Source of the DNA: an uncultured Ruminococcus sp.
GTDB taxonomy: Bacteria; Bacillota; Clostridia; Oscillospirales; Acutalibacteraceae
Assembly (NCBI GenBank): GCA_902785355.1
Contig: CACZYF010000009.1
Span: forward strand, 1-62,441
Length of the DNA: 62,441 nucleotides
Direction of reading: 5' to 3'
Every line of letters begins with the position of its first letter. Positions within the stretch are counted from its first letter, which is position 1. Shown one piece after another: positions 1 to 62,441 of the stretch. A program made the position numbers and the translations under genes. The notes beneath the pieces were generated by a model. It searched no databases. It saw only the letters and a program-made list of their open reading frames with translations, and had not been told where the DNA came from.

Positions 1-51
1 CGTGGCATTTCCTATCTCACGTTTTCGATACGGATAACGCCCGTCATTCGC

Positions 52-70
52 GGGCGACCGATGGTCGCCC
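52..70. repeat. Short palindromic intergenic repeat
   Basis: GGGCGACC and GGTCGCCC form an 8-bp perfect inverted repeat around a 3-base loop. The surrounding bases, with ACGGC after the palindrome, resemble an interspersed palindrome I associate with Firmicute genomes. The short reading frame that crosses it is not credible as a gene. Confidence 0.5.
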
Positions 71-133
71 CTACGGCACGATCAAGCGTCGGCTGTTTGC
101 TGTATGCCGTTTCGTGAACAGGCGGTATTGCTA

Positions 134-161
134 TTGCACTTTTTCGATATCGTGTTATAAT
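134..161 (+). promoter_or_regulatory. Sigma-A promoter of the methyltransferase gene
   Basis: TTGCAC (134-139) and TATAAT (156-161) are separated by 16 bases and lie about 40 bases before the start codon at 199. A GAGAGGAG ribosome site follows just before that start. Confidence 0.7.
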
Positions 162-198
162 AAACCTATATTTATTCTGCATTTGAGAGGAGTTCAAT

Positions 199-1416
199 AT
201 GGACAGAGGCTATCCGCGGGTGACCGTCAGTAGGAAGTGTGAGCGCTTTATCAGGGACGGTCATATCTGGGTCTATCACGACGAGATCAGGGAGATCAAC
301 GGCATATATGAGAACGGCGATATCGTGGACGTGATGACCGAGAAAGGGCGGTATCTCGGCTCGGGCTTCATCAACGATCACTCCAAGATCCGCGTGCGCA
401 TCCTGTCGAAGAACGCGAACGACCGCTTTGACCGCGCCTTTTGGCGTCGCAGGCTCGACTATGCCGTCGATTACCGCTTGACCGTGATGGGTGAGGATTT
501 TTCCTCCTGTCGACTGGTGTTCGGCGAGGCGGACGGCTTCCCCGGGCTGACCGTGGATAAATTCGAGGATGTTCTGGTGACGCAGGTGCTGTCGCTGGGA
601 ATGGATCGGATCAAGGAACTGATCTTCTCGGAGCTGATTGGCTCTCTGCGCGAGCGCGGATATGAGATACGGGCGATCTACGAGCGCAACGACGTCAAGG
701 TGCGCGAGCTCGAGGGGCTCAAGCAGTACAAGGGCTTTTATCATGCTGACGGGCTTCGCGATGACCTCGACGGCACGGTGGAGATCATAGAGAACGGCAT
801 AAAATACACCGTCGACTACGTCGAAGGACAGAAAACGGGCTTCTTTCTCGACCAGAAGTACAACCGACGCGCCGTGGCGAAAATCGCCGCGGGCAAGCGG
901 GTGCTGGACTGCTTCACCCACACGGGCGCTTTCGCGCTGAATGCCGCGACGACTGCGGAGCACGTCACCGCCGTGGATATCTCACAGACCGCTATTGATA
1001 TGGCAAAGCATAATGCCGCGCTGAACGGCTTGACGAATATCGACTTTGTAACGGCGAACGTGTTCGAGCTCTTGACCGAAGCGGACAGGGAGCACAAGCA
1101 CGACTGGGACATGATCATCCTCGACCCTCCCGCCTTCACCAAAAGTCGCTCCACTGCACATTCTGCGGAGCGCGGGTATAAGGAGATCAACCTCAAGGCG
1201 ATGAAGCTGCTGCCGCGCGGCGGCTATCTCGCGACCTGCAGCTGCTCTCACTTCATGCCCGACGACCGGTTCAGGAGGATGCTGTACTCAGCCGCAGCAG
1301 ACGCGAACGTCAGCCTGCGACAGATCGAGTGTCGCCAACAAGCGGCGGATCACCCCATCCTCTGGGGCGTAGAGGAAACGGATTATCTGAAATTCTATAT
1401 CTTCCAGGTGGTATGA
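199..1416 (+). CDS. Class I SAM-dependent rRNA methyltransferase (RlmI/RlmK-like)
   Basis: This 405-residue protein is predicted to methylate a cytosine of 23S rRNA with S-adenosylmethionine in the cytoplasm. It has the family layout: an N-terminal PUA-type RNA-binding domain (about residues 5-75), a linking EEHUB-like region, and a Rossmann methyltransferase domain. SAM motif I is VLDCFTHTGAF at 235-245 and the catalytic-site motif DPPAFTKS is at 309-316. The length is normal for RlmI (about 400). The ATG at 199 follows GAGAGGAG. The gene stands alone between its own promoter and a strong bidirectional hairpin. Family assignment is firm; the exact target base is not proven, because many Firmicute homologues are uncharacterised. 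Confidence 0.9.
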   Translation: MDRGYPRVTVSRKCERFIRDGHIWVYHDEIREINGIYENGDIVDVMTEKGRYLGSGFINDHSKIRVRILSKNANDRFDRAFWRRRLDYAVDYRLTVMGEDFSSCRLVFGEADGFPGLTVDKFEDVLVTQVLSLGMDRIKELIFSELIGSLRERGYEIRAIYERNDVKVRELEGLKQYKGFYHADGLRDDLDGTVEIIENGIKYTVDYVEGQKTGFFLDQKYNRRAVAKIAAGKRVLDCFTHTGAFALNAATTAEHVTAVDISQTAIDMAKHNAALNGLTNIDFVTANVFELLTEADREHKHDWDMIILDPPAFTKSRSTAHSAERGYKEINLKAMKLLPRGGYLATCSCSHFMPDDRFRRMLYSAAADANVSLRQIECRQQAADHPILWGVEETDYLKFYIFQVV

Positions 1417-1435
1417 ACTGAATCCTATAAGCAAT

Positions 1436-1463
1436 AAACCGGACAGCGGGCGCTGTCCGGTTT
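1436..1463. terminator. Bidirectional intrinsic terminator
   Basis: AAACCGGACAGC and GCTGTCCGGTTT form a 12-bp stem with a GGGC loop, followed by TTTTG on the plus strand and A-rich sequence on the other side. It sits between the converging methyltransferase and TPM-protein genes. Confidence 0.85.
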
Positions 1464-1489
1464 TGTTATCGTTCGTGATCAAAGGATCA

Positions 1490-2281
1490 TCAGAAATTGG
1501 AGCCTCCGCCGCTGTAGGATCCGCCGCCGGAGCTTGAGTGGGAGCTGCTGCTCTCCTTGGGTCGGGCGGATTTGGTCACGGTGCTGTAGAGGTAAGTATC
1601 GCGTGAGGCGGTCACGTTCATACTGCCCGTGCGGGTGTAGTTTGCCGCGCCGTGCTGCATGCTGACGGTTTTGAGCTGACTTTTCAGGATCAGCATGATG
1701 ATAGCGGAGATGACAATGCCGATACCGAAGGCAAGGAGCAGCTTGGTGAACGGAACATGAGGGGGAACCGCTTTCTTTAAGCCGCTCGCGATCGAGCTGA
1801 AAAAGTCATAATAACCGTTAGAATCGGGATTGTGGTTCTCGATCGCGTCGTTGCGGATATCGAGGCTTTCATCGTCCGTAAGGCGTTTTTCACATTTGCC
1901 GGTGCCGAAAACGCCAACATAGCGTTTTCCGTTCTCATCCGACAGGGTGACAAGCACCAGCAGACCGTCCTTGTTTACGCCGTAAACAGTTTCATAATAC
2001 CTTTGGATATAGTCGCTCGCCGTGCCGTTAAATGAGAATTTCGCATTACTCAGATCATTGACAAAGGCAAACAGAACGTTGCATTTACATGTAGCGCTGA
2101 GATCGCTCAACTCTCCGAGCAGCTTGTCGCGTTCGGCGGGGGTCAGCTTCTCGGCGGCGTCGTCCAGCATGTAGCCGAAGTCGCCCTCCTGAGAGGAAAC
2201 GACGGCGGCTCCGGCAGGAAGTACAGTGATCGTCAGGAGCATCGCAACCGCGAACAGGATCGCTAAGATTCGTTTCATCAT
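1490..2281 (-). CDS. TPM-domain secreted/membrane protein
   Basis: The 263-residue product has an N-terminal signal segment (about 4-25, ending AGA). A TPM domain follows (about 35-170), the fold shared by plant Psb32 and bacterial YgcG-like proteins, and then a transmembrane helix near 178-200. The tail is rich in Ser and Gly and ends GGGSYSGGGSNF, typical of the family. The body faces outside and its biochemical role is unsettled. It is the last gene of a three-gene minus-strand unit with a zinc-ribbon membrane protein only 12 bases upstream and an SPFH protein before that. A GGAGGTG ribosome site precedes the double-ATG start. Domain call is confident, function is not. Confidence 0.8.
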   Translation of the reverse strand: MMKRILAILFAVAMLLTITVLPAGAAVVSSQEGDFGYMLDDAAEKLTPAERDKLLGELSDLSATCKCNVLFAFVNDLSNAKFSFNGTASDYIQRYYETVYGVNKDGLLVLVTLSDENGKRYVGVFGTGKCEKRLTDDESLDIRNDAIENHNPDSNGYYDFFSSIASGLKKAVPPHVPFTKLLLAFGIGIVISAIIMLILKSQLKTVSMQHGAANYTRTGSMNVTASRDTYLYSTVTKSARPKESSSSHSSSGGGSYSGGGSNF

Positions 2282-2293
2282 CCCTGCACCTCC

Positions 2294-3376
2294 TTACAAC
2301 AGCTGCGCCAGCCACATGCCGGCGTAGATGATCGCACCCGAGACGGCGGTGATCAGCGCGGCGACCTTCCAGAATTTGCCCTTATCGGTAGGAAGGTTGC
2401 CGACAAACTTGCCTGTCTGGCCGTTCATGGCAAAGATGAATTTTTCATCCTTGTAGGTAGTGTTGAGCAGCCACACGGGATAGAATGCGTACTTGGTCTT
2501 GCCGTTGTGCAGTCGAACGGAGGTGTACTCGGGGGTGACGGTGGCATAACCGTTCACGGTATCGCGGAAGGCGTCGACGGTGGATTCCTTGACGCGCTCG
2601 TTGGCGCGTGTAACGGACTGTTCGGCGTCAACGTCGTATTTATCGGCGAAGTAGCCGGACAGGTATGCGGTCTGAAAATCTACTGCGTCACGGAAGTCGT
2701 AGGGCTCCACGCTCTCCATCAGGTCGTTGGGCATCCGAGTCGAGCCGTCTACGGGGACATGGTCGAAGCCGATGCTGCCGGCACGGTAGATGGAGAAGTA
2801 GGAGGTCTCAGTGTAATTATAGTCGGAATCAGACCACATGCGGGTTCGGGTCGCGCGGTAGCGCAGATCGGCGTCCGCGTCGGCGTCGAAGAGCCAGAAC
2901 GGGACGTAGATGCCCTTGATCTCGTCGATGTGGTTCTCATCCTTGAATACCTTGGGCAGTAGGAACTTGCCCTGTAGGTGCTTTCTGTACTCCTCCTTCG
3001 CTTTCTCCTTATCAAGCTTGAAGGGGATGACGTAATCGGGCTTTAAGTCGCCCTTGAACTGTTCCATCACGATGGCGTGGTTGCCGCAGAAGGGACACTC
3101 GGTCGCCGCAGTGTTCACGTCGCCGACGATCTCGCCGCCGCAGCTCTTACAGATATAGGAGCGCAGTCCTGTCTCTTCATCCTCGGTCCACTTGGTACCC
3201 GCGTCGGTGTTCCAGTCGAGGTTATCGGTACCGGCGTTCTTGAGGTCTTCATCATAGCCCTTGACCGCCTCAACATCGAATTCCGTATCGCAGAAGGGAC
3301 ATTTCAGCTTTTGGATCGTGCTGTCAAACGCTAGCGCGCCGCTGCAGCACGGACATTTATATTCATGTACTGCCAT
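2294..3376 (-). CDS. Zinc-ribbon protein with C-terminal membrane anchor
   Basis: This 360-residue protein starts with a CPCC...CPFC zinc ribbon (residues 8-29), has a second one (CKSCGG...CPFC, about 76-98), then a conserved region of about 220 residues, and ends in one hydrophobic helix (about 340-358). Such proteins are often mis-annotated as TFIIB-like or PriA-like because of the ribbons; nothing here suggests DNA replication. The tail anchor implies it faces the cytoplasm from the membrane. It lies between the SPFH and TPM genes, an arrangement suggesting that the three form one membrane-associated system. The biochemical role is unknown. Confidence 0.75.
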   Translation of the reverse strand: MAVHEYKCPCCSGALAFDSTIQKLKCPFCDTEFDVEAVKGYDEDLKNAGTDNLDWNTDAGTKWTEDEETGLRSYICKSCGGEIVGDVNTAATECPFCGNHAIVMEQFKGDLKPDYVIPFKLDKEKAKEEYRKHLQGKFLLPKVFKDENHIDEIKGIYVPFWLFDADADADLRYRATRTRMWSDSDYNYTETSYFSIYRAGSIGFDHVPVDGSTRMPNDLMESVEPYDFRDAVDFQTAYLSGYFADKYDVDAEQSVTRANERVKESTVDAFRDTVNGYATVTPEYTSVRLHNGKTKYAFYPVWLLNTTYKDEKFIFAMNGQTGKFVGNLPTDKGKFWKVAALITAVSGAIIYAGMWLAQLL

Positions 3377-3403
3377 GATTCCTCCTTATGGGGACGGTTG
3401 AAA

Positions 3404-3430
3404 GAAAGGCTATAGATCGCCTATAGCCTT
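3404..3430 (-). terminator. Intercistronic hairpin after the SPFH gene
   Basis: GAAAGGCTATAG and CTATAGCCTTTC form a strong stem between the SPFH gene and the zinc-ribbon gene, with T-rich sequence on the minus strand after it. It may be a partial terminator lowering expression of the two downstream genes. Confidence 0.55.
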
Positions 3431-3446
3431 TCTGCGTATTGTTCAA

Positions 3447-4778
3447 TTATACCTTATCGTTGTCGTCGAAGACATCGCCGCACTCGGGGCAGAACTTCGG
3501 CGGATGATGCGGATCCTCGGGCTCCCAGCCGCACTTGCTGCACTTGTAGGCAGCGGCAGCCTCGGGTCTCTTCTGACCGCAGTTAGGGCAGAACTTACCC
3601 TTGTTCACTGCGCCGCAGGAGCAGGTCCAGGTATCATCCTCGGGCTTCTTTGTACCGCACTCGGGGCAGAACTTACCGGTCGCCTGCTTGCCGCAGGAGG
3701 GGCAGGTCCAGCCGCCCTGAGCGGGAGCCGCCTTGGGAGCGGGTGCCGCAGGCTGCTGAGCCGCCTGCTGCTGGCCGATCTGGAAAAGGTTGGCAGCCTG
3801 ACCGGCGCCTACGCCCTGAGCCATACCCATACCCATGAAGGCGTTCATCGCACCGTTCTGGTTGTTTGCGGCGTCCTGCATCGCCTGAGCCTGAGCGCCG
3901 ACGAGGTGAGCCGCAGCCATGTTGGGATCGCGGAAGGCAGCGTTGCGCTGAACCTCCTTGAGCATCTTCTGATCCTCTTCGGGGAGGTCGACGTTCTGGA
4001 ACGCGACGGATACGAGCTTCAAGCCGCGCAGCTGTCCCCACTTCTCGTCGAGGACCTGGTTCGCGGCGTCGAGGATCTCCTCCTCATGATCGGGGATCTC
4101 GTAGGGGCGGATCTCCATGTGGGAGACCTTGCCGAACAGCGGGCGCAGAGAGTTGATGAACTCGGTCTTGAGCTGCTTGTCGATCTCGGAGCGCATATAG
4201 TCGCCGCCCGCGAAGTTACCGCAAACGTTGGTGTAGAACAGGATCGCGTTCTCGATTCTATAGCTGTAGTAGCCGTTGCAGCGGATGCTGACGTCGAGGT
4301 CGATGCCGATACGGCTGTCGACGACACGGAACGGTACGGGGTTCGCGGTGCCGAAGGGATTCTCCATCAGCTCCTTGGTGTTGAAATAGTAAACGCGCTG
4401 ATCCTTGGGCGGTTCGCCGCCGTAGGTGAAGCGCTTGCCGATCTCTTTGAAGGTGCGCTTGATGCTGTCGCCGAAGGAGCCCGCGAAGATGGAGGGCTCG
4501 GTCTGCGAATCATAGGTATATTCGCCGGGAACGGCGCAGTACTCGGCGACCTTACCCTGATCGACGATGATCGCGCACTGACCCTCGGCTACGACCAGAC
4601 CCGAACCGTTGGTGATGACGTTGTCAGAACCCTTGGTGTTCGAGGAACGGCCGGAGGTCTTCTTCTGACCCTTGCGCGCGAGGACGTCCTTGGGCATCGC
4701 GTCGCATACGAAGTATTCTTTCCACTGGTCTGCGAGTACTCCGCCGAGGGAGCCCAGACCTGCTTTGATAAGACCCAT
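3447..4778 (-). CDS. SPFH-domain protein with C-terminal zinc ribbons (YdjI-like)
   Basis: The 443-residue product has an SPFH/band-7-like core (about 60-285), as in B. subtilis YdjI and so-called virion core proteins. A Gly/Ala/Gln-rich linker (about 290-355) follows, then three or four CxxC zinc-ribbon units (about 360-438: CPSCGK...CPEC, CSCG...CPNC, CKCSKCG-like...CPEC). There is no signal peptide, so it should be cytoplasmic and membrane-peripheral. SPFH proteins organise membrane domains and scaffold partners; YdjI works with a phage-shock-type system in Bacillus. The gene heads the operon with the zinc-ribbon and TPM genes. An AGGAGG-type site precedes the ATG. Confidence 0.85.
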   Translation of the reverse strand: MGLIKAGLGSLGGVLADQWKEYFVCDAMPKDVLARKGQKKTSGRSSNTKGSDNVITNGSGLVVAEGQCAIIVDQGKVAEYCAVPGEYTYDSQTEPSIFAGSFGDSIKRTFKEIGKRFTYGGEPPKDQRVYYFNTKELMENPFGTANPVPFRVVDSRIGIDLDVSIRCNGYYSYRIENAILFYTNVCGNFAGGDYMRSEIDKQLKTEFINSLRPLFGKVSHMEIRPYEIPDHEEEILDAANQVLDEKWGQLRGLKLVSVAFQNVDLPEEDQKMLKEVQRNAAFRDPNMAAAHLVGAQAQAMQDAANNQNGAMNAFMGMGMAQGVGAGQAANLFQIGQQQAAQQPAAPAPKAAPAQGGWTCPSCGKQATGKFCPECGTKKPEDDTWTCSCGAVNKGKFCPNCGQKRPEAAAAYKCSKCGWEPEDPHHPPKFCPECGDVFDDNDKV

Positions 4779-4863
4779 AATCTTTTCCTCCTATAGTGAA
4801 AATATGGTGTTGTCAGCCGCCAAGGGTAGGGCGCGCGGCGGCTATGTACTTTCATACATAATA

Positions 4864-4893
4864 ATTATACAATAATATACAGACGAAATGCAA
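4864..4893 (-). promoter_or_regulatory. Promoter of the SPFH/zinc-ribbon/TPM operon
   Basis: On the minus strand TTGCAT (4888-4893) and TATAAT (4864-4869) are spaced by 18 bases, 86 bases upstream of the SPFH start. Confidence 0.6.
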
Positions 4894-4938
4894 GTGATAA
4901 AATGTAGAATTATATGTTCAATATTTGTCAGAACCCAC

Positions 4939-4976
4939 AAAAGGAAACCGGACAGCCGCGGGGGTCGTCCGGTTCC
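4939..4976 (-). terminator. Terminator of the esterase operon
   Basis: GGAACCGGAC pairs with GTCCGGTTTCC (one bulged base), followed by TTTTG on the minus strand just after the esterase stop codon. Confidence 0.8.
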
Positions 4977-4989
4977 TTGTTCTGTCAGA

Positions 4990-6162
4990 TCACTTTTCGT
5001 CGATCGTTGCATTTTGTTTTGGGAAGACGTACTTGAGGTAGTCGGGGAAGACGGCGCGCCAGTACATCTCGTTATGCACGCCGTCGTCGTACAGCTTGAT
5101 CGTCACCTTGTCGGCGGGATAGCCGATCTTTTTGAGGTTCTCGGGCATCGTGACGGCGCCGGTATAGAGCATCTGCTCGAGGTTATCGGACTTCGCGTTA
5201 CCGCAGTAGAGGTAGATGAAGGGAGCGTTCTTTGAGAAATCTTTTTTGCTCAGGTACTCGACCCATGTTTGGTCGCTGTACAGGATGAACGCGGGGGAGA
5301 GCGCGCCTACCGAGGAGAAGAGGTCGGGATGCTCCATCGCAATGTAGAAGCACTCGATACCGCCCGAGGAGGAGCCGCAGATGTGGGTGTGCTCGCGGTC
5401 GGTATAGACGTTGTAGTTCTCGTTGATATAGGGCATGACGGTGTCAACGACGAAGTTGCTGAAATATTCGCCGTGACCTTCCTTGTAGCTGCTGTTGTCG
5501 ACGTTTCCGGACTGTACCTCGCCGAGATCGGGGGTCAGCTCGTTGTCGCGCCAACCGTCGGCGTTCTCGATACCGACGATGATGCAGGGGTTGCCGTTCG
5601 AGACATTCATCGCCCTCACACTCTCTGCAACGCCCCACGAGCCGTAGGAGGTCGCCTGACGCTTGAAGAGGTTCTGACCGTCGGTCATGTAGATGACGGA
5701 ATATTTCTCGGAACCGTTTGGATCGTAGCTGTCGGGCGTCCAGATCAGGATATCCTTCTTGCGGTTCTCGTAATCGAAGCTGACGCGCTTGTACTCCGGC
5801 TCGGGATAGCCGGTGTCGTAGGGGTAGAAGTGGTTCGAGCCCAGCACCCAGCCCTCGACGTAGTCGTTGAAGCTCAGCTCCTCGGTGGTCTTGTCGCCGA
5901 CGGTGAAGATGACGCGGTCGAATTTTGCGGTATCCGCCTTGGCGGCGAACTGCGTGCCCTTTTCGGTGGTTTCCTGTTTTGTCATCTTGACCTCGAGCTT
6001 CTCGTCGCTGTCGGTGGAGAAGAAGGTCGCGGTAATGCTGTCACCGTTGTTCTCATCGATCGCATAGATGATGTGACCGTCAGACGCGGACTGACCGCCG
6101 CAGGCGGAAAGACCCAGCACGGCGATCATGGCGCAGATAAGGATACACAGTACTTTTTTCAT
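4990..6162 (-). CDS. Secreted lipoprotein esterase (esterase D / Fes-like family)
   Basis: This 390-residue protein has a lipoprotein signal peptide with lipobox LSAC (Cys21), so it should be anchored on the outer face of the membrane. Residues about 30-115 look like a beta-sandwich accessory domain and about 125-385 form an alpha/beta hydrolase of the putative esterase family. The nucleophile elbow is CGSSSGG and a late DDGVHNEMYW probably supplies the catalytic His. Family members include acetyl/feruloyl xylan esterases and enterochelin esterases, so an ester of a plant polysaccharide or a siderophore is possible. Its cotranscription with ApbE and a small membrane protein does not define the substrate. 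Confidence 0.8.
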   Translation of the reverse strand: MKKVLCILICAMIAVLGLSACGGQSASDGHIIYAIDENNGDSITATFFSTDSDEKLEVKMTKQETTEKGTQFAAKADTAKFDRVIFTVGDKTTEELSFNDYVEGWVLGSNHFYPYDTGYPEPEYKRVSFDYENRKKDILIWTPDSYDPNGSEKYSVIYMTDGQNLFKRQATSYGSWGVAESVRAMNVSNGNPCIIVGIENADGWRDNELTPDLGEVQSGNVDNSSYKEGHGEYFSNFVVDTVMPYINENYNVYTDREHTHICGSSSGGIECFYIAMEHPDLFSSVGALSPAFILYSDQTWVEYLSKKDFSKNAPFIYLYCGNAKSDNLEQMLYTGAVTMPENLKKIGYPADKVTIKLYDDGVHNEMYWRAVFPDYLKYVFPKQNATIDEK

Positions 6163-6165
6163 GAT

Positions 6166-6504
6166 TCATTCTCCTTTGTTGTTTGTATCGACTTTCCCGC
6201 GAGCCTGTGACAGCGGGATGTTAACGTCGTTGGTCTTGACCGAGTATGGGTTGATGTTCTTGACGGGCGGATAAGGCGGGGCGGAATTCGCCCAGCGGAT
6301 CACCCCGCGCAGCACGAGCTGCCAGATAATCATATACAGCAGAAAGCCGCCGAAGTAGACCAGACAGTACCACCACTTGATGTACTGCGGGATGATGAAG
6401 TGTAGGATCAGCAGGATCCAGCCCGGGGTCGTCAGGCGGAAGTTGAGCATGATGTTGAACAGCAGCACGACTAAGAACGAGCCGCCGCGTGAAGTTTTAC
6501 GCAT
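6166..6504 (-). CDS. Small membrane protein, unknown function
   Basis: I do not recognise this 112-residue protein. It has two or three hydrophobic helices between residues 8 and 70 and a polar tail with a PPYPP stretch. It lies 13 bases after apbE and 3 bases before the esterase gene, so all three are almost certainly one transcript. The middle position suggests a membrane partner for either product. The reading frame is kept whole between two real genes with tight spacing, the main support for it being real. Confidence 0.65.
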   Translation of the reverse strand: MRKTSRGGSFLVVLLFNIMLNFRLTTPGWILLILHFIIPQYIKWWYCLVYFGGFLLYMIIWQLVLRGVIRWANSAPPYPPVKNINPYSVKTNDVNIPLSQARGKVDTNNKGE

Positions 6505-6517
6505 AATTACTCCTTGG

Positions 6518-7519
6518 TTAGTTGATGGTTTCGATACGGAGATCGTAGCCCTGAGCGAGGGTGAAGCGGTCGGTGATCCCCTCCGTAAGGGAGATCGTGC
6601 CGTCGTCGGTGAGGATCACGAAGTCGAAGCCCGGGTGAGCGTGATAATATTCGATCGCCCTGTCGCGTCCCATGACGAACAGCGCGGTCGACAGCGCGTC
6701 AGCCGCCGTACCGTCGTCGGTGAGGATCGTGACCGACTGTACGCCGTTCTCGACGGGAGCGGCGGTCTTAGGGTCGAGGATATGGATGTAGCGCCTGCCG
6801 TTACGCTCGAAATAGCGCTCATACCCGCCCGAGGTCGCGATCGTGCCGCCGTCAAGCGACAGATAGCCGAAGTACGCCGCGGGGTTCCCGGGATCGGCAA
6901 CGCCTACCTTGAAGGGGCTGCCGTCGGGCTTCCTGCCATATAAGCGGATGGTGCCGCCGAGGTTGAGCACCGCCGCCTGCGCCTTGCTTTCTTCCAATAA
7001 TTTGCCGCAGCAGTCGGCGGCGTAACCCTTTGCGACCGCGCCGAGATCGACACGGGTATTGTCGGAGAGCTTCACGGAATCACCGTCGAGGGTAACTTGA
7101 CGATAGTCGATCATTTCGGACAGCTTTTTCAGCTCGTCATCATCGGGGATACGGTAGTCGCCGGATGTAAAGCCCCATGCTTGTACAGCGGGACAGACCG
7201 TAAGGTCAAAGCTCCCGCCCAGCGCCTCGCTGAGCTGTAAGGAGCGCTTCAGCAGCGCGGCGGTATCGGCGCTGACGGAGGCGTTTTTCTCCCGGTTCAG
7301 TCGGTAGAGCTCGCTGCTCTCGTCCGTCATGTCGAGCAGGCTGTCGAGCTCGTCGATACGGCTTCGGAGCTGATCGCCGACCTTATCGTCGCCGTAGACC
7401 GTGAGGGTCATGAGCGTATCCATCGCCTCGAAGGAGGTCACGGCGGGCTTTGCAGGCGCACAGGCGCTCAGAGTGAGCAGAAGTATGGCGCAGATCGCGC
7501 CGCATAACAATCGTTTCAT
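6518..7519 (-). CDS. apbE: FAD:protein FMN transferase, lipoprotein
   Basis: ApbE transfers FMN from FAD to a Thr/Ser of extracytoplasmic target proteins such as RnfG/NqrC or FMN-binding domains. The 333-residue product has a lipoprotein signal (lipobox LSAC, Cys20), the FEAMDTLMTLTVYG start of the fold, VDLGAVAKGYAAD in the middle and the metal/FAD site near TDDGTAADALSTALFVMG. Length is normal. It is the first gene of an operon with a small membrane protein and an esterase, and it is divergent from a NusG-II/Gx pair often found with flavinylated electron-transfer genes. No FMN-accepting protein is visible in the window. Confidence 0.93.
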   Translation of the reverse strand: MKRLLCGAICAILLLTLSACAPAKPAVTSFEAMDTLMTLTVYGDDKVGDQLRSRIDELDSLLDMTDESSELYRLNREKNASVSADTAALLKRSLQLSEALGGSFDLTVCPAVQAWGFTSGDYRIPDDDELKKLSEMIDYRQVTLDGDSVKLSDNTRVDLGAVAKGYAADCCGKLLEESKAQAAVLNLGGTIRLYGRKPDGSPFKVGVADPGNPAAYFGYLSLDGGTIATSGGYERYFERNGRRYIHILDPKTAAPVENGVQSVTILTDDGTAADALSTALFVMGRDRAIEYYHAHPGFDFVILTDDGTISLTEGITDRFTLAQGYDLRIETIN

Positions 7520-7561
7520 AACAGAAGATTATCACAGATCAGGCGTGAAGTCAATCTGTAT

Positions 7562-7590
7562 TTGCAATTTGCGCTTTAATGTGTTACTAT
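7562..7590 (+). promoter_or_regulatory. Promoter of the NusG-II/Gx/hydrolase operon
   Basis: TTGCAA (7562-7567) and TACTAT (7585-7590) with a 17-base spacer, 34 bases before the NusG-II start. The opposite strand must carry the apbE promoter within the same 104-base divergent gap. Confidence 0.6.
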
Positions 7591-7623
7591 GACGATGTAT
7601 CAAGATGAATATACGGAGTTTAT

Positions 7624-7989
7624 ATGAAACATAAACCAATTCTGATCACGATTTGCGTGATCTTTATCATCGGGATCATCGGGTCGGTATGGGTGCTCAA
7701 TGCGCCGAAGAAGAGCTTCGTCCGCGTCGTGTCCGACGGCAAAACCGTCTATACCGCCGATCTCGGCGTGACCGCCGATACGTCCTTTGACGTCGAATAT
7801 CAGGGGCACGTCAATACCGTCGAGATCAGGGATCATCGGATCCGCGTCAAGAGCGCCGACTGCCCCGATCAGACCTGCGTAAAGATGGGATATCTGCACA
7901 GCGCGGCGATGCCGATCGTCTGTCTGCCGCATAAGCTCGTCATCGAATTTACCGACAGCACCGACGGCGTGGACGCCATGACGAGGTAA
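7624..7989 (+). CDS. NusG domain II-containing membrane-anchored protein
   Basis: The 121-residue protein has one N-terminal transmembrane segment (about 6-26) and an outward NusG domain II fold (about 35-115). The family's conserved Cys motifs DCPDQTCVKMG and PIVCLPHKL are present, and they may form a disulfide or bind a cofactor. Despite the name it has no link to transcription. Homologues lie next to the Gx-type membrane protein and ApbE in many Firmicutes, including extracellular electron-transfer loci. Here it is 4 bases ahead of the Gx gene. Role inferred from this association only. Confidence 0.85.
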   Translation: MKHKPILITICVIFIIGIIGSVWVLNAPKKSFVRVVSDGKTVYTADLGVTADTSFDVEYQGHVNTVEIRDHRIRVKSADCPDQTCVKMGYLHSAAMPIVCLPHKLVIEFTDSTDGVDAMTR

Positions 7990-7993
7990 CGCC

Positions 7994-8497
7994 ATGAAAG
8001 AGAACGTCAAACGGCTCGCGGAGCTCGGCGTGCTGACCGCTGTCGCGCTGATCATCTTCGTCGTGGAGTTACAGATCCCGAATCCCTTCCCGATCCCGGG
8101 CATCAAGCTCGGGCTCGCGAATATCATCACCGTTTACGCGGTGTATCATTACAGAGCTTATGAGGTCGCGATGCTGGTGACCGTGAGGCTGGTGCTCGGC
8201 GCCGTGTTCGGCGGGAACATCTCCGCCCTGCTCTACAGCGCGGCGGGCGCGTATCTCTGCCTGATCGGGATGCTGCTGCTCAAGCGCGTCATCGACGAAA
8301 AGCATCTCTGGATGGCGTCGGTGCTCGGCGCGGTACTCCACAACACGGGACAGCTGCTGATGGCGCTGGTGCTTCTGCGTACGCCGCAGTTATGGTTATA
8401 CTATCCGTTTCTGCTCCTGTCGGGGTGTCTTGCGGGAGCCTTCACCGGGCTGTGCGCTCAACTCGTGACCGTGCGGCTGAAAGGATGGAAACGATGA
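7994..8497 (+). CDS. Gx transporter family membrane protein
   Basis: The 167-residue product is an integral membrane protein with about five helices, matching the Gx transporter family (older name: heptaprenyl diphosphate synthase component I). The conserved early motif NPFPIPGIKLGLANI is visible at about 32-46. Members resemble ECF-type substrate-binding membrane subunits; cytoplasmic isoprenoid synthesis is unlikely for this fold. The gene follows the NusG-II gene by 4 bases and overlaps the next start by ATGA, so the three genes are translated together. A link to flavin- or quinone-based electron transfer is inferred from the apbE neighbour. Confidence 0.8.
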   Translation: MKENVKRLAELGVLTAVALIIFVVELQIPNPFPIPGIKLGLANIITVYAVYHYRAYEVAMLVTVRLVLGAVFGGNISALLYSAAGAYLCLIGMLLLKRVIDEKHLWMASVLGAVLHNTGQLLMALVLLRTPQLWLYYPFLLLSGCLAGAFTGLCAQLVTVRLKGWKR

Positions 8498-9672
8498 AAA
8501 TACGGTCGATTCTCTCAATCATATTGGCATCTTTGCTGTTCGTCCTGACCGCTTGTGCAGGCAGTAACGATACTCATCCGACAGAGGTGACGGAGGCGGT
8601 TTTTCCGACGGAGGAAAAAGTCGGCTCGGACACAGAGCTTGGCGACGCTTTTACCCGGATCGTCAAGAGCGACGGGATGCAGGGCGCTGTCTTAGCGGTT
8701 TACGGCGGGGAGGAGGTCTACGCCGAGGGCTTCGGCGAAGCGCTTGACGGCGTGCCGAATACGGTCGATACCCTCTACGGCGTCGCTTCGATCACCAAGC
8801 AATTCACCGCCGCCTGTATTTTGCAGTTGTATGAGGCGAAGAAGCTCGATCTTGACGACAAGCTCAACCGTTTCTTCCCCGATTACGCTCAGGCTGAGAA
8901 GATCACCCTGCGTCAGCTGTTGAGCCAGCGCTCGGGAATCCCCGATTATTCGGTCGAGACGCGCGAGGGGGAGATCGTCGCTTTCTGTGACGGGGATGAA
9001 ACGCTCTCCGAGGCGGTCACACTCAGCACCGACAATACCGCCGCTGAGAATATCGCGCTGATCCGCGATATGGTGTTCTCGTCCGATCTGAGCTTTACCC
9101 CGGGCGAGCGCTTCGAATACTCCGATTCCAACTACGGACTGCTCGCCGCAATCATTGAGAAGGTCTCGGGTATGTCATATCACGATTATGTGCGGGAGCA
9201 TATTTTTAAGCCGCTCCACATGATGCACGCTTCGTTCATCGATGATTCCGCCGACGTGAAGGACGCTGTGATCGCTCAGACCGACCGCGTTGCGTTCTCC
9301 GAGGACTATTACGCCGTTAAGGGCGCCGAGTACGGCTGCGGCGACCTCTTGATCTCGCCCCGCGAGCTGTATCTGTGGTACCGCGGACTGTTCGGCGGAA
9401 AGATCATCGGCGAGGCTTCTCTTAAAATGATGACAACGAATTACAGCACGGAGGAGGAGATCGGCTACGGCTTCGGGCTGATGCTCGCGACTGTCGGCGG
9501 GAGCGAGGTCATGTACCATACGGGCTGGATCCCGTCATGCAGCAGCGCCGTATTCTATATCCCCGATAAGGATTACTGCCAGATCGTGAGCGGTAACCGC
9601 TCCGTAGGCAATCCCCATCAGGTCGCGATCGCCCTGCTGGATCAGGCAATCGAACGATTATCACTTTCATAA
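8494..9672 (+). CDS. Serine hydrolase lipoprotein, beta-lactamase (class C-like) family
   Basis: This 392-residue protein has a lipoprotein signal with lipobox LTAC and a beta-lactamase/DD-peptidase-like domain. The SxxK motif is in SITKQF, the YxN motif in YSDSNYG, and the third motif is HTG near the C-terminus (HTGWIP). Such proteins are usually D-amino acid peptidases, esterases or cell-wall enzymes rather than antibiotic-resistance enzymes. The ATG at 8494 overlaps the Gx stop codon as ATGA, which decides the start against a longer frame beginning at 8392 with no signal peptide. A terminator follows. Confidence 0.85.
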   Translation: MKIRSILSIILASLLFVLTACAGSNDTHPTEVTEAVFPTEEKVGSDTELGDAFTRIVKSDGMQGAVLAVYGGEEVYAEGFGEALDGVPNTVDTLYGVASITKQFTAACILQLYEAKKLDLDDKLNRFFPDYAQAEKITLRQLLSQRSGIPDYSVETREGEIVAFCDGDETLSEAVTLSTDNTAAENIALIRDMVFSSDLSFTPGERFEYSDSNYGLLAAIIEKVSGMSYHDYVREHIFKPLHMMHASFIDDSADVKDAVIAQTDRVAFSEDYYAVKGAEYGCGDLLISPRELYLWYRGLFGGKIIGEASLKMMTTNYSTEEEIGYGFGLMLATVGGSEVMYHTGWIPSCSSAVFYIPDKDYCQIVSGNRSVGNPHQVAIALLDQAIERLSLS

Positions 9673-9675
9673 ACA

Positions 9676-9714
9676 AAGGTCATCCCGAGACGGCGTGTCA
9701 GGGGATGGCCTTTT
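9676..9714 (+). terminator. Terminator of the NusG-II/Gx/hydrolase operon
   Basis: AAGGTCATCCC and GGGATGGCCTT form a stem with TTTT after it, 4 bases past the hydrolase stop. Confidence 0.8.
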
Positions 9715-9762
9715 ATGTTGTATCGTTATTGCGAACATCCTATAATTAGAACGGTGTTGCCT

Positions 9763-10521
9763 TTATTTCGCTGTGACCGTGAACCAGAGCCAACAGAGTC
9801 CGTACAGGATCGGCTGGTGTGCCATGTAGATGATCAGGCTGTGCCTGCCGATGAAGTCGAGCACGGGGACGCGGCGGATGAAGGCGGCTTTCAGGCCCTT
9901 CTTCTCGATCAACCGCCATGCTTCAAAGCCGCTCAGGTACAGGAAGATCCACGGCAGAATCGGGAAGTAGTCGGCGGAGTAGAACCGCTCGTCGGGGAAG
10001 CCGAGGAACGCGAGAGAGCGGTATCGGTACAGCGCGTCGGGCAGACTGATCAAGGGGTAGGAAAAAATCCCGATATAACGGTGCGGTATGCCGTAGCAGA
10101 GCATGAACAGGATCAAAAAGATCGCCATGCCGAGCAGCGGCGGGATGCGGCTGAGCTCCCTGCGTATCGCGAAGGTGATGATCATGGAGATACCCAGCAG
10201 GTTCAGCACGCCGAACCATATCTGCTGTTCGGGGATGACGAGGACGGTGACGATCGTGATGAGAAAGCCGCACATACTGACGATGACGCCTCGTCGGTAG
10301 CCGTGGCGCGAGAAGTTGACCGCCATGCCCGAGATCAGGATGAAGGTGCCGCAGATCAGGCGCTCCCATACGATCGCGGCGGGATGCCGGTAGAAGTCCG
10401 CCCATACGCCGAACACACAGAAGATGTTGTAGCACAGGTGATAGGCGATCATGTTGACGATCGCGACGGCGCGGATCGCGTCGAGCAGGCTGTAGCGGGT
10501 AGGTGTTCTCTCGTTCGTCAT
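9763..10521 (-). CDS. Membrane acyltransferase, heparan-alpha-glucosaminide N-acetyltransferase-like
   Basis: The 252-residue integral membrane protein has about seven hydrophobic helices and matches the DUF1624 catalytic domain of heparan-alpha-glucosaminide N-acetyltransferases. The family start LLDAIRAVAIVNMIAYHLCYN with the membrane-embedded His is visible, as is the C-terminal HSLIIYMAHQPILY motif. It probably transfers an acetyl group across the membrane to a cell-envelope sugar, but the acceptor is unknown. It is transcribed alone, divergent from fakA. Confidence 0.8.
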   Translation of the reverse strand: MTNERTPTRYSLLDAIRAVAIVNMIAYHLCYNIFCVFGVWADFYRHPAAIVWERLICGTFILISGMAVNFSRHGYRRGVIVSMCGFLITIVTVLVIPEQQIWFGVLNLLGISMIITFAIRRELSRIPPLLGMAIFLILFMLCYGIPHRYIGIFSYPLISLPDALYRYRSLAFLGFPDERFYSADYFPILPWIFLYLSGFEAWRLIEKKGLKAAFIRRVPVLDFIGRHSLIIYMAHQPILYGLCWLWFTVTAK

Positions 10522-10643
10522 AGGTTCCTCCGTCTTTTTGATAAAACTATCTTACAGGAAACGAAAGGTTTTTGCAATCTGTTTTTGCAGATTAGGTGGG
10601 TAGTCTTGTGCGTTTTCTTCACAATTGATCTGTGTGTTCTGTG

Positions 10644-10672
10644 ATGACTTTTGTCGAATATTGTGATATAAT
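10644..10672 (+). promoter_or_regulatory. Promoter of the fakA-acpP operon
   Basis: ATGACT (10644-10649) and TATAAT (10667-10672) with a 17-base spacer, 45 bases before the fakA start. No clear FapR palindrome was seen near it. Confidence 0.55.
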
Positions 10673-10717
10673 TGTAAAAGCGTGTGCTTAAACCCATTTC
10701 CTATGAAAGGAATAATT

Positions 10718-12349
10718 ATGATTACTAGCATTGACGGAAGATTATATCTGAACATGCTCCGCGCGGGCGCTCAGCGGCTGGACGCCAACCGGACGGCGGT
10801 GAACGACCTCAACGTTTTTCCGATACCGGACGGCGATACGGGCGATAATATGTTCATGACCGTGAACGCGGGCGCTGCCAAGGCGACTGAGAGCGAGCTG
10901 CTCGGCGATGTTGCGACCGACGCGGCGCGCCGGATGCTCCTCGGCGCGCGCGGCAACTCCGGCGTGATCCTCTCGCGTATCTTCGCGGGGATCGCGAAGG
11001 GGGTGGAGGATGCCGCGGCGCTGGATACCGTGGGCTTTATCCGAGCGATGGAGCTGGGCGTCGACGAGGCTTACGGCGCGGTCTCGACCCCCGTAGAGGG
11101 CACGATCCTCACCGTCTACCGTGAGGGCGTGGAAAAGACCGCACAGGCGAAGCCCGAGAGCTTTGAGGAGCTGTTCGATACCCTGCTGCCCGAGCTGACC
11201 GATTCGCTGGAGCATACCCCTGACAAGCTCGACGTTCTGCGTGACGCGGGCGTGGTCGATTCCGGCGGGGCGGGGCTCGTCTATATCGCTCAGGGCATGG
11301 GCGAGGCGCTCTCGGGCGGAGCGTATGAGGCGCTGTCGTCCTCCGCGACCCCTCAGAACGTTGATCTCGACGCCTTCACCGAGGACAGTGTGCTCCGGTT
11401 CGGCTACTGTACCGAGTTTTTGCTCCGTTTACAGCGCAGCAAGGTCGATATCGACCGCTTCGATACCGACGCTTTTACGGATTGGCTGAACAGCGTGGGC
11501 GATTCGGTGGTCTGCTTCAAGGAGGGCAGTATCGTCAAGGTGCATGTCCATACCAAGACCCCCGGCGATATCCTCAATCACTGTCAGCAGTACGGCGAGT
11601 TTTTAACCACCAAGATCGAGAACATGACCCTCCAGCACAACGGCAGTCACTCCATGCAGGAGCTGAAGCTTCGCAACAGGGAGCATCAGAAGCCTTTCGG
11701 TATCGTGACGGTAGCGTCGGGCGACGGACTAAGGGATCTGTTTACCTCCCTGGGCGTCGACGTGGTTGTCGACGGAGGTCAGAGCATGAATCCCTCTGCC
11801 GAGGAGCTGGTCAAAGCGTTCGATACCTGTAACGCCGAGACGGTCTATGTCTTCCCGAACAACAGCAATATCATCCTCACCGCCGAGCAGGCGGCAGAGC
11901 TGTATCAGGGCTCCGATATCCGCGTCGTCCGTACAAAGAATATCGGCGAGGGCTACGCCGCGATCTCGATGTTCGATCCCGATGCGGGCGATCCCGAGAC
12001 GATCGTCGAAGGGCTGAACGAAGTCGCACGGGGCGTTGTCACCGGCATGGTGTCCCGCGCGTCCCGCGACGTCAGCGGCGAGGTCGAGGTCGTCAAGGAT
12101 GATTACATCGGTTTCGTCGGCAATAAGATCTATGTCGATGAAAAAACGCCCGAAGCGGCGCTGACCGCGCTGTGTGAGAGCCTGAACGCGGGCGATTATG
12201 ATATCCTGCTGATTTTGGCGGGCGGTGATACCGACGCGGGACAGGCTTCGAAAATGGCGGAAGGGCTCACCGCGAGCTACCGCCGCAGCGAGGTCATCAT
12301 GCTCGACGGCGGCCAGCCGATCTATGATTACATTCTGATTTTGGAATGA
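10718..12349 (+). CDS. fakA: Fatty acid kinase ATP-binding subunit (DAK2/DhaL-domain protein)
   Basis: FakA phosphorylates fatty acids held by a FakB (DegV) protein, giving acyl-phosphate for PlsX/PlsY. The 543-residue protein has the N-terminal DhaL-like kinase domain (about 1-200) with the metal/ATP motif NVFPIPDGDTGDNM, an SGVILSRI segment, a middle domain with the metal-binding HVHTKTPG motif, and a C-terminal DegV-like domain. Length fits FakA (about 550). The ATG at 10718 is preceded by GAAAGGA; a longer frame from 10682 lacks a site. The next genes are a DegV protein, a GNAT protein, plsX and acpP, which strongly supports a lipid role over dihydroxyacetone metabolism. Confidence 0.9.
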   Translation: MITSIDGRLYLNMLRAGAQRLDANRTAVNDLNVFPIPDGDTGDNMFMTVNAGAAKATESELLGDVATDAARRMLLGARGNSGVILSRIFAGIAKGVEDAAALDTVGFIRAMELGVDEAYGAVSTPVEGTILTVYREGVEKTAQAKPESFEELFDTLLPELTDSLEHTPDKLDVLRDAGVVDSGGAGLVYIAQGMGEALSGGAYEALSSSATPQNVDLDAFTEDSVLRFGYCTEFLLRLQRSKVDIDRFDTDAFTDWLNSVGDSVVCFKEGSIVKVHVHTKTPGDILNHCQQYGEFLTTKIENMTLQHNGSHSMQELKLRNREHQKPFGIVTVASGDGLRDLFTSLGVDVVVDGGQSMNPSAEELVKAFDTCNAETVYVFPNNSNIILTAEQAAELYQGSDIRVVRTKNIGEGYAAISMFDPDAGDPETIVEGLNEVARGVVTGMVSRASRDVSGEVEVVKDDYIGFVGNKIYVDEKTPEAALTALCESLNAGDYDILLILAGGDTDAGQASKMAEGLTASYRRSEVIMLDGGQPIYDYILILE

Positions 12350-12430
12350 TCTGCTTCGGCACAAATTCGAAGAAAAAATGATAACGGATATGATCTGCAT
12401 TGCGGGAGGGAAATCCAACCCCTTTTATTC

Positions 12431-12477
12431 GGTTGGGATTGCCACGTCATGACCTGCGGTCATTCCTCGCAATGACA
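12431..12477 (-). repeat. Interspersed intergenic repeat, copy A
   Basis: On the minus strand this begins TGTCATTGCGAGGAATGACC and ends GGCAATCCCAACC. Related ends appear at 15494-15548, 35951-35988 and 61922-61962, so it is a dispersed family. The inner GGTCATGACCTGCGGTCATT region can fold into a hairpin. It separates fakA from the next gene. Confidence 0.6.
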
Positions 12478-12497
12478 TCTTATATAAGGAGAAAGCC

Positions 12498-13373
12498 ATG
12501 TTAATTCTGTTTACCGATACCGATACCGATATCACCCCCGCGCAGGCGAAGGAGTACGGTTACCACCTCATCAGTATGCCGTATTCGATCGACGGCGAGA
12601 CCACCTACCCTTATGAGGACTTCGAGGAGTTCGACGCGCACGCGTTCTATGAAAAGCTCCGCGGCGGGGTATTACCGAACACCTCCGCGATCTCGACGCA
12701 GCGCTACAAGGATTACTTCGAGCCGCATTTCAAAAACGGCGACGATATCCTCTACGTCCACTTCTCCCGCAATATGACCGCCACCTTCGATAATATGGAT
12801 ATCGCGGTCAAGGAGCTTCTGGAGCAGTATCCCGACTGTCATTTCTATGAGATCGACACCATGGGCATCACCCTCTGCTCGTTGCAGACCGTGCTGGAGA
12901 TCGGCGACCTCTACAAGGCGGGCAAGACCGCCGAGGAGCTGCTCGCTTACGCTGACAGAGAGGTGAAGAAGGTCGCGTGCTACTTCTTTGCGGATGATCT
13001 GCGATTCTTCCGCCACAGCGGCAGGGTCTCGGGTATCGCGGGTACAATGGGCACGCTCTTGGGTATCCGCCCCATCATCTATATGAACGACGAGGGCAAG
13101 ATGGTCTCCGTCGGTAAGGAGAAGGGCAGAGTCAAGGCGATGGAGCGCCTGCTCAGCTATGTGGACGCGCTCGGCGAGGACGTCAAGGATCACCGCGTAC
13201 TGATCGGCAACACCGACAGCCGCGATATCGCCGAGGAGATCGAGCGTATGCTCAAGGAGCGCTACGGCAGAGACCTGCGTACCATGATCGTCGACGTCAA
13301 CCCCACTGCGGGCTCTCACTGCGGCCCTAATACCGTGGGTATCTGCTTCCACGGCAAGAGAAGATCATTATGA
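12498..13373 (+). CDS. fakB: DegV family fatty-acid-binding protein (FakB-type)
   Basis: The 291-residue protein has the DegV fold: an N-terminal domain starting LFTDTDTDITPAQAKEYG and TSAISTQRYKDYF, with a Ser/Thr pocket that binds the fatty-acid carboxylate, and the RFFRHSGRVSG and LLGIRPII motifs of the second domain. It presents the fatty acid to FakA. Size matches FakB (about 280-290). An AAGGAG site precedes the ATG. Its stop overlaps the start of the next gene by ATGA. Chain-length preference cannot be read from sequence. Confidence 0.88.
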   Translation: MLILFTDTDTDITPAQAKEYGYHLISMPYSIDGETTYPYEDFEEFDAHAFYEKLRGGVLPNTSAISTQRYKDYFEPHFKNGDDILYVHFSRNMTATFDNMDIAVKELLEQYPDCHFYEIDTMGITLCSLQTVLEIGDLYKAGKTAEELLAYADREVKKVACYFFADDLRFFRHSGRVSGIAGTMGTLLGIRPIIYMNDEGKMVSVGKEKGRVKAMERLLSYVDALGEDVKDHRVLIGNTDSRDIAEEIERMLKERYGRDLRTMIVDVNPTAGSHCGPNTVGICFHGKRRSL

Positions 13374-14494
13374 TTACCGTACAAGAAGTCAAAACAAAGA
13401 AGCAGCAGCGACAGTTCGTGGACTTCCCGCTGGAGCTGTATAAGGATAATCCGTACTTTGTCCCGCCGCTGTACGGCGACGAGATGGGGATGTTCAAGGC
13501 GGGCTTCATCTACAACGAGACCTGCGATGTGGTCAATTATCTCGCATACGACGGCGAGAAGGTCGTCGGACGGATCCAGGGCATCATCCAGCGCGCCTCC
13601 AACGAAAAGAATCACGAGAAGCGCGTGCGATTCAACCGCTTTGATGCGATCGACAGCCGCGAGGTCGCCTCGGCGCTGTTCGGCGCCGTTGAGAAGTGGG
13701 CAGTCAAAAAGGGCATGGATACCGCCTGCGGCCCGCTGGGCTTCTCCGATCTCGAGCGCGAGGGGCTGTTGGTGGACGGCTTCGACCAGCTCTCCACCTT
13801 CGAGGAACAGTACAACGCCGCCTACTACGGCACACTGATCGAGAGCCTCGGCTATGAGAAGGAGGTCGACTGGCTCGAGTCAAAGATCTATCTGCCCGAT
13901 CACGACGACGGCAGTATGAAGAAGATGGCGGACTTCGTCATGAAGCGCTATAACCTGCATCTGGGTGAAGCGAAGAACATCGACGATTTCATCAGAAAGT
14001 ACGGCGACGACTTCTTCGGTCTGATCGATAAGGGCTACGAGCACCTCTACGGCACCGTGCCGTTCACCCGGGCGATGAAGGACGAGATCATCAAGTCGTT
14101 CAAGCTGATCGTTGACCTGAAGCACGTCGCGATCATCTTGGATGAAAATAACCGCGCGGTATGCATCGGTATCTGCTTCCCCTCGATCGCGAAGGCGGTA
14201 CAGAAGTCGCGGGGCAAGCTGACTCCCGCCGCTCTGGTACGCCTGCTCAAGGCGATCAGGCACCCGAAGGTCATCGACCTCGGACTGATCGCGGTGGAGC
14301 CGAGCTATCTCAACCGCGGTATCTCGGCGGTGATCTGCAGCGCCGTGATGGATATGCTCAGGGACGACGGCATCGAGTATGCCGAGACCAACCTGAATCT
14401 CGAGACCAACAGCGCGATCCTGAATCAGTGGAAGCGCTTCAAAGAGGTGCGCCATAAGCGCCGCCGCGCGTATGTAAAGAGGCTTACGGAATGA
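13370..14494 (+). CDS. GNAT-like acyltransferase domain protein, unknown substrate
   Basis: This 374-residue protein appears to contain a divergent GNAT-type fold, with the acyl-CoA/ACP-binding region probably in the C-terminal half (DLGLIAVEPSYLNRGISAVI, about 305-324) and an N-terminal region beginning YKDNPYFVPPLYGDE. I know homologues only as uncharacterised proteins. It is locked between fakB and plsX by ATGA overlaps on both sides, so it is translated with the lipid genes. A role in using or handling acyl-ACP, acyl-phosphate or an acylated amino acid is an inference. It could instead be a simple N-acetyltransferase. Confidence 0.65.
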   Translation: MITVQEVKTKKQQRQFVDFPLELYKDNPYFVPPLYGDEMGMFKAGFIYNETCDVVNYLAYDGEKVVGRIQGIIQRASNEKNHEKRVRFNRFDAIDSREVASALFGAVEKWAVKKGMDTACGPLGFSDLEREGLLVDGFDQLSTFEEQYNAAYYGTLIESLGYEKEVDWLESKIYLPDHDDGSMKKMADFVMKRYNLHLGEAKNIDDFIRKYGDDFFGLIDKGYEHLYGTVPFTRAMKDEIIKSFKLIVDLKHVAIILDENNRAVCIGICFPSIAKAVQKSRGKLTPAALVRLLKAIRHPKVIDLGLIAVEPSYLNRGISAVICSAVMDMLRDDGIEYAETNLNLETNSAILNQWKRFKEVRHKRRRAYVKRLTE

Positions 14495-15492
14495 AGATCA
14501 TCGTAGACTGCTTCGGCGGGGACAAAAGCCCCTCGGCGAACGTAGAGGGCGCTGTCCTCGCCTTAAAGGAGCACAGCGACCTGAGCCTGATCCTGACAGG
14601 CGATGAAAATGTGATAAAAACGGAGCTTGACCGTCTCGGCTACACGGGCGATCATATCGAGATCGTCCATGCCCCGGAGGTGATCACCGGTGAGGATAAG
14701 CCTACCGACGCCATCCGCCTCAAGCGGGAGAGCTCAATGATCAAGGCGATCGCCATGCTCCGCAGGGAGCCGGATATCGCGGGTATGGTGTCTACCGGCG
14801 CGACCGGCGCGTTGATCGCCGCCGCGACCCTGAGGATCGGGCGGATCAGAGGGATCAGACGTCCGGCGTTCTGTCCGCTCCTGCCGACGATGGACGGCGG
14901 GATCGTAGGTATCTGCGATTCGGGCGCGAACGTGGATATCACCCCCGAGATGCTGGTGCATCAGGCGATCCTCGGCACGGCATATCTCAGGAACGTTTAT
15001 AACGTCAGGAATCCCCGCGTCGCCCTCCTGAACATCGGCGTCGAGAGCGAGAAGGGCGACGACCTGCGCAAGACTGCTTACCCTATGCTCGAAGCGTGCG
15101 GGGCGATCAACTTTGTCGGCAACATGGAGAGCCGCGACCTGCTGTCGGGCAAGTATGATTTGGTTGTCTGTGACGGCTTCTCGGGCAACGTGCTGGTCAA
15201 ATCGACCGAGGGTACGGCGCTCGAGCTGCTCAAAAAGCTGAAAAAGGATATCTACTCCAGAACCGTCTATAAGCTCGGCGCGCTGCTGATGAAGAAGATG
15301 TTCATGGAGGAGAAGGAGTTCATGAATTACCACAACTACGGCGGCTCCGTGCTGCTCGGCTGTGAGAAAACCGTCGTCAAGGGGCATGGCAGCTCCGACG
15401 CGAGGGCGGTGAAGATCTGCATCGACCAGGCGTACCGGATGTCCGCTGGCGCGATGAACGCCGAGATCGAAGCGGCTTTACAGCAATTGTAA
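14491..15492 (+). CDS. plsX: Phosphate acyltransferase
   Basis: PlsX converts acyl-ACP and phosphate to acyl-phosphate and ACP, the first step of phosphatidic acid synthesis with PlsY. The 333-residue protein begins IIVDCFGGDKSP, as PlsX does, and keeps the GMVSTGATGALIAAA, NIGVESEKG and VCDGFSGNVLVKSTEG segments. It is peripheral on the membrane and of normal length. It overlaps the preceding gene by ATGA and precedes acpP. Together with fakA/fakB the operon feeds acyl-phosphate from both host fatty acids and endogenous acyl-ACP. No plsY is visible in the window. Confidence 0.97.
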   Translation: MKIIVDCFGGDKSPSANVEGAVLALKEHSDLSLILTGDENVIKTELDRLGYTGDHIEIVHAPEVITGEDKPTDAIRLKRESSMIKAIAMLRREPDIAGMVSTGATGALIAAATLRIGRIRGIRRPAFCPLLPTMDGGIVGICDSGANVDITPEMLVHQAILGTAYLRNVYNVRNPRVALLNIGVESEKGDDLRKTAYPMLEACGAINFVGNMESRDLLSGKYDLVVCDGFSGNVLVKSTEGTALELLKKLKKDIYSRTVYKLGALLMKKMFMEEKEFMNYHNYGGSVLLGCEKTVVKGHGSSDARAVKICIDQAYRMSAGAMNAEIEAALQQL

Positions 15493-15493
15493 T

Positions 15494-15548
15494 ATGTTAT
15501 TGCGAGGAGCGAACACACGTGTTCAGCGACGCGGCAATCTCAACCGAT
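15494..15548 (+). repeat. Interspersed intergenic repeat, copy B
   Basis: TGTTATTGCGAGGAGCGAAC begins the element and GCGGCAATCTCAACCGAT ends it; a GAACACACGTGTTC near-palindrome lies inside. It occupies the plsX-acpP gap and ends 20 bases before the acpP start. Confidence 0.6.
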
Positions 15549-15567
15549 AAAACAAAGGAGACTTATC

Positions 15568-15792
15568 ATGTTTGAAGAACTGGCAAAGATACTGGACGAA
15601 CAGCTCCATTTGAACGGAATGGAGATCACCCCCGAGAGCCGTATCAAGGAGGATCTCGGCGCAGACAGCCTCGATGTGTTACAGATGCTCATGACCATCG
15701 AGGAGGAGAAGGGCATCGTCATCCCCGACGAGGAGCTGGCGACCTTTGAGAAGGTCGGCGATATCGTCGCCTATCTCGAGAAGAATCAGTAA
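15568..15792 (+). CDS. acpP: Acyl carrier protein
   Basis: This 74-residue acidic protein carries growing acyl chains on a 4'-phosphopantetheine arm. The attachment motif is GADSLDVLQM, with the Ser at about residue 37, and the surrounding helix pattern IKEDLGADSLD...MTIEEEKGIVIPDEE is typical of bacterial ACP. AAAGGAG precedes the ATG. The gene closes the fakA-plsX operon and a strong terminator follows, so ACP level is tied to phospholipid precursor genes. It may be the main ACP of the cell; no other fatty-acid synthesis gene is in view. Confidence 0.96.
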   Translation: MFEELAKILDEQLHLNGMEITPESRIKEDLGADSLDVLQMLMTIEEEKGIVIPDEELATFEKVGDIVAYLEKNQ

Positions 15793-15812
15793 TTGAAGAT
15801 CATTACAAAATC

Positions 15813-15842
15813 AGCGCCCGGAGTAGCTGCTCCGGGCGCTGT
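15813..15842 (+). terminator. Terminator of the fakA-acpP operon
   Basis: AGCGCCCGGAG and CTCCGGGCGCT form an 11-bp stem with a 6-base loop, followed by GTTGTT, 20 bases after the acpP stop. Confidence 0.8.
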
Positions 15843-15865
15843 TGTTATCTCTTTATGGTTACAGC

Positions 15866-15892
15866 AAAAAAAGCAGGCGGAAAGCCTGCTTT
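15866..15892 (-). terminator. Terminator of rpsT
   Basis: AAAGCAGGC and GCCTGCTTT form the stem; on the minus strand it runs into TTTTTTTG just downstream of the rpsT stop. Confidence 0.85.
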
Positions 15893-15907
15893 TGTGGATA
15901 TGCTTGA

Positions 15908-16165
15908 TCAAGCCTTGTTGAGTCTCTTTGCGAGAGAAGACTTGGCTCTGGCAGCGGTGTTCTTGTGCAGCAGACCCTTAGCGACTGCCTGGTCGATTTT
16001 CTTAACAGCAAGACGTACCGCCTCAGCCTTGTCATCAGCGTTTGTATCAACCGCGATGTATGCTTTCTTGATATAGGTCTTGAGAGCAGACTTGAGGGCT
16101 TTGTTCTGGGCGGTCTTGGTTGCGATCACCTTAACGCGCTTCTTAGCTGATTTAATATTCGGCAT
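15908..16165 (-). CDS. rpsT: 30S ribosomal protein S20
   Basis: The 85-residue, Lys/Ala-rich helical protein begins MPNIKSAKKRVK and ends AKRLNKA, as bacterial S20 does. It binds 16S rRNA early in 30S assembly. AAGGAGGTG precedes the ATG and the gene has its own terminator. It is a single-gene unit; the gap upstream (16166-16372) contains AT-rich sequence with GCAAAATGCAAGTATTTTG, a likely promoter area but no boxes I would fix. Confidence 0.97.
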   Translation of the reverse strand: MPNIKSAKKRVKVIATKTAQNKALKSALKTYIKKAYIAVDTNADDKAEAVRLAVKKIDQAVAKGLLHKNTAARAKSSLAKRLNKA

Positions 16166-16372
16166 TGTCCCACCTCCTTAAAGATACAGTAAATCACAAA
16201 TAGAAATCGGTTTAACACGGCACCGATCTCTACAGTACACGTTTCCACGTACAATCAATAATACCATTAATACTCGCAAAATGCAAGTATTTTGTGAAAT
16301 TTCGGCGGAAATTTTTCTGCCTAGTAGGTCGATTTGACCGAGCCCACTATATCTGGTGGCATTTTCGGCGGT

Positions 16373-16627
16373 TCAGCGGTTTCTGCGGCTCAGAACCATC
16401 CATACAAGGCACGCGATCAGCGCGACGAGCGCCACGCCTCGGTAGATCCAGCCGTAGGTGCCCGCCTTCATGTTGACGTCGCTGATCGTATCGATCAGCT
16501 CCCATACGCCGAGGAATACCATGAAGCCCGACAGGATGAAGAGGATCGGTGTGCGGTTGCGGCGGATGGCGGTATAGAGCAGATAGCCCGCGATCAGGAA
16601 CCATACGACGGTATATAGATAGCCCAT
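16373..16627 (-). CDS. Small membrane protein B, unknown function
   Basis: The 84-residue product has three predicted helices (starting GYLYTVVWFLIAGYLLYTAI) and a short basic end, RRNR. I do not recognise the family. Its ATG at 16627 shares a base with the stop codon of the upstream gene (TGATG), which sets the start; the longer frame extending to 16882 reads through the other gene out of phase. The pair looks like two subunits or two halves of one small membrane complex. Confidence 0.7.
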   Translation of the reverse strand: MGYLYTVVWFLIAGYLLYTAIRRNRTPILFILSGFMVFLGVWELIDTISDVNMKAGTYGWIYRGVALVALIACLVWMVLSRRNR

Positions 16628-16911
16628 CAGCTCTTCTTCTCCCTCTTCTTGCGCTTGCTCTTCGATCGGGTCATGAACAGGATGAAGATGTAGTACAGGA
16701 CGATCAGGATGGTGCCGATACGGTCGACATAGCCCGGCAGCGGCGAGGTGGGGTAGAGGTCGCTGATGATGTACGAGAAGATCTGCCACGCTCCCTGAAA
16801 GATCAGGTAGAACGCCATCGGGCGCAGCAGGGTGATCTTGCGGAAGTAGGGCGTGAGCATGATGATCGCTGCCGCAAAGCATACGACAGCCGTCAGGATA
16901 GCAAGGATCAT
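16627..16911 (-). CDS. Small membrane protein A, unknown function
   Basis: The 94-residue product has three hydrophobic helices (about 3-20, 30-50, 63-80) and a strongly basic tail rich in Arg, Lys and Ser, consistent with a cytoplasmic C-terminus. No family recognised. It is coupled by a one-base TGATG overlap to the next small membrane gene. Its upstream region enters the repeat-rich gene-free stretch at 16.9-18.1 kb. Confidence 0.7.
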   Translation of the reverse strand: MILAILTAVVCFAAAIIMLTPYFRKITLLRPMAFYLIFQGAWQIFSYIISDLYPTSPLPGYVDRIGTILIVLYYIFILFMTRSKSKRKKREKKS

Positions 16912-17082
16912 AATTCCATCTCCGTTTCTATTTCAATCAGCGTAATTGTGAAACCCTTGAACATGAGTGTTCGGGTTGTGACAATCTCAACCGATTTATT
17001 ATATATAGTATAACGGCGACCGCGCAAAATGTCAACTTTACATATCCGACAGATGATGACGGCGCTGTGCGCGGTATCATTT

Positions 17083-17144
17083 TATCCCGACACTGAGCCC
17101 GAAGCGCCCCTCAGTTGACATATCGGTTGACGTTCGGTTGACAG
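17083..17144. repeat. Direct repeat, copy 1
   Basis: This begins TATCCCGACACTGAGCCCGA and ends CGGTTGACGTTCGGTTGACAG. It matches 17570-17630 with a few differences around the middle. Repeated GGTTGAC units lie within each copy. Confidence 0.8.
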
Positions 17145-17569
17145 CCCACGCCGTTGTCCGGTTTCGATTCGCCCGGAGGATTTGACCACCCCCGGCGGTT
17201 TTGGTCTGGTGGGGCTGAGGTGGATTGAGGGTGGAGAAGATCGGCGCCGCTCCACCATGTATTTTCTCCGATAGAATGTAGGGTTTTGAGGTCGGATGGT
17301 GGAGTTGGTGGACTTGTTTCAAAAAGTCATTCTCTCTCTTAACTGCTTCTGACATACAACCTCATTCCCTCTGTCCCGTCAGTCGGGGCTAATGGGGGCT
17401 GCCCCCGACAAACCGGACTTGCTCCACCAAGTCCACCTAAGGGAGCGGGAGTCGGGATAGGCAGTGTATTTGCGGGTGGTGGAGCAGTCGAAACCAACTC
17501 CACCATAGTCCTATCAAGTCCACCTATGCCCACCCGGCGACAGATCTCAGTCATCATGGTCGGCATGAC

Positions 17570-17630
17570 TATCCCGACACTGAGCCCGAAGCGCCTTTGG
17601 TTGACATGTCGGTTGACGTTCGGTTGACAG
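17570..17630. repeat. Direct repeat, copy 2
   Basis: Second copy of the 17083-17144 element, same orientation, 425 bases later. A further partial relative (GGTTGAC... TATCCCGAAGCG) lies at about 17850-17885. Confidence 0.8.
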
Positions 17631-17735
17631 GGCGGTTACATCAGAAAGCCTGATGTTTAGTAGGTTTCTCTGTGTTTGTAACCATGTAACCCAATAATAG
17701 TAAGAAAAATAATAAAATACGTAAAAGGGGACAAA

Positions 17736-17843
17736 CCGTGCTGAAAAAAGTCTTTACCCTCGGTTACAGCAGTCGGTTACATTGGGGTTCCGTGCTGAAA
17801 AAAGTCTTTACCCTCGGTTACAGCAGTCGGTTACATTGGGGTT
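17736..17843. repeat. Perfect 54-base tandem duplication
   Basis: Two identical 54-base units abut, each beginning CCGTGCTGAAAAAAGTCTTT and ending CGGTTACATTGGGGTT. The unit is a multiple of three and both strands contain stops or no start, so no coding role is supported. A recent slippage or unequal-exchange event is the simplest reading. Confidence 0.9.
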
Positions 17844-17921
17844 ACATCCCGGTTGACATCTTCGCTTGACTGCTATCCCGAAGCGGTGATCGGCTGTGTG
17901 TTTGTAAACAGCCAAATCAGA

Positions 17922-18040
17922 AGTATGGCGTAAAAAGGCGCCCGCGCCATTCTCTGTTGGGATTACATCACAAGGCGGTGATCGCAAAGACCGCTGTTGA
18001 TATCATACGTTGCAGTATGGCGTAAAAAGGCGCACGCGCC
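17922..18040. repeat. Pair of short GC-rich repeats
   Basis: AGTATGGCGTAAAAAGGCGC followed by (C/A)CGCGCC occurs at about 17922-17948 and 18014-18040. The second copy ends about 28 bases before the heat-shock promoter. Confidence 0.7.
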
Positions 18041-18067
18041 CTTTACAAAAAATTCACAAATAAGATA

Positions 18068-18095
18068 TTGACTTTTCCTGATTTTGGGTTATACT
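18068..18095 (+). promoter_or_regulatory. Vegetative promoter of the hrcA heat-shock operon
   Basis: TTGACT (18068-18073) and TATACT (18090-18095), 16-base spacer. The predicted start point falls just before the CIRCE operator. Confidence 0.8.
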
Positions 18096-18106
18096 AAGTA
18101 TTGTAG

Positions 18107-18133
18107 TTAGCACTCAGACACCGAGAGTGCTAA
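18107..18133 (+). promoter_or_regulatory. CIRCE operator (HrcA binding site)
   Basis: TTAGCACTC-N9-GAGTGCTAA, a perfect match to the CIRCE consensus. HrcA binds this inverted repeat to repress the operon at normal temperature; GroEL helps HrcA fold. The site begins about 5 bases after the expected start point, so it lies at the 5' end of the mRNA. The rest of the 180-base leader contains CCGG-type hairpins. Confidence 0.97.
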
Positions 18134-18315
18134 AAGCAAACAAAGCGATCTGTGATGAAAGGGCTCAACCCTCCGTCAACTTCGCCGGCAGCTCTCCGGT
18201 GTATGGATTCTGTAACAAAACAAGTTTTGGACAGAAGCTCACCTTAGGAAAGAGAGTTGTTGAATGACAGATGATTTGAAGCGCTCCGATGACTCGACGC
18301 AAAGGAGGCGACAGT

Positions 18316-19335
18316 ATGGGGCTCGCTTTACGAAAAGAGAAGATACTGTCCGCTGTTGTTGAGAGCTATATCGAGAGCGGCGAGCCGATCGGCTCAAAGG
18401 CGCTGATGGCGGGTACCGACCTGGGCGTATCGTCCGCGACCATTCGCAACGAGCTGAAAGCGCTGGACGACGAGGGCTATTTGTACCAGCCTCATACCTC
18501 GGCGGGACGTATCCCGACCAAGATGGGCTATCGTTACTACATCGACAACCTGATGAAGCCTACGATCCTTCCGGAACGTGTGCGCGAGAATATCGAGCGC
18601 GGGATACGCACCGGCAGCGAATCCCCCGAGGGCTTTCTGAGCAGGGCGGTCGGCGTGCTGGCTCAGCTGACGGGTTCCGCTTCGGCGGCGACGACCCCGT
18701 CCTCGGATGAAGCAAGGGTACACCGTATCCGCTTCGTCTCCACCGGGCGACATACTTCGATGGCGGTGCTGGTCACCTCCAACGGCATGGTGAAGTCGCG
18801 GCTGTTCCGATGTGAATTCGTCCTTACGCCCCAGCTGTTGAGCATGTTTGACAAGGCGGTGAATGAGGCGTTCGCGGGCGTGAAGCTCAGGGATATCACC
18901 AAGGGCTTCTTACAGTCGGCGGCGTCCGGCATGGGCGAGCTGACGCTCTTCATCCCCGACGTGCTGGTCGCGATCTATGACGCCGTGCAGAGTGCGCTGG
19001 AGATCAGCGTGACCGTCGCGGGTCAGACCAATCTGCTGTTTTCCGACGCTTACGACTTCGATTCGGCGAGACGGGCGATCCGCTTTTTGTCCGACACCAA
19101 GGCGATCTCGGGACTTCTGAACAACAGCCGCAGTCATCGCATCTATCTGGGAGAAGAGAGCAGGATCCCCGAACTCAGTGACAGCGCGGTGATCACCGCC
19201 CGTTACGAGATCGCGGGAGAGAACGCGGGCGCCGTCGCGGTGATCGCGCCGCTGAGGATCAACTACCGTATCATATCGAGCGAGGTCATCTACGCCGCGG
19301 GCTGCGTTTCCCGCGCGATAGGCGACTTACTCTAA
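18316..19335 (+). CDS. hrcA: Heat-inducible transcription repressor HrcA
   Basis: The 339-residue repressor has an N-terminal winged-helix domain (GLALRKEKILSAVVESYIES, then GVSSATIRNELKALDDEGYL as the recognition region, and HTSAGRIPT) and a GAF-like dimer domain at the C-terminal side. It binds the CIRCE site 183 bases upstream, so it represses its own operon. The ATG at 18316 is chosen because AAAGGAGGCGACAGT directly precedes it; an ATG at 18289 would place that site inside the gene. grpE, dnaK and dnaJ follow, the classical Firmicute order. Confidence 0.97.
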   Translation: MGLALRKEKILSAVVESYIESGEPIGSKALMAGTDLGVSSATIRNELKALDDEGYLYQPHTSAGRIPTKMGYRYYIDNLMKPTILPERVRENIERGIRTGSESPEGFLSRAVGVLAQLTGSASAATTPSSDEARVHRIRFVSTGRHTSMAVLVTSNGMVKSRLFRCEFVLTPQLLSMFDKAVNEAFAGVKLRDITKGFLQSAASGMGELTLFIPDVLVAIYDAVQSALEISVTVAGQTNLLFSDAYDFDSARRAIRFLSDTKAISGLLNNSRSHRIYLGEESRIPELSDSAVITARYEIAGENAGAVAVIAPLRINYRIISSEVIYAAGCVSRAIGDLL

Positions 19336-19347
19336 GGAGTGACATAT

Positions 19348-19908
19348 ATGAGTAAAGAGAAGAAAGAGAAAAAGACCAAGGCGCAGCAGCCCGAGACCGT
19401 CGAGACCGAAGAGGTCAAGGAAACTGAGCAGAAGGTTAAGGAAGAGGCTAAGGAGCCCTCTCCCGAAGAGAAGCTTCAGGAGGAGCTCAAGGCAGAGAAG
19501 GATAAGTACCTTCGCCTGTGCGCCGAATACGACAACTACCGCAAGCGCACTTCGGCTGAGAAGCTCCAGATCTATGACGACGCGACCGCGAGAGCGGTCA
19601 AGGAGCTGCTGCCGCTTGCCGACAGCATGACCCAGGCGCTGACGCAGTTCGAGGGCAAGGAGGTACCCGAGGAATTCAGGAAGGGTATCGAGCTGATCGC
19701 CCAGCAGCTTGCTAAGTGCTTTGAGAAGCTCAAGATCGAGCCGTTCGGCGAGGTGGGCGACGCCTTCGATCCCGAGCTGCATAACGCGGTCTCGATGGCT
19801 GAGGACGAGAGCCTGCCGGCGAATTCGATCTCCGCTGTTTACCAGAAGGGCTATAAGCTCGGCGACAAGATCATCCGTCACGCGATGGTCGTCGTAGCGA
19901 ACGCGTGA
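19348..19908 (+). CDS. grpE: Nucleotide exchange factor GrpE
   Basis: GrpE releases ADP from DnaK and acts as a thermosensor. The 186-residue protein has a long charged Lys/Glu-rich N-terminus (about 1-50) leading into the dimer helix (AEKDKYLRLCAEYDNYRKRT) and the C-terminal beta domain with the conserved PFGEVGDAFDPELHNAV segment. AAGGAG lies 8 bases before the ATG at 19348; a GTG nine bases earlier overlaps that site and is rejected. It is 12 bases after hrcA. Confidence 0.97.
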   Translation: MSKEKKEKKTKAQQPETVETEEVKETEQKVKEEAKEPSPEEKLQEELKAEKDKYLRLCAEYDNYRKRTSAEKLQIYDDATARAVKELLPLADSMTQALTQFEGKEVPEEFRKGIELIAQQLAKCFEKLKIEPFGEVGDAFDPELHNAVSMAEDESLPANSISAVYQKGYKLGDKIIRHAMVVVANA

Positions 19909-20034
19909 TAAAAGCGCAGTCAATAATTGCGGGAGGGCAAAGCCCTCACCCATTCATATAAAGTATCAACAATAAACCAATAACGAATCACTGACCGTTG
20001 ATTATCGGTCACGAACTTAAACGGAGGTATTATT

Positions 20035-21885
20035 ATGGCAAAGACAATCGGTATCGACTTAGGTACAACCAATTCTTGTGTAGCAGTTATCGAGGGCGGC
20101 GAGCCCGTCGTCATCGCGAACGCCGAGGGCGCGCGCACCACGCCTTCCGTGGTAGCGTTCTCCAAGACCGGCGAGCGACTGGTAGGTCAGGTCGCGAAGC
20201 GTCAGGCGATCACCAACCCCGACCGCACCGTTTCCTCTATCAAGAGAGAGATGGGCTCCGACTATAAGGTCAACATCGACGGCAAGGGCTATACACCGCA
20301 GGAGATCTCCGCGATGGTTCTCCAGAAGCTGAAGGCTGACGCCGAGGCGTATCTGGGTGAGACCGTCAACTCCGCCGTCATCACCGTTCCCGCGTACTTC
20401 ACCGACGCGCAGCGTCAGGCGACCAAGGACGCCGGCAAAATCGCGGGCTTAGACGTAAAGCGTATCATCAACGAGCCTACCGCCGCGGCGCTGTCCTACG
20501 GCATCGATAAGGAAAACGACCAGAAGGTCATGGTCTACGACCTCGGCGGCGGTACCTTCGATGTTTCCATCATCGAGATCGGCGACGGCGTTCAGGAGGT
20601 TCTGGCGACTGCCGGTAACAACCGTTTGGGCGGCGACGACTTCGACCAGCGTATCATCGACTGGATGGTACAGTCCTTCAAGACCGAGACCGGCGTAGAC
20701 CTCAAGAACGATAAGATGGCGATGCAGCGCCTGAAGGAGGCTGCCGAGAAGTCGAAGATCGAGCTCTCCGGTGTGACCACCTCCAACATCAACCTGCCCT
20801 TCATCACCGCTGACGCGACCGGCCCCAAGCACCTCGACCTCACCCTGACCCGCGCGAAGTTCAACGAGCTGACCGCTGATCTGGTCGAAAAGACCATGGG
20901 TCCCGTCAAGACCGCTCTGTCCGATTCCGGTCTGTCCATCAACGAGATCGACAAGGTCCTGATGGTCGGCGGCTCCTCCCGTATCCCTGCTGTTCAGGAC
21001 GCTGTCAAGGCGCTGATCGGCAAGGAACCCTTCAAGGGTATCAACCCCGACGAGTGCGTCGCGATCGGTGCGGCGATCCAGGCGGGTGTTCTCGGCGGCG
21101 AGGTAGACGGCCTGCTGCTGCTCGACGTCACACCGCTTTCTCTGGGCGTTGAGACCATGGGCGGCGTTATGACCAAGATCATCGACCGCAACACCACCAT
21201 CCCCACCAAGAAGAGCCAGATCTTCTCTACCGCGGCTGATAACCAGACGCAGGTCGAGATCAATATCCTGCAGGGTGAGCGTGAGTTCGCCCGCGACAAT
21301 AAGCAGCTGGGTCTGTTCGCGCTGACCGGTATCGCTCCGGCTCCCCGCGGCATCCCGCAGATCGAGGTCACCTTCGATATCGACGCGAACGGTATCGTAA
21401 ACGTATCCGCGAAGGATCTCGGCACCGGTGCTCAGCAGCAGATCACCATCTCCAACACCTCCAACATGTCAAAGGACGACATCGACAAGGCTGTCAAGGA
21501 AGCCGAGCAGTATGCCGCTGAGGATAAGAAGCGCCGTGAAGAGGTCGACGCGAAGAACGAGGCGGAGCAGGTCGCTTATCAGGCTGAGAAGCTGATCAAC
21601 GATAACGGCGATAAGATCGACGCCGCTGATAAGGACGCGCTGAACACGAAGATCGCCGCTGTCAAGGACGCGATCTCAAAGAACGACGCCGCTCAGATCA
21701 AGACTGCAAAGGATGACCTGATGAAGACCTTGCAGGACGTCGGCGGTAAGATGTACCAGCAGGCAGCCGCGGCTCAACAGGCAGCGGGCGCTCAGCCCGG
21801 CGCCGACCCGACCCAGGGCGCCGCTCCGAATAACGGCGGCAGCGACGGCAACGTCTACGATGCCGATTATAAGGATGTAGACTGA
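20035..21885 (+). CDS. dnaK: Hsp70 chaperone DnaK
   Basis: The 616-residue chaperone has the full ATPase domain ([14 protein letters not shown] at the N-terminus, [23 protein letters not shown]), the linker [18 protein letters not shown] and the substrate-binding domain with the helical lid. The C-terminus is rich in Ala, Gln and Gly and ends in [15 protein letters not shown] site precedes the ATG. It is third in the hrcA operon, 126 bases after grpE; a partial interspersed repeat (GAGGGCAAAGCCCTC hairpin near 19933) lies in the gap. No CIRCE lies directly before dnaK. Confidence 0.99.
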
Positions 21886-21991
21886 GTATAGAGAACGGAT
21901 AACAGAGGACAGATAACAGTGAAGGGCGGACGCTGTCCGCACCCGATTGTATCGATGCTCTTGATTTGACGTTGATTGTTTTATAAGCTTA

Positions 21992-22023
21992 CGGGCGGGT
22001 ACGGCTCAGACTTTACCCGCCCG
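21992..22023 (+). promoter_or_regulatory. Hairpin between dnaK and dnaJ
   Basis: CGGGCGGGTA and TACCCGCCCG form a 10-bp, G+C-rich stem with a 12-base loop and no T-run. It may act as an mRNA processing or stabilising element that sets the DnaK to DnaJ ratio. Confidence 0.6.
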
Positions 22024-22064
22024 CATAATGCATTTTTCAGATTCATTTGAAACGTGGTGACACC

Positions 22065-23198
22065 ATGGCAGATAAGAGAGATTATTACGAAGTCTTAGGC
22101 GTGAACAAGGGCGCTTCGGACGATGAGATAAAGAAGGCTTACCGTCAGGCGGCGAAGAAGTACCATCCCGACCTGCATCCCGGCGATAAGGAAGCCGAGG
22201 AGAAGTTCAAGGAGGTCAATGAGGCTTACGAGGTGCTCTCCGACAGTGAGAAAAAGGCGCGCTATGACCAGTTCGGTCACGCGGGCGTCGATCCCAACTA
22301 CGGCGCAGGCGGCGCGGGCTCGCCCTTCGGTCAGGATATCGACTTCGGCGATATTTTTTCGAGCTTTTTCGGCGGCTTCGGCGGCAGACGTTCGGCAAAT
22401 CCGAATGCACCCCGCCGCGGTTCCGATATCGAGACACAGCTGTATATCAGCTTTGAGGAAGCGGCAAAGGGCTGTAAGAAGACTGTACAATACCAGGCGG
22501 TATCCACCTGTAAGGACTGTAACGGCACCGGCGCCGAGAAGGGCACCACCCCCAAGACCTGTACCGCGTGCGGCGGCAGAGGTCAGGTGACCATCAACCA
22601 GCGTACTCCCTTCGGCGTTGTACAGACCTCCCGTCCCTGCGACGCGTGTAAGGGCAGAGGCAAGATCGTTGAGAAGCCGTGCCATACCTGTAACGGCAGA
22701 GGTCAGGTGCGCCGCAAGAAGACCGTCGAGGTCAATGTTCCCGCCGGTATCAACGACGAGCAGGTGCTCAATGTCTCCGGCCACGGCAACTCGGGACTGA
22801 ACGGCGGCCCCGCGGGCGATCTGCATGTCTTTATCGGCATCCGTCCCCATCCGATCTTCGAGCGCAGAGGCGACGACGTATGGTGCGATCTGCCCATCAC
22901 CTTTACCCAGGCGGCTCTCGGCTCGACCGTGACCGTCCCCACGCTCGACGGCAAGGTCAGCTACGATATCCATGAGGGTACCCAGCCCGGTGACGTCTTC
23001 CGCCTCAAGGGCAAGGGCATCCAGCACCTGGGCGGCAGAGGCCGCGGCGACCAGTATGTCAAGGTCGTTATCGAGGTGCCGAAGAACCTCAGCTCGAAGC
23101 AGAAGCAGCTGATCAAGGACTTTGAAGCCGCCACGAATGATAAGAATTACCAGAAGCGCAAGGGCTTCATGGATAAACTGAAAGATTTATTTGGATAA
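22065..23198 (+). CDS. dnaJ: Hsp40 co-chaperone DnaJ
   Basis: The 377-residue protein stimulates DnaK ATPase and delivers substrates. It has a J domain (about 5-70) with HPD at 34-36, a Gly/Phe-rich linker (about 75-115), four CxxCxGxG zinc units ([32 protein letters not shown]; about 145-220) and the C-terminal peptide-binding domains. The ATG at 22065 starts the [10 protein letters not shown] sequence; upstream GTGGTGA is only a fair ribosome site. A TTG 18 bases earlier is less likely. Located 180 bases after dnaK with a hairpin between. Confidence 0.98.
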
Positions 23199-23260
23199 AC
23201 CATTGACCGAACAGCCGGATGGGGCGACTCATTCGGCTTTCACACGTTGAGGAGAAAAGT

Positions 23261-24187
23261 ATGGACTGGACTGAGATCTCGGTGGACGTCAGCGCGTCGC
23301 GTATCGACGAGGCGGCGGCGATCGCCAACATGACCGTGCCCTACGGCATCTATATCGAGGATTACTCCGCGCTGGAGCAGGAGGTCGAGGAGATCGCGCA
23401 TATCGATCTGATCGACGAGGATCTTTTGAAGATGGACCGTACCCGCGCGAAGATCCACATCTACATCGACCCCGAGGACAGCATCGACGAGGCGGTGTCG
23501 TTTCTGAACGAACGCCTCTCCGCCGCGGGGATCGATTACACGATCGACCGGAGCCTCGTCAAGGAGGACGACTGGCGCAATAACTGGAAGCAGTACTTCA
23601 AGCCCACCCCGGTAGGCGAGAAGCTGCTGATCAACCCCTCGTGGTGTACGGACACCGACCCAAAGGGCAGAGCGGTGCTGAATATCGACCCCGGTCTCGC
23701 CTTCGGTACCGGCAAGCATGAGACCACCCGCCTGTGTATGGAGGCGCTGGAGCGCTGTATCAAGGGCGGCGAGCGGGTGCTCGACGTCGGCTGCGGCAGC
23801 GGTATCCTCGGTATCGCGGCGGTACTCCTAGGCGCGGGTGAAGCGCTCGGCGTGGATATCGACGAGCTCGCGGTGCGTACCGCGAACGAGAACGCCGTCG
23901 TGAACCGGGTGGAGGATAAATTCACCGCCATCGCGGGCGATCTGGTCGATAAAGTTGAAGGAAAATTCGATATTGTGGTTGCAAATATCGTTGCAGATGC
24001 TATAATATCATTGTCAACTCAGGTCAGCCGCTTCATGAAGGACGACGCGGTCTATATCGTCAGCGGCATCATCGACGTACGCGCCGATGAAGTCAGAGAA
24101 GCCGTCCGAAAGGACTTTGAGATCACCGGCGAATATACCCTCGGCGGCTGGTACTGCTTCTCCCTTCGCAAAAAGCAGGCAGACTGA
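23261..24187 (+). CDS. prmA: Ribosomal protein L11 methyltransferase
   Basis: PrmA trimethylates ribosomal protein L11. The 308-residue protein has the N-terminal L11-recognition domain (start MDWTEISVDVSA), the linker, and the SAM-binding domain (IDPGLAFGTGKHETTRL, then VLDVGCGSGILGIAA, then VVANIVADAI with the NIxA catalytic-site motif). The ATG at 23261 is preceded by TTGAGGAGAAAAGT. prmA directly after dnaJ is a common Firmicute arrangement. Confidence 0.96.
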   Translation: MDWTEISVDVSASRIDEAAAIANMTVPYGIYIEDYSALEQEVEEIAHIDLIDEDLLKMDRTRAKIHIYIDPEDSIDEAVSFLNERLSAAGIDYTIDRSLVKEDDWRNNWKQYFKPTPVGEKLLINPSWCTDTDPKGRAVLNIDPGLAFGTGKHETTRLCMEALERCIKGGERVLDVGCGSGILGIAAVLLGAGEALGVDIDELAVRTANENAVVNRVEDKFTAIAGDLVDKVEGKFDIVVANIVADAIISLSTQVSRFMKDDAVYIVSGIIDVRADEVREAVRKDFEITGEYTLGGWYCFSLRKKQAD

Positions 24188-24226
24188 CAACCTTATTGAC
24201 ATCATAATTGAATAACGGAGGTTATT

Positions 24227-24733
24227 ATGAACAAGAATAACAGAAACAAACTCAACATCATTTTCTCATCCTTTTTAGTTATCGGCTACATCGTCTGCAC
24301 CTACTTCTTCTCTTCGCTGGCGTCTCAGGTATCCGGCGTTGTCGGTACGCTGATCTATGCGCTGATCACCGTTGTCTTCGGTCTGCTGCTGTTCTACGCG
24401 ACCCGCGTAGGCGAGGGCAAGCAGGTCAGGCGCTTCTCTCTGGCAGTCCTTCTGATGGTAGATATCCCCTCCTGCCTGATCATCCTGGCGGGTCTGATCA
24501 AGGGCTTCCCCCTGCACGACGCGCTTGCTCCCGCAGGCTCCGCTCCGTCCCTCGTGATGCTGCTCGCCTGTGTAGCGCTCGGCTACGGCATCCCCTACAC
24601 CTTCTTCTCCGGCTATGAAATCGCCGAGGAGGTCGAGGAGACTGAGGATACCGAGGAAGAGTACGTCTATGTCGAGGGCGGTATCGCCGAAGAGCTTGCC
24701 GACAGCGACAAGGATGATAACTTCGATAAATAA
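24227..24733 (+). CDS. Four-helix membrane protein with acidic tail, unknown function
   Basis: I do not recognise this 168-residue protein. Four predicted transmembrane helices span about residues 10-128, then comes a strongly acidic tail (EEVEETEDTEEEYVYVEGG) facing the cytoplasm by the positive-inside rule. AACGGAGGT precedes the ATG. It sits between prmA and mrp at about 40 and 20 bases, so it is probably cotranscribed. Confidence 0.75.
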   Translation: MNKNNRNKLNIIFSSFLVIGYIVCTYFFSSLASQVSGVVGTLIYALITVVFGLLLFYATRVGEGKQVRRFSLAVLLMVDIPSCLIILAGLIKGFPLHDALAPAGSAPSLVMLLACVALGYGIPYTFFSGYEIAEEVEETEDTEEEYVYVEGGIAEELADSDKDDNFDK

Positions 24734-24753
24734 TTGTAGAAAGGTTCCCTGTA

Positions 24754-25587
24754 ATGAGCGAATGTACCCATGATTGTTCCACCTGCGGACAGAGCTGTGC
24801 GTCCCGCACCGCGCCGCAGGATCTGCACGAAAAGCTGAATGACCTGAGCTCTGTCAAGAAGGTCATCGCCGTCGTCTCCGGCAAGGGCGGCGTAGGCAAG
24901 AGCCTCGTCACCTCCGCAATGGCGGTCGAGCTCAACCGCCGCGGCCACAAGACCGCGATCCTCGACGCCGATATCACCGGCCCGTCGATTCCCAAGGCGT
25001 TCGGCATCACCGCCCGCGCCAAGGGCTCGGAGTTCGGCATCATCCCCGAGACCACCAAGACCGGCATCGACATCATGTCGATCAACCTGCTGCTCGAGCA
25101 CACTACCGATCCCGTCGTCTGGCGCGGTCCCGTGATCTCCGGCACCGTCAAGCAGTTCTGGACGGACGTGATCTGGAAGGACGTCGACTACATGTTTGTC
25201 GATATGCCTCCGGGCACCGGCGACGTGCCGCTGACCGTGTTCCAGAGCCTGCCGCTGGACGGTATCATCGTCGTCACCTCGCCTCAGGAGTTGGTCTCCA
25301 TGATCGTCGGCAAGGCGGTCAAGATGGCGGAGCTGATGAACGTCCCGATCCTCGGTCTGGTAGAGAACATGAGCTATTTCAAGTGTCCCGACTGCGGCAA
25401 GGAGCATAAGATCTTCGGCGACAGCCATATCGACGAGATCGCCGCTCAGTACGGCACCCGTGTACTCGCGAAGGTTCCGATGGACGCCGACCTCGCGAAG
25501 TCGGTCGATACCGGCACGGTCGAGCTCTTCGTCGGCGATTATTTCGAGAACGCGACCAACACCATCGAGGACGAGCTGAAGGTCTGA
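24754..25587 (+). CDS. mrp: Fe-S cluster carrier Mrp/ApbC (NBP35-type P-loop ATPase)
   Basis: This 277-residue scaffold/carrier ATPase inserts Fe-S clusters into target proteins. It begins with a Cys cluster (C4, C8, C11, C15), NBP35-like and absent from short ApbC forms. The deviant Walker A GKGGVGKS follows at 43-50, then ADITGPSIPKAFG and DMPPGTGDVPLT, and a C-terminal CPDC pair that binds the shared cluster. It uses ATP in the cytoplasm. A good terminator follows, shared with the converging LRR gene. Confidence 0.93.
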   Translation: MSECTHDCSTCGQSCASRTAPQDLHEKLNDLSSVKKVIAVVSGKGGVGKSLVTSAMAVELNRRGHKTAILDADITGPSIPKAFGITARAKGSEFGIIPETTKTGIDIMSINLLLEHTTDPVVWRGPVISGTVKQFWTDVIWKDVDYMFVDMPPGTGDVPLTVFQSLPLDGIIVVTSPQELVSMIVGKAVKMAELMNVPILGLVENMSYFKCPDCGKEHKIFGDSHIDEIAAQYGTRVLAKVPMDADLAKSVDTGTVELFVGDYFENATNTIEDELKV

Positions 25588-25607
25588 GATAAGTAATACG
25601 CAAAAGG

Positions 25608-25636
25608 AAACGCACCCTTCAACGGGTGCGTTTTTT
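25608..25636. terminator. Bidirectional terminator between mrp and the LRR gene
   Basis: AACGCACCC and GGGTGCGTT form the stem with a short loop, followed by TTTT on the plus strand and preceded by AAAAGG for minus transcripts. Confidence 0.88.
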
Positions 25637-25651
25637 GCTGTCTTACAGGTA

Positions 25652-27043
25652 TTATTTCACGATGACGGACGCTTCAAAGTCGCCTGTCTGTTTTAACGCC
25701 GTCTGCATCTTCTGCGAGCCGGTCTTATCCTCTATGATCCCCATACCGGTCGGGTATTGGATATAGGTCGAATAGTAATCGTCTCCGCCGAGATAATGCG
25801 CGAACGGAAGCACCATGTAGCTGTCCTCGGGCATGACGCTCAGGATCTCACATAAATAACCGTCCGAACCGGTCTCCGGATGGTCATGATTGTAGGCTTC
25901 AAAGAAGAAAAAGCCGTTTTCGGATCTCTCATAGACCCAGTTTTTGGGAACATCCGCGGTAAATCGTCCGAAGTCAACGGTCATATACGGCGCATCGGGA
26001 TCGGTACCGCCTACGGATATCCTACGGCTTGCGATACCGTCAACGGTTGGCATATCGGCAAGAAAACATTGTAATAAGGTTGCGTCACAGACCGTGATAT
26101 CGTCGTCGTGATCGATGTCGGCAGCCTCTTCGATGCCGTTTTCCGATGGGATCATGGCGGCAAGTCGCTGAATAATCACAGCGTCACAGATATCGACCTC
26201 GCCGTTACCGTCCGCGTCGCCGAGCAGGTATTGTTCGGACAGCTTGACGAAGGGTATCTCATAGATGAGCGCATAATCGTGTACATTCTCCGACTTGGAG
26301 AAAAGAGTCAGGGACGGACACTCCTCAAAGGCGCCGTAGCGGATATCGACAACGGAGAGCGGAAGGGTCAGGCTTCTCAGCGACGAGCAGAAACCGAACG
26401 CCTGAGAGCCGAGCTTCTCGACCCCGCTGCCCATTTGAACGTCTGTCAATACGCCGCACCCCCGGAAAGCCCAATCGCCGATCGTCCTGACCGAATCGGG
26501 GATATAGACGGTACGGGGACCCGAATATCGCGAAACATAGAAGATACCGCCCGCGATACCGAGCGTACCGTCCGAAAAGCGGATCTCTTCATCGTTGAGA
26601 TCTCCCTTGTAGCGGTAAGCCACCTTGCCGATGTAGACGAAGGAGTCGTCCTCACGCAGGTTCTGCAGATTCGTTTCATAAAAAGCCGACTGACCGATCT
26701 CGGTGACCGAATCGGGTACGGTGATGTTCGTCAGATTACTGCAGCCCCAAAAAGCCCCTTCTCCGATCGTTGTAACGGTATCCGGGAGGGTCACGCTTTT
26801 GACATGTGTGCAATTCTCGAAGGCGCGTTTGCCGATAGCGGTGACCGGGCAGACGCCGGAGTCGGTGTTGAGCTGTGACGGTACAGTTACATTTGTATAT
26901 GAACCATGGTACGAGGTGATCCGGATCGTGTTATCGTAATTTACGACATAATCGAACATGTTGTTGCTGTAGGCGTTGACAGGAATGATCATCAGAGCAC
27001 TCATCAACACCGCCGCGATCAGCATACACAGCACTTTTTTCAT
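25652..27043 (-). CDS. Secreted leucine-rich (BspA-type) protein with internal dockerin-like module
   Basis: The 463-residue protein has a signal peptide (about 1-24) and five or six LRR_5/BspA-type repeats (about 50-270; for example AFENCTHVKSVTLPDTVTTI). Two dockerin-type Ca-binding repeats follow (272-337: LLGDADGNGEVDICDAVIIQ and ADIDHDDDITVCDATLLQ), then an extra C-terminal domain (about 350-463) with many aromatic and acidic residues. BspA-type LRR proteins bind host or partner surfaces; a dockerin would attach the protein to a cohesin-bearing scaffold. The dockerin is internal rather than terminal, which is less usual. No cohesin is in view. mtnN lies 40 bases upstream. Confidence 0.88.
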   Translation of the reverse strand: MKKVLCMLIAAVLMSALMIIPVNAYSNNMFDYVVNYDNTIRITSYHGSYTNVTVPSQLNTDSGVCPVTAIGKRAFENCTHVKSVTLPDTVTTIGEGAFWGCSNLTNITVPDSVTEIGQSAFYETNLQNLREDDSFVYIGKVAYRYKGDLNDEEIRFSDGTLGIAGGIFYVSRYSGPRTVYIPDSVRTIGDWAFRGCGVLTDVQMGSGVEKLGSQAFGFCSSLRSLTLPLSVVDIRYGAFEECPSLTLFSKSENVHDYALIYEIPFVKLSEQYLLGDADGNGEVDICDAVIIQRLAAMIPSENGIEEAADIDHDDDITVCDATLLQCFLADMPTVDGIASRRISVGGTDPDAPYMTVDFGRFTADVPKNWVYERSENGFFFFEAYNHDHPETGSDGYLCEILSVMPEDSYMVLPFAHYLGGDDYYSTYIQYPTGMGIIEDKTGSQKMQTALKQTGDFEASVIVK

Positions 27044-27083
27044 AAGGACACTCCCTGCTGAAAAGGTAAGATGTTGAGAGAAA

Positions 27084-27779
27084 TCAGTAAGTTGTGATGA
27101 ACTCGGCGATTGCCTTGATCGAGCGCTTGGCGGCGAGCTCGCGGAACTGCATGAAGTCCATGTAATCGTTGTTGTTGAAGTCGTCCGAGATACTGCGCAG
27201 GATGGCGAAGGGGACGCCGTTGCGGAAGCATACGGTGCCTACCGCCGCGCCCTCCATCTCGCACGCGAGAGCGTTGAAGGTATCGGCGACCGTCTGTCGG
27301 CGATCATGCGCCGAGATGAAGATATCGCCCGAGGCGATACGTCCGCGGAATACATGGATGTCGGGTAGGGTCAGACAGGCTTCATACAGGCTGTCGGCGG
27401 TTCTCTTGTCGGCGGGGAAGTAGATGCGTTTTTCATCATTGAACTGTACCTCGCCGGGCAGATCGCCCATCTCGGTGCCGTCCATGTCGTGCTGGACGCA
27501 GTCGTCGCTGACGACGATATCGCCGATGCGGATATCTCCCGACAGCGAGCCGGCGATGCCGCTGTTGATGATGACGTCGGGGTGGTAGAGATCGATCATC
27601 AGCTGGGTGCTCATGGCGGCGTTGACCTTGCCGATGCCGCACTCACAGCACACGACCTTTTTTCCGCCGATCTCACCCTGATGGTAGGTGATCTTCGCGA
27701 CGGTCTGTTCACTCTTGTTCTCCATCATGCCGACAATGCCCTCGACCTCGATTGACAGGGCGCAGATAAATCCAAGCAT
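27084..27779 (-). CDS. mtnN: 5'-methylthioadenosine/S-adenosylhomocysteine nucleosidase
   Basis: MtnN (Pfs) splits MTA and SAH to adenine plus the thioribose sugar, recycling SAM by-products. The 231-residue protein has the family landmarks: an early EVEGI, GIAGSLSGDIRIGDIVVSDD, the MEGAAVG substrate site and the catalytic Asp region SISDDFNNNDY. Size is normal. It follows uvrC with only two bases between stop and start. Confidence 0.96.
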   Translation of the reverse strand: MLGFICALSIEVEGIVGMMENKSEQTVAKITYHQGEIGGKKVVCCECGIGKVNAAMSTQLMIDLYHPDVIINSGIAGSLSGDIRIGDIVVSDDCVQHDMDGTEMGDLPGEVQFNDEKRIYFPADKRTADSLYEACLTLPDIHVFRGRIASGDIFISAHDRRQTVADTFNALACEMEGAAVGTVCFRNGVPFAILRSISDDFNNNDYMDFMQFRELAAKRSIKAIAEFITTY

Positions 27780-27781
27780 AG

Positions 27782-29623
27782 TTAATCTCCTTCTTCTTCA
27801 TGAAAGTATTGATACACGCTCACGGCGGCGGGATGGGTCATCCCGGGAGCCTGTTCGAGCTCCTCGACCGTGGCGGAGGATATCTTTCTGATCGTGCGGA
27901 AGAAGCGCATCAGCTCCTTCGCGCGTTTTTTTCCGATCCCGGGGATCTCCTCCAGCGTCGAGCCTAAGACGCGCTTGCGCTGCTGGCGGTTGAAGCCGAT
28001 CGCGTAGCGGTGAACCTCGTCCTGGATGTTGGTGACAAAGGTGAATACCGCGCGGTTGGGACGGATGGCGATCTCGCCCGAATCGCTGACGATGGCGCGG
28101 GTTCGGTGGTGGTCGTCCTTGACCATGCCGAATACGGGGATGTCGAGTCCGGTGCTCGCCACAACGGGCAGTACCGCACCGACCTGTCCCTTGCCTCCGT
28201 CGAGCAGAATCAGATCGGGGAGCCTGCCGAAGCCGGTGTCGATCCCTTCCTCCTGCGCCTTCTTGTACTCATTCAGGCGGCGGGTCAGTACCTCCGCCAT
28301 CGAGCCGTAGTCGTCCTGACCGCTGAACGATTTGATCTTGAACTTTCGGTAGGCGCTTTTGAGCGGTCTCGCATTCTCGAATACGACCATGCCCGCGACA
28401 TTGTCGGCTCCCGCGAGGTTACTGATATCATAGCTCTCGATGTATTCGGGGAGCTTATCAAGTCCGAGCAGGTTCTTCAGCTCGTCGAGCACGCTGAGCT
28501 GTCTGCCCGTTACGCCGCGCTGCTGACCGAGCGCTTCAAAGGCGTTTTTACGGCACATATCGATCAGATTCTTCTGTACTCCTCTTTGGGGAACGGTCAG
28601 ATAAACGCGCTTGCCTTTTTTGTCGCTGAGCCAGTGCTCGGTGTTCTCGGGGTCGTCGATCTCGCCGTCCAGCGCGATGTGAGAGGGGATCTCACCGCGC
28701 AGGGTGTAGTAACGCAGGGTGAACTGGGAGCGGAAGTCGACTTCGTCGTCTACATCGTCGATGATGAAGTTTTCAGTGTCGTACAGCCGCGATTCGTTGA
28801 AGCGCAGCACCGTGGCGCTGCCCTTGTTCCCCTCGATAGCGACGGCGATGACGTCCAGCTCGTCGAGGCGGATATCGACGACCTTCTGTTTGTCGCGGAG
28901 CTTCTTCATCGAGGCGATCTGGTCGCGGTATCGCGCCGCTCGCTCAAAGTCCAGCGCTTCCGCTGCGGCGGTCATGCGATCCTGCAGCTCCTTCATCATA
29001 CGGGAGCTGTCGCCGGAGAGAAACTCCAGCGCCGCGTCGACCCGCTCGTTGTAGTCCCTGAGCTTGACCCTGCCCGTGCAGGGAGCACAGCACTGCTTGA
29101 TGTGGAAGTTCAGACACGGTCTGCCGCGTCCGAAATCCTCGGGAAAGCGGCGGTTGCAGGTCGGGAGTCCGAAGATCTTGTTCGCCTCCTCGACGGAGGA
29201 CTTGACGTAATAGCTCGACTTGTAGGGCCCGATGTAGCGCGCGCCGTCGTCCGCCTTCTGCAAGACGTAACTCAGCCGCCGCCACTCTTCGTCGGTCACG
29301 CGGATGTAGCTGTAGCCCTTGTCATCCTTTAGGAGGATGTTGTATTTCGGCGTGTGCTGTTTGATCAGCGAACATTCGAGGATCAGACACTCGAACTCGC
29401 TGTCGGTGATGATATACTCGAAGTCGTCGACGTTGTCGACCATGCGGCGTACCTTTTCGGTGTGGTTGTTCTGAGAGCCGAAGTACTGGCTGACGCGGTT
29501 CTTGAGCTTCTTCGCTTTGCCGATGTAGATGATGTCGCCGCGGCTGTTCTTCATGATATAAACGCCCGGCTGCAGCGGCAGCGCCATCGCCTTCGCGCGG
29601 AGCTCCTTCATCTTCGGATTCAT
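27782..29623 (-). CDS. uvrC: Excinuclease ABC subunit C
   Basis: UvrC makes the dual incisions of nucleotide excision repair with UvrA/B. The 613-residue protein contains the GIY-YIG nuclease (about 15-95: GVYIMKNSRGDIIYIGKAKK), a Cys-rich stretch (CNRRFPEDFGRGRPCLNFHIKQ region), the UVR UvrB-binding domain (about 205-240), the RNase H-like nuclease (from about 380, SYDISNLAGADNVAGMVVFE) and C-terminal helix-hairpin-helix motifs (EIPGIGKKRAKELM). Length is normal. mtnN follows in the same transcript; the NhaC gene lies upstream behind its own terminator. Confidence 0.98.
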   Translation of the reverse strand: MNPKMKELRAKAMALPLQPGVYIMKNSRGDIIYIGKAKKLKNRVSQYFGSQNNHTEKVRRMVDNVDDFEYIITDSEFECLILECSLIKQHTPKYNILLKDDKGYSYIRVTDEEWRRLSYVLQKADDGARYIGPYKSSYYVKSSVEEANKIFGLPTCNRRFPEDFGRGRPCLNFHIKQCCAPCTGRVKLRDYNERVDAALEFLSGDSSRMMKELQDRMTAAAEALDFERAARYRDQIASMKKLRDKQKVVDIRLDELDVIAVAIEGNKGSATVLRFNESRLYDTENFIIDDVDDEVDFRSQFTLRYYTLRGEIPSHIALDGEIDDPENTEHWLSDKKGKRVYLTVPQRGVQKNLIDMCRKNAFEALGQQRGVTGRQLSVLDELKNLLGLDKLPEYIESYDISNLAGADNVAGMVVFENARPLKSAYRKFKIKSFSGQDDYGSMAEVLTRRLNEYKKAQEEGIDTGFGRLPDLILLDGGKGQVGAVLPVVASTGLDIPVFGMVKDDHHRTRAIVSDSGEIAIRPNRAVFTFVTNIQDEVHRYAIGFNRQQRKRVLGSTLEEIPGIGKKRAKELMRFFRTIRKISSATVEELEQAPGMTHPAAVSVYQYFHEEEGD

Positions 29624-29689
29624 CGCGTCACCCCCTTGGTCAGATTCTATGGCATATCATACACTATTTTCAGCGATTTTGCAACAGAA

Positions 29690-29719
29690 ATGCCCGCCGT
29701 TTCTCGCTACGACGGGCAT
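29690..29719 (-). terminator. Terminator of the NhaC-family gene
   Basis: ATGCCCG and CGGGCAT (plus partly paired CGT/ACGG inside) form a stem between the transporter stop and uvrC, with TTTCTGTTG after it on the minus strand. Confidence 0.65.
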
Positions 29720-29737
29720 ATACTATGGTATGATCGA

Positions 29738-31426
29738 TCAAATCTCGGACTTCATCGCTTCGCGACGGTTCTTGGTAGTGAATTTGATCACGAGCAGGGT
29801 TCCGATCATCAGCGCTATGCCGACAGGCAGGCAGATATACCAGCTCTGGACAAAGCCTGCGATAATGAAGCTGACAAAGGATACCGCCGCAACGGTGATC
29901 GCATAGGGCAGCTGGGTACTGACGTGGTTGATGTGGTTACACTGTGCGCCCGCGGAGGACATGATGGTGGTGTCGGAGATGGGGGAGCAGTGGTCGCCGC
30001 AGACAGCGCCCGCAAGACATGCGGAGATACCGATGATCTGGAGGGTGGGGTTGTCTGTAAAGATCGACAGGACGATCGGAATGAGGATACCGAAGGTACC
30101 CCAGGAGGTGCCGGTCGCGAATGCGAGCAGGCAGGCTACCAGGAAGATGATCGCGGGTAGGAAATTCTGTAAGGAAGCAGCCGCGCCGCTCATCATATCA
30201 GCAACAAAGTACTTCGCACCCATCATGGTAGTCATATTCTTGAGGGCGGTAGCAAAGGTGAGGATAAGGATGGGGGGAACCATGGCGAAGAAGCCCTTGG
30301 GAACCTGTTCCATCGCCTCCTTGAAGTTGACGATCTTGCGAAGCATCAGGTAAACGATGGTGAATACCAGCGCGATCGCGCCTGCCCAGGGCAGACCGAC
30401 AGTCGCGTCGGTGTTGCCGAATGCATCGATGAAGGACGCGCCCTCGAGGATTCCGCCGTTATAGACCAGCGCGAATACGGAAACGCCGATCAGGACGAGC
30501 ACGGGCAGGATCAGGTCGATGACCTTGCCGTTCTCATTGACGCCCTCGTTCTCGAGCTCGGTATCAACTCTGTCGCCGGTGGTGTAGAGGTCGTCCTTGT
30601 ACATGGCGTTGAATTCATGGATCGCCATGGAGCCGTAATCGAAGCCCATGACGCAGATGCCGATGATGAACACGAAGGTCAAGAGGGAATAGAAATTGTA
30701 GGGGATCGCGTTGATGAAGAGCTTGAGACCCTGACCCTCATCCGCATAAGAGGCGACAGCCGCCGCCCAGGAGGATACGGGAGCGATCATGCAGACGGGA
30801 GCCGCGGTCGCGTCGATCAGGTACGCGAGCTTCGCGCGGGAGACCTTGTGGCCGTCTGTCACGGGCTTCATGACGGAGCCGACCGTCAGACAGTTGAAGT
30901 AGTCGTCGATGAAGATCAGCACGCCCAGTACGAAGGTCGCGAGCATCGCGCCGGTACGGGTTTTGATGTGCTTTGCCGCCCATTTACCGAAGGCGCGCGA
31001 GCCGCCCGCCTTGTTGATCAAAGCGACGATGATGCCCAGCTCGACAAGGAAGATAAAGATACCCGCCGTATCGCTCACGGCAGAGATCAGACCGTCGGAG
31101 GTGATGGCGTCCATCGCCTTGAGGAAGTTGAAGTTCGAATACATCAGACCGCCTACGACGATACCGACAGCAAGCGAGGAATAAACCTCCTTGGTGATCA
31201 GCGCCAAGCCGATGGCGATGATGGGAGGCAGAAGTGCCCACGCGGAGCCGCGTACAGCGCCTTCGCCGCCGCAGGTCTCGCAGTCAGCGCCGTCGATGAG
31301 ACCGGTGCCGCCGCAGTCCTGACACTTGATGGTGCCCAGCGCGCCGCCCGATACGGCGACGTAGATCAACAGACCGACGATAACGACAGCCGCGATCGCG
31401 AGCACGATTTTGTTAGTCTTTGACAT
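29738..31426 (-). CDS. NhaC-family transporter under lysine riboswitch control, with N-terminal zinc-finger-like insert
   Basis: The 562-residue integral membrane protein has the NhaC fold: about eleven helices, with motifs GVLIFIDDYFNCLTVGSVM and CLAGAVCGDHCSPISDTTIM typical of NhaC/MleN antiporters. A lysine riboswitch lies upstream, so lysine uptake, as proposed for LysW-type NhaC members, fits better than Na+/H+ exchange alone. Between the first helix (about 7-28) and the second lies an unusual loop with Cys 35, 38, 49 and 52 (CQDCGGTG, CETCGGEG), resembling half of a DnaJ zinc domain. Substrate is inferred. The gene is single, with its own promoter and terminator. Confidence 0.88.
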   Translation of the reverse strand: MSKTNKIVLAIAAVVIVGLLIYVAVSGGALGTIKCQDCGGTGLIDGADCETCGGEGAVRGSAWALLPPIIAIGLALITKEVYSSLAVGIVVGGLMYSNFNFLKAMDAITSDGLISAVSDTAGIFIFLVELGIIVALINKAGGSRAFGKWAAKHIKTRTGAMLATFVLGVLIFIDDYFNCLTVGSVMKPVTDGHKVSRAKLAYLIDATAAPVCMIAPVSSWAAAVASYADEGQGLKLFINAIPYNFYSLLTFVFIIGICVMGFDYGSMAIHEFNAMYKDDLYTTGDRVDTELENEGVNENGKVIDLILPVLVLIGVSVFALVYNGGILEGASFIDAFGNTDATVGLPWAGAIALVFTIVYLMLRKIVNFKEAMEQVPKGFFAMVPPILILTFATALKNMTTMMGAKYFVADMMSGAAASLQNFLPAIIFLVACLLAFATGTSWGTFGILIPIVLSIFTDNPTLQIIGISACLAGAVCGDHCSPISDTTIMSSAGAQCNHINHVSTQLPYAITVAAVSFVSFIIAGFVQSWYICLPVGIALMIGTLLVIKFTTKNRREAMKSEI

Positions 31427-31459
31427 TTGTTTTCTCTCCTTAGTTTATTTGGAAATATC

Positions 31460-31485
31460 AAAAGCCGCAGGGAGTACCCGCGGCT
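31460..31485 (-). terminator. Riboswitch expression-platform terminator
   Basis: On the minus strand AGCCGCGGG pairs with CCC(T)GCGGCT and is followed by TTTTG, between the lysine aptamer and the transporter start. Lysine binding would favour this terminator and switch the gene off. Confidence 0.85.
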
Positions 31486-31502
31486 CGGAAAACAAAGCTT
31501 TT

Positions 31503-31658
31503 CGAATAGCACTCCGTTAAGAAACGACAGTACCACGCATCTTCTGCGTGATCCCGGCAGATGTACGTCGGGAAACGTACAGGAACCTCGGCGGTATCCC
31601 CTTTCACCGGCACATTCCCGTGCGTTATCCGGCTACTGATGAAGCCCGCGCCTCTATT
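31503..31658 (-). ncRNA. Lysine riboswitch (L box) aptamer
   Basis: The minus strand carries the ordered L-box core: GAGGCGCGGGCTTCA, AGTAGCC, GGTGAAAGGGGATACCGCCG, the GCCGGGATCACG arm, GGTACTGTCG and the closing GGAGTGCTA. The 5' GAGGCGC and 3' ends pair to form P1. It lies about 75 bases upstream of the transporter start. The class senses L-lysine and usually represses lysine synthesis or transport genes. Confidence 0.95.
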
Positions 31659-31668
31659 ACTAAAGTGT

Positions 31669-31698
31669 ATTATAGTACTGTTGACCTGTTTTCGTCAA
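31669..31698 (-). promoter_or_regulatory. Promoter of the lysine riboswitch transcript
   Basis: On the minus strand TTGACG (31693-31698) and TATAAT (31669-31674), 18-base spacer, placing the start about 5 bases before the aptamer. Confidence 0.75.
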
Positions 31699-31792
31699 CA
31701 GTTTTTTACATTTTTTGCAATTTTGTAAGGATTTCCTGCATTTTATCGTCACTATAAAGCTCTGCAAGGAGTACGACGGCTAGAAAATCCGA

Positions 31793-32542
31793 TCATCGGA
31801 TCACGCCGTCAATCAACGGATACCCTTCGCCGTCGGGGTAAGCGCGTTTGTCGATCAGCTCGATCAGGTCTTCGCCGTTACGGTAAAAGCACGGAAAGCC
31901 GAAGAAGGCACGCAGTACCTTGTCGGCATACTTGACGGTGTCCTTTGGGGTCAGCACATACCGTTCGGGGTCGGGTTGCTGTTGGTACTCGCCCTCTCCC
32001 TGCGGGGTCGCGTTCTGCCAAAGTGTGTCGAAATCTGCCGTCAGCTGATGCATCATCGCGGGAAGACGGGCGTTGACCTTATCCATGAAGCTTGTGAGCG
32101 TTTCATCATCCGCGAGCGTGAAGCGCTCCTGCAGAAGGATGTCGCCCGTATCAAAGCTTTTTTCCGTTTTATGGACGGTCACGCCGCTTTCTGTCAGTCC
32201 GTCGAGGATCGCCAGCGGCATCGGCCACGCCCCGCGTCCGTAGGGTAGGAGAGAGGGGTGGATGTTCACCATCGGCAGGCGGTCGTCTATAGGTATGAGG
32301 TAGTAGTAGCCCGCCGAGATCAGCAGCTCACAGCCGTCGTTCAAAAGCTGCTCAACGTCGTGTTTCGTGATCCGATCGAGGGTATAGGGGACGTTCAGCC
32401 CTTTTGCGAGGGCGATCACCCTGTTGTTTGTTTCATAAACGCCGTCTACGCGACAGGTGAACAGCCGCAGCAGCTCGTTATTTTGCACCAGCGCTTCCAA
32501 TGCCGGAGCCATCAGGTCAAAGCCCGCGAACGCGATCTTCAT
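31793..32542 (-). CDS. Formyltransferase-family protein
   Basis: The 249-residue protein has the formyl-THF transferase fold, starting KIAFAGFDLMAPALEAL and containing MVNIHPSLLPYGRGAWPMP with the catalytic Asn-His region and FDTGDILLQE. It is too short for methionyl-tRNA formyltransferase (about 310) and lacks that enzyme's C-terminal tRNA domain; the last 60 residues look like a small separate segment. Sugar-nucleotide or amino-acid N-formylation is possible. It is divergent from dinB and not in an operon, so context does not name a substrate. Confidence 0.8.
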   Translation of the reverse strand: MKIAFAGFDLMAPALEALVQNNELLRLFTCRVDGVYETNNRVIALAKGLNVPYTLDRITKHDVEQLLNDGCELLISAGYYYLIPIDDRLPMVNIHPSLLPYGRGAWPMPLAILDGLTESGVTVHKTEKSFDTGDILLQERFTLADDETLTSFMDKVNARLPAMMHQLTADFDTLWQNATPQGEGEYQQQPDPERYVLTPKDTVKYADKVLRAFFGFPCFYRNGEDLIELIDKRAYPDGEGYPLIDGVIR

Positions 32543-32603
32543 ACTATCACCTCACGGTGTTATTCTACCATGATGAAGGAAGTTTCTCAAGAGCGAATTA
32601 ATA

Positions 32604-32632
32604 ATGACATTTTGTCGCATAAGGTGTATAAT
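32604..32632 (+). promoter_or_regulatory. Promoter of dinB
   Basis: ATGACA (32604-32609) and TATAAT (32627-32632) with a 17-base spacer. I see no clear LexA box (CGAAC-N4-GTTCG type) near it. Confidence 0.6.
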
Positions 32633-32659
32633 AAAGAAAACGGTGAAGGAGGGACAGAA

Positions 32660-33874
32660 GTGGATCAGATCATCATACATGTGGATATGGACGCTTTCTA
32701 TGCCTCCGTAGAGATCAGGGACGACCCGTCCCTGCGCGGCAAGCCGTTGGTCATCGGCTCCCTGCCGAGCGAGCGGGGCGTCGTCGCGACGTGCAGCTAT
32801 GAGGCGCGTCCGTTCGGCGTGCGCTCGGGCATGAATATCAAGGAGGCGTATCGGCTCTGCCCTCACGCGGTATTCATGCATCCGAACTTTGAGAAATACA
32901 AGGCGATTTCGCACCGGCTGCACGAGATCTGGAACACCTACGCCTCGGCTTCTCAGGCGATCGCGTTGGATGAAGCGTATCTCGACGTGACCGAGCAGGC
33001 GAAGGATTTTGACGGCGCCCGAAAGATCGCCCGCACCATCAAGCAGCGAACGCTCGACGAGCTGGGGCTGACCTGTTCCGTCGGCGTTGCCTACTCCAAG
33101 ACTGCCGCGAAAACCGCCAGCGAGGAGAAGAAGCCGGACGGTTATTTTGAGATCCCGACTCCCGAGGCTTTCGTTGACCTGATTATCGACCGCGATGTGC
33201 GCGTGCTCTACACCGTCGGCGCGAAATCCGCAGAGAAGCTGTATTCCGCGGGGATCCGCACGGTGCGCGATATTCGTGAAAAGCCCGATGACGTCGTGCG
33301 CCTGCTCGGTAAGCAGGGGCGCTGGATCACGCAGATCGCCTACGGTATCGACGACAGGAAGGTCACCCCCTACCGTCCCGAGGAGGCAAAGTCCATCGGC
33401 AGAGAGGTCACGTTTCAGAAGGATGTTTCCGATTATGAGCTGCTGAAAGATGTGCTGGTGCTCCTTTCGCTGTGCGTACAGAATCGTGCTGAGCGCGTCG
33501 GACTGCACGGCAAGGGCGTGACTCTGAAGCTGACCTACGGCGATATGAAGTCCATCTCCCGCTCCCGCGCCTGTTACTCGACCGATTCGGCGTTGGCGAT
33601 TTACCGCGAGGCGGCGTTGATGCTGGACGTGGTTGAGAACCGCCCCGTCCGACTGATCGGTGTGAGCATCTATAATCTTTCACAGGAGAAAGAAACGCAG
33701 CTGACCTTTGACGGTTTCTTTGACAGCGGAGCTGAAGATCATGACGCGGAGCTGAAAGCTCTGCTCGACCGACTCGGAGAGCGGTATCATCTGGATTTTG
33801 CCGGAAATCTTGAGAAGATCTACAAGGTCGAGACTCTCCACCGAACCGTGGAATATATGCGTAAACACAGATAA
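32660..33874 (+). CDS. dinB: DNA polymerase IV (Y-family)
   Basis: The 404-residue translesion polymerase starts at GTG 32660 after AAGGAGGG. This start places IIHVDMDAFYASVE at residues 5-18 as in all DinB proteins, so the much longer frame from 32258 is rejected. Catalytic acids are D9 (HVDMD) and D104/E105 in the ALDEAYLD motif; the second-shell segment CSVGVAYSKTAAKTASEEKKP follows. Thumb and little-finger domains are present. A beta-clamp-binding peptide may be QLTFDGFF near the end. A strong terminator follows. Confidence 0.96.
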   Translation: MDQIIIHVDMDAFYASVEIRDDPSLRGKPLVIGSLPSERGVVATCSYEARPFGVRSGMNIKEAYRLCPHAVFMHPNFEKYKAISHRLHEIWNTYASASQAIALDEAYLDVTEQAKDFDGARKIARTIKQRTLDELGLTCSVGVAYSKTAAKTASEEKKPDGYFEIPTPEAFVDLIIDRDVRVLYTVGAKSAEKLYSAGIRTVRDIREKPDDVVRLLGKQGRWITQIAYGIDDRKVTPYRPEEAKSIGREVTFQKDVSDYELLKDVLVLLSLCVQNRAERVGLHGKGVTLKLTYGDMKSISRSRACYSTDSALAIYREAALMLDVVENRPVRLIGVSIYNLSQEKETQLTFDGFFDSGAEDHDAELKALLDRLGERYHLDFAGNLEKIYKVETLHRTVEYMRKHR

Positions 33875-33904
33875 GGCGCCGGGGGCTGAACCTCGGCGCC
33901 TTTT
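33873..33904 (+). terminator. Terminator of dinB
   Basis: AAGGCGCCG and CGGCGCCTT form a 9-bp stem followed by TTTT, overlapping the dinB stop codon. Confidence 0.9.
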
Positions 33905-33974
33905 CGGTATAATATCAGATTTATGTAACAGCGAAGCTCACGACGTCTCTCCGCTTCGGGCTAAAGAGATGAAA

Positions 33975-34547
33975 TCAGCCGCCGAACAAGTCCTTGCCGG
34001 CGTTCCACGCCTTTCCGACCTGCTCGCCCGTGATGAAATATCCGTGCTTGAACTGGTCGAAGATGAGGGCTTGCAGCTTATCGACCTCGACCTTGTCCTT
34101 TTCATCGAGGATGCTTTCTTCGGCTTTTGTATCAACGATTCTGCCGACGATCGCGTACATGTTCTCTGTGTCGATGACCTCGGCAAGCTCACATTCCATT
34201 ACATACGGGAACTCGTCAATGACCGGCGCGTTGACAACGTCGCTCTTGACGGCATGGTAGCCGGTGCGCTCGAACTTGTCCGCCATCTTGTTGCCGGTGG
34301 CAATGCCGAAGAAGTCGGCGGCGTCCATGTGCGCTTTATCGGCGATGCTAACGGTGAACGACTTGGCTTTCAGTAGATTTTGGGTGGTTTTATGCTCCTC
34401 ATCGATGAAAAGCGCGATCTTATCCATCGCGCAGATCATGCCCCACGCGGCGTTCATAACGTTGACTTTGCCGTTCTCGTCGTAAGCGGCGACCATCAGT
34501 ACGGGCATCGGGTAGACGCCGGGGAAGGAACCCAAGCTTTTTTTCAT
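33975..34547 (-). CDS. Flavin reductase family protein (FMN-binding)
   Basis: The 190-residue protein matches the flavin reductase-like split-barrel family (PMPVLMVAAYDENGKVNVMNAAWG at the start, NLLKAKSFTVSIAD, DFFGIATGNKMADKFERTG). Members bind FMN and reduce flavins or act as small oxidoreductases. Size is normal. It stands alone, between dinB (converging) and the sugar ABC ATPase gene upstream on the same strand. The physiological partner is unknown. Confidence 0.9.
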   Translation of the reverse strand: MKKSLGSFPGVYPMPVLMVAAYDENGKVNVMNAAWGMICAMDKIALFIDEEHKTTQNLLKAKSFTVSIADKAHMDAADFFGIATGNKMADKFERTGYHAVKSDVVNAPVIDEFPYVMECELAEVIDTENMYAIVGRIVDTKAEESILDEKDKVEVDKLQALIFDQFKHGYFITGEQVGKAWNAGKDLFGG

Positions 34548-34607
34548 AGGGATAACCTCTTTTCAATATATAATGATACTATAATTATAATAAAAGCAGA
34601 CAACAGA

Positions 34608-34639
34608 CATCCCCGAACGATATAGACCGTCCGGGGATG
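34608..34639 (-). terminator. Terminator of the sugar ABC ATPase gene
   Basis: CATCCCCGGACGG and CGTTCGGGGATG pair on the minus strand around a TCTATAT loop, about 100 bases past the ATPase stop, with a T-rich tail a few bases later. Confidence 0.6.
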
Positions 34640-34739
34640 CTGAAAGGAAGCGTATTAGAGAAATGAAAAAAGGAATATAAGGAAAAAATTAAAGAAAGAA
34701 GTAAAAGACTCTAATACTTATAATTCATAATTGCGCGGA

Positions 34740-35891
34740 TCAGTCGTACTTAGCGCACTCGGGAGCGTTCGCCTTCGCGGATTCTTCGTCGAACCAGATC
34801 AGGTTATTCCCGGTCTCCTCGTCAAAGAGCTGGATCAGCTCGGGAGCAACGTCGAAGTTGATGGTGTTGCCCATGGATACGTCTGCGCCGAGACCGATGG
34901 TGGGGATGACCATGACGACCTCATCATCGCCGCTGACTGCATGGATGTTGTACTCGGTACCCATCATCTCGCTGACTTCGATCTTCGCGGAGAGCTTGCC
35001 GCTGCCGACGGTGATATGCTGCGGACGGATGCCTGCAACGATGCCGGTGGGCTTCTGACCCTTCGCCTTGAGCGCCTTCTGCTGGAAGTCGCTGAGCTCG
35101 AACTTCACGCCGCGGATCTCTGCAAAGTACTTGCCGTTTTCGAGAAGGAGCTTGCTGCCTTTGAAGAAGTTCATGACGGGCATACCGATGAAGCCTGCGA
35201 CAAAGAGGTTGACGGGCTTGTTGAAGAGCTCCTGAGGAGTACCGATCTGATTGACGAAGCCGTCTTTCATGATAACGATACGGTCGGCGAGCGTCATAGC
35301 CTCGGTCTGGTCATGGGTGACATACATGAAGGTGGTGTCGATGCGCTGGCGGAGCTTAATGATCTCGGCACGCATTTCGTTACGGAGCTTTGCATCGAGG
35401 TTCGAGAGAGGCTCATCCATCAGGAAGACCTTCGGGTTTCTGACCATCGCTCTGCCGATGGCGACACGCTGGCGCTGACCGCCGGAGAGAGCCTTCGGCT
35501 TACGGTCGAGGTACTGGGTGATGCCCAGGATCTGCGCCACCTCGTCGACCTTCTTGTTGATCTCCGCCTTGGGAGTTCTCTTGAGCTTTAATGCGAAAGC
35601 CATGTTGTCGCGGACGGTCATATGAGGATACAGCGCGTAGTTCTGGAAAACCATTGCGATATCTCTATCCTTCGGGACGATGTCGTTCATGAGGTTGCCG
35701 TCGATGTACAACTCGCCCTCGGAAATATCCTCCAGTCCGGCGACCATGCGCAGGGTGGTGGACTTACCGCAGCCGGAGGGACCGACCAGAACGATAAATT
35801 CCTTATCGGCGATCTTCAGGTTGACGTCATGTACAGCGGTTACTTTGTTGTCATAGATTTTTTTGATTCCTTTTAAGATTACTTCGGACAT
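34740..35891 (-). CDS. ugpC: Sugar ABC transporter ATPase (MsmK/UgpC type)
   Basis: The 383-residue ATPase energises CUT1 sugar importers from the cytoplasmic face. Walker A is GPSGCGKST, the Q-loop follows at [10 protein letters not shown], the signature is [12 protein letters not shown], Walker B is [12 protein letters not shown], and a C-terminal regulatory TOBE/OB domain (from about 235) is present. It probably serves the binding-protein/permease set transcribed the other way at 36.6-39.8 kb, and may be shared by other importers. The ATG at 35891 starts the conserved [13 protein letters not shown] but has no good ribosome site; GGAGGT lies 30 bases upstream with no start codon nearby. Confidence 0.93.
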
Positions 35892-35950
35892 AAAATCGGC
35901 TCTGACGGTAAAACCTCCGTGATACCGCCTCACGGGCAACAGCATAATAA

Positions 35951-35988
35951 GGTTGAGATTGCCGCGGCTGTTTATAGCCTGACAATGA
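35951..35988 (-). repeat. Interspersed intergenic repeat, copy C
   Basis: GGTTGAGATTGCCGCGGC and a closing GACAATGA mark a reduced, reversed copy of the family seen at 12431, 15494 and 61922. It lies in the leader of the ABC ATPase gene. Confidence 0.5.
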
Positions 35989-36000
35989 CTATATAATGTA

Positions 36001-36160
36001 TTGCTCCGCATATACGACAGGTCTCCACGCTGCCGCACCGTAAGCCTGACGGGTTGACAGTACCTCCTTTAGGATGTACGCCGCTCATAGTGTGGAGTGA
36101 GCAAGCGCCATGGGAATGGTTTTCGCCGAGATATACCTCGACGCCTTTAGTGTAAAGCAT
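36001..36160 (-). ncRNA. Putative structured RNA, class unknown
   Basis: The stretch is densely folded. An outer helix pairs TTGCTC (36001-36006) with GAGCAA (36099-36104). Inside it, CTCCAC (36023-36028) pairs with GTGGAG (36092-36097), enclosing stems CCGT/ACGG (36038-36052) and GTAC...GTAC with TCC/GGA (36060-36079). Three more hairpins follow: 36108-36119, 36127-36140, 36145-36157. A weak minus-strand promoter, TTGACA-N19-TATAGT (36174-36204), would start transcription just before the last hairpin, making this the leader of the ATPase gene. The plus strand also has a TATAAT at 35993-35998, so orientation is not certain. It does not match SRP, 6S, T-box or the riboswitch classes I know. 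Confidence 0.5.
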
Positions 36161-36204
36161 AAAAACGTAAATGACTATAGGCAGATGTCGTGAAAATATG
36201 TCAA

Positions 36205-36638
36205 AATGTTGTATTCTAACAAAAAGTCAATATTGGTATTTGATATACCATAAAGATAACTGCTGGAAACATCAGACAATATTATTTCGAAACCCGCATA
36301 AATACTGGGCTTCTCGCGGCTGAATCAACCCTGTCGGCAGGTCGGTTAGAAAAAATATAGGGAATTTTGTGCAACTTTCCTATAATTTTCAACAAGCAAA
36401 ACGAACAAACAAAAGACGTGATGTGAGGCGTTTCTGTAGAAAAAGCGCACAGATCGAAGCGGAAAAGTACGAAAAAACTTGCCAAATGGTAGCCTTTTTG
36501 ATATAATTCCAACATAATTCTATGTTTGGCTCACATCGAACCATAGCCAAATGTGAGATTAGGGAGTAAAATGGCGTTGTAAGCAAGCATGAGGAGGCTA
36601 CCTTGTGCAAAATAACAATTTTCTTACAGGAGGAAAAA
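36205..36638. other. Divergent regulatory gap, remainder
   Basis: AT-rich sequence between the structured RNA and the binding-protein gene. It has no believable gene. It holds the binding-protein promoter (36479-36507) and probably regulator sites, but I see no repeat that would mark an AraC-type operator here. Confidence 0.6.
36479..36507 (+). promoter_or_regulatory. Promoter of the sugar-binding-protein operon
   Basis: TTGCCA (36479-36484) and TATAAT (36502-36507), 17-base spacer, giving a leader of about 125 bases. Confidence 0.75.
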
Positions 36639-37976
36639 ATGAAAAAGATAGTTGCATTACTACTCACAGTTCTGATGGTTGCATCTGTTCTGGTTGCCTG
36701 CGGCGGAAATAATTCCGGCTCCGGCAGCTCCAAGGACAGCTCGGGCTCCGGCTCCGGTGCTAAGGCTAAGGCCATCACCGTAAACATCTGGGACTCCAAC
36801 CAGCAGAAGGGCATTCAGGAGATCGCTGACAAGTGGACCGAGACTTCCGGCGTCAAGGTCAATGTCGAGGTCGTTGACTGGGATAACTACTGGACCCTGC
36901 TCGAGGCGGGCGCTTCCGGCGGCACCATGCCTGACGTATTCTGGATGCATTCCAACACCGCTCAGATGTACATGGAGAACGACATTCTGCTCGACCTGAC
37001 CGATTATATCGCGAAGGACAGCTCCGTCGATATGTCCAAGTTCTATGAGGGCGTTAAGAACCTGTACACCCGCTCCGACGGCAAGGTATTCGCTCTGCCT
37101 AAGGATCATGACACCATCGCTCTGCTCTACAACAAGGCGATCTTTGACAAGTACGGCGTAGAGTATCCCACCGACGAGTGGACATGGGAGGATATGTACG
37201 AGGCTGCCAAGAAGATCACCGAAGGCTCCAACGGCGAGGTCTACGGTATGGCTATGAACACCTCTAACAACCAGGACGGTTGGTACAACCTGATCTACTC
37301 CTACGGCGGCAACGTTGTCGGCGAGGATCATAAGTCCACCAAGATCGGTTCCGACGAGGCTAAGGCCGGTATGGAAATGATGAGAAAGCTCCTCACCGTA
37401 GGCGCTCCTCAGTCCGTCGTTGCCGAGACCGGTACCGACTCTCTGTTCCAGTCCGGTAAGGTCGGCATGATCACTCAGGGCTCCTGGATGATTAACGCTT
37501 TCTACACTGCTGAGAACCACGCTGATTATTACTGGTCGCTGCTGCCCTACGCCGATGTAAACGGTAACGGCACCTGCGAGAAGGAAGAGCGCTGGTCCGC
37601 TTACAACGGTCTGGGCTGGGCTGCTTCCGCTGCTACCAAGGATCCCGAATCCTGCTACAGCCTGATCTCTTACTTCTGCTCCGAAGAGGGCCAGAAGATG
37701 CAGGCTGAAAAGGGTGTTACCATGGGCGGTATGACCGGCGTTTCCGACGCATTCGCGAATGCGTTCGACGGCATGGATATCTCCGCTTTCCTGAAGGCTG
37801 AAGAGTACAGCCTCTACTTCCGTCCTTACACCCGCAACACCACCGTTTGGGAAGATGCTCTCCAGCAGAAGGGTGCTTTCCTTGATCCTTGGCAGAATCC
37901 CGAGGACCCTGCTCTGATGGCTACTGCCTGCGACAATGCTCAGAAGATCATCGAGGACGCTATCGCTGCCGAGTAA
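36639..37976 (+). CDS. Sugar ABC transporter substrate-binding lipoprotein (CUT1)
   Basis: The 445-residue lipoprotein captures an oligosaccharide outside the cell for the downstream permeases. It has a signal peptide with lipobox LVAC (Cys20), a Ser/Gly-rich linker (about 23-40) and a type-1 extracellular solute-binding fold (about 45-440), with many exposed Trp/Tyr residues suited to sugar stacking. GGAGGAAAAA lies just before the ATG at 36639. Codon choice is more biased than in neighbours, consistent with high expression. Alpha-galactosides such as raffinose, stachyose or melibiose are the likely ligands from the downstream enzymes. Confidence 0.92.
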   Translation: MKKIVALLLTVLMVASVLVACGGNNSGSGSSKDSSGSGSGAKAKAITVNIWDSNQQKGIQEIADKWTETSGVKVNVEVVDWDNYWTLLEAGASGGTMPDVFWMHSNTAQMYMENDILLDLTDYIAKDSSVDMSKFYEGVKNLYTRSDGKVFALPKDHDTIALLYNKAIFDKYGVEYPTDEWTWEDMYEAAKKITEGSNGEVYGMAMNTSNNQDGWYNLIYSYGGNVVGEDHKSTKIGSDEAKAGMEMMRKLLTVGAPQSVVAETGTDSLFQSGKVGMITQGSWMINAFYTAENHADYYWSLLPYADVNGNGTCEKEERWSAYNGLGWAASAATKDPESCYSLISYFCSEEGQKMQAEKGVTMGGMTGVSDAFANAFDGMDISAFLKAEEYSLYFRPYTRNTTVWEDALQQKGAFLDPWQNPEDPALMATACDNAQKIIEDAIAAE

Positions 37977-38008
37977 TCTGTTTCAACAGAACTCTAATGA
38001 ATAATTTC

Positions 38009-38041
38009 GGCGAGCCGAACCGTACTGCGGCGCGGCTCGCC
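38009..38041 (+). promoter_or_regulatory. Intercistronic hairpin after the binding-protein gene
   Basis: GGCGAGCCG and CGGCTCGCC form a 9-bp stem without a clean T-run. Stems here usually stabilise the upstream message or attenuate read-through, giving more binding protein than permease. Confidence 0.7.
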
Positions 38042-38076
38042 TTGCGGCTTTATTAAATCTGAAAAGGAGGGGACTT

Positions 38077-38979
38077 ATGAAACAGAAAGCGCCTAAGAAG
38101 AAGCGTACCAAGGCGCAGAAGAGAGAAGCCATATGGGCGTTGTGTTTTATCGCGCCGACCATTATCGGTTTGATCGTGCTGAACTTTTATCCGGCATTTG
38201 ATACACTGTGGCAGTCCTTCTGCAAAACCGGCGACTTCGGTAAGGGCAATATCTTCATAGGTTTTCAAAACTATGCGAAGGTTTTCGCCGCGGGTGAGAC
38301 CTGGCATTCACTCTGGAACACCATCAAGTACGCGCTGATCGAAGTACCCTTCGGTGTCGTGATCGCGCTGATCCTGGCGGTATTCCTTAACAAAAAGCTC
38401 AAGGGAACCTCGCTGTTCCGCACCATCTTCTTCCTGCCCATGGTCTGCGCTCCCGCAGCGGTTGCCATGGTATGGAAGTGGCTGTACAACCAGCAGTTTG
38501 GTCTGCTGAATAATGTTTTCGGCACCAACGTCGCTTGGATCTCCGATCCGAAGATCGCATGGGTCTCCATCGGTATCATCGGCGTTTGGTCAGTCATCGG
38601 TTATAACATGGTTCTGTTCATCTCCGGCTTACAGGAGATCCCCGGCGACTATTACGAGGCTGCTGAGATCGACGGTGCGACCGGTATCCGCCAGTTCTTC
38701 CACATCACCGTTCCGCTGCTCTCCCCGACGACTTTCTTTATCGTTCAGACCCGAATCATCGGCGCTCTGACGATCTTTGACCTGATGTTCATGGTCATGG
38801 ATAAGACGAACCTCGCGCTCGAGAATACCCAGTCTATCGTTTACCTGTTCTACGATTATGCGTTCACACAGGGCAACAAGGGCTACGGCGCGACCGTCGT
38901 TATCTTCCTGGTCATCTTTATTATGATCGTAACCTTCATCCTGCAGCGTGCAGAGAAGAAGTTAGTTTATCATCCGTAA
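38077..38979 (+). CDS. Sugar ABC transporter permease 1 (MalF-like, CUT1)
   Basis: The 300-residue membrane protein has six predicted helices, a basic N-terminus (KKKRTKAQKR) and the EAA coupling loop YYEAAEIDGATGIRQFFHIT typical of CUT1 permeases, which docks onto the ATPase. AAAAGGAGGGG precedes the ATG. It is followed by the second permease 18 bases later. Substrate is inferred from the operon. Confidence 0.94.
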   Translation: MKQKAPKKKRTKAQKREAIWALCFIAPTIIGLIVLNFYPAFDTLWQSFCKTGDFGKGNIFIGFQNYAKVFAAGETWHSLWNTIKYALIEVPFGVVIALILAVFLNKKLKGTSLFRTIFFLPMVCAPAAVAMVWKWLYNQQFGLLNNVFGTNVAWISDPKIAWVSIGIIGVWSVIGYNMVLFISGLQEIPGDYYEAAEIDGATGIRQFFHITVPLLSPTTFFIVQTRIIGALTIFDLMFMVMDKTNLALENTQSIVYLFYDYAFTQGNKGYGATVVIFLVIFIMIVTFILQRAEKKLVYHP

Positions 38980-38997
38980 GAAAGGGGGAACTGATTT

Positions 38998-39840
38998 ATG
39001 CAAAGCGCTCGCGCAAGAAATATCGCAAGTAAAGTCGTGATGTATATCGTTTTGATCATCATGGCGTTCATCATGCTGGTTCCCTTCGTATGGATGATCC
39101 TGACCGCCCTGAAAACCAATCAGGAAGCGATCTCGGTAGATCCGTTCTACATCTTCCCCGCCCACGGCTGGCACTGGGAAAACTTTGCCGAGGTATGGCA
39201 GAGCTACAATTTTGTCGTACTCTATAAGAACACTCTTCTGATGATTCTGCTCCGCGTTGTCTGTGCATGTCTGACAGCGACCATGGCGGGTTACGCCTTC
39301 GGTCGTCTGAAGTTCCCGGGCAAGAACTTCTTCTTCGCTCTGGTTCTTGTACAGATGATGATCCCCGCTCAGATCTTCATCATCCCTCAGTACCTGATGG
39401 TCTCTAAGCTCGGCCTTTTGAACACCATCTCGGGTCTGGTATTCCCGGGTATCGTTACCGCGTTCGGTACTTACCTGCTCAAGACCGGTTACGAGGGTCT
39501 GCCGAAGGATCTGGAGGAGGCGGCTGACATCGACGGCTGTAACATCGGCCAGCGCTTCCTGCGCATCATGATGCCGCTGACCCGTTCCTCGATGGTATCT
39601 CTGGGTATCTTCACCGCTCTGTTCGCATTCAAGGACCTGATGTGGCCCATGATCGTCTGCACCAAGGCTGAGACCACCACCCTGTCGGCAGGTCTCGCGA
39701 AGATGCAGGGACAGTTCAGCAGTAACTATCCCACCATGATGGCGGCGGCTGTTCTGGCAGTTGTACCGATGATTGTTATTTATGTGATTTTCCAGAAGCA
39801 ATTTGTAGAAGGTATCGCTACCTCGGGCGGCAAGCTGTAA
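38998..39840 (+). CDS. Sugar ABC transporter permease 2 (MalG-like, CUT1)
   Basis: The 280-residue protein has six helices and the EAA loop LEEAADIDGCNIGQRFLRIM. It pairs with permease 1 to form the membrane channel. AAGGGGGAACT precedes the ATG. A terminator follows, so the transport genes can be expressed apart from the AraC/alpha-galactosidase genes. Confidence 0.94.
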   Translation: MQSARARNIASKVVMYIVLIIMAFIMLVPFVWMILTALKTNQEAISVDPFYIFPAHGWHWENFAEVWQSYNFVVLYKNTLLMILLRVVCACLTATMAGYAFGRLKFPGKNFFFALVLVQMMIPAQIFIIPQYLMVSKLGLLNTISGLVFPGIVTAFGTYLLKTGYEGLPKDLEEAADIDGCNIGQRFLRIMMPLTRSSMVSLGIFTALFAFKDLMWPMIVCTKAETTTLSAGLAKMQGQFSSNYPTMMAAAVLAVVPMIVIYVIFQKQFVEGIATSGGKL

Positions 39841-39884
39841 GGTTATTTCGCTCTATGGCGGATGAGCCTGTATAATTGACGTTT

Positions 39885-39919
39885 AGCCGGAGGTGTCCCG
39901 TAAGGTGCCTCCGGCTTTC
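39885..39919 (+). terminator. Terminator after the sugar permeases
   Basis: AGCCGGAGG and CCTCCGGCT form the stem, followed by TTCTG. It separates the transporter unit from the regulator/enzymes unit. Confidence 0.75.
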
Positions 39920-39939
39920 TGCATTGATTCCGTGAACAT

Positions 39940-40066
39940 TTATCAAAACCGGGCAAACTCTCTTGTATTAACCCCTGATTCATAAGCTTTGAGGCGTTAT
40001 AGTCAGAGTTTTTTAGTACGATTTCCTTCTTTTCCTTTTCTCCGATATACCGCCCGGTTTTGATAA
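39940..40066. repeat. Perfect 15-base inverted repeat bounding a 127-base segment
   Basis: TTATCAAAACCGGGC (39940-39954) is exactly mirrored by GCCCGGTTTTGATAA (40052-40066), and the match extends outward about three bases allowing one G-T pair. It lies between the permease terminator and the AraC gene. It could be a pair of regulator half-sites flanking the promoter, or the ends of a small transposed element; no clear target duplication is seen. Confidence 0.75.
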
Positions 40067-40114
40067 GTGCTTACAGTTTTACCGTAAACTACTGAGAAAG
40101 TAGGTGAGATCTCT

Positions 40115-41011
40115 ATGAATGATGAAATCAGCTTATACGGTGAACCCGGCCTATATGTGACGCCCAAGGTGCGATGCCTCGTCTACCAGAAGCGCGTGAC
40201 GGATTCGCTTTATTTGATGCTGTGTGGTCTTGAACACTGTCTGCCGGATTATTGCTTTGACGCGACCGGCAGATCGGGCTATCATCTGCATGTCATCCTG
40301 GAGGGCAGAGGCGTGCTTTCCGTCAACGGTAAGGAGACGGAGCTGCACTTCGGCCAGATGTTCATGACCAAGCCCGGTGAGGAAGCCTGGTACAAGGCGG
40401 ACAGCAACGACCCGTGGGTCTACTGCTGGATGGCGTTCGACGGCACGATCGCTCAGAAGTGCGCTGAGGAGGCGGGCTTTGTCAAGGGCGTCAACGTGCT
40501 CGACTGTCATGTCGATATTCGTCAGTTCTATTCAATCGTCGCGAAGGTTCTCGATCAGGCGGAGGTCACCCCCTCCAATGTTTACTCCCGCACCGGTCAT
40601 CTGCTCGAATTCATCAGCACGGCGGTACACTCGAACTATGAGTCCGAGAAACGTATCCGCAGGGTGCATCAATACCCCTCGGATGATTATGTCACCTACG
40701 CCGCGGACTTTATCCGCGCCAATTACGCGACCGCCAAGATCGGCGACGTCGCCAAGTTCGTCGGGCTGCACCGCAGCTATCTGACCAATCTGTTCAAATC
40801 AAAAATGGGGATATCTCCGCAGGAGTATCTGATGCAGTGTAAGCTCCAGCAGGCTTGCAAGCTGCTGGAGGAAACCGGTAATCCGATCCAGGAGATCTCG
40901 CGCCAGATCGGCTATGATAATCCCCTGACCTTCTCAAAGACCTTCAAAAACTTTTACGGCATCAGTCCCCGCGAATACCGTACAAGACATCTGAAGAATG
41001 ACGAATCATAA
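40115..41011 (+). CDS. AraC-family transcription regulator of the alpha-galactoside locus
   Basis: The 298-residue regulator has an N-terminal cupin-like sugar-sensing domain (about 35-165; GYHLHVILEGRGVLSVNG) and a C-terminal pair of AraC helix-turn-helix units (about 195-292; IGDVAKFVGLHRSYLTNLFK and IQEISRQIGYDNPLTFSKTF). GTAGGTGAG precedes the ATG. It is followed 24 bases later by the alpha-galactosidase gene, so it probably activates the raffinose/melibiose genes in response to the sugar. Confidence 0.93.
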   Translation: MNDEISLYGEPGLYVTPKVRCLVYQKRVTDSLYLMLCGLEHCLPDYCFDATGRSGYHLHVILEGRGVLSVNGKETELHFGQMFMTKPGEEAWYKADSNDPWVYCWMAFDGTIAQKCAEEAGFVKGVNVLDCHVDIRQFYSIVAKVLDQAEVTPSNVYSRTGHLLEFISTAVHSNYESEKRIRRVHQYPSDDYVTYAADFIRANYATAKIGDVAKFVGLHRSYLTNLFKSKMGISPQEYLMQCKLQQACKLLEETGNPIQEISRQIGYDNPLTFSKTFKNFYGISPREYRTRHLKNDES

Positions 41012-41035
41012 TCTGAATCAAAGGAGCCAAATCGC

Positions 41036-43225
41036 ATGAGTATCCGTTATATCGAAGAAACCGGGCAGCTTATCCTGGAAACGAGATCTACCAGCTATCA
41101 GATGAAGATCGACAGCCTCGGCTATCTCAATCATCTATACTACGGTCCGAAGGTAGAAACGACCGATATGTCCTATCCGTATCGTATCTACGATCACGGC
41201 TTTTCGGGCAATCCCTACGATATGCGCAATAACCGCGCCTTCTCGCTCGATTCGATGCCGCAGGAATATACCTCCTTCGGCGTAGGCGATTTTCGCGTCA
41301 GCAGTATCGCTGCGTCCTGCTCGGACGGCTCGCGCTGCGCGGAGTTCCGCTATGAAAAGCACGAGATCATCGACGGAAAGTACAGTATCCCGGGGCTGCC
41401 CTCCGTCTATGACAGCGGCGCTGTTGCCCAGACGCTGATCGTTACCCTGATCGACAATGCCGCCAATATCCGTATCAAGCTGTATTACGGTGTTTTCGAG
41501 AGCCTGGATATCATCACCCGTGCCGCAGAGATCAGCAACGCGGGCTACGAGATCGTGTGGCTGAGGAAGGCGTCCTCCATGTGCCTTGAGTTGCCGTTCG
41601 GCAAGTGGGATATGATCCATTTCCACGGCCGTCACTGCATGGAGCGCCAGCCCGAGCGCGTCCCGCTCTTCCACGGCATCCATACGCTCTCCTCCGGCAG
41701 AGGTATGTCCAGCCACCAGCATAATCCCTTCGTCATCCTCTGTGATCACGAAGCGACCGAGGACAGCGGAACCTGCTACGGCATGATGCTGATGTACTCC
41801 GGCAATCATAAGACCGAGATCGAGCTCGACCAGTTCGACAGCACCCGCGTGGTGATGGGACTCAGCGACGATCGCTTCCGCTGGGAGCTGGCTCCTAATA
41901 CGAGCCTGCATACGCCCGAGGTCATCCTGACCTGCGCGGACGGTCTGACCGAGCTTTCTCACCGTTATCACCGCGTCATCCGCAACAACGTCGTCCGCGG
42001 CGCGTACAAGCTCAGCCATCGTCCCGTGTTGATCAACAACTGGGAGGCAATGTACTTCGACCTCAATGAGGAGAAGCTCCTTGCCCTCGCGGATAAAGCC
42101 GCAAGCCTCGGCATCGAGCTCTTTGTCCTCGACGACGGCTGGTTCAAGAACCGCGTCGATGATAACGCGGCGCTCGGCGACTGGGTACCGGATGAGAAGA
42201 AGCTCCCGAATGGCCTCGACAGCCTGATCGAGAAGATCAACGCGAAGGGGATGAAGTTCGGACTGTGGGTCGAGCCGGAGATGGTCAGCGAGGATTCCGA
42301 CCTCTACCGCGCGCACCCCGACTGGGCGCTGACCGCACCGAACCGCGCCCCCATGATGGCGCGTAACCAGCTTGTGCTCGACCTCTCGCGCCAGGAGGTG
42401 CATGAATACATTTTCAATACGCTTTCCGATCTGTTGTCAAAATACAACATTACCTATATCAAGTGGGACTTCAACCGTCCGCTGTCGGACGTTTACTCCC
42501 GCTCCACCCCCTCGCCGCGCCAGGGCGAGGTCGCTCACCGCTATTACCTGAGCCTTTACAAAATCTATGAGCGGCTGACCGAGAAGTTCCCGAATGTCCT
42601 CTTCGAGGGCTGCGCGGGCGGCGGCGGACGCTTTGACGCGGGCATGCTCCATTATGCGCCGCAGATCTGGTGCTCCGACAACACCGATCCGATCTCCCGC
42701 CTGACCATCCAGTACGGTACGTCCTTCGGCTATCCGATGTCATCCGTCGGCGCGCATGTCTCCGCCACTCCGAACCACCAGACAGGCCGCCTTACGCCCC
42801 TGTCGACCCGCGGTATCGTCGCAATGTCCGGCGCCTTCGGTTATGAGCTCGATCTGCTCAAGCTGAGCGACGGGGAGCTCGCCGAGATCAAGGAGCAGGT
42901 CGCGCGCTTCAAGGAGATCGAGCCGATCGTTCATAACGGTCTGTTCTATCGCCTGAGTTCGATGCAGGAGAGCGGTCACTACTTCGCTTGGCAGTTCGTC
43001 AGTCCCGAAAAGGACCGCAGCCTCGTGAACATCGTCGTGACCAATCCGCTCGCGAACTCAACGCCCATCCATGTGCGCTTAAAGGGTCTCGATCCCGACG
43101 CGCTGTATTCCGTGGACGGCGAGTTCGAGTGCAGCGGCTCCGCGCTGATGAAGGCGGGCTACACCTTCACCCGGCTGACGGGAGATTATCCCGCACTGCA
43201 GGTGGATATCAAGCAAGTAAAGTGA
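41036..43225 (+). CDS. Alpha-galactosidase, GH36
   Basis: The 729-residue enzyme removes alpha-1,6-linked galactose from raffinose-family sugars or melibiose. The N-terminal beta-sandwich (about 1-320) precedes the (beta/alpha)8 barrel, with the nucleophile Asp478 in YIKWDFNR and acid/base Asp548 in CSDNTDPISR; WEAMYFDLNEEKL and FVLDDGWF mark the start of the barrel. Length and architecture fit the long tetrameric GH36 group. There is no signal peptide, so it acts in the cytoplasm on imported sugars. AAAGGAG precedes the ATG. Confidence 0.96.
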   Translation: MSIRYIEETGQLILETRSTSYQMKIDSLGYLNHLYYGPKVETTDMSYPYRIYDHGFSGNPYDMRNNRAFSLDSMPQEYTSFGVGDFRVSSIAASCSDGSRCAEFRYEKHEIIDGKYSIPGLPSVYDSGAVAQTLIVTLIDNAANIRIKLYYGVFESLDIITRAAEISNAGYEIVWLRKASSMCLELPFGKWDMIHFHGRHCMERQPERVPLFHGIHTLSSGRGMSSHQHNPFVILCDHEATEDSGTCYGMMLMYSGNHKTEIELDQFDSTRVVMGLSDDRFRWELAPNTSLHTPEVILTCADGLTELSHRYHRVIRNNVVRGAYKLSHRPVLINNWEAMYFDLNEEKLLALADKAASLGIELFVLDDGWFKNRVDDNAALGDWVPDEKKLPNGLDSLIEKINAKGMKFGLWVEPEMVSEDSDLYRAHPDWALTAPNRAPMMARNQLVLDLSRQEVHEYIFNTLSDLLSKYNITYIKWDFNRPLSDVYSRSTPSPRQGEVAHRYYLSLYKIYERLTEKFPNVLFEGCAGGGGRFDAGMLHYAPQIWCSDNTDPISRLTIQYGTSFGYPMSSVGAHVSATPNHQTGRLTPLSTRGIVAMSGAFGYELDLLKLSDGELAEIKEQVARFKEIEPIVHNGLFYRLSSMQESGHYFAWQFVSPEKDRSLVNIVVTNPLANSTPIHVRLKGLDPDALYSVDGEFECSGSALMKAGYTFTRLTGDYPALQVDIKQVK

Positions 43226-43235
43226 GGCGCTTAGA

Positions 43236-43940
43236 TTGCGTTCTATGAATCCCAATAAGATCGTCTGGGCGGAGGAGAAGGAGAAGATACGTAAGATGCC
43301 GTTCAAGGAAGCGGCGGCGTATATATGGATGTACTTCAAGATCCCGATCATCGCCGTTATCTTCATTCTCGCGTTTGGCACCTTCCTGATCGTCCGCATC
43401 ACGACGAATATCCCTGACAACTGGATCTCGGTCACCTTCGCGAATACGACCGCGAGGGTCGGCAACGACTCCGAGCTGTGGAAGGACTTCACCGAGAAGC
43501 AGGGCTATGACCTGAAAAAGAAAAAGGTCGAGTTCAACGCAGAATCCTATTTTGATTACCTGCAAAATCAGGCGAAGGGCAACGCGTATTACAATGCATT
43601 TGTCACGCTTGCCGACGTCGGCGAGCTGGACGCGATCACGATGGAGAAGGATTCGCTCGCAGCCCTCGGACAGAGCGGGAGACTGCTTGATCTGAACGAT
43701 GAGCGCTGTGCTTCCATCAAGGCGAAATATGCCGACCGCTTCGTTTACTATCAGCCCGAGGCGGAGGACGGCAAAACGCCCGAGAAGATACCTGTCGGTA
43801 TCGATATCAGCGACAGCATCCTCATGACAAAGTATCATTTGTACAAGGATAGCTGTGCCATCGGTATCGGCGCAAAGAGCGAGAACCTCGGCGAGGTAGA
43901 AGCCTTCATCGACTATGTATTGGAGGAGAAGCAGCCATGA
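43236..43940 (+). CDS. Membrane-anchored extracytoplasmic protein, unknown function
   Basis: The 234-residue product has a basic, amphipathic N-terminus and one transmembrane helix (about 33-55); the rest lies outside. The external part (FANTTARVGNDSELWKDFTE, then YNAFVTLADVGELDAITMEK and LMTKYHLY) recalls one lobe of a sugar-binding protein, and I have seen similar companions to YesL-type proteins in Clostridia, but the family is not named. The start is either TTG at 43236 (GAGG 8-9 bases before) or ATG at 43245. Its end overlaps the YesL gene by ATGA. Confidence 0.75.
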   Translation: MRSMNPNKIVWAEEKEKIRKMPFKEAAAYIWMYFKIPIIAVIFILAFGTFLIVRITTNIPDNWISVTFANTTARVGNDSELWKDFTEKQGYDLKKKKVEFNAESYFDYLQNQAKGNAYYNAFVTLADVGELDAITMEKDSLAALGQSGRLLDLNDERCASIKAKYADRFVYYQPEAEDGKTPEKIPVGIDISDSILMTKYHLYKDSCAIGIGAKSENLGEVEAFIDYVLEEKQP

Positions 43941-44734
43941 GAAATTTTATCAACTCCTTCATGAGTAACGACAGCGCCTTCGGCAGAACGATGACCAAGA
44001 TCGGTATCATTATCTGCGCGAATTTGATGTTCGTGTTGTTCAGTATGCCGGTGGTGACGATCGGCGCTTCGTATGTCGCGCTCTATCACGTAATGCTCAA
44101 GACCCTGCGCGGCAACACCGGTCTCAACCCCTTCAAGGAATTCTGGATCGGCTTCAAGTCGAATTTTAAGCAGGCGACCATCGCGTGGGTGATCTTCGCC
44201 CTGCTGTTTGCGTTCGGCTATTATAATGCTGGTATCTGCCGTCAGGCAACGGGCTTCATCAACTACCTGCAGTACGGCATCTATGCGCTGGGCATCGTCG
44301 CGGTGATCATCATGATCTACCTTTTCCCGACGATGGCGGCGTTCGCGAATACGATCCCGAACCTGATCCGCAACGGGCTGTACTTCGCGTTTCATAAGCC
44401 GTGGTGGCTGGTAGTCAACCTGTTCTTCCACGTGTTCCCTCTGTATCTGACCTACTCCGACCCCCAGATGATGCCGCTGTATGCGTTCTGTTGGTTCTTC
44501 TTCGGTTTCGGCGCGATCACGATGCTGACCTCCCGACTGCTGATCAAGGACTTTTCCAAATATCTGCCGCTCGTCGATGACGACGGTGACTTTATCCTCA
44601 CCGAGGACGGTGAGAAGATCATGCCCGGCTCCCCCGAGGAGAAGGCATATTTTGCCGGCGAAGGAATGAACACCGGCGGACGTTCGATGACCGAGGATGA
44701 GATCCTCGAAGAAATGAAAAAACTGGATATGTGA
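43937..44734 (+). CDS. YesL-family (DUF624) membrane protein
   Basis: The 265-residue protein has about five helices and the YesL signature start (IIICANLMFVLFSMPVVTIG and ASYVALYHVMLKTLR). The C-terminal 60 residues are hydrophilic and acidic. DUF624 proteins occur in sugar-use loci with CUT1 importers; their role is not settled, with transport assembly or signalling proposed. It overlaps the preceding gene by ATGA and precedes galK. Confidence 0.85.
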   Translation: MRNFINSFMSNDSAFGRTMTKIGIIICANLMFVLFSMPVVTIGASYVALYHVMLKTLRGNTGLNPFKEFWIGFKSNFKQATIAWVIFALLFAFGYYNAGICRQATGFINYLQYGIYALGIVAVIIMIYLFPTMAAFANTIPNLIRNGLYFAFHKPWWLVVNLFFHVFPLYLTYSDPQMMPLYAFCWFFFGFGAITMLTSRLLIKDFSKYLPLVDDDGDFILTEDGEKIMPGSPEEKAYFAGEGMNTGGRSMTEDEILEEMKKLDM

Positions 44735-44742
44735 GGATTATC

Positions 44743-46026
44743 ATGAGACCCCTGGAATTAATTGAAAGATTAGAAAACAGAGAATATACCGATGAATTAA
44801 AGCTGCTGTACGGCGCGGATGAAAAGGCGCTGTACCCCCAGCGCAAGCGCTATATTGAGGCGATCCGCGCGTTTATGGAGTTCTTCCCCGAGCGGGATGA
44901 CGTGCATATTTTCTCCGCACCCGGCCGATCGGAGATCGGCGGCAACCACACTGACCACCAGCACGGCTGTGCGCTGGCGGCGGCAGTGAACCTCGACGCG
45001 GTAGCGGTCGTCGCCTTCCGTGAGGACGGAATCATCCGCCTGCAGTCGCAAGGCTACGGTATGAGCGAGGTCGACCTCTCCGATCTCAGCGTCCACGAGG
45101 AGGAGAAGGGTAAGTCGATCGGTATCATCCGCGGTATCGCGGCGCGCTTTGCACAGATGGGCGTGAAGATCGGCGGCTTCGACGCTTATACGATCTCCGA
45201 CGTCCTCAGCGGCAGCGGCCTGTCGTCCTCGGCGGCGTTCGAGACCCTGCTCGGTACCATTATCGACGTTCGTTACAACGACTGCAAGGCGGGAGAGATC
45301 GAGATCGCCAAGATCGGTCAGTATGCAGAGAACGTCTACTTCGGCAAGGGCAGCGGTCTGCTCGACCAGATGGTCTGCTCCGTCGGCGGCTTCGTATTCA
45401 TCGACTTCAACGATACCGAGAACCCGAAGGTTGAGAAGCATGATTTCGACTTTGAGAAAGCAGGCTATAGCCTGTGTATCACCGATACCAAGGGCAGCCA
45501 CAGCGACCTGACCGACGACTATGTCGCCGTACCCTCCGAGATGAAGAGCGTCGCGGCGTATTTCGGCAAGGAATATTTGCGTCAGGTGGACGATAAGGCG
45601 TTCTTCGCCGCTGTACCTCAGCTTCACGGCAAGGTCAGCGACCGCGCCATCCTGCGTGCGATCCATTTCTTCGGAGAGAACAGCCGCGCGATCTATGAGG
45701 CGGACGCACTGGAGCGCGGCGACCTGGAGCGCTTCTTCACCCTGTACCGTCAGTCGGCGGCGTCCTCCGCGAACCTGCTCCAGAACCTCTACTCGACCTC
45801 CAAGCCCCTCGAGCAGGGCATCCCGCTGGCGATCGCCGTCAGCCGCTTGATCCTCGGCGAATACGGCGCCGTCCGCGTACATGGCGGCGGGTTTGCGGGT
45901 ACGATCCAGGCGTTTGTCCCCGTTGACAAAACAGAAGAATATAAGAATAAGATGGACGCCCTCTTCGGCGACGGCAGCTGCTATGTTCTGCGTATCCGTC
46001 CCGTCGGCGGTATCCAGGTCGTCTAA
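44743..46026 (+). CDS. galK: Galactokinase
   Basis: GalK phosphorylates galactose at C1, entry to the Leloir pathway. The 427-residue GHMP kinase has the GalK signature APGRSEIGGNHTDHQHG (59-75), the ATP-binding motif SGSGLSSSAAFE (156-167) and the late HGGGFAGTIQAF motif. The ATG at 44743 has GTGAGGA before it; a GTG at 44731 overlapping the YesL stop is the alternative. galT and galE are not in the window. The enzyme handles galactose released by the GH36 enzyme. Confidence 0.96.
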   Translation: MRPLELIERLENREYTDELKLLYGADEKALYPQRKRYIEAIRAFMEFFPERDDVHIFSAPGRSEIGGNHTDHQHGCALAAAVNLDAVAVVAFREDGIIRLQSQGYGMSEVDLSDLSVHEEEKGKSIGIIRGIAARFAQMGVKIGGFDAYTISDVLSGSGLSSSAAFETLLGTIIDVRYNDCKAGEIEIAKIGQYAENVYFGKGSGLLDQMVCSVGGFVFIDFNDTENPKVEKHDFDFEKAGYSLCITDTKGSHSDLTDDYVAVPSEMKSVAAYFGKEYLRQVDDKAFFAAVPQLHGKVSDRAILRAIHFFGENSRAIYEADALERGDLERFFTLYRQSAASSANLLQNLYSTSKPLEQGIPLAIAVSRLILGEYGAVRVHGGGFAGTIQAFVPVDKTEEYKNKMDALFGDGSCYVLRIRPVGGIQVV

Positions 46027-46058
46027 TAGATTATTTGACAGTAAATGAGGTGGACGAG

Positions 46059-47000
46059 ATGTTTGATATTACCGCGATCGGCGAGATACTGATCGATTTG
46101 ACCCAGACAGGCGTATCGGAGGGCGGGATCCCCGTCTATACCTCCTTTCCCGGCGGCGCTCCCGCGAACGTCGCGGTAGCTGCGTCGAAGCTGGGCGCGA
46201 AAACCGCCTTCATCGGCAAGGTCGGCGACGACGCTTTCGGTCGGCTTCTGGTCGATACCGTGAAGGAGAATAACGTATGCACCGACGGCATGATCGTTTC
46301 AAAGACCGCCAACACCACCCTCGCGGTGGTTTCGGTCGACGGCAGCGGCGAGCGTAATTTTGCCTTCTACCGCCGCGGCTTCGCCGATACCCTGCTCAGT
46401 GAGGATGAGATCTCCGACGAGCTGTTGAAGAATACCCGCTTCCTGCATTTCGGCTCCGTCAGCCTGACGGACGAGCCGTCCCGCTCGGCTACCTTATCTT
46501 CGGCGCAAAGAGCGAAGGAGAGCGCGACGATCACCTACGACCCCAACTACCGTGAGAGCCTTTGGCGCGACCGCGACGAGGCGATCGAGATGATGAAGCG
46601 CCCCCTGCCGATGGTGGATATCCTCAAGATCTCCGACGAGGAGCTGCCGCTTCTGACCGATACCGATGACGCGGAGAAGGGAACAAAAATGCTCCGCGAC
46701 ACCTACGGCATCAGCCTGATCCTGCTGACGCTCGGCGCAAAGGGCGCTTACTACTGCATGGGTGATATCACAGGTATGTGCGAGGGCTTCAAGGTCAAGG
46801 TCGCCGATACAAACGGCGCGGGCGACACCTTCTTCGGCGCATTCCTCAGCGGCATGGCGCGACTCGGCAAGTATAAGCCCTGTGAGCTCAGCGAAGATGA
46901 GCTCAGGGAGCTTGTGATCTTCTCGAATAAAGCGGCTTCGCTGACGACCTCGCGCCACGGCGCAATCCCCGCGATGCCTACCCTCAGTGAAATGATGTGA
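46059..47000 (+). CDS. PfkB-family sugar kinase, probable fructokinase
   Basis: The 313-residue kinase has the PfkB signatures: PGGAPANVAVAASKLGAKTAFIG near the N-terminus and DTNGAGDTFFGAF at 250-262 with catalytic Asp256. ITYDPNYRESLW is typical of fructokinases. It would phosphorylate fructose freed from sucrose by the next gene product. The start used, ATG 46059, follows GAGGTGGACGAG; a TTG at 46035 is less likely. It overlaps almost directly with the amylosucrase gene (one base between). Confidence 0.88.
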   Translation: MFDITAIGEILIDLTQTGVSEGGIPVYTSFPGGAPANVAVAASKLGAKTAFIGKVGDDAFGRLLVDTVKENNVCTDGMIVSKTANTTLAVVSVDGSGERNFAFYRRGFADTLLSEDEISDELLKNTRFLHFGSVSLTDEPSRSATLSSAQRAKESATITYDPNYRESLWRDRDEAIEMMKRPLPMVDILKISDEELPLLTDTDDAEKGTKMLRDTYGISLILLTLGAKGAYYCMGDITGMCEGFKVKVADTNGAGDTFFGAFLSGMARLGKYKPCELSEDELRELVIFSNKAASLTTSRHGAIPAMPTLSEMM

Positions 47001-47001
47001 T

Positions 47002-48855
47002 ATGATGAAACCGTCCGCAAAATGGGATAAAGAATTCACCTCGCGATTCCAAAAGCATTTTGACGAGCTGAAATGGCTCTACTGCGAGGTTTACAATAAT
47101 GATATCGGCGCTTTCTCCTGGCTGTGCAACTCGCTTTATGAGTATTATCAAAAGCGCGGCGCATCGCTGAAAAAGCTCGACAGAGCGCGTGAGAAAACGC
47201 CCTTCTGGTACAGCACGAACGACCTCGTCGGCATGATGCTGTATGTCGATAACTTCGCCGATAACCTCAAGGGGCTGAAAAGCAGGCTCGATTATATTAA
47301 GGAGAGCGGTGTCAATTATCTGCACCTGATGCCCCTCTTGAAGAGCCCGAAGGATCGCGGCGACGGCGGTTATGCCGTAGCGGATTTCCGCAGAGTCCAG
47401 CCCGAGCTCGGTACGATGAAGGATCTCGAGTCGCTGACTGCCGAATGTCATAAGAACGGGATCAGCGTATGTCTCGACTTCGTGATGAACCATACCAGCG
47501 AGGATCATGCATGGGCGAAGGCGGCGCGTGCCGGCGATGAAGAGGCGAGGAAGCGCTATTTCTTCTTCGATAACTGGGATATCCCCTTTGAGTTTGAGCG
47601 TACCGTGCCGCAGGTGTTCCCGACCACCGCGCCGGGCAACTTCACCTATCTGCCCGACTGCGACAAGGTCGTCATGACCACCTTCTATCCCTACCAGTGG
47701 GATCTGAACTACGGCAACTGCGTCGTGTTCAACGATATGGTGCTCAACATGCTGTCTCTGTGCAATCGCGGTATCGACATCATCCGACTGGACGCTGTGC
47801 CGTATATCTGGAAGGAGCTCGGCACTAACTGCCGCAACCTGCCGCGGGTTCATACCCTCGTGCGCATGATGCGCATCATCACCGAGATCGTCTGTCCCTC
47901 GGTACTGCTGCTCGGCGAGGTTGTGATGGAGCCCTCCAAGGTCGCGCCTTACTTCGGTACGCCCGATAAGCCCGAGTGCCACATGCTCTATAACGTCACC
48001 ACCATGGCGAGCACCTGGCATACCGTCGCGACCCGCGACGTGCGCCTGCTGGAGCGCCAGATGAAGCAGCTCACTTATCTGCCGAAGGACTATGTGTTCC
48101 TTAACTATCTGCGCTGTCATGACGACATCGGCTGGGGACTGGACTATGAATATCTGAGCGAATTAGGTATGAGCGAGGTTGCGCATAAGCGATTTTTAAA
48201 CGATTATTTCACCGGCAAGTTCGAGGGCAGTCCCTCGCGCGGCGAACTGTATAACGATGACGAAAGCCTTGGTGACGCGCGGCTTTGCGGCACTGCCGCG
48301 AGCCTGTGCGGTATCGAATCCGCGCTTGATTCCGATGACAGGGAGCGTCTGGATACAGCGGTCAACTGCGATATCATGCTCCACGCCTATATGCTGACCC
48401 AGAGCGGCATCCCCGTCATCTACAGCGGCGACGAGGTCGGTCAGCTCAACGATCTGACCTATCACGACGATCCCGATAAACAAGCCGACAGCCGCTATCT
48501 GCACCGCGGAAGGTTCGATTGGAAGCTCGCCGAGAAGCGCAGCGACCCTGAATCGGTACAGGGTAGGATCTATCAAGCCCTGTTACAGCTCGAGAAGCTC
48601 CGCAGAGAGCATCCGGTCTTTACCGCGGCGGCAGGCTTCAGCGTGCTGAATACCGCGAACGACCATGTGCTGGGTATCAGAAGAGAGTATGAGGGTCAGC
48701 GCCTCTGTTCTTACTTCAATTTCAGCGAACAGCCGCAGAATGTGTACTTTGATACCATCCTGACCGGAAGGGATCTGGTGACCGGCGAGGAGTTCAGCGG
48801 CTTGACGACAGAACTGAAGCCCTACGGCTTTTTATGGATACTGATTGACGAGTAA
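47002..48855 (+). CDS. Amylosucrase-type GH13 enzyme (subfamily 4)
   Basis: This 617-residue protein most resembles amylosucrase, which builds alpha-1,4-glucan from sucrose and frees fructose. Supporting features are MLYVDNFADNLKGLKSRLDY, GDGGYAVADFRRVQPELGT, PYQWDLNYGN, IDIIRLDAVPYIWKELGT with nucleophile Asp264, general acid Glu306 in LLLGEVVME, and CHDDIGW with Asp374. The subfamily-type stretches GSPSRGELYNDD and DARLCGTAASLCGIE follow, and the C-terminal DSRYLHRGRFDW carries the conserved Arg that pairs with Asp121 in the sucrose pocket of characterised enzymes. There is no signal peptide. It closes an alpha-galactoside operon and lies beside the fructokinase. A sucrose hydrolase of the same subfamily is the alternative. 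Confidence 0.88.
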   Translation: MMKPSAKWDKEFTSRFQKHFDELKWLYCEVYNNDIGAFSWLCNSLYEYYQKRGASLKKLDRAREKTPFWYSTNDLVGMMLYVDNFADNLKGLKSRLDYIKESGVNYLHLMPLLKSPKDRGDGGYAVADFRRVQPELGTMKDLESLTAECHKNGISVCLDFVMNHTSEDHAWAKAARAGDEEARKRYFFFDNWDIPFEFERTVPQVFPTTAPGNFTYLPDCDKVVMTTFYPYQWDLNYGNCVVFNDMVLNMLSLCNRGIDIIRLDAVPYIWKELGTNCRNLPRVHTLVRMMRIITEIVCPSVLLLGEVVMEPSKVAPYFGTPDKPECHMLYNVTTMASTWHTVATRDVRLLERQMKQLTYLPKDYVFLNYLRCHDDIGWGLDYEYLSELGMSEVAHKRFLNDYFTGKFEGSPSRGELYNDDESLGDARLCGTAASLCGIESALDSDDRERLDTAVNCDIMLHAYMLTQSGIPVIYSGDEVGQLNDLTYHDDPDKQADSRYLHRGRFDWKLAEKRSDPESVQGRIYQALLQLEKLRREHPVFTAAAGFSVLNTANDHVLGIRREYEGQRLCSYFNFSEQPQNVYFDTILTGRDLVTGEEFSGLTTELKPYGFLWILIDE

Positions 48856-48858
48856 CTC

Positions 48859-48890
48859 AAAGCTCCTCTGCTTTTGCAAAGGAGCTTTTT
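48859..48890 (+). terminator. Terminator of the alpha-galactoside operon
   Basis: AAAGCTCCT and AGGAGCTTT form the stem, followed by TTTTT, 4 bases after the amylosucrase stop. Confidence 0.88.
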
Positions 48891-48921
48891 ATCCACAAAC
48901 GCAAAACCCTTAGGAGTAACC

Positions 48922-50868
48922 ATGCAACAGGATTATTATGATTATAAAGAAGCGTTGAAGCTTGGACAAAAAGAGTATAAAGCCCGTATCGCAAAGGGCG
49001 AGAGTCCGTACCTGCCGGCACTCGACGGGATCATTCCGCCCGAGAAGTCACTCGGCGGCAGTCACCTCGGCGTGATCCAAATACCTGTTTTCTTCATCGA
49101 AGGCACCAAGACTGCGGGACGCCTCAACGCCTTTGCCGCGAACTTCATGCCGCTGCTGGATGAGAGTACCGAGTTCGCCGATAAGTGGGAGTCGCTCTAC
49201 CGCTCCCACCTGAGCGAAGGGATCCGCGACCCGATCAAGGTGTATGAATACCTGAACCGCTATTACGTTGAGGAGGGCAATAAGCGCGTCAGTGTGCTGA
49301 AATACTGCAATGCCTACAGCGTGCCCGCCGACGTCATCCGCGTGATGCCCGAACCGAGCGACGATGAAAAGGTGCAGCTGTATTACGAGTTTGTCGAGTT
49401 CAACCGCTTCACGAAGATCAACTTCATCGAGATGTCGACCCGCGGCGGTTACCGCGAGCTGCTCTCGGCGATGGGCAAGCCCTTCGACGAATACTGGTCG
49501 GTCGAGGAACAGCGGCGTTTTTCGAGCGCGTATTACTACTTTGAGCAGGCATACGTCCACAGCGGCGGCGATAAGCTCAAGACCACCGTCGGCGACGCGA
49601 TGCTCCGGTATATCCGGATATACGGCTACACCGAGCTCCAGCATTCGGGGGAAGCCGAGATCAAGATGAACCTCAAGAAGATGTGGGAGGAGATCGCTCT
49701 CAGCGAGGAGAACGAGGCGATCGAGCTTAAATCCGCTCCTGCCGAGAAGAAGAAGCCCTCCGTCATCGAGCGCGTTTTCGAGCGCAAGCCCGCTTTCCTC
49801 AAGGCGGCGTTCGTCTACGATATGCGACCCGAGCGCTCGGGCTGGGTCACCGACCACGAGTTGGGTCGCCGTCACGCACAGACCGCCCTCGGCGGCAAGG
49901 TGGACACATCCGTTTATATCGAAGAGGACGAGAGGAACTTCGCGACTGTGATCGAACGCGCGATCGCGGACGGCAACAAGCTGATCATCACTGTTTCGCC
50001 GCGTATGCTGCAGGCGAGCCTGAAGGCGGCGATCCATCATCCCGACGCGGTTATCATGAACTGCTCGCTGAATACCTCGCACCGTTATGTGCGCTCCTAT
50101 TATCCGCGCATGTATGAGGTGAAGTTCATCCTCGGCTTGCTGGCGGGCTCGCTGACCCAGAGCGGAAGGCTCGGCTACGTCTGCGACTATCCGATCTACG
50201 GTCAGATCGCGGGAATCAACGCCTTCGCCCTCGGTGCGCAGATGGCGAATCCCCGCGCTAAGGTGTTCCTCGAATGGTCGTCCGTCAAGGGCGCGAAGGA
50301 GGCGGCGCTTTCGTTGAACCGTAACCATATCCACATCATCTCGTCCCAGGATACCGCGCGTTATATGGGCGACGACCGCCACAGCTTCGGTCTGTCGCAC
50401 ATCGGTCACGACAAAACAGACCTGCTCGCGGTGCCTGTCTGGAAGTGGGGCGTTTACTACGAACGCATCCTACGCGGAATGCTCGAGAGTATTCTCCAGA
50501 GCGAGTATGAGGGCAGCAGCCGTGCGCTGAACTACTACTGGGGTATGTCCGCCGGCGTTGTCGATATCGAATACGCCCCCGCTCTGCCGCTCGCGTCCCG
50601 GCGTTATGCCGATTTCTTCCGCGAGAGCCTGATCCACGGCGTCGGCACGCCGTTTCTCACCCCGTTCTATATACAGAGCGGTGAGATCATTGGCTCGCGT
50701 CAACGTGAGCTGACGCTCGAGCAGATCATACGTATGGATTACCTCGTTGATAACGTCGTCGGTTCGATCCCCTCCTACGACGAGCTTACCCCGATCGGTC
50801 GGGAGACGGTCAAGATGATGGGGGTCCCGCAGGCGAAGCCTGCTGTCAAAAAGGAGCGCAACTCATGA
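48922..50868 (+). CDS. BMP-domain protein with ParB-like N-terminal segment, no signal peptide
   Basis: The 648-residue protein has two parts. Residues about 75-145 resemble a ParB/sulfiredoxin-type N-terminal segment (IRDPIKVYEYLNRYYVEEGN, KRVSVLKY, VPADVI). Residues about 285-640 form a BMP (basic membrane protein/Med) nucleoside-binding fold (FLKAAFVYDMRPERSGWV, ITVSPRMLQASLKAAIHHPD, GQIAGINAFALGAQMANP). BMP proteins are normally lipid-anchored nucleoside-binding proteins, but this one lacks a signal peptide and lipobox, so it should stay in the cytoplasm, perhaps as a ligand sensor. TAGGAG precedes the ATG at 48922. It overlaps the phosphoesterase start by ATGA. Confidence 0.8.
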   Translation: MQQDYYDYKEALKLGQKEYKARIAKGESPYLPALDGIIPPEKSLGGSHLGVIQIPVFFIEGTKTAGRLNAFAANFMPLLDESTEFADKWESLYRSHLSEGIRDPIKVYEYLNRYYVEEGNKRVSVLKYCNAYSVPADVIRVMPEPSDDEKVQLYYEFVEFNRFTKINFIEMSTRGGYRELLSAMGKPFDEYWSVEEQRRFSSAYYYFEQAYVHSGGDKLKTTVGDAMLRYIRIYGYTELQHSGEAEIKMNLKKMWEEIALSEENEAIELKSAPAEKKKPSVIERVFERKPAFLKAAFVYDMRPERSGWVTDHELGRRHAQTALGGKVDTSVYIEEDERNFATVIERAIADGNKLIITVSPRMLQASLKAAIHHPDAVIMNCSLNTSHRYVRSYYPRMYEVKFILGLLAGSLTQSGRLGYVCDYPIYGQIAGINAFALGAQMANPRAKVFLEWSSVKGAKEAALSLNRNHIHIISSQDTARYMGDDRHSFGLSHIGHDKTDLLAVPVWKWGVYYERILRGMLESILQSEYEGSSRALNYYWGMSAGVVDIEYAPALPLASRRYADFFRESLIHGVGTPFLTPFYIQSGEIIGSRQRELTLEQIIRMDYLVDNVVGSIPSYDELTPIGRETVKMMGVPQAKPAVKKERNS

Positions 50869-51458
50869 AGATCCTCGCTGTCGCTGATGTAAAAGCCGAC
50901 CGCTTCTACGAATATTACAAGCCCGGAAAGCTCGATGAATTTGATCTGATACTCTCTTGCGGAGACCTCAGACCCGAGTATTTGGAGTTTCTGGTGACGA
51001 TGGCGCGATGTCCGCTGGTATATGTCCACGGCAACCACGACGACAGCTACGGCCGCGATCCGCAGGGATGTATCTGCGCGGATGATATGATCGTCGATAT
51101 CGGCGGTCTGCGTATCCTCGGACTCGGCGGCGCGAACCGCTATCGCGACGGGGCATATATGTACACCGAGCGTGAGATGGCGCGGCGGATCCGCAAGCTG
51201 TGGTATCCGCTGCATAAGCACAAGGGCTTTGATATTCTTCTGACCCATGCTCCCGCGAGACATCTCAACGACTTTGAGACCATCCCGCACCGCGGCTTCG
51301 AGTGTTTCAACAGTCTGATGGAGCGCTATGAGCCGATGTATTTTATCCACGGTCATATCCATCGCAACTACGGCGTGGATATCCCGCAAATATGCGAAAA
51401 AGGCGCCACCACGGTGGTGAACGCCTATGAATACTGTATTATAGATACCGATAGGTGA
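50865..51458 (+). CDS. Calcineurin-like metallophosphoesterase
   Basis: The 197-residue protein has the metallophosphoesterase fold: an N-terminal ILAVADVKAD in place of the usual DxH (the His is missing), LILSCGDLR, VYVHGNHDD, LLTHAPAR and IHGHIHRNYG. The first metal-binding DxH is therefore DVK, so activity may be altered. It is translated with the BMP/ParB-like gene through an ATGA overlap. Substrate unknown: a cyclic nucleotide, nucleotide or phosphoprotein is possible. Confidence 0.85.
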   Translation: MKILAVADVKADRFYEYYKPGKLDEFDLILSCGDLRPEYLEFLVTMARCPLVYVHGNHDDSYGRDPQGCICADDMIVDIGGLRILGLGGANRYRDGAYMYTEREMARRIRKLWYPLHKHKGFDILLTHAPARHLNDFETIPHRGFECFNSLMERYEPMYFIHGHIHRNYGVDIPQICEKGATTVVNAYEYCIIDTDR

Positions 51459-51462
51459 TAAC

Positions 51463-52122
51463 ATGAATCAATTGGTAAAACGAATCATCATGAGCGTTAT
51501 GGGCGTCGTGATCTGTGGAATCAGCGTCGGCATGTTTAAGTTCGCGGCTCTTGGTATTGACCCGTTCCAGTCGCTGATGAGCGGGCTGGACGCTATCATC
51601 CCGATCCGTTTCGGGACGCTGTACGTTATCGTAAACGCAATCCTACTGCTTTTTGCGCTGATCTTTGACCGTAGGAAGATCGGTATCGCGACCCTCATCA
51701 ACCTGTTTCTGCTCGGTTATATCGTTGAGTTCTCACAAGGAATGTGTGAGCAGCTGATGCCTTCTGCTCCGCTCTGGCTGCGTATCGTAATTCTGTTGAT
51801 CGCGATCGTGATCCTGTGCCTATCCTCGGCGCTGTACTTCACCGCTGACCTCGGCGTATCGACCTACGACGCGGTCGCGCTCGTCTGGTCACAGCGACAG
51901 AATAAGATCAAGTTCGCTTACTGCCGCGTGATCTGCGATTTCGTCTGTGTGGCGATCGGTATCGCGCTGTGCCTGATCTCGGGTATGACGTTCGGGGAGG
52001 TCTTCGGCGTCGTCGGCGTCGGTACGATCATCACGGCGTTCTTCATGGGTCCGCTGATCAGTTTTTTCAACGTCCGTGTCGCACAGCCGATCCTTAACGG
52101 AAGGAAGAGAAAAGATGACTGA
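51463..52122 (+). CDS. YczE/YitT-family membrane protein
   Basis: The 219-residue protein has about five or six helices, starting VKRIIMSVMGVVICGISVGMF and containing AALGIDPFQSLMSGL and ADLGVSTYDAVAL, the paired Gly-Asp motifs of the YczE/YyaS/YitT group. No transported substrate is known. It starts 4 bases after the phosphoesterase and its end overlaps the acetyltransferase start by 8 bases. Confidence 0.8.
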   Translation: MNQLVKRIIMSVMGVVICGISVGMFKFAALGIDPFQSLMSGLDAIIPIRFGTLYVIVNAILLLFALIFDRRKIGIATLINLFLLGYIVEFSQGMCEQLMPSAPLWLRIVILLIAIVILCLSSALYFTADLGVSTYDAVALVWSQRQNKIKFAYCRVICDFVCVAIGIALCLISGMTFGEVFGVVGVGTIITAFFMGPLISFFNVRVAQPILNGRKRKDD

Positions 52123-52669
52123 ATATGAGAAGATGGTGCGGGGCGAGGTCTACGACCCCTGCGTCGAGGAGATCATGAGCGAGCAGATGCCCTATCAGGA
52201 TAAGCTATGGGCGTTCAATCAGCTCCGACCCTCCGATATTGAGAAAAAACAGGCATATATGCACGAGGTCTTTGCCGAGTGCGGAGAAGGCTGTTATATC
52301 GAACTTCCCTTCCACGCGAACTGGGGCGGTCATCACGTCCATTTCGGCGAGGGCGTCTACGCAAACTCCAACCTGACGCTGGTTGACGACGGTCATATCT
52401 ATGTCGGCGACCGGGTCATGATCGGCCCGAACGTCACCATCGCGACCGCAAACCATCCCTTTGATCACGAACAGCGGCGCAGAGGATTACAGTACAACCG
52501 CGACGTCTATATCGGAGAGAATGTCTGGATCGGCGCCGGGGCGATCATCGTCCCCGGAGTGCATATCGGTAAGAACACCGTCATCGGCGCGGGGAGTATC
52601 GTGACCAAGGATATCCCCGATAATGTTCTCGCGGTCGGTAATCCCTGCCGTGTGATCCGTAATTTATAG
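52115..52669 (+). CDS. Hexapeptide O-acetyltransferase (LacA/Maa type)
   Basis: The 184-residue enzyme acetylates a sugar hydroxyl using acetyl-CoA. It starts MTEYEKMVRGEVYDPC, as maltose/galactoside acetyltransferases do, and has hexapeptide left-handed beta-helix repeats. The catalytic His lies in ATANHPFDHEQRR, and IGAGAIIVPGVHIGKNTVIG completes the helix. The ATG at 52115 lies within the end of the preceding gene after AAGGAAGAG. A role in handling non-metabolised sugars is possible. Confidence 0.92.
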   Translation: MTEYEKMVRGEVYDPCVEEIMSEQMPYQDKLWAFNQLRPSDIEKKQAYMHEVFAECGEGCYIELPFHANWGGHHVHFGEGVYANSNLTLVDDGHIYVGDRVMIGPNVTIATANHPFDHEQRRRGLQYNRDVYIGENVWIGAGAIIVPGVHIGKNTVIGAGSIVTKDIPDNVLAVGNPCRVIRNL

Positions 52670-52673
52670 AGAA

Positions 52674-52714
52674 ACACCGCATCACTTACGGCGTTTAGCC
52701 GAGTGATGCGGTGT
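52674..52714. terminator. Terminator after the acetyltransferase gene
   Basis: ACACCGCATCACT and AGTGATGCGGTGT form a 13-bp stem; the T-run is short. The next genes converge from the other strand, so it may serve both. Confidence 0.75.
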
Positions 52715-52769
52715 ATCGTTTATACTTATACTTAGTATTAATCCTTTCCGATGATATAGATGGTTTAAC

Positions 52770-53894
52770 TCAATATTCATCAGTGTTTAGTATCAGAACA
52801 AGATCGGTCAATGCGACGACTGAGAAGTATCCGAGTCCGTACCACAGGTACGCGGAGTTGTAAGCGGCCTGTAAGTAGTAGTACAGCGGTGTGATAACGC
52901 GCAGGGGATAAACGAACGGCAGGTTGAACAGGATCGGGTTGACGACGATCACCGTTACAATAATAAGCGGAGCTGCCGCCGCGATCCTACCCGCCTTGCG
53001 CAGTATAAGACCGATCAGGATAACGAAGCCCGCACAGTTCAGGCAGTATATTGCCATCGAGAGGATCTCCCGCAGGGGAGAGGTCGCGTTGCCCGATAGA
53101 TAAAGCGACAGAAGCACCACCAAAGCGACATCGACGATGCCTGTCAGGTGGTAGCAGAGCTCAAAGAGCGGAAGCGTCCGTTTGTTGATACGGGCGAAAA
53201 GCTTCTGCTCCCTGTCTCTGACGCGGAACATCACCATCGCAAAGCCCGACAGCAGTATTGCCGCCGCAAGAATTCCGCGGATGGGAAGCATCAGGTAGGA
53301 AGCATCGTTATCGCCCGCATATTCGCCCGAAGCGTAGCGAAACTCGAACAGCTCGCCGCTGTTGATCACGCTGTCAAAGTACCGGCGCAGTTTTGTCCCA
53401 TCGTAATTCGGAGAGACGTTTTTCGCATATGCCTGCTTGAGGATGGAGAAGCTTGTGTCGGATGATAACGTTGCGGCGAGCTTCTCACGCGCCAGCTTCA
53501 GCGCGATCGTGTCCTCGCGCTCGATGATTCGGATGCAGGCGGGGCTTTTGTCTCCGCTGACAAAGCGGTCGATACGTCCGAGAATATCGTCGCAGAAGAT
53601 CCATGCGCCGTCAACCTCACCGTAGCGCACCCGATCCTCCGCTTCTTCTGTGCCAGTGCATCGTGCGCAGTGTACGATCCCCGAGCTCTCGCAAAGCTCG
53701 TCTATCATACGTGTGACGGAAGGATCGGCGGGATCCTCTGCCGCTAATGCGATCTTGACGAAGCCTTCGGTGTGAGAGGTCACGGCGTTGAGTGCGGCGA
53801 TCAGTACGGGAACGGCGCACAGGATCATGATAAAGACAGGCTTTTTCAGCAGACGTTTATTCAAAAGATACCAACGGGTCAAAAAGCGTTTCAT
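52770..53894 (-). CDS. ABC-2 type permease 2
   Basis: The 374-residue membrane protein has an N-terminal helix, a large extracytoplasmic domain (about 40-195) and a cluster of five helices in the C-terminal half, typical of YhgE/NatB-like ABC-2 permeases. Its start overlaps the preceding permease by ATGA. It probably forms an exporter with that permease and the ATPase. Substrate unknown. Confidence 0.85.
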   Translation of the reverse strand: MKRFLTRWYLLNKRLLKKPVFIMILCAVPVLIAALNAVTSHTEGFVKIALAAEDPADPSVTRMIDELCESSGIVHCARCTGTEEAEDRVRYGEVDGAWIFCDDILGRIDRFVSGDKSPACIRIIEREDTIALKLAREKLAATLSSDTSFSILKQAYAKNVSPNYDGTKLRRYFDSVINSGELFEFRYASGEYAGDNDASYLMLPIRGILAAAILLSGFAMVMFRVRDREQKLFARINKRTLPLFELCYHLTGIVDVALVVLLSLYLSGNATSPLREILSMAIYCLNCAGFVILIGLILRKAGRIAAAAPLIIVTVIVVNPILFNLPFVYPLRVITPLYYYLQAAYNSAYLWYGLGYFSVVALTDLVLILNTDEY

Positions 53895-55135
53895 GCGCCG
53901 CCTCCTTCTCGTTTGATACGTACGCGGCGTATCAGCACGCTCAACAACAGGAACAGGAAGAAATAGGCTGCAAGGATGACGAAGGTTTTCAGCGAAGGAA
54001 CGCCCGCGAGCAGCTCATCAAGCCACAGCCGACAGTACCAAGCAGGCAGCCATGCCGCCGCGTCCTGCACCTGACGGGGGAAGAAATATGCGGGATAAAC
54101 GCAGCCGCTGATATAACCCAGTCCCATCGCGCAGAAGAACTGGAGCAGCGCTCCCGAGACCATCCCGCCCGCCGCTTCATACAGGAAGAACTGCATCGCA
54201 GCGATAGTGATCAGGGGGATTATGATTCCCGGGAACAGGCGGGTGAAGTTGTATTGTTCTAAAAGCGGGATCGAAGGCAGAAAGCGCGCTGCTGCTGTAA
54301 ACACAACGGCAGGGATGGTGAGGATCGACGTCATGAACAGCAGATAGGCTGCGTATTCGCCGAGTATTTGGGCGACAGCGCCCGTTCCCTTGGAGAAGAG
54401 TACACGGCTGAGCGGCGTGCTGCGGGCGGCAAAGATCGTACAGCAGGTGATTCCCCAAAGCATCAGCAGAAGCACTGTCATTCCGCAGATCAAAGGGTCG
54501 TCGATCGCGTCGGCACCGCTTGTACCGACCTCGACGATCTCATATGCGCCCTCACGGTTCAGAATTGCGCCGAGCTCCTCGAGGGCGACGGCGTTACCTT
54601 GATCGTATGCTTTATCAGGCGGTACGCCGTTATCCAGCGCGGCGCGGTGATAGCCGTAGACCGCCTTCTGTGAGTTTGCTACGATCTCAGTCACGGTTTT
54701 CATAAGTTCCTCGGTGATCCGTGTACCGAAATCCGCCGCGCCCGAAGATGTGACGCAGGTGATCTTCTGCATGTTTCCGCTGATCGCCTCGGAGATGAAA
54801 TTATCGGGCATCACAATGTATGCCACCAGCTCTCCGCGCCTGAGCTTTTCGGCGGCAAAAGCTTCATCCGATATTGTCTCGACCGCGATCGAAAAGCGTG
54901 AAGAATCCAGATTCTGTAAAGCGTTGATCGCCATGCCGAGGTAGGAATCCTCCGTGTCGCCGACGATACCGATATTGATCAGCGAGTTTTTCTCATCTGA
55001 TTCGGAATCGGCAAACATCCCGTAAAACGCCATGCCGAGAGCTCCCAGTAAAAGCGCGCTGAGAACGATAACGGTAGGTGTCAGCTTGAAGAATCGTTTG
55101 AGCTGTAAGCGAAAGTATTTTATCGCGCGGTTCAT
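53891..55135 (-). CDS. ABC-2 type permease 1
   Basis: The 414-residue protein has the same plan: one N-terminal helix (about 18-38), an external domain (about 50-220) and about five C-terminal helices. It begins IKYFRLQLKRFFKLTPTVIV. It overlaps the ATPase end by ATGA and the second permease start by ATGA, so the three genes form one translationally coupled exporter. Confidence 0.87.
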   Translation of the reverse strand: MNRAIKYFRLQLKRFFKLTPTVIVLSALLLGALGMAFYGMFADSESDEKNSLINIGIVGDTEDSYLGMAINALQNLDSSRFSIAVETISDEAFAAEKLRRGELVAYIVMPDNFISEAISGNMQKITCVTSSGAADFGTRITEELMKTVTEIVANSQKAVYGYHRAALDNGVPPDKAYDQGNAVALEELGAILNREGAYEIVEVGTSGADAIDDPLICGMTVLLLMLWGITCCTIFAARSTPLSRVLFSKGTGAVAQILGEYAAYLLFMTSILTIPAVVFTAAARFLPSIPLLEQYNFTRLFPGIIIPLITIAAMQFFLYEAAGGMVSGALLQFFCAMGLGYISGCVYPAYFFPRQVQDAAAWLPAWYCRLWLDELLAGVPSLKTFVILAAYFFLFLLLSVLIRRVRIKREGGGA

Positions 55136-55800
55136 AGGGCTTGTACCAGACGCGCAACGTCGCCGTCGTAGGCGTAGTCGTGCAGTATGCCGCCGCGCAT
55201 GATCTTATACTCGTCACAGATCGAGAGTTCCATCGGATCGTGTGAGATCAATACCAATGTACCGCCGCGGCTCTTGTAATCGCTCAGGTAGCGGAGAATG
55301 CGTTCCTTACACTCGATATCCAGCGCGGCGCAGGGCTCGTCGAGTAGGAGCACGGGCGGACGGGTTTGCATGGCGCATCCGATGGAGAGACGCTTCTTCA
55401 TACCGCCCGACATCTTGGATACGGGCGTTTTCAGAAAATCGCCGATCCCGAGCAGATCGAGTACGCCCTCGTTCAGCTCGCGTTCGATCTCTGCCTTGGC
55501 ATACCACAGCAGAAGGTTGTCACGGGCGGACAGCTCTTCGATCAGAGGTGTGCCTTGAGGAACGTAGCCGATGTTGCGGCGCAGTTCGGCGGGTCGGCTG
55601 AACAGCGGATGACCGTCAATCAGCAGTTCGCCGCTGTCGCATCTTTGCACGCCTGCGAGGATCGACAGCAGGGTTGATTTACCGCAGCCGTTCTTGCCGA
55701 GGATGGCGACGCATCTGCCCGCTTCGACCGAGAAGGTGATCCCGTTGAGCACATGGTTTTTTCCGTATGATTTTTTGATGTTTCTAATTTCTGTTAACAT
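55132..55800 (-). CDS. ABC transporter ATPase of the ABC-2 exporter
   Basis: The 222-residue ATPase has Walker A LGKNGCGKST, a Q-loop region VPQGTPLIEE, signature KMSGGMKKRLSIG, Walker B VLLLDEPCAALD and the H-loop LISHDP. It is the first gene of the three and energises export by the two downstream permeases. No regulator or drug-resistance marker lies beside it, so substrate is open. Confidence 0.93.
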   Translation of the reverse strand: MLTEIRNIKKSYGKNHVLNGITFSVEAGRCVAILGKNGCGKSTLLSILAGVQRCDSGELLIDGHPLFSRPAELRRNIGYVPQGTPLIEELSARDNLLLWYAKAEIERELNEGVLDLLGIGDFLKTPVSKMSGGMKKRLSIGCAMQTRPPVLLLDEPCAALDIECKERILRYLSDYKSRGGTLVLISHDPMELSICDEYKIMRGGILHDYAYDGDVARLVQAL

Positions 55801-55870
55801 GGTTCTTAATTCTTTGGCCGTTTGAGATTGCCTATTGACAAACGGTCACTACATAACAGTATTATAATTG

Positions 55871-55908
55871 AAAAAGATCAGGCGGCAGGGATTTCTGCCG
55901 CCTGATCT
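55871..55908 (-). terminator. Terminator of the zinc-ribbon/TQVL-repeat gene
   Basis: AGATCAGGCGGCAG and CTGCCGCCTGATCT form a 14-bp stem followed on the minus strand by TTTTTC, just past the gene end. Confidence 0.9.
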
Positions 55909-55923
55909 GCGGTTATCGTTGGG

Positions 55924-57816
55924 TTATCTCGATCCGATAAGCGAACCGAAGATGTTCTGGATAAAGCTTGCGGGAGCGCCTGCGTCGGTGAGACGTTTTA
56001 CCAGCTCTGTGGTATCAATGGTGCTTGACCATTCGGAAATATCGACAGTAGTTACGTTAGTGTCGAAGGAGAGCTGCTCGGGCTTCGATTTGGAGATCGT
56101 CGCAGTGACAAAGGACTGACTTGCTACATTCACGTCGACAGCAACCTTGCCCTTGGAGAACTCAAGCTTCAAAGCAGCGGTAGCAAGAATAGGGGAAAGG
56201 GAGGAGTTATGCGTTACGCCGTCCCATGCGTCCTTGGTAAGAGAGAGCTCGACCGTACCGGTGAATTCCTTTTGATTGAAGTCGGTCAGCTTGATGTTGG
56301 CATAGTTTGTTTCTTCGGCGATGATCCGGAAGTCGCCGCTGATAACAGATCCTTTAATGGTACCGGAACCGGTGAGGAAGGTCTCGCCGTCTACGGCCGC
56401 CTGCGCACCGAAGCTGTTGCCCTTGATCGCGAAGATCACGGAGATCTCCCTGTCTTCCTGAGGTAAGGAAACCTTGACACCGGTGATCTTGTCGTGGGAG
56501 ACATATTCGGTCAGGATCAGCACGGCGTTATCGGTCGCGGTTGCTTCCTGATCGGTTATCTGTTTAATCGAGTTGTTAAGCTCATCTTTAAAGTTGGTAT
56601 AAAAATCCTCAAAGCTGTCAAAGCCTGCGCCGGAACTGGGAGCCAGTACGGGATACACCTGCTCTAAGAAGGCTTTAAGGTCGGTATCCTCCAGTGCGGC
56701 GGTGAGTACCTTCTTACCGATAGCGAGCGCCTGACGCTCGGATACGGTAGCGGTATAGACCGTGACTTTCTCGGTTATGCCCTCGGCGGTAACGTCTTCG
56801 CTGGTTTTCTTGACGTCGTCGATCGAGTCTACCGTCATCGCAAAGTACTTTTCGATCAGGCCGGTTGCTTTTTCTTTATCGATACCCGATATACCCATGA
56901 TTGAGGTGTTGATCGCGTTCAGATCGATTTTTCCGTAGCTTTTTGTCAGACCCTCCAGTCCGATCAAAGAGGTATTGGTTTTGCTGTCGATCAGCATATC
57001 CAGACAGGCGATCTCGGTATTGTTGAGAGTGAGACGGAACCTGGTCGCCTGAGCGCCATCCTTGGAGTCGGTCGTCTCTGTGATCTTGGCGTCCTTCAGC
57101 CACGAGATGTCGACGCCTTGATCCTTAGCTAAATCGGCTAGGAACTGACCGGGTACAACATCCAGCTCGACAGAGCCGTTGCTTTCTTGGACGAAATCTG
57201 CGTTGCTGAGACTGGCAAGCGCTTCGTGAACGGTGCTTTTCTCCAGGCTGTGCATCCTATCCTTGTCGGACATGAACAGCTTCGGGAGAAACAGAACTGC
57301 CAGCACAATGACAAGAATAACAGCCGCAGCGATCGCGCCGATGATTAACGGCTTCTTGCCGGACTTTTTCGGCTGTGCCGGTTGGTAACCGTACTGTGGA
57401 GCAAAGCTCTGTTGCCGGGGATCGATCGGCTGTTGATAGGGCTGCTGTGGATTGACGGTCGGTTGCTGAGGAGCATATGTCTGTTGCTGCGACACGTAAG
57501 GCTGCGGCGGCGCATAAGATTGAGGCGCGTCATAGTCGCTCAACACCTGAGTCTCCTCGGAGCCGTACATGCTCTGCGGCGCGTCATAGTCGCTCAGTAC
57601 CTGAGTCTCCTCGGATTCGTACATATTCTGCGGCGCATCATAACCGCCGAGAACTTGGGTTTCCTCCGATTCATATAGATGATCCGGGTTATTTGTTTTT
57701 TCCGTTATGTCGGACTGCTGCATGGTTTCGGTCGGCGAATAATCTGTCGGTGCTCCGCAATTATCGCAGAAGCGCTGTCCGTCAGGCATTTGATGCCCGC
57801 ATTTTCCGCAAAACAT
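55924..57816 (-). CDS. Zinc-ribbon membrane protein with three EETQVL repeats
   Basis: The 630-residue protein starts with a CxxC zinc ribbon (residues 3-20: CGKC...CDNC). Three 18-residue tandem repeats follow (48-101), each YxSEETQVLxxYDAPQxM-like. Then come a Gln/Pro-rich linker (about 100-150), one transmembrane helix (about 160-178) and a large external domain to the end, with two similar halves of beta-strand character. Only the N-terminal part is cytoplasmic. Acidic-x-T-x-V-L sequences are common Ser/Thr-kinase sites read by FHA domains, so the repeats may be phosphorylated, but no kinase or FHA gene is in view. Function unknown. A single-gene unit. Confidence 0.8.
   Translation of the reverse strand: MFCGKCGHQMPDGQRFCDNCGAPTDYSPTETMQQSDITEKTNNPDHLYESEETQVLGGYDAPQNMYESEETQVLSDYDAPQSMYGSEETQVLSDYDAPQSYAPPQPYVSQQQTYAPQQPTVNPQQPYQQPIDPRQQSFAPQYGYQPAQPKKSGKKPLIIGAIAAAVILVIVLAVLFLPKLFMSDKDRMHSLEKSTVHEALASLSNADFVQESNGSVELDVVPGQFLADLAKDQGVDISWLKDAKITETTDSKDGAQATRFRLTLNNTEIACLDMLIDSKTNTSLIGLEGLTKSYGKIDLNAINTSIMGISGIDKEKATGLIEKYFAMTVDSIDDVKKTSEDVTAEGITEKVTVYTATVSERQALAIGKKVLTAALEDTDLKAFLEQVYPVLAPSSGAGFDSFEDFYTNFKDELNNSIKQITDQEATATDNAVLILTEYVSHDKITGVKVSLPQEDREISVIFAIKGNSFGAQAAVDGETFLTGSGTIKGSVISGDFRIIAEETNYANIKLTDFNQKEFTGTVELSLTKDAWDGVTHNSSLSPILATAALKLEFSKGKVAVDVNVASQSFVTATISKSKPEQLSFDTNVTTVDISEWSSTIDTTELVKRLTDAGAPASFIQNIFGSLIGSR
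57514..57675 (-). repeat. Three in-frame 54-base tandem repeats
   Basis: Three 54-base units encode the EETQVL repeats of the zinc-ribbon membrane protein. The second and third are nearly identical and the first is more diverged, suggesting a more recent last duplication. Confidence 0.85.
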
Positions 57817-57933
57817 AAGTTTACCTCCGTGAATTATTATTGTGAAACGGTTGAGCCGTTTACCGATAATCCTATTATACAGGGAGTTGATGGGCTTTTC
57901 AATAGAAAACCTTGTTATTTATATAACGAACTC

Positions 57934-57961
57934 TTGCGTCGAAACGGCGGTTTCGACGCAA
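57934..57961 (-). terminator. Perfect 12-bp hairpin after the SpoIIE gene
   Basis: TTGCGTCGAAAC and GTTTCGACGCAA with a 4-base loop lie 16 bases past the SpoIIE stop codon. No T-run follows on the minus strand, so termination is likely but could be partly factor-dependent. Confidence 0.65.
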
Positions 57962-57976
57962 TCGGATTTATGTTGA

Positions 57977-59962
57977 TTATCGCTTTTCGGAGGAGATAAG
58001 CGATTTTCGGATCGTCAGTTTATTCTTTCCGTCGCTGTATTCATAGGAATAGCCGTCGCACAGCTGCATGGTCAGATATCGTCCCAAGCCGCCTATCGCC
58101 TGATCGTGATTGTATTTATCGATCGAAATGACTTCACGTGTTGGATCGAAGGGCTTTCCGCTGTCGATGAAGGTCAGCGTCGCCTCGTCGCCTGCGTCGA
58201 TGATGACCTGTACGCTGCCTTCGTCCTCATAGGCATAGGAGCAGATGTTGATGAAGATCTCCTCGCTGATCAGCTCCAGATTCATCCTCATCTCCTCGGA
58301 TAAATCGGGGATCTGAGCGATCGTATCATAGATCGTGCTCAGCAATTCTGCCCGGGAGGTCAGGTTCAGCTCGCGGTGAAAAGCACCGGATTTGGAGCGA
58401 AAGACCAGCATGGTGATATCGTCGCTCCTGGCAGCGTCGCCGACAAAGTCTTTCAGCTGCGCCAGCACCTGCTTCATGATATCGACGCCTTCCGCTGACA
58501 GACATCCGCGCAGCACATCCTCCAGCGCCTCTGTTCCGAAGAGCGCCTCGTCTGAATTGCCCGCCTCGTTTACGCCGTCGGTATATAGGAACAGACCGTC
58601 GCCGTCTTTGAAGTCAGCGGTCGCTTCCTCATAGCATTCGTCGTCAAAGACGCCTGCCGCCATACCGTGCGCCTGCGTGAGCGGAATGAGGGTATCGGAG
58701 AGGATGTAGGGGATGTTGTGGCCGGCGTTGGAGTAGATCAGCTTCTTAGAGTCGGGGTCATAGATCGCGACAAAGGTCGTGATGAACAGCCCGTTGGGGT
58801 TTTGTGCGGCGAGGGTCTTGTTGTACTCGGTGAGGATCTTTGCAGGCGAGTAGCCCAGTTGAGCGTACATGTGTAGGAGAGTGACAGCTCGGGACATGAA
58901 CAGTGCCGCAGAGATACCCTTACCGGATACGTCGGCAACCGTCAGAAATACCCTGCCGTCGTCGAGTACCAGATAATCGTACAGATCGCCGCCGACCTCT
59001 TTAGCGACGAGCATACAGGCGTCGATGGTGAAGCCGTTGCCGTCACAGTGAGGCGGGCTTAACAGTCCCTGCTGGATGTTGCCCGCAATATCGAGCTCCG
59101 CGCGCCGCTTGTGCTTTTCCTGATTGAGCGCGGTAATGTTACTCAGATAGCTGTCGATATTCTGAGCCATCGTGTTGAACGAGCGCGATATCTCGGCAAA
59201 TTCTCCCTTACCCTTGATTTCCAAAGGCTTGAAGCCCTTGCTGTAATCCTCGACAAAGCTGCTTATACGCTCGTTGATCTTTCTGGCGGGCTTTGCCGCA
59301 TTATGGTTGAGGATCAGGGAAAAGATGAGGACGATCAGGATAGCGAGGATCAGCGTTAGGCCGACGACCGAGATAAAGCTGCGCGCAAAAGAGAACATGA
59401 CGTCCGAGATGTTGACTTCTACGCCGACCAACAGGTTTCTGTTCGTCGGTACGACCCTTCCTGTGTCGTTGTCGAGAAGCTCGTCAAGCTGAGAATAATA
59501 GATCAGCGTATCTCCGTAGCGGTTGACCTCGTGACGGATCGCGTGCTCTGTATCACCGTTCAAAGCGGCAAGCTTTTCCTTGTATATCTCACCTTTGATG
59601 GTGACGCCCGGATAGCGTTGCTGGTAGGCGACTTCTGTCGTATTATCGCCGAAGCCTACGGCGAGGTAGGTCTCGGTACTCTTATCGAGATCGATCTCCT
59701 CGATATAGGCATAAGCGAGGTTCGCCTCCCGACAGTATTCCTCCAGCGTATAGGATAGATAGGAGGTAGAGTCCGGATTGTCATAATTATAGTATCTGCC
59801 CAGCTCCACCAGAGTGTGGGAATGATTTTTGATACTGTTAAGGTTACGTTCAAGGTTCAAATCATAGATGACCTTGAACGCCATAGCCATCGTCGCGAGC
59901 TCTGCGACCAGTACCGCAATCAGGATGAACAGCGTGATCCTGCGAAAGACAGAATGCTTCAT
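57977..59962 (-). CDS. Membrane SpoIIE-type PP2C phosphatase with C-terminal HATPase
   Basis: The 661-residue protein has an N-terminal helix (about 8-30), an external sensor region (about 35-190), a second helix (about 195-220), a HAMP domain (about 222-275) and a PP2C/SpoIIE phosphatase domain (about 305-500: EVGGDLYDYLVLDDGRVFLTVADVSGKGIS). A C-terminal HATPase of the RsbW anti-sigma type (about 540-655: EEIFINICSYAYEDEG, then GGLGRYLT) follows. Fusing the phosphatase with the kinase-like domain puts both arms of a partner-switching circuit in one protein. It lies six bases after the STAS gene, its likely substrate. Confidence 0.9.
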   Translation of the reverse strand: MKHSVFRRITLFILIAVLVAELATMAMAFKVIYDLNLERNLNSIKNHSHTLVELGRYYNYDNPDSTSYLSYTLEEYCREANLAYAYIEEIDLDKSTETYLAVGFGDNTTEVAYQQRYPGVTIKGEIYKEKLAALNGDTEHAIRHEVNRYGDTLIYYSQLDELLDNDTGRVVPTNRNLLVGVEVNISDVMFSFARSFISVVGLTLILAILIVLIFSLILNHNAAKPARKINERISSFVEDYSKGFKPLEIKGKGEFAEISRSFNTMAQNIDSYLSNITALNQEKHKRRAELDIAGNIQQGLLSPPHCDGNGFTIDACMLVAKEVGGDLYDYLVLDDGRVFLTVADVSGKGISAALFMSRAVTLLHMYAQLGYSPAKILTEYNKTLAAQNPNGLFITTFVAIYDPDSKKLIYSNAGHNIPYILSDTLIPLTQAHGMAAGVFDDECYEEATADFKDGDGLFLYTDGVNEAGNSDEALFGTEALEDVLRGCLSAEGVDIMKQVLAQLKDFVGDAARSDDITMLVFRSKSGAFHRELNLTSRAELLSTIYDTIAQIPDLSEEMRMNLELISEEIFINICSYAYEDEGSVQVIIDAGDEATLTFIDSGKPFDPTREVISIDKYNHDQAIGGLGRYLTMQLCDGYSYEYSDGKNKLTIRKSLISSEKR

Positions 59963-59968
59963 ACGCTG

Positions 59969-60268
59969 TTAATCTTCGATATTCAGCCTTTTTTGAAAGC
60001 CGGTCAGGCTGATGATGGTTTTCACGCTGCTGCTCAGCCCCCTAAGCACCAAGCCTTCCTTCGACGCCATTTCACGGTGAGCCGCGACGATGACGCGGAT
60101 GCCGGCGGAGGAAACATAGTTTACGCCTGACAAATCGAGAATCAGCTTATTGCAGGAGGGGATTTGTTCGGCGATCGCCTGAGAGAGCTCGGCAGAGGTC
60201 AGAGAGTCGATGCGTCCCTCGATGGTCATGGTGCAGATTTTGTCGTTATTATCGGTCGTTACAGTCAT
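59969..60268 (-). CDS. STAS-domain anti-sigma factor antagonist
   Basis: The 99-residue protein has a STAS fold: CTMTIEGRIDSLTSAELSQA at the N-terminal half and LILDLSGVNYVSSAGIRVIV around the phosphorylatable Ser. It would cycle between phosphorylated and free forms, controlled by the downstream phosphatase/HATPase fusion. The ATG at 60268 is preceded by AAAGGAGCAAATTG; an upstream start at 60316 has no site. The sigma factor or other output is not in the window. Confidence 0.9.
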   Translation of the reverse strand: MTVTTDNNDKICTMTIEGRIDSLTSAELSQAIAEQIPSCNKLILDLSGVNYVSSAGIRVIVAAHREMASKEGLVLRGLSSSVKTIISLTGFQKRLNIED

Positions 60269-60302
60269 GTCAATTTGCTCCTTTTTTCTGTATTTGCATG
60301 TA

Positions 60303-61046
60303 TCAGATCGCGTCATAAGGGCAGACGCAGCTATTGCCGATGATAAATCTCGTATCGGGAAAACGCTTGGTAAAAAGCGCTGTCAGCGGTTTTATCACCA
60401 CATCCTCGGTGGAAAAGTGTCCCGCGTCAAAGGCAGCGATCCCGTGGGCTGCCGCCCACAGGTATTGGTGATGCTTCATTTCGCCCGTGACAAAGGCGTC
60501 AAAGCCGTATCGTGCCGCGAGCTCTACGCCCTCTCCGCCGCCGCCGGAGGATACCGCGACGCGGTGAACCGTCCCGCCGGTAAAGCGAACGTCGGGCGCA
60601 TTGAGGCGCTCCTTGATCAGCGCGGCGTATTCGGCGGCGGTATAGGCGGCGTCTGTGTCGCCGATCAGCAGATAGTCGTCGGGATACAGAACGGTATTCT
60701 TCAGTCCGAGCGCTTTTCCCAGGGCAGTATTCACGCCCTGCTCCGCACGGTCGAGATTCGTGTGCAGGCACAAGGCGGCGATATCGTTTTTTACAAGTGC
60801 GTAAACAGCGCTGTCGGGCGTCAGCGTTTTCAGGGGATCAAAGATGACGGGATGGTGGCTGACGATCAGTTTACAGTCCTTTTCTCGCGCCTCTTCAACA
60901 ACAGCGGGAGTGATATCCAGCGCTGTCAGCACGCGGCAGACCTCCGTATCGCCTGAGCCGACCAGCAGTCCGACGTTGTCCCATTCGCCTGCCGTTTCAT
61001 AGGGCGCGAGCTCCTTTGTATATGCGATGATGTCATTGATCTTCAT
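60303..61046 (-). CDS. Nif3-like dinuclear metal centre protein (YqfO family)
   Basis: The 247-residue protein has the Nif3 metal-binding motifs: APYETAGEWDNVGLLVGS at the start, LIVSHHPVIFDPLK in the middle, LHTNLDRAEQGVN and AFDAGHFSTEDVV near the end. Members form toroidal hexamers with a two-metal site; some act as GTP cyclohydrolase-like or iron-handling proteins, but the role is unclear. The ATG at 61046 overlaps the end of trmK by 14 bases; a start at 61094 lies deeper inside that gene and is less likely. Confidence 0.92.
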   Translation of the reverse strand: MKINDIIAYTKELAPYETAGEWDNVGLLVGSGDTEVCRVLTALDITPAVVEEAREKDCKLIVSHHPVIFDPLKTLTPDSAVYALVKNDIAALCLHTNLDRAEQGVNTALGKALGLKNTVLYPDDYLLIGDTDAAYTAAEYAALIKERLNAPDVRFTGGTVHRVAVSSGGGGEGVELAARYGFDAFVTGEMKHHQYLWAAAHGIAAFDAGHFSTEDVVIKPLTALFTKRFPDTRFIIGNSCVCPYDAI

Positions 61047-61695
61047 GGATAGTTTCCTCAATTCGTCGGATGGTCGGCAGAAGGGAAGAGTCACCCTTGC
61101 TGCGGTTACACAGGTTGTTTAGACTGCGCTCGAGAAAGCCGCGGCTCAGCGGATCGCCGGGGTCGAGTCTGCCGACGATGCAGTCGAACAGGTCGGCGGT
61201 CTTTCCCGCTCCGTCACAGCGAGCGCACAGCACGGTGTAATACTTGCCCTCGTCGCATACTGCCTTCTGACGTAGGATATTAAAGCCGTTTTCATACAGC
61301 CATTTCACAAGATCCTCGTGGTGGGTCATCGGTTGAAGGACGAGCTGCTTTGAGCTGTTCCTGACCCATGGAGCCGCCGCGAGGATATCGCGGATCAGCT
61401 CGCCGCCCATACCGGCGATCACGATATCGTCGGCTTCATCCTCACGCACTTTATTAAGTCCGTCGGACAGGCGGGTCACGATACGCCCGGAAAGATGATA
61501 TTTCACGATGTTTTCCTCAGCCGAGCGCAGGGGGAGAGGGTTGATGTCGCACGCCAGCGCCGAGGGGATCTTACCGGTCAGGCACAGGTGTATGGGCAGG
61601 TAGCCGTGGTCGGTGCCGATATCCGCAAGGCGGCTGCCCTCGCGTACCATTTCCGCGCACAAGGACAGCCGCCCGTAGGGTCTGAGTATTTGCAT
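61033..61695 (-). CDS. trmK: tRNA (adenine(22)-N(1))-methyltransferase
   Basis: TrmK methylates N1 of A22 in the D-arm of certain tRNAs, using SAM. The 220-residue protein has SAM motif I ADIGTDHGYLPIHLC, the ACDINPLPLRSA strand and IVIAGMGGELI with the NPPY-like catalytic region replaced by the family's own sequence. trmK next to the Nif3 gene is a conserved Firmicute pairing. Its start shares one base with the stop codon of the DUF1858 gene. Confidence 0.94.
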   Translation of the reverse strand: MQILRPYGRLSLCAEMVREGSRLADIGTDHGYLPIHLCLTGKIPSALACDINPLPLRSAEENIVKYHLSGRIVTRLSDGLNKVREDEADDIVIAGMGGELIRDILAAAPWVRNSSKQLVLQPMTHHEDLVKWLYENGFNILRQKAVCDEGKYYTVLCARCDGAGKTADLFDCIVGRLDPGDPLSRGFLERSLNNLCNRSKGDSSLLPTIRRIEETIHEDQ

Positions 61696-61889
61696 TATGC
61701 GCCGGTCGCTTTATTCAGCGCGGCTACCAGCGCGTCGGGATCGGCGCCGTGTACCATGCAGGCTTCCTCGATGCTCTCTCCGCGGGAGGCGGGGCAGCCG
61801 AGGCAGTGCATACCCATCTGCAGAAAGAGGGGAGCGGTAGCGGGGAACTTGTCCAGAACATCGCCGATAATAGCGTCTTTAGTGATCAT
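61695..61889 (-). CDS. DUF1858-domain small protein
   Basis: The 64-residue protein has the DUF1858/ScdA N-terminal-like fold, with MGMHCLGCPASRGESIEEA holding the two conserved Cys. Relatives take part in iron or nitrosative-stress repair; a metal or Fe-S role is inferred. GGAGGTATTT precedes the ATG. One-base overlap with trmK. Confidence 0.85.
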   Translation of the reverse strand: MITKDAIIGDVLDKFPATAPLFLQMGMHCLGCPASRGESIEEACMVHGADPDALVAALNKATGA

Positions 61890-61921
61890 AATAAATACCT
61901 CCGTTTATGAATGTCGTAAAA

Positions 61922-61962
61922 ATGTTGTTGCGAGGGAATCATCCCGAGGCAATCTCAACCGA
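61922..61962 (+). repeat. Interspersed intergenic repeat, copy D
   Basis: ATGTTGTTGCGAGGGAATCA starts it and GAGGCAATCTCAACCGAT ends it. It lies between the small zinc-ribbon gene and the DUF1858 gene. Confidence 0.6.
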
Positions 61963-62051
61963 TCCGGTTGCATCTATACACCGCAAGTATATCATACTCC
62001 GCGCCAAAATACAATAGCTCAGGGTACGGATATTTTATTGACAACAGAAAA

Positions 62052-62073
62052 ACAGCGCCCCTTCGGGCGCTGT
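62052..62073 (-). terminator. Terminator of the small zinc-ribbon gene
   Basis: ACAGCGCCC and GGGCGCTGT form a 9-bp stem with a short loop, followed by TTTTTC on the minus strand. Confidence 0.85.
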
Positions 62074-62089
62074 AAGCAATTATACTTTA

Positions 62090-62386
62090 TTACTCAGCTT
62101 GTGCTGCTTCTTCTGCTTCTTTTCTCTTAGCAAAACATTCGCTGCAATAGTAATCCTTGCCTTCCATCGGCTTAAATGGGATATGTGCTTCGCCGCCACA
62201 GTCCGCACACACGGTCGTGTGCATTTCGCGATTTGCCCTGATTGCATTCTTGCGAGCGATACGGCAGTCCTTGCAGCGTTGAGGCTCATTTACAAAACCT
62301 TTCTCTGCATAGAACTCCTGCTCGCCGGCTGCGAATACGAATTCGTTTCCACAGTCCTTGCAACGGAGAATCTTGTCTTCGTACAT
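62090..62386 (-). CDS. Small zinc-ribbon protein
   Basis: The 98-residue protein has two zinc motifs of probable treble-clef/CxxCxGH type: CKDCGNEFVF...CKDC (residues about 8-39) and CADCGGEAHIPFKP...CSEC (about 60-82). Such small proteins are often called CxxC zinc-ribbon domain proteins; their role (nucleic acid or ribosome binding) is open. The ATG at 62386 has GAGGT before it, which decides against the longer start at 62437. Confidence 0.8.
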   Translation of the reverse strand: MYEDKILRCKDCGNEFVFAAGEQEFYAEKGFVNEPQRCKDCRIARKNAIRANREMHTTVCADCGGEAHIPFKPMEGKDYYCSECFAKRKEAEEAAQAE

Positions 62387-62441
62387 AGCGTGTACCTCAC
62401 TTTTTGGTATATATTTTACCCCGCGGCGGAGTTGCACCGTC

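Follow-up and report, generated by a model that had tools for sequence, protein, structure and literature searches.

The folded RNA that precedes a sugar-importer ATPase gene in the window, the 62,441-nt stretch of an uncultured Ruminococcus sp. genome analyzed here, is a new copy of the known class malK-I (Rfam RF03069), and it probably works as a split ribosome-binding site. The predicted layout, in which a strong Shine-Dalgarno (SD) sequence lies far upstream, a folded domain occupies the space between and a pseudoknot stands near the ATG, is conserved over many genera. From this layout we infer both the bridging of the SD to the ATG and any regulation exerted by malK-I. The leader comparison gives this orphan RNA a testable claim on translation start.

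A malK-I copy over the start of malK

The Rfam match to malK-I on the minus strand (35886-36115) scored 94.9 bits against a curated gathering cut-off of 60.3. The match is full length (model positions 1-181 of 181), including P1, the AAAGGAGG stretch, P2, P3, P4 and the closing helix, and it spans the ATG (35891-35889) of a malK/ugpC-type gene, with its 3′ end just beyond. Membership in the class is thus indicated by the score, by coverage of the whole model and by the position upstream of and over the malK start. Within 35700-36400, no other Rfam family, including T-box, 6S and SRP, matched at E values up to 1, and a single malK-I copy, this one, was found in the window's genome. The product of the downstream gene matched ABC_tran (118 bits), OB_MalK (29 bits) and the UgpC subfamily NF008653 (460.4 bits, cut-off 432). 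The parts of the RNA are listed in Table 1.

Table 1 Features of the malK-I leader in the window
Feature	Position	Strand	Basis or remark
malK-I RNA (RF03069)	35886..36115	-	Full-length Rfam match; 3′ end slightly beyond the malK start codon
Hairpin P1	36077..36109	-	Rfam alignment; species-variable stem, conserved loop CUCCAC; 3′ edge set by reading
P1-loop CUCCAC, partner of P2-loop GUGGAG	36092..36097	-	CUCC/GGAG 99.3% paired; compensatory change in L127/L128
Shine-Dalgarno AAAGGAGG	36063..36070	-	malK ATG 171 nt downstream; not closely followed by a start codon
P0 hairpin	36038..36052	-	CCGU 36049-36052, loop CAGGCUU, ACGG 36038-36041; absent from the Rfam structure
Closing pseudoknot, 5′ strand GGCUU, within P0 loop	36042..36046	-	Complementarity to the pre-ATG strand
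Hairpin P2, loop GUGGAG (36023-36028)	36013..36037	-	10 pairs, 5 of them with changes in both partners; 99.2% of cells paired
Hairpin P3	35932..36009	-	Rfam alignment; long in this clade, 58 bases versus 5 model positions
Hairpin P4, purine-rich loop (CGGAGG here)	35904..35929	-	Rfam alignment
Closing pseudoknot, 3′ strand GAGCC	35898..35902	-	Ends 6 nt before the ATG
malK/ugpC-type sugar-importer ATPase gene	34740..35891	-	ATG 35891-35889; ABC_tran, OB_MalK and NF008653 matches

An earlier note on this DNA had described a folded RNA in the leader of the sugar-importer ATPase gene, which the match over the malK start bears out. It had also recognized no known RNA class in the region, and had named a secure hit to an established family as the finding that would speak against this. 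RF03069 supplies exactly such a match, above its cut-off, and the reading as an unknown class was dropped. The boundaries given there, 36001-36160, cut through the RNA, and the weak minus-strand promoter placed at its edge found no support: the only such site in 35600-36700 lies at 36392-36364 (9/12), and promoter-like sites on both strands of this interval numbered 5, compared with 2.9 ± 1.7 in shuffles. A TTGACA/TATAGT pair was seen by eye; its 19-nt spacer lies beyond the 16-18 nt range of the scan, and neither of the two closest relatives has its first hexamer.

Searches of open-licence papers with narrow terms, where malK-I is named in a single paper as a training set, yielded no published function for the class and no description of its pseudoknot, of a split-site reading or of the noc location reported below. 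The class was reportedly discovered by Weinberg and colleagues in 2017, in a paper that may already draw the pseudoknot.

Divergently from malK, an operon at 36603-43225 of the plus strand begins with a solute-binding protein gene (PF01547) and, by reading, contains two permease-like ORFs, an AraC-type regulator and an alpha-galactosidase. No ATPase was seen among these genes, and an operon without an ATPase of its own fits the malK product as a shared ATPase. Elsewhere in the window, a Lysine riboswitch (RF00168, 92.6 bits; 31499-31664, minus strand) directly precedes a gene of the Na+/H+ antiporter family (29738-31426, PF03553) that probably encodes a lysine-responsive transporter.

Helices conserved among related leaders

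Support for the predicted malK-I fold is comparative, and that from single-sequence folding is modest: folded alone, the window sequence gave a z score of −1.65, with 13 of 200 shuffles equally good. For the comparison, we used 140 leaders, which remained from 146 loci once 4 duplicates and 2 loci lacking a start had been removed.

The Rfam structure line leaves CCGc and GCGG, which flank the closing strand, unpaired, and it contains neither P0 nor the contact between P1 and P2. In 137 of the 140 leaders, a 4-nt strand is complementary to the four nucleotides that open the core, a count that allows G-U pairs and the best of several registers and could by itself be partly chance; the evidence lies in covariation. 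Across 106 distinct joined rows, the four pairs of P0 (CCGY/RCGG) were formed in 99.5% of cells, with changes in both partners for three of the pairs, the loop-adjacent pair being C-G in 60 rows, U-A in 21, U-G in 16, G-C in 7 and unpaired in 2. The covariation score of P0, P2 and the loop contact, counted per distinct sequence rather than per evolutionary event among mutually related leaders, was 0.153, compared with 0.077 ± 0.004 for column shuffles and at most 0.072 for slid structures.

Because the P0 loop holds the 5′ strand of the Rfam closing helix, P0 and this helix together make a pseudoknot. Complementarity between the P0 loop and the pre-ATG strand was 13.24 within leaders versus 9.98 ± 0.20 in re-paired leaders, the 3′ strand being placed by best complementarity in an identical search of both. 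The predicted pseudoknot helix has at least five pairs in 125 of 137 leaders and only 3-4 pairs in the other 12. Its 3′ strand lies 6 nt from the start codon in the window and 5-8 nt from it in 119 of the 137 leaders; because the conserved fold stops this short of the malK ATG, a stand-alone RNA, which the earlier note had offered as an option, is unlikely.

The earlier note had also drawn two long-range helices and had suggested aligning related genomes to look for changes that keep the pairs. Both helices are present as plus-strand letters (TTGCTC 36001-36006 with GAGCAA 36099-36104, and CTCCAC 36023-36028 with GTGGAG 36092-36097); the Rfam match places the RNA on the minus strand. In the alignment, the two fared differently. 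CTCCAC/GTGGAG is conserved and corresponds to the contact between the loops of P1 and P2: its four inner pairs, CUCC/GGAG, were formed in 99.3% of cells of the 106 distinct joined rows, most of which had been collected by a DNA pattern containing GTGGAG, with P1 loops mostly located via CTCC. Among 55 leaders found by covariance-model or protein search, with no DNA pattern, the P2 loop reads GTGGAG in 52, GTAGAG in 2 and GCGGAG in 1, and CTCC stands upstream in 52. A compensatory change from C-G to U-A occurs in two rows, L127 and L128, which belong to the same genus and were counted as one event. TTGCTC/GAGCAA, in contrast, is a chance pairing. Both hexamers are present in only 2 of 130 leaders (the window and L063), and P3 differs in the two nearest relatives, which carry GAGTGT in place of the window hexamer. 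Complementarity between the P1 and P3 strands was 11.31 within leaders and 11.20 ± 0.23 in re-paired leaders, no better than re-pairing, and this helix was dropped.

The loop contact bears on whether malK-I might instead be a masking translational riboswitch, in which a ligand would choose between pairing of the P1 CUCC with the SD GGAG (off) and with the P2 GGAG (on). The CUCC is indeed able to pair with both, and in the window's clade GUACAUCC, which adjoins the SD on its 5′ side (36060-36079), could mask the SD as well. On the question of two exclusive structures, however, the few variant P1 loops change with P2 and not with the SD: CUCUAC occurs with GUAGAG in L127 and L128, and AUCCACA in L052 and L062 can pair with UGUGGA of P2 while the SD remains AAGGAGG. 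A masking riboswitch, which would also leave the absence of an SD at the ATG unexplained, is unlikely in our judgment.

As a separate observation, GUACAUCC (36060-36079, minus strand) can fold back onto the SD as GUAC-A-UCC-UAAA-GGA-G-GUAC. By eye, this fold-back is not evident in most relatives, and it is possibly a clade-specific mask.

Ribosome signals and a putative split ribosome-binding site

SD sequences were scored by the length of the longest stretch that exactly matches the 16S 3′-end complement. A match of at least 6 nt is present within 40 nt upstream of the core in 134 of the 140 leaders, an arrangement in which, by sequence, the ribosome-binding site encloses a folded domain; of the six leaders without such a match, one (L067) lacks sequence there. 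At −20 to −4 of the gene start, no leader has a match of at least 6 nt and 7 of 140 have one of 5 nt, and extending the interval to −25 gave 9 of 140 with 5 nt and none with 6. Of the 55 leaders found without a DNA pattern, 24 of which overlap the 140, an upstream SD of at least 6 nt is present in 51 and a start-proximal one in none. As a control, we retrieved 30 related malK loci, of which 27 are without the RNA and 3 carry it (the window, L148 and L149). All 27 loci without a malK-I core have an SD match of 5-8 nt at −20 to −4, with GGAGG 7-11 nt before the ATG. The window and the two others, L148 and L149 (malK 92% identical), carry malK-I without a near SD. The second malK gene of the window's genome has GGAGGT near its start and no malK-I match.

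The linear distance from the SD to the ATG ranges from 105 to 184 nt, with a median of 118 nt and 171 nt in the window. In 131 of 137 leaders, with six outliers left out, the SD stands 7.8 ± 2.4 nt from P0 and the pseudoknot strand 6.7 ± 1.3 nt from the gene start; among the outliers, the start codons of at least L015 and L033, with gaps of 17 and 16 nt, were probably mispicked by the script. The pseudoknot strand thereby stands at, or slightly nearer than, the distance at which the control genes hold their SD. The two distances do not compensate for each other (correlation −0.08), and we therefore see no selection for an exact effective spacing.

An upstream SD that serves a small leader ORF was considered and dropped, since no conserved start codon follows it: at 3-15 nt behind the SD, ATG occurs in 8, GTG in 7 and TTG in 15 of 139 leaders. 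Directly after P2, 72 of 140 leaders have an ATG, 26 of these 72 in the frame of the gene and 18 of those open, which is about the chance expectation, and for the GTG in P2 an open frame in register with the gene was seen in 4 of 129 leaders.

We propose that the two halves of the ribosome-binding site would be joined by the fold itself. In the window, the putative SD AAAGGAGG lies 171 nt upstream of the malK ATG, with none adjoining the ATG; the intervening stretch would fold as P0, P2, P3 and P4, and the P0 loop would pair with the strand whose end lies 6 nt from the ATG. With the pseudoknot closed, the SD and the ATG would be separated by ~8 nt, a 4-bp helix and ~7 nt, instead of more than 100 nt, and a 30S subunit could use the distant SD and the ATG together. 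With the pseudoknot open, the ATG would be left without an SD and would be poorly translated. The contact between the P1 and P2 loops may brace the closed form and prevent the P1 CUCC from covering the SD. In this scheme the folded leader would activate translation, whether constitutively or upon some signal, and a folded on state would be the opposite of a conventional masking switch. We see even chances that malK-I RNAs in general are folded bridges of this kind, in which the SD and the start flank a domain of more than 100 nt, closure of the pseudoknot assembles the ribosome-binding site and the whole is portable between genes, as the noc location reported below suggests.

Some observations count against a split site. 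In nested folding, which excludes pseudoknots, the SD is about half free, with a mean unpaired value of 0.48 (0.44 in the window; at least 0.5 in 56 of 136 leaders), and a GGAGG often lies nearer the ATG, in the P4 region at −60 to −18, where 112 of 140 leaders have an SD match of at least 5 nt. The latter would suit a reading in which the P4-loop GGAGG serves as the SD, leaving the upstream AAAGGAGG only a standby or structural role. At an equal threshold of at least 6 nt, however, the P4 region has a match in 21 of 140 leaders versus 134 of 140 for the upstream SD. Moreover, 28 of 140 have at most 4 nt there, the GGAGG having been lost in divergent members including L122, L127 and L128, and the window's GGAGG ends 22 nt short of the ATG, from which a stem arm separates it. 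We regard a working SD in P4 as quite improbable.

Distribution, gene context and comparison with known systems

Carriers of malK-I, the window's genome included, made up 2 of 200 genomes in the family, 31 of 394 in the order, 4 of 391 in the class and 3 of 398 in the phylum, with 16 of 41 in one family of the order and 3 of 18, 2 of 5 and 1 of 12 in three other families; counts from searches over more than 40 genomes, which used stricter filters, are lower bounds. The gene behind the RNA is malK in 138 of 140 leaders, 132 of them recognized by a Walker motif and the first residues and 6 by the first codons only. In two congeneric species from another part of the phylum (L127, 68.7 bits; L128, 47.8 bits, below the cut-off), malK-I precedes noc instead. 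The gene downstream of L127 matched the nucleoid occlusion protein family TIGR04285 with 341.6 bits (cut-off 315), and by reading a parA-like gene follows noc in both. These leaders retain the distant SD, P0, the pseudoknot and, in compensated form, the loop contact. As judged from these sequences, the noc location, which we count as one event, argues against a device specific to sugar or to MalK.

Further noc leaders were sought by an approximate core search of 30 noc/parB loci of G834 relatives, which found the malK-I core only in the two known ones; 6 of the 30 loci gave no start and lay outside the search, and 3 others gave unrelated strings of low similarity. Rfam, run on six of these loci, returned malK-I only in the one already known.

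The gene context also bears on a protein-bound operator, recognized either by MalK itself or by CsrA on the GGA motifs of the loops, which we consider very improbable. The near-constant presence of malK behind the RNA (138 of 140) would suit the former, and GGA in two loops and the SD resembles CsrA sites. The noc leaders, though, are a poor fit to autoregulation by MalK, and CsrA (PF02599) is absent from 19 of 26 carrier genomes, the window's own among them; the CsrA operator was therefore dropped.

Several further copies were noted in passing. In L232 (G1274; 787-970, minus strand), malK-I is represented by its 5′ half, which continues directly into a solute-binding protein-like frame, reflecting either a rearrangement or an assembly fault. 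L122 (4031-4208) carries a malK-I RNA and a malK reading close to that of the window, on a contig labelled Flexilinea, which we take to belong to Chloroflexota; either inter-phylum transfer or a binning fault would account for it. Two copies per genome were present in G511, G1002, G1114, G1204, G1301 and G1333, and the second copies in the last four (L233-L236) precede malK genes.

If malK-I is a split ribosome-binding site, it would be a natural case in which assembly of the site switches translation on, and it would help in reading long conserved leaders and in building switches; the noc location would show that such a device is not tied to sugar uptake.

Relative to the Rfam description of malK-I, the window's copy has the same core letters and the same position over the malK start codon. 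It differs in its longer P3, and P0 and the P1-P2 contact lie outside the Rfam structure line. In phage T4 gene 38, a small hairpin between the SD and the start codon shortens the spacing, whereas malK-I has a domain of more than 100 nt with a pseudoknot. In the E. coli thrS mRNA, the SD adjoins the start codon, and a plain single strand forms the remote portion; malK-I, by contrast, has the SD itself as its remote portion, and a start-proximal SD of at least 6 nt occurs in 0 of 140 leaders. Common to both is a folded domain within the ribosome-binding site, and the thrS study describes a ribosome that accommodates the hairpin within its split site (PMC3936740). In the rpsA leader of gamma-proteobacteria, a specific fold replaces a canonical SD, under autoregulation by protein S1 (PMC10931766); malK-I is likewise based on a fold, but possesses a strong, if distant, SD.
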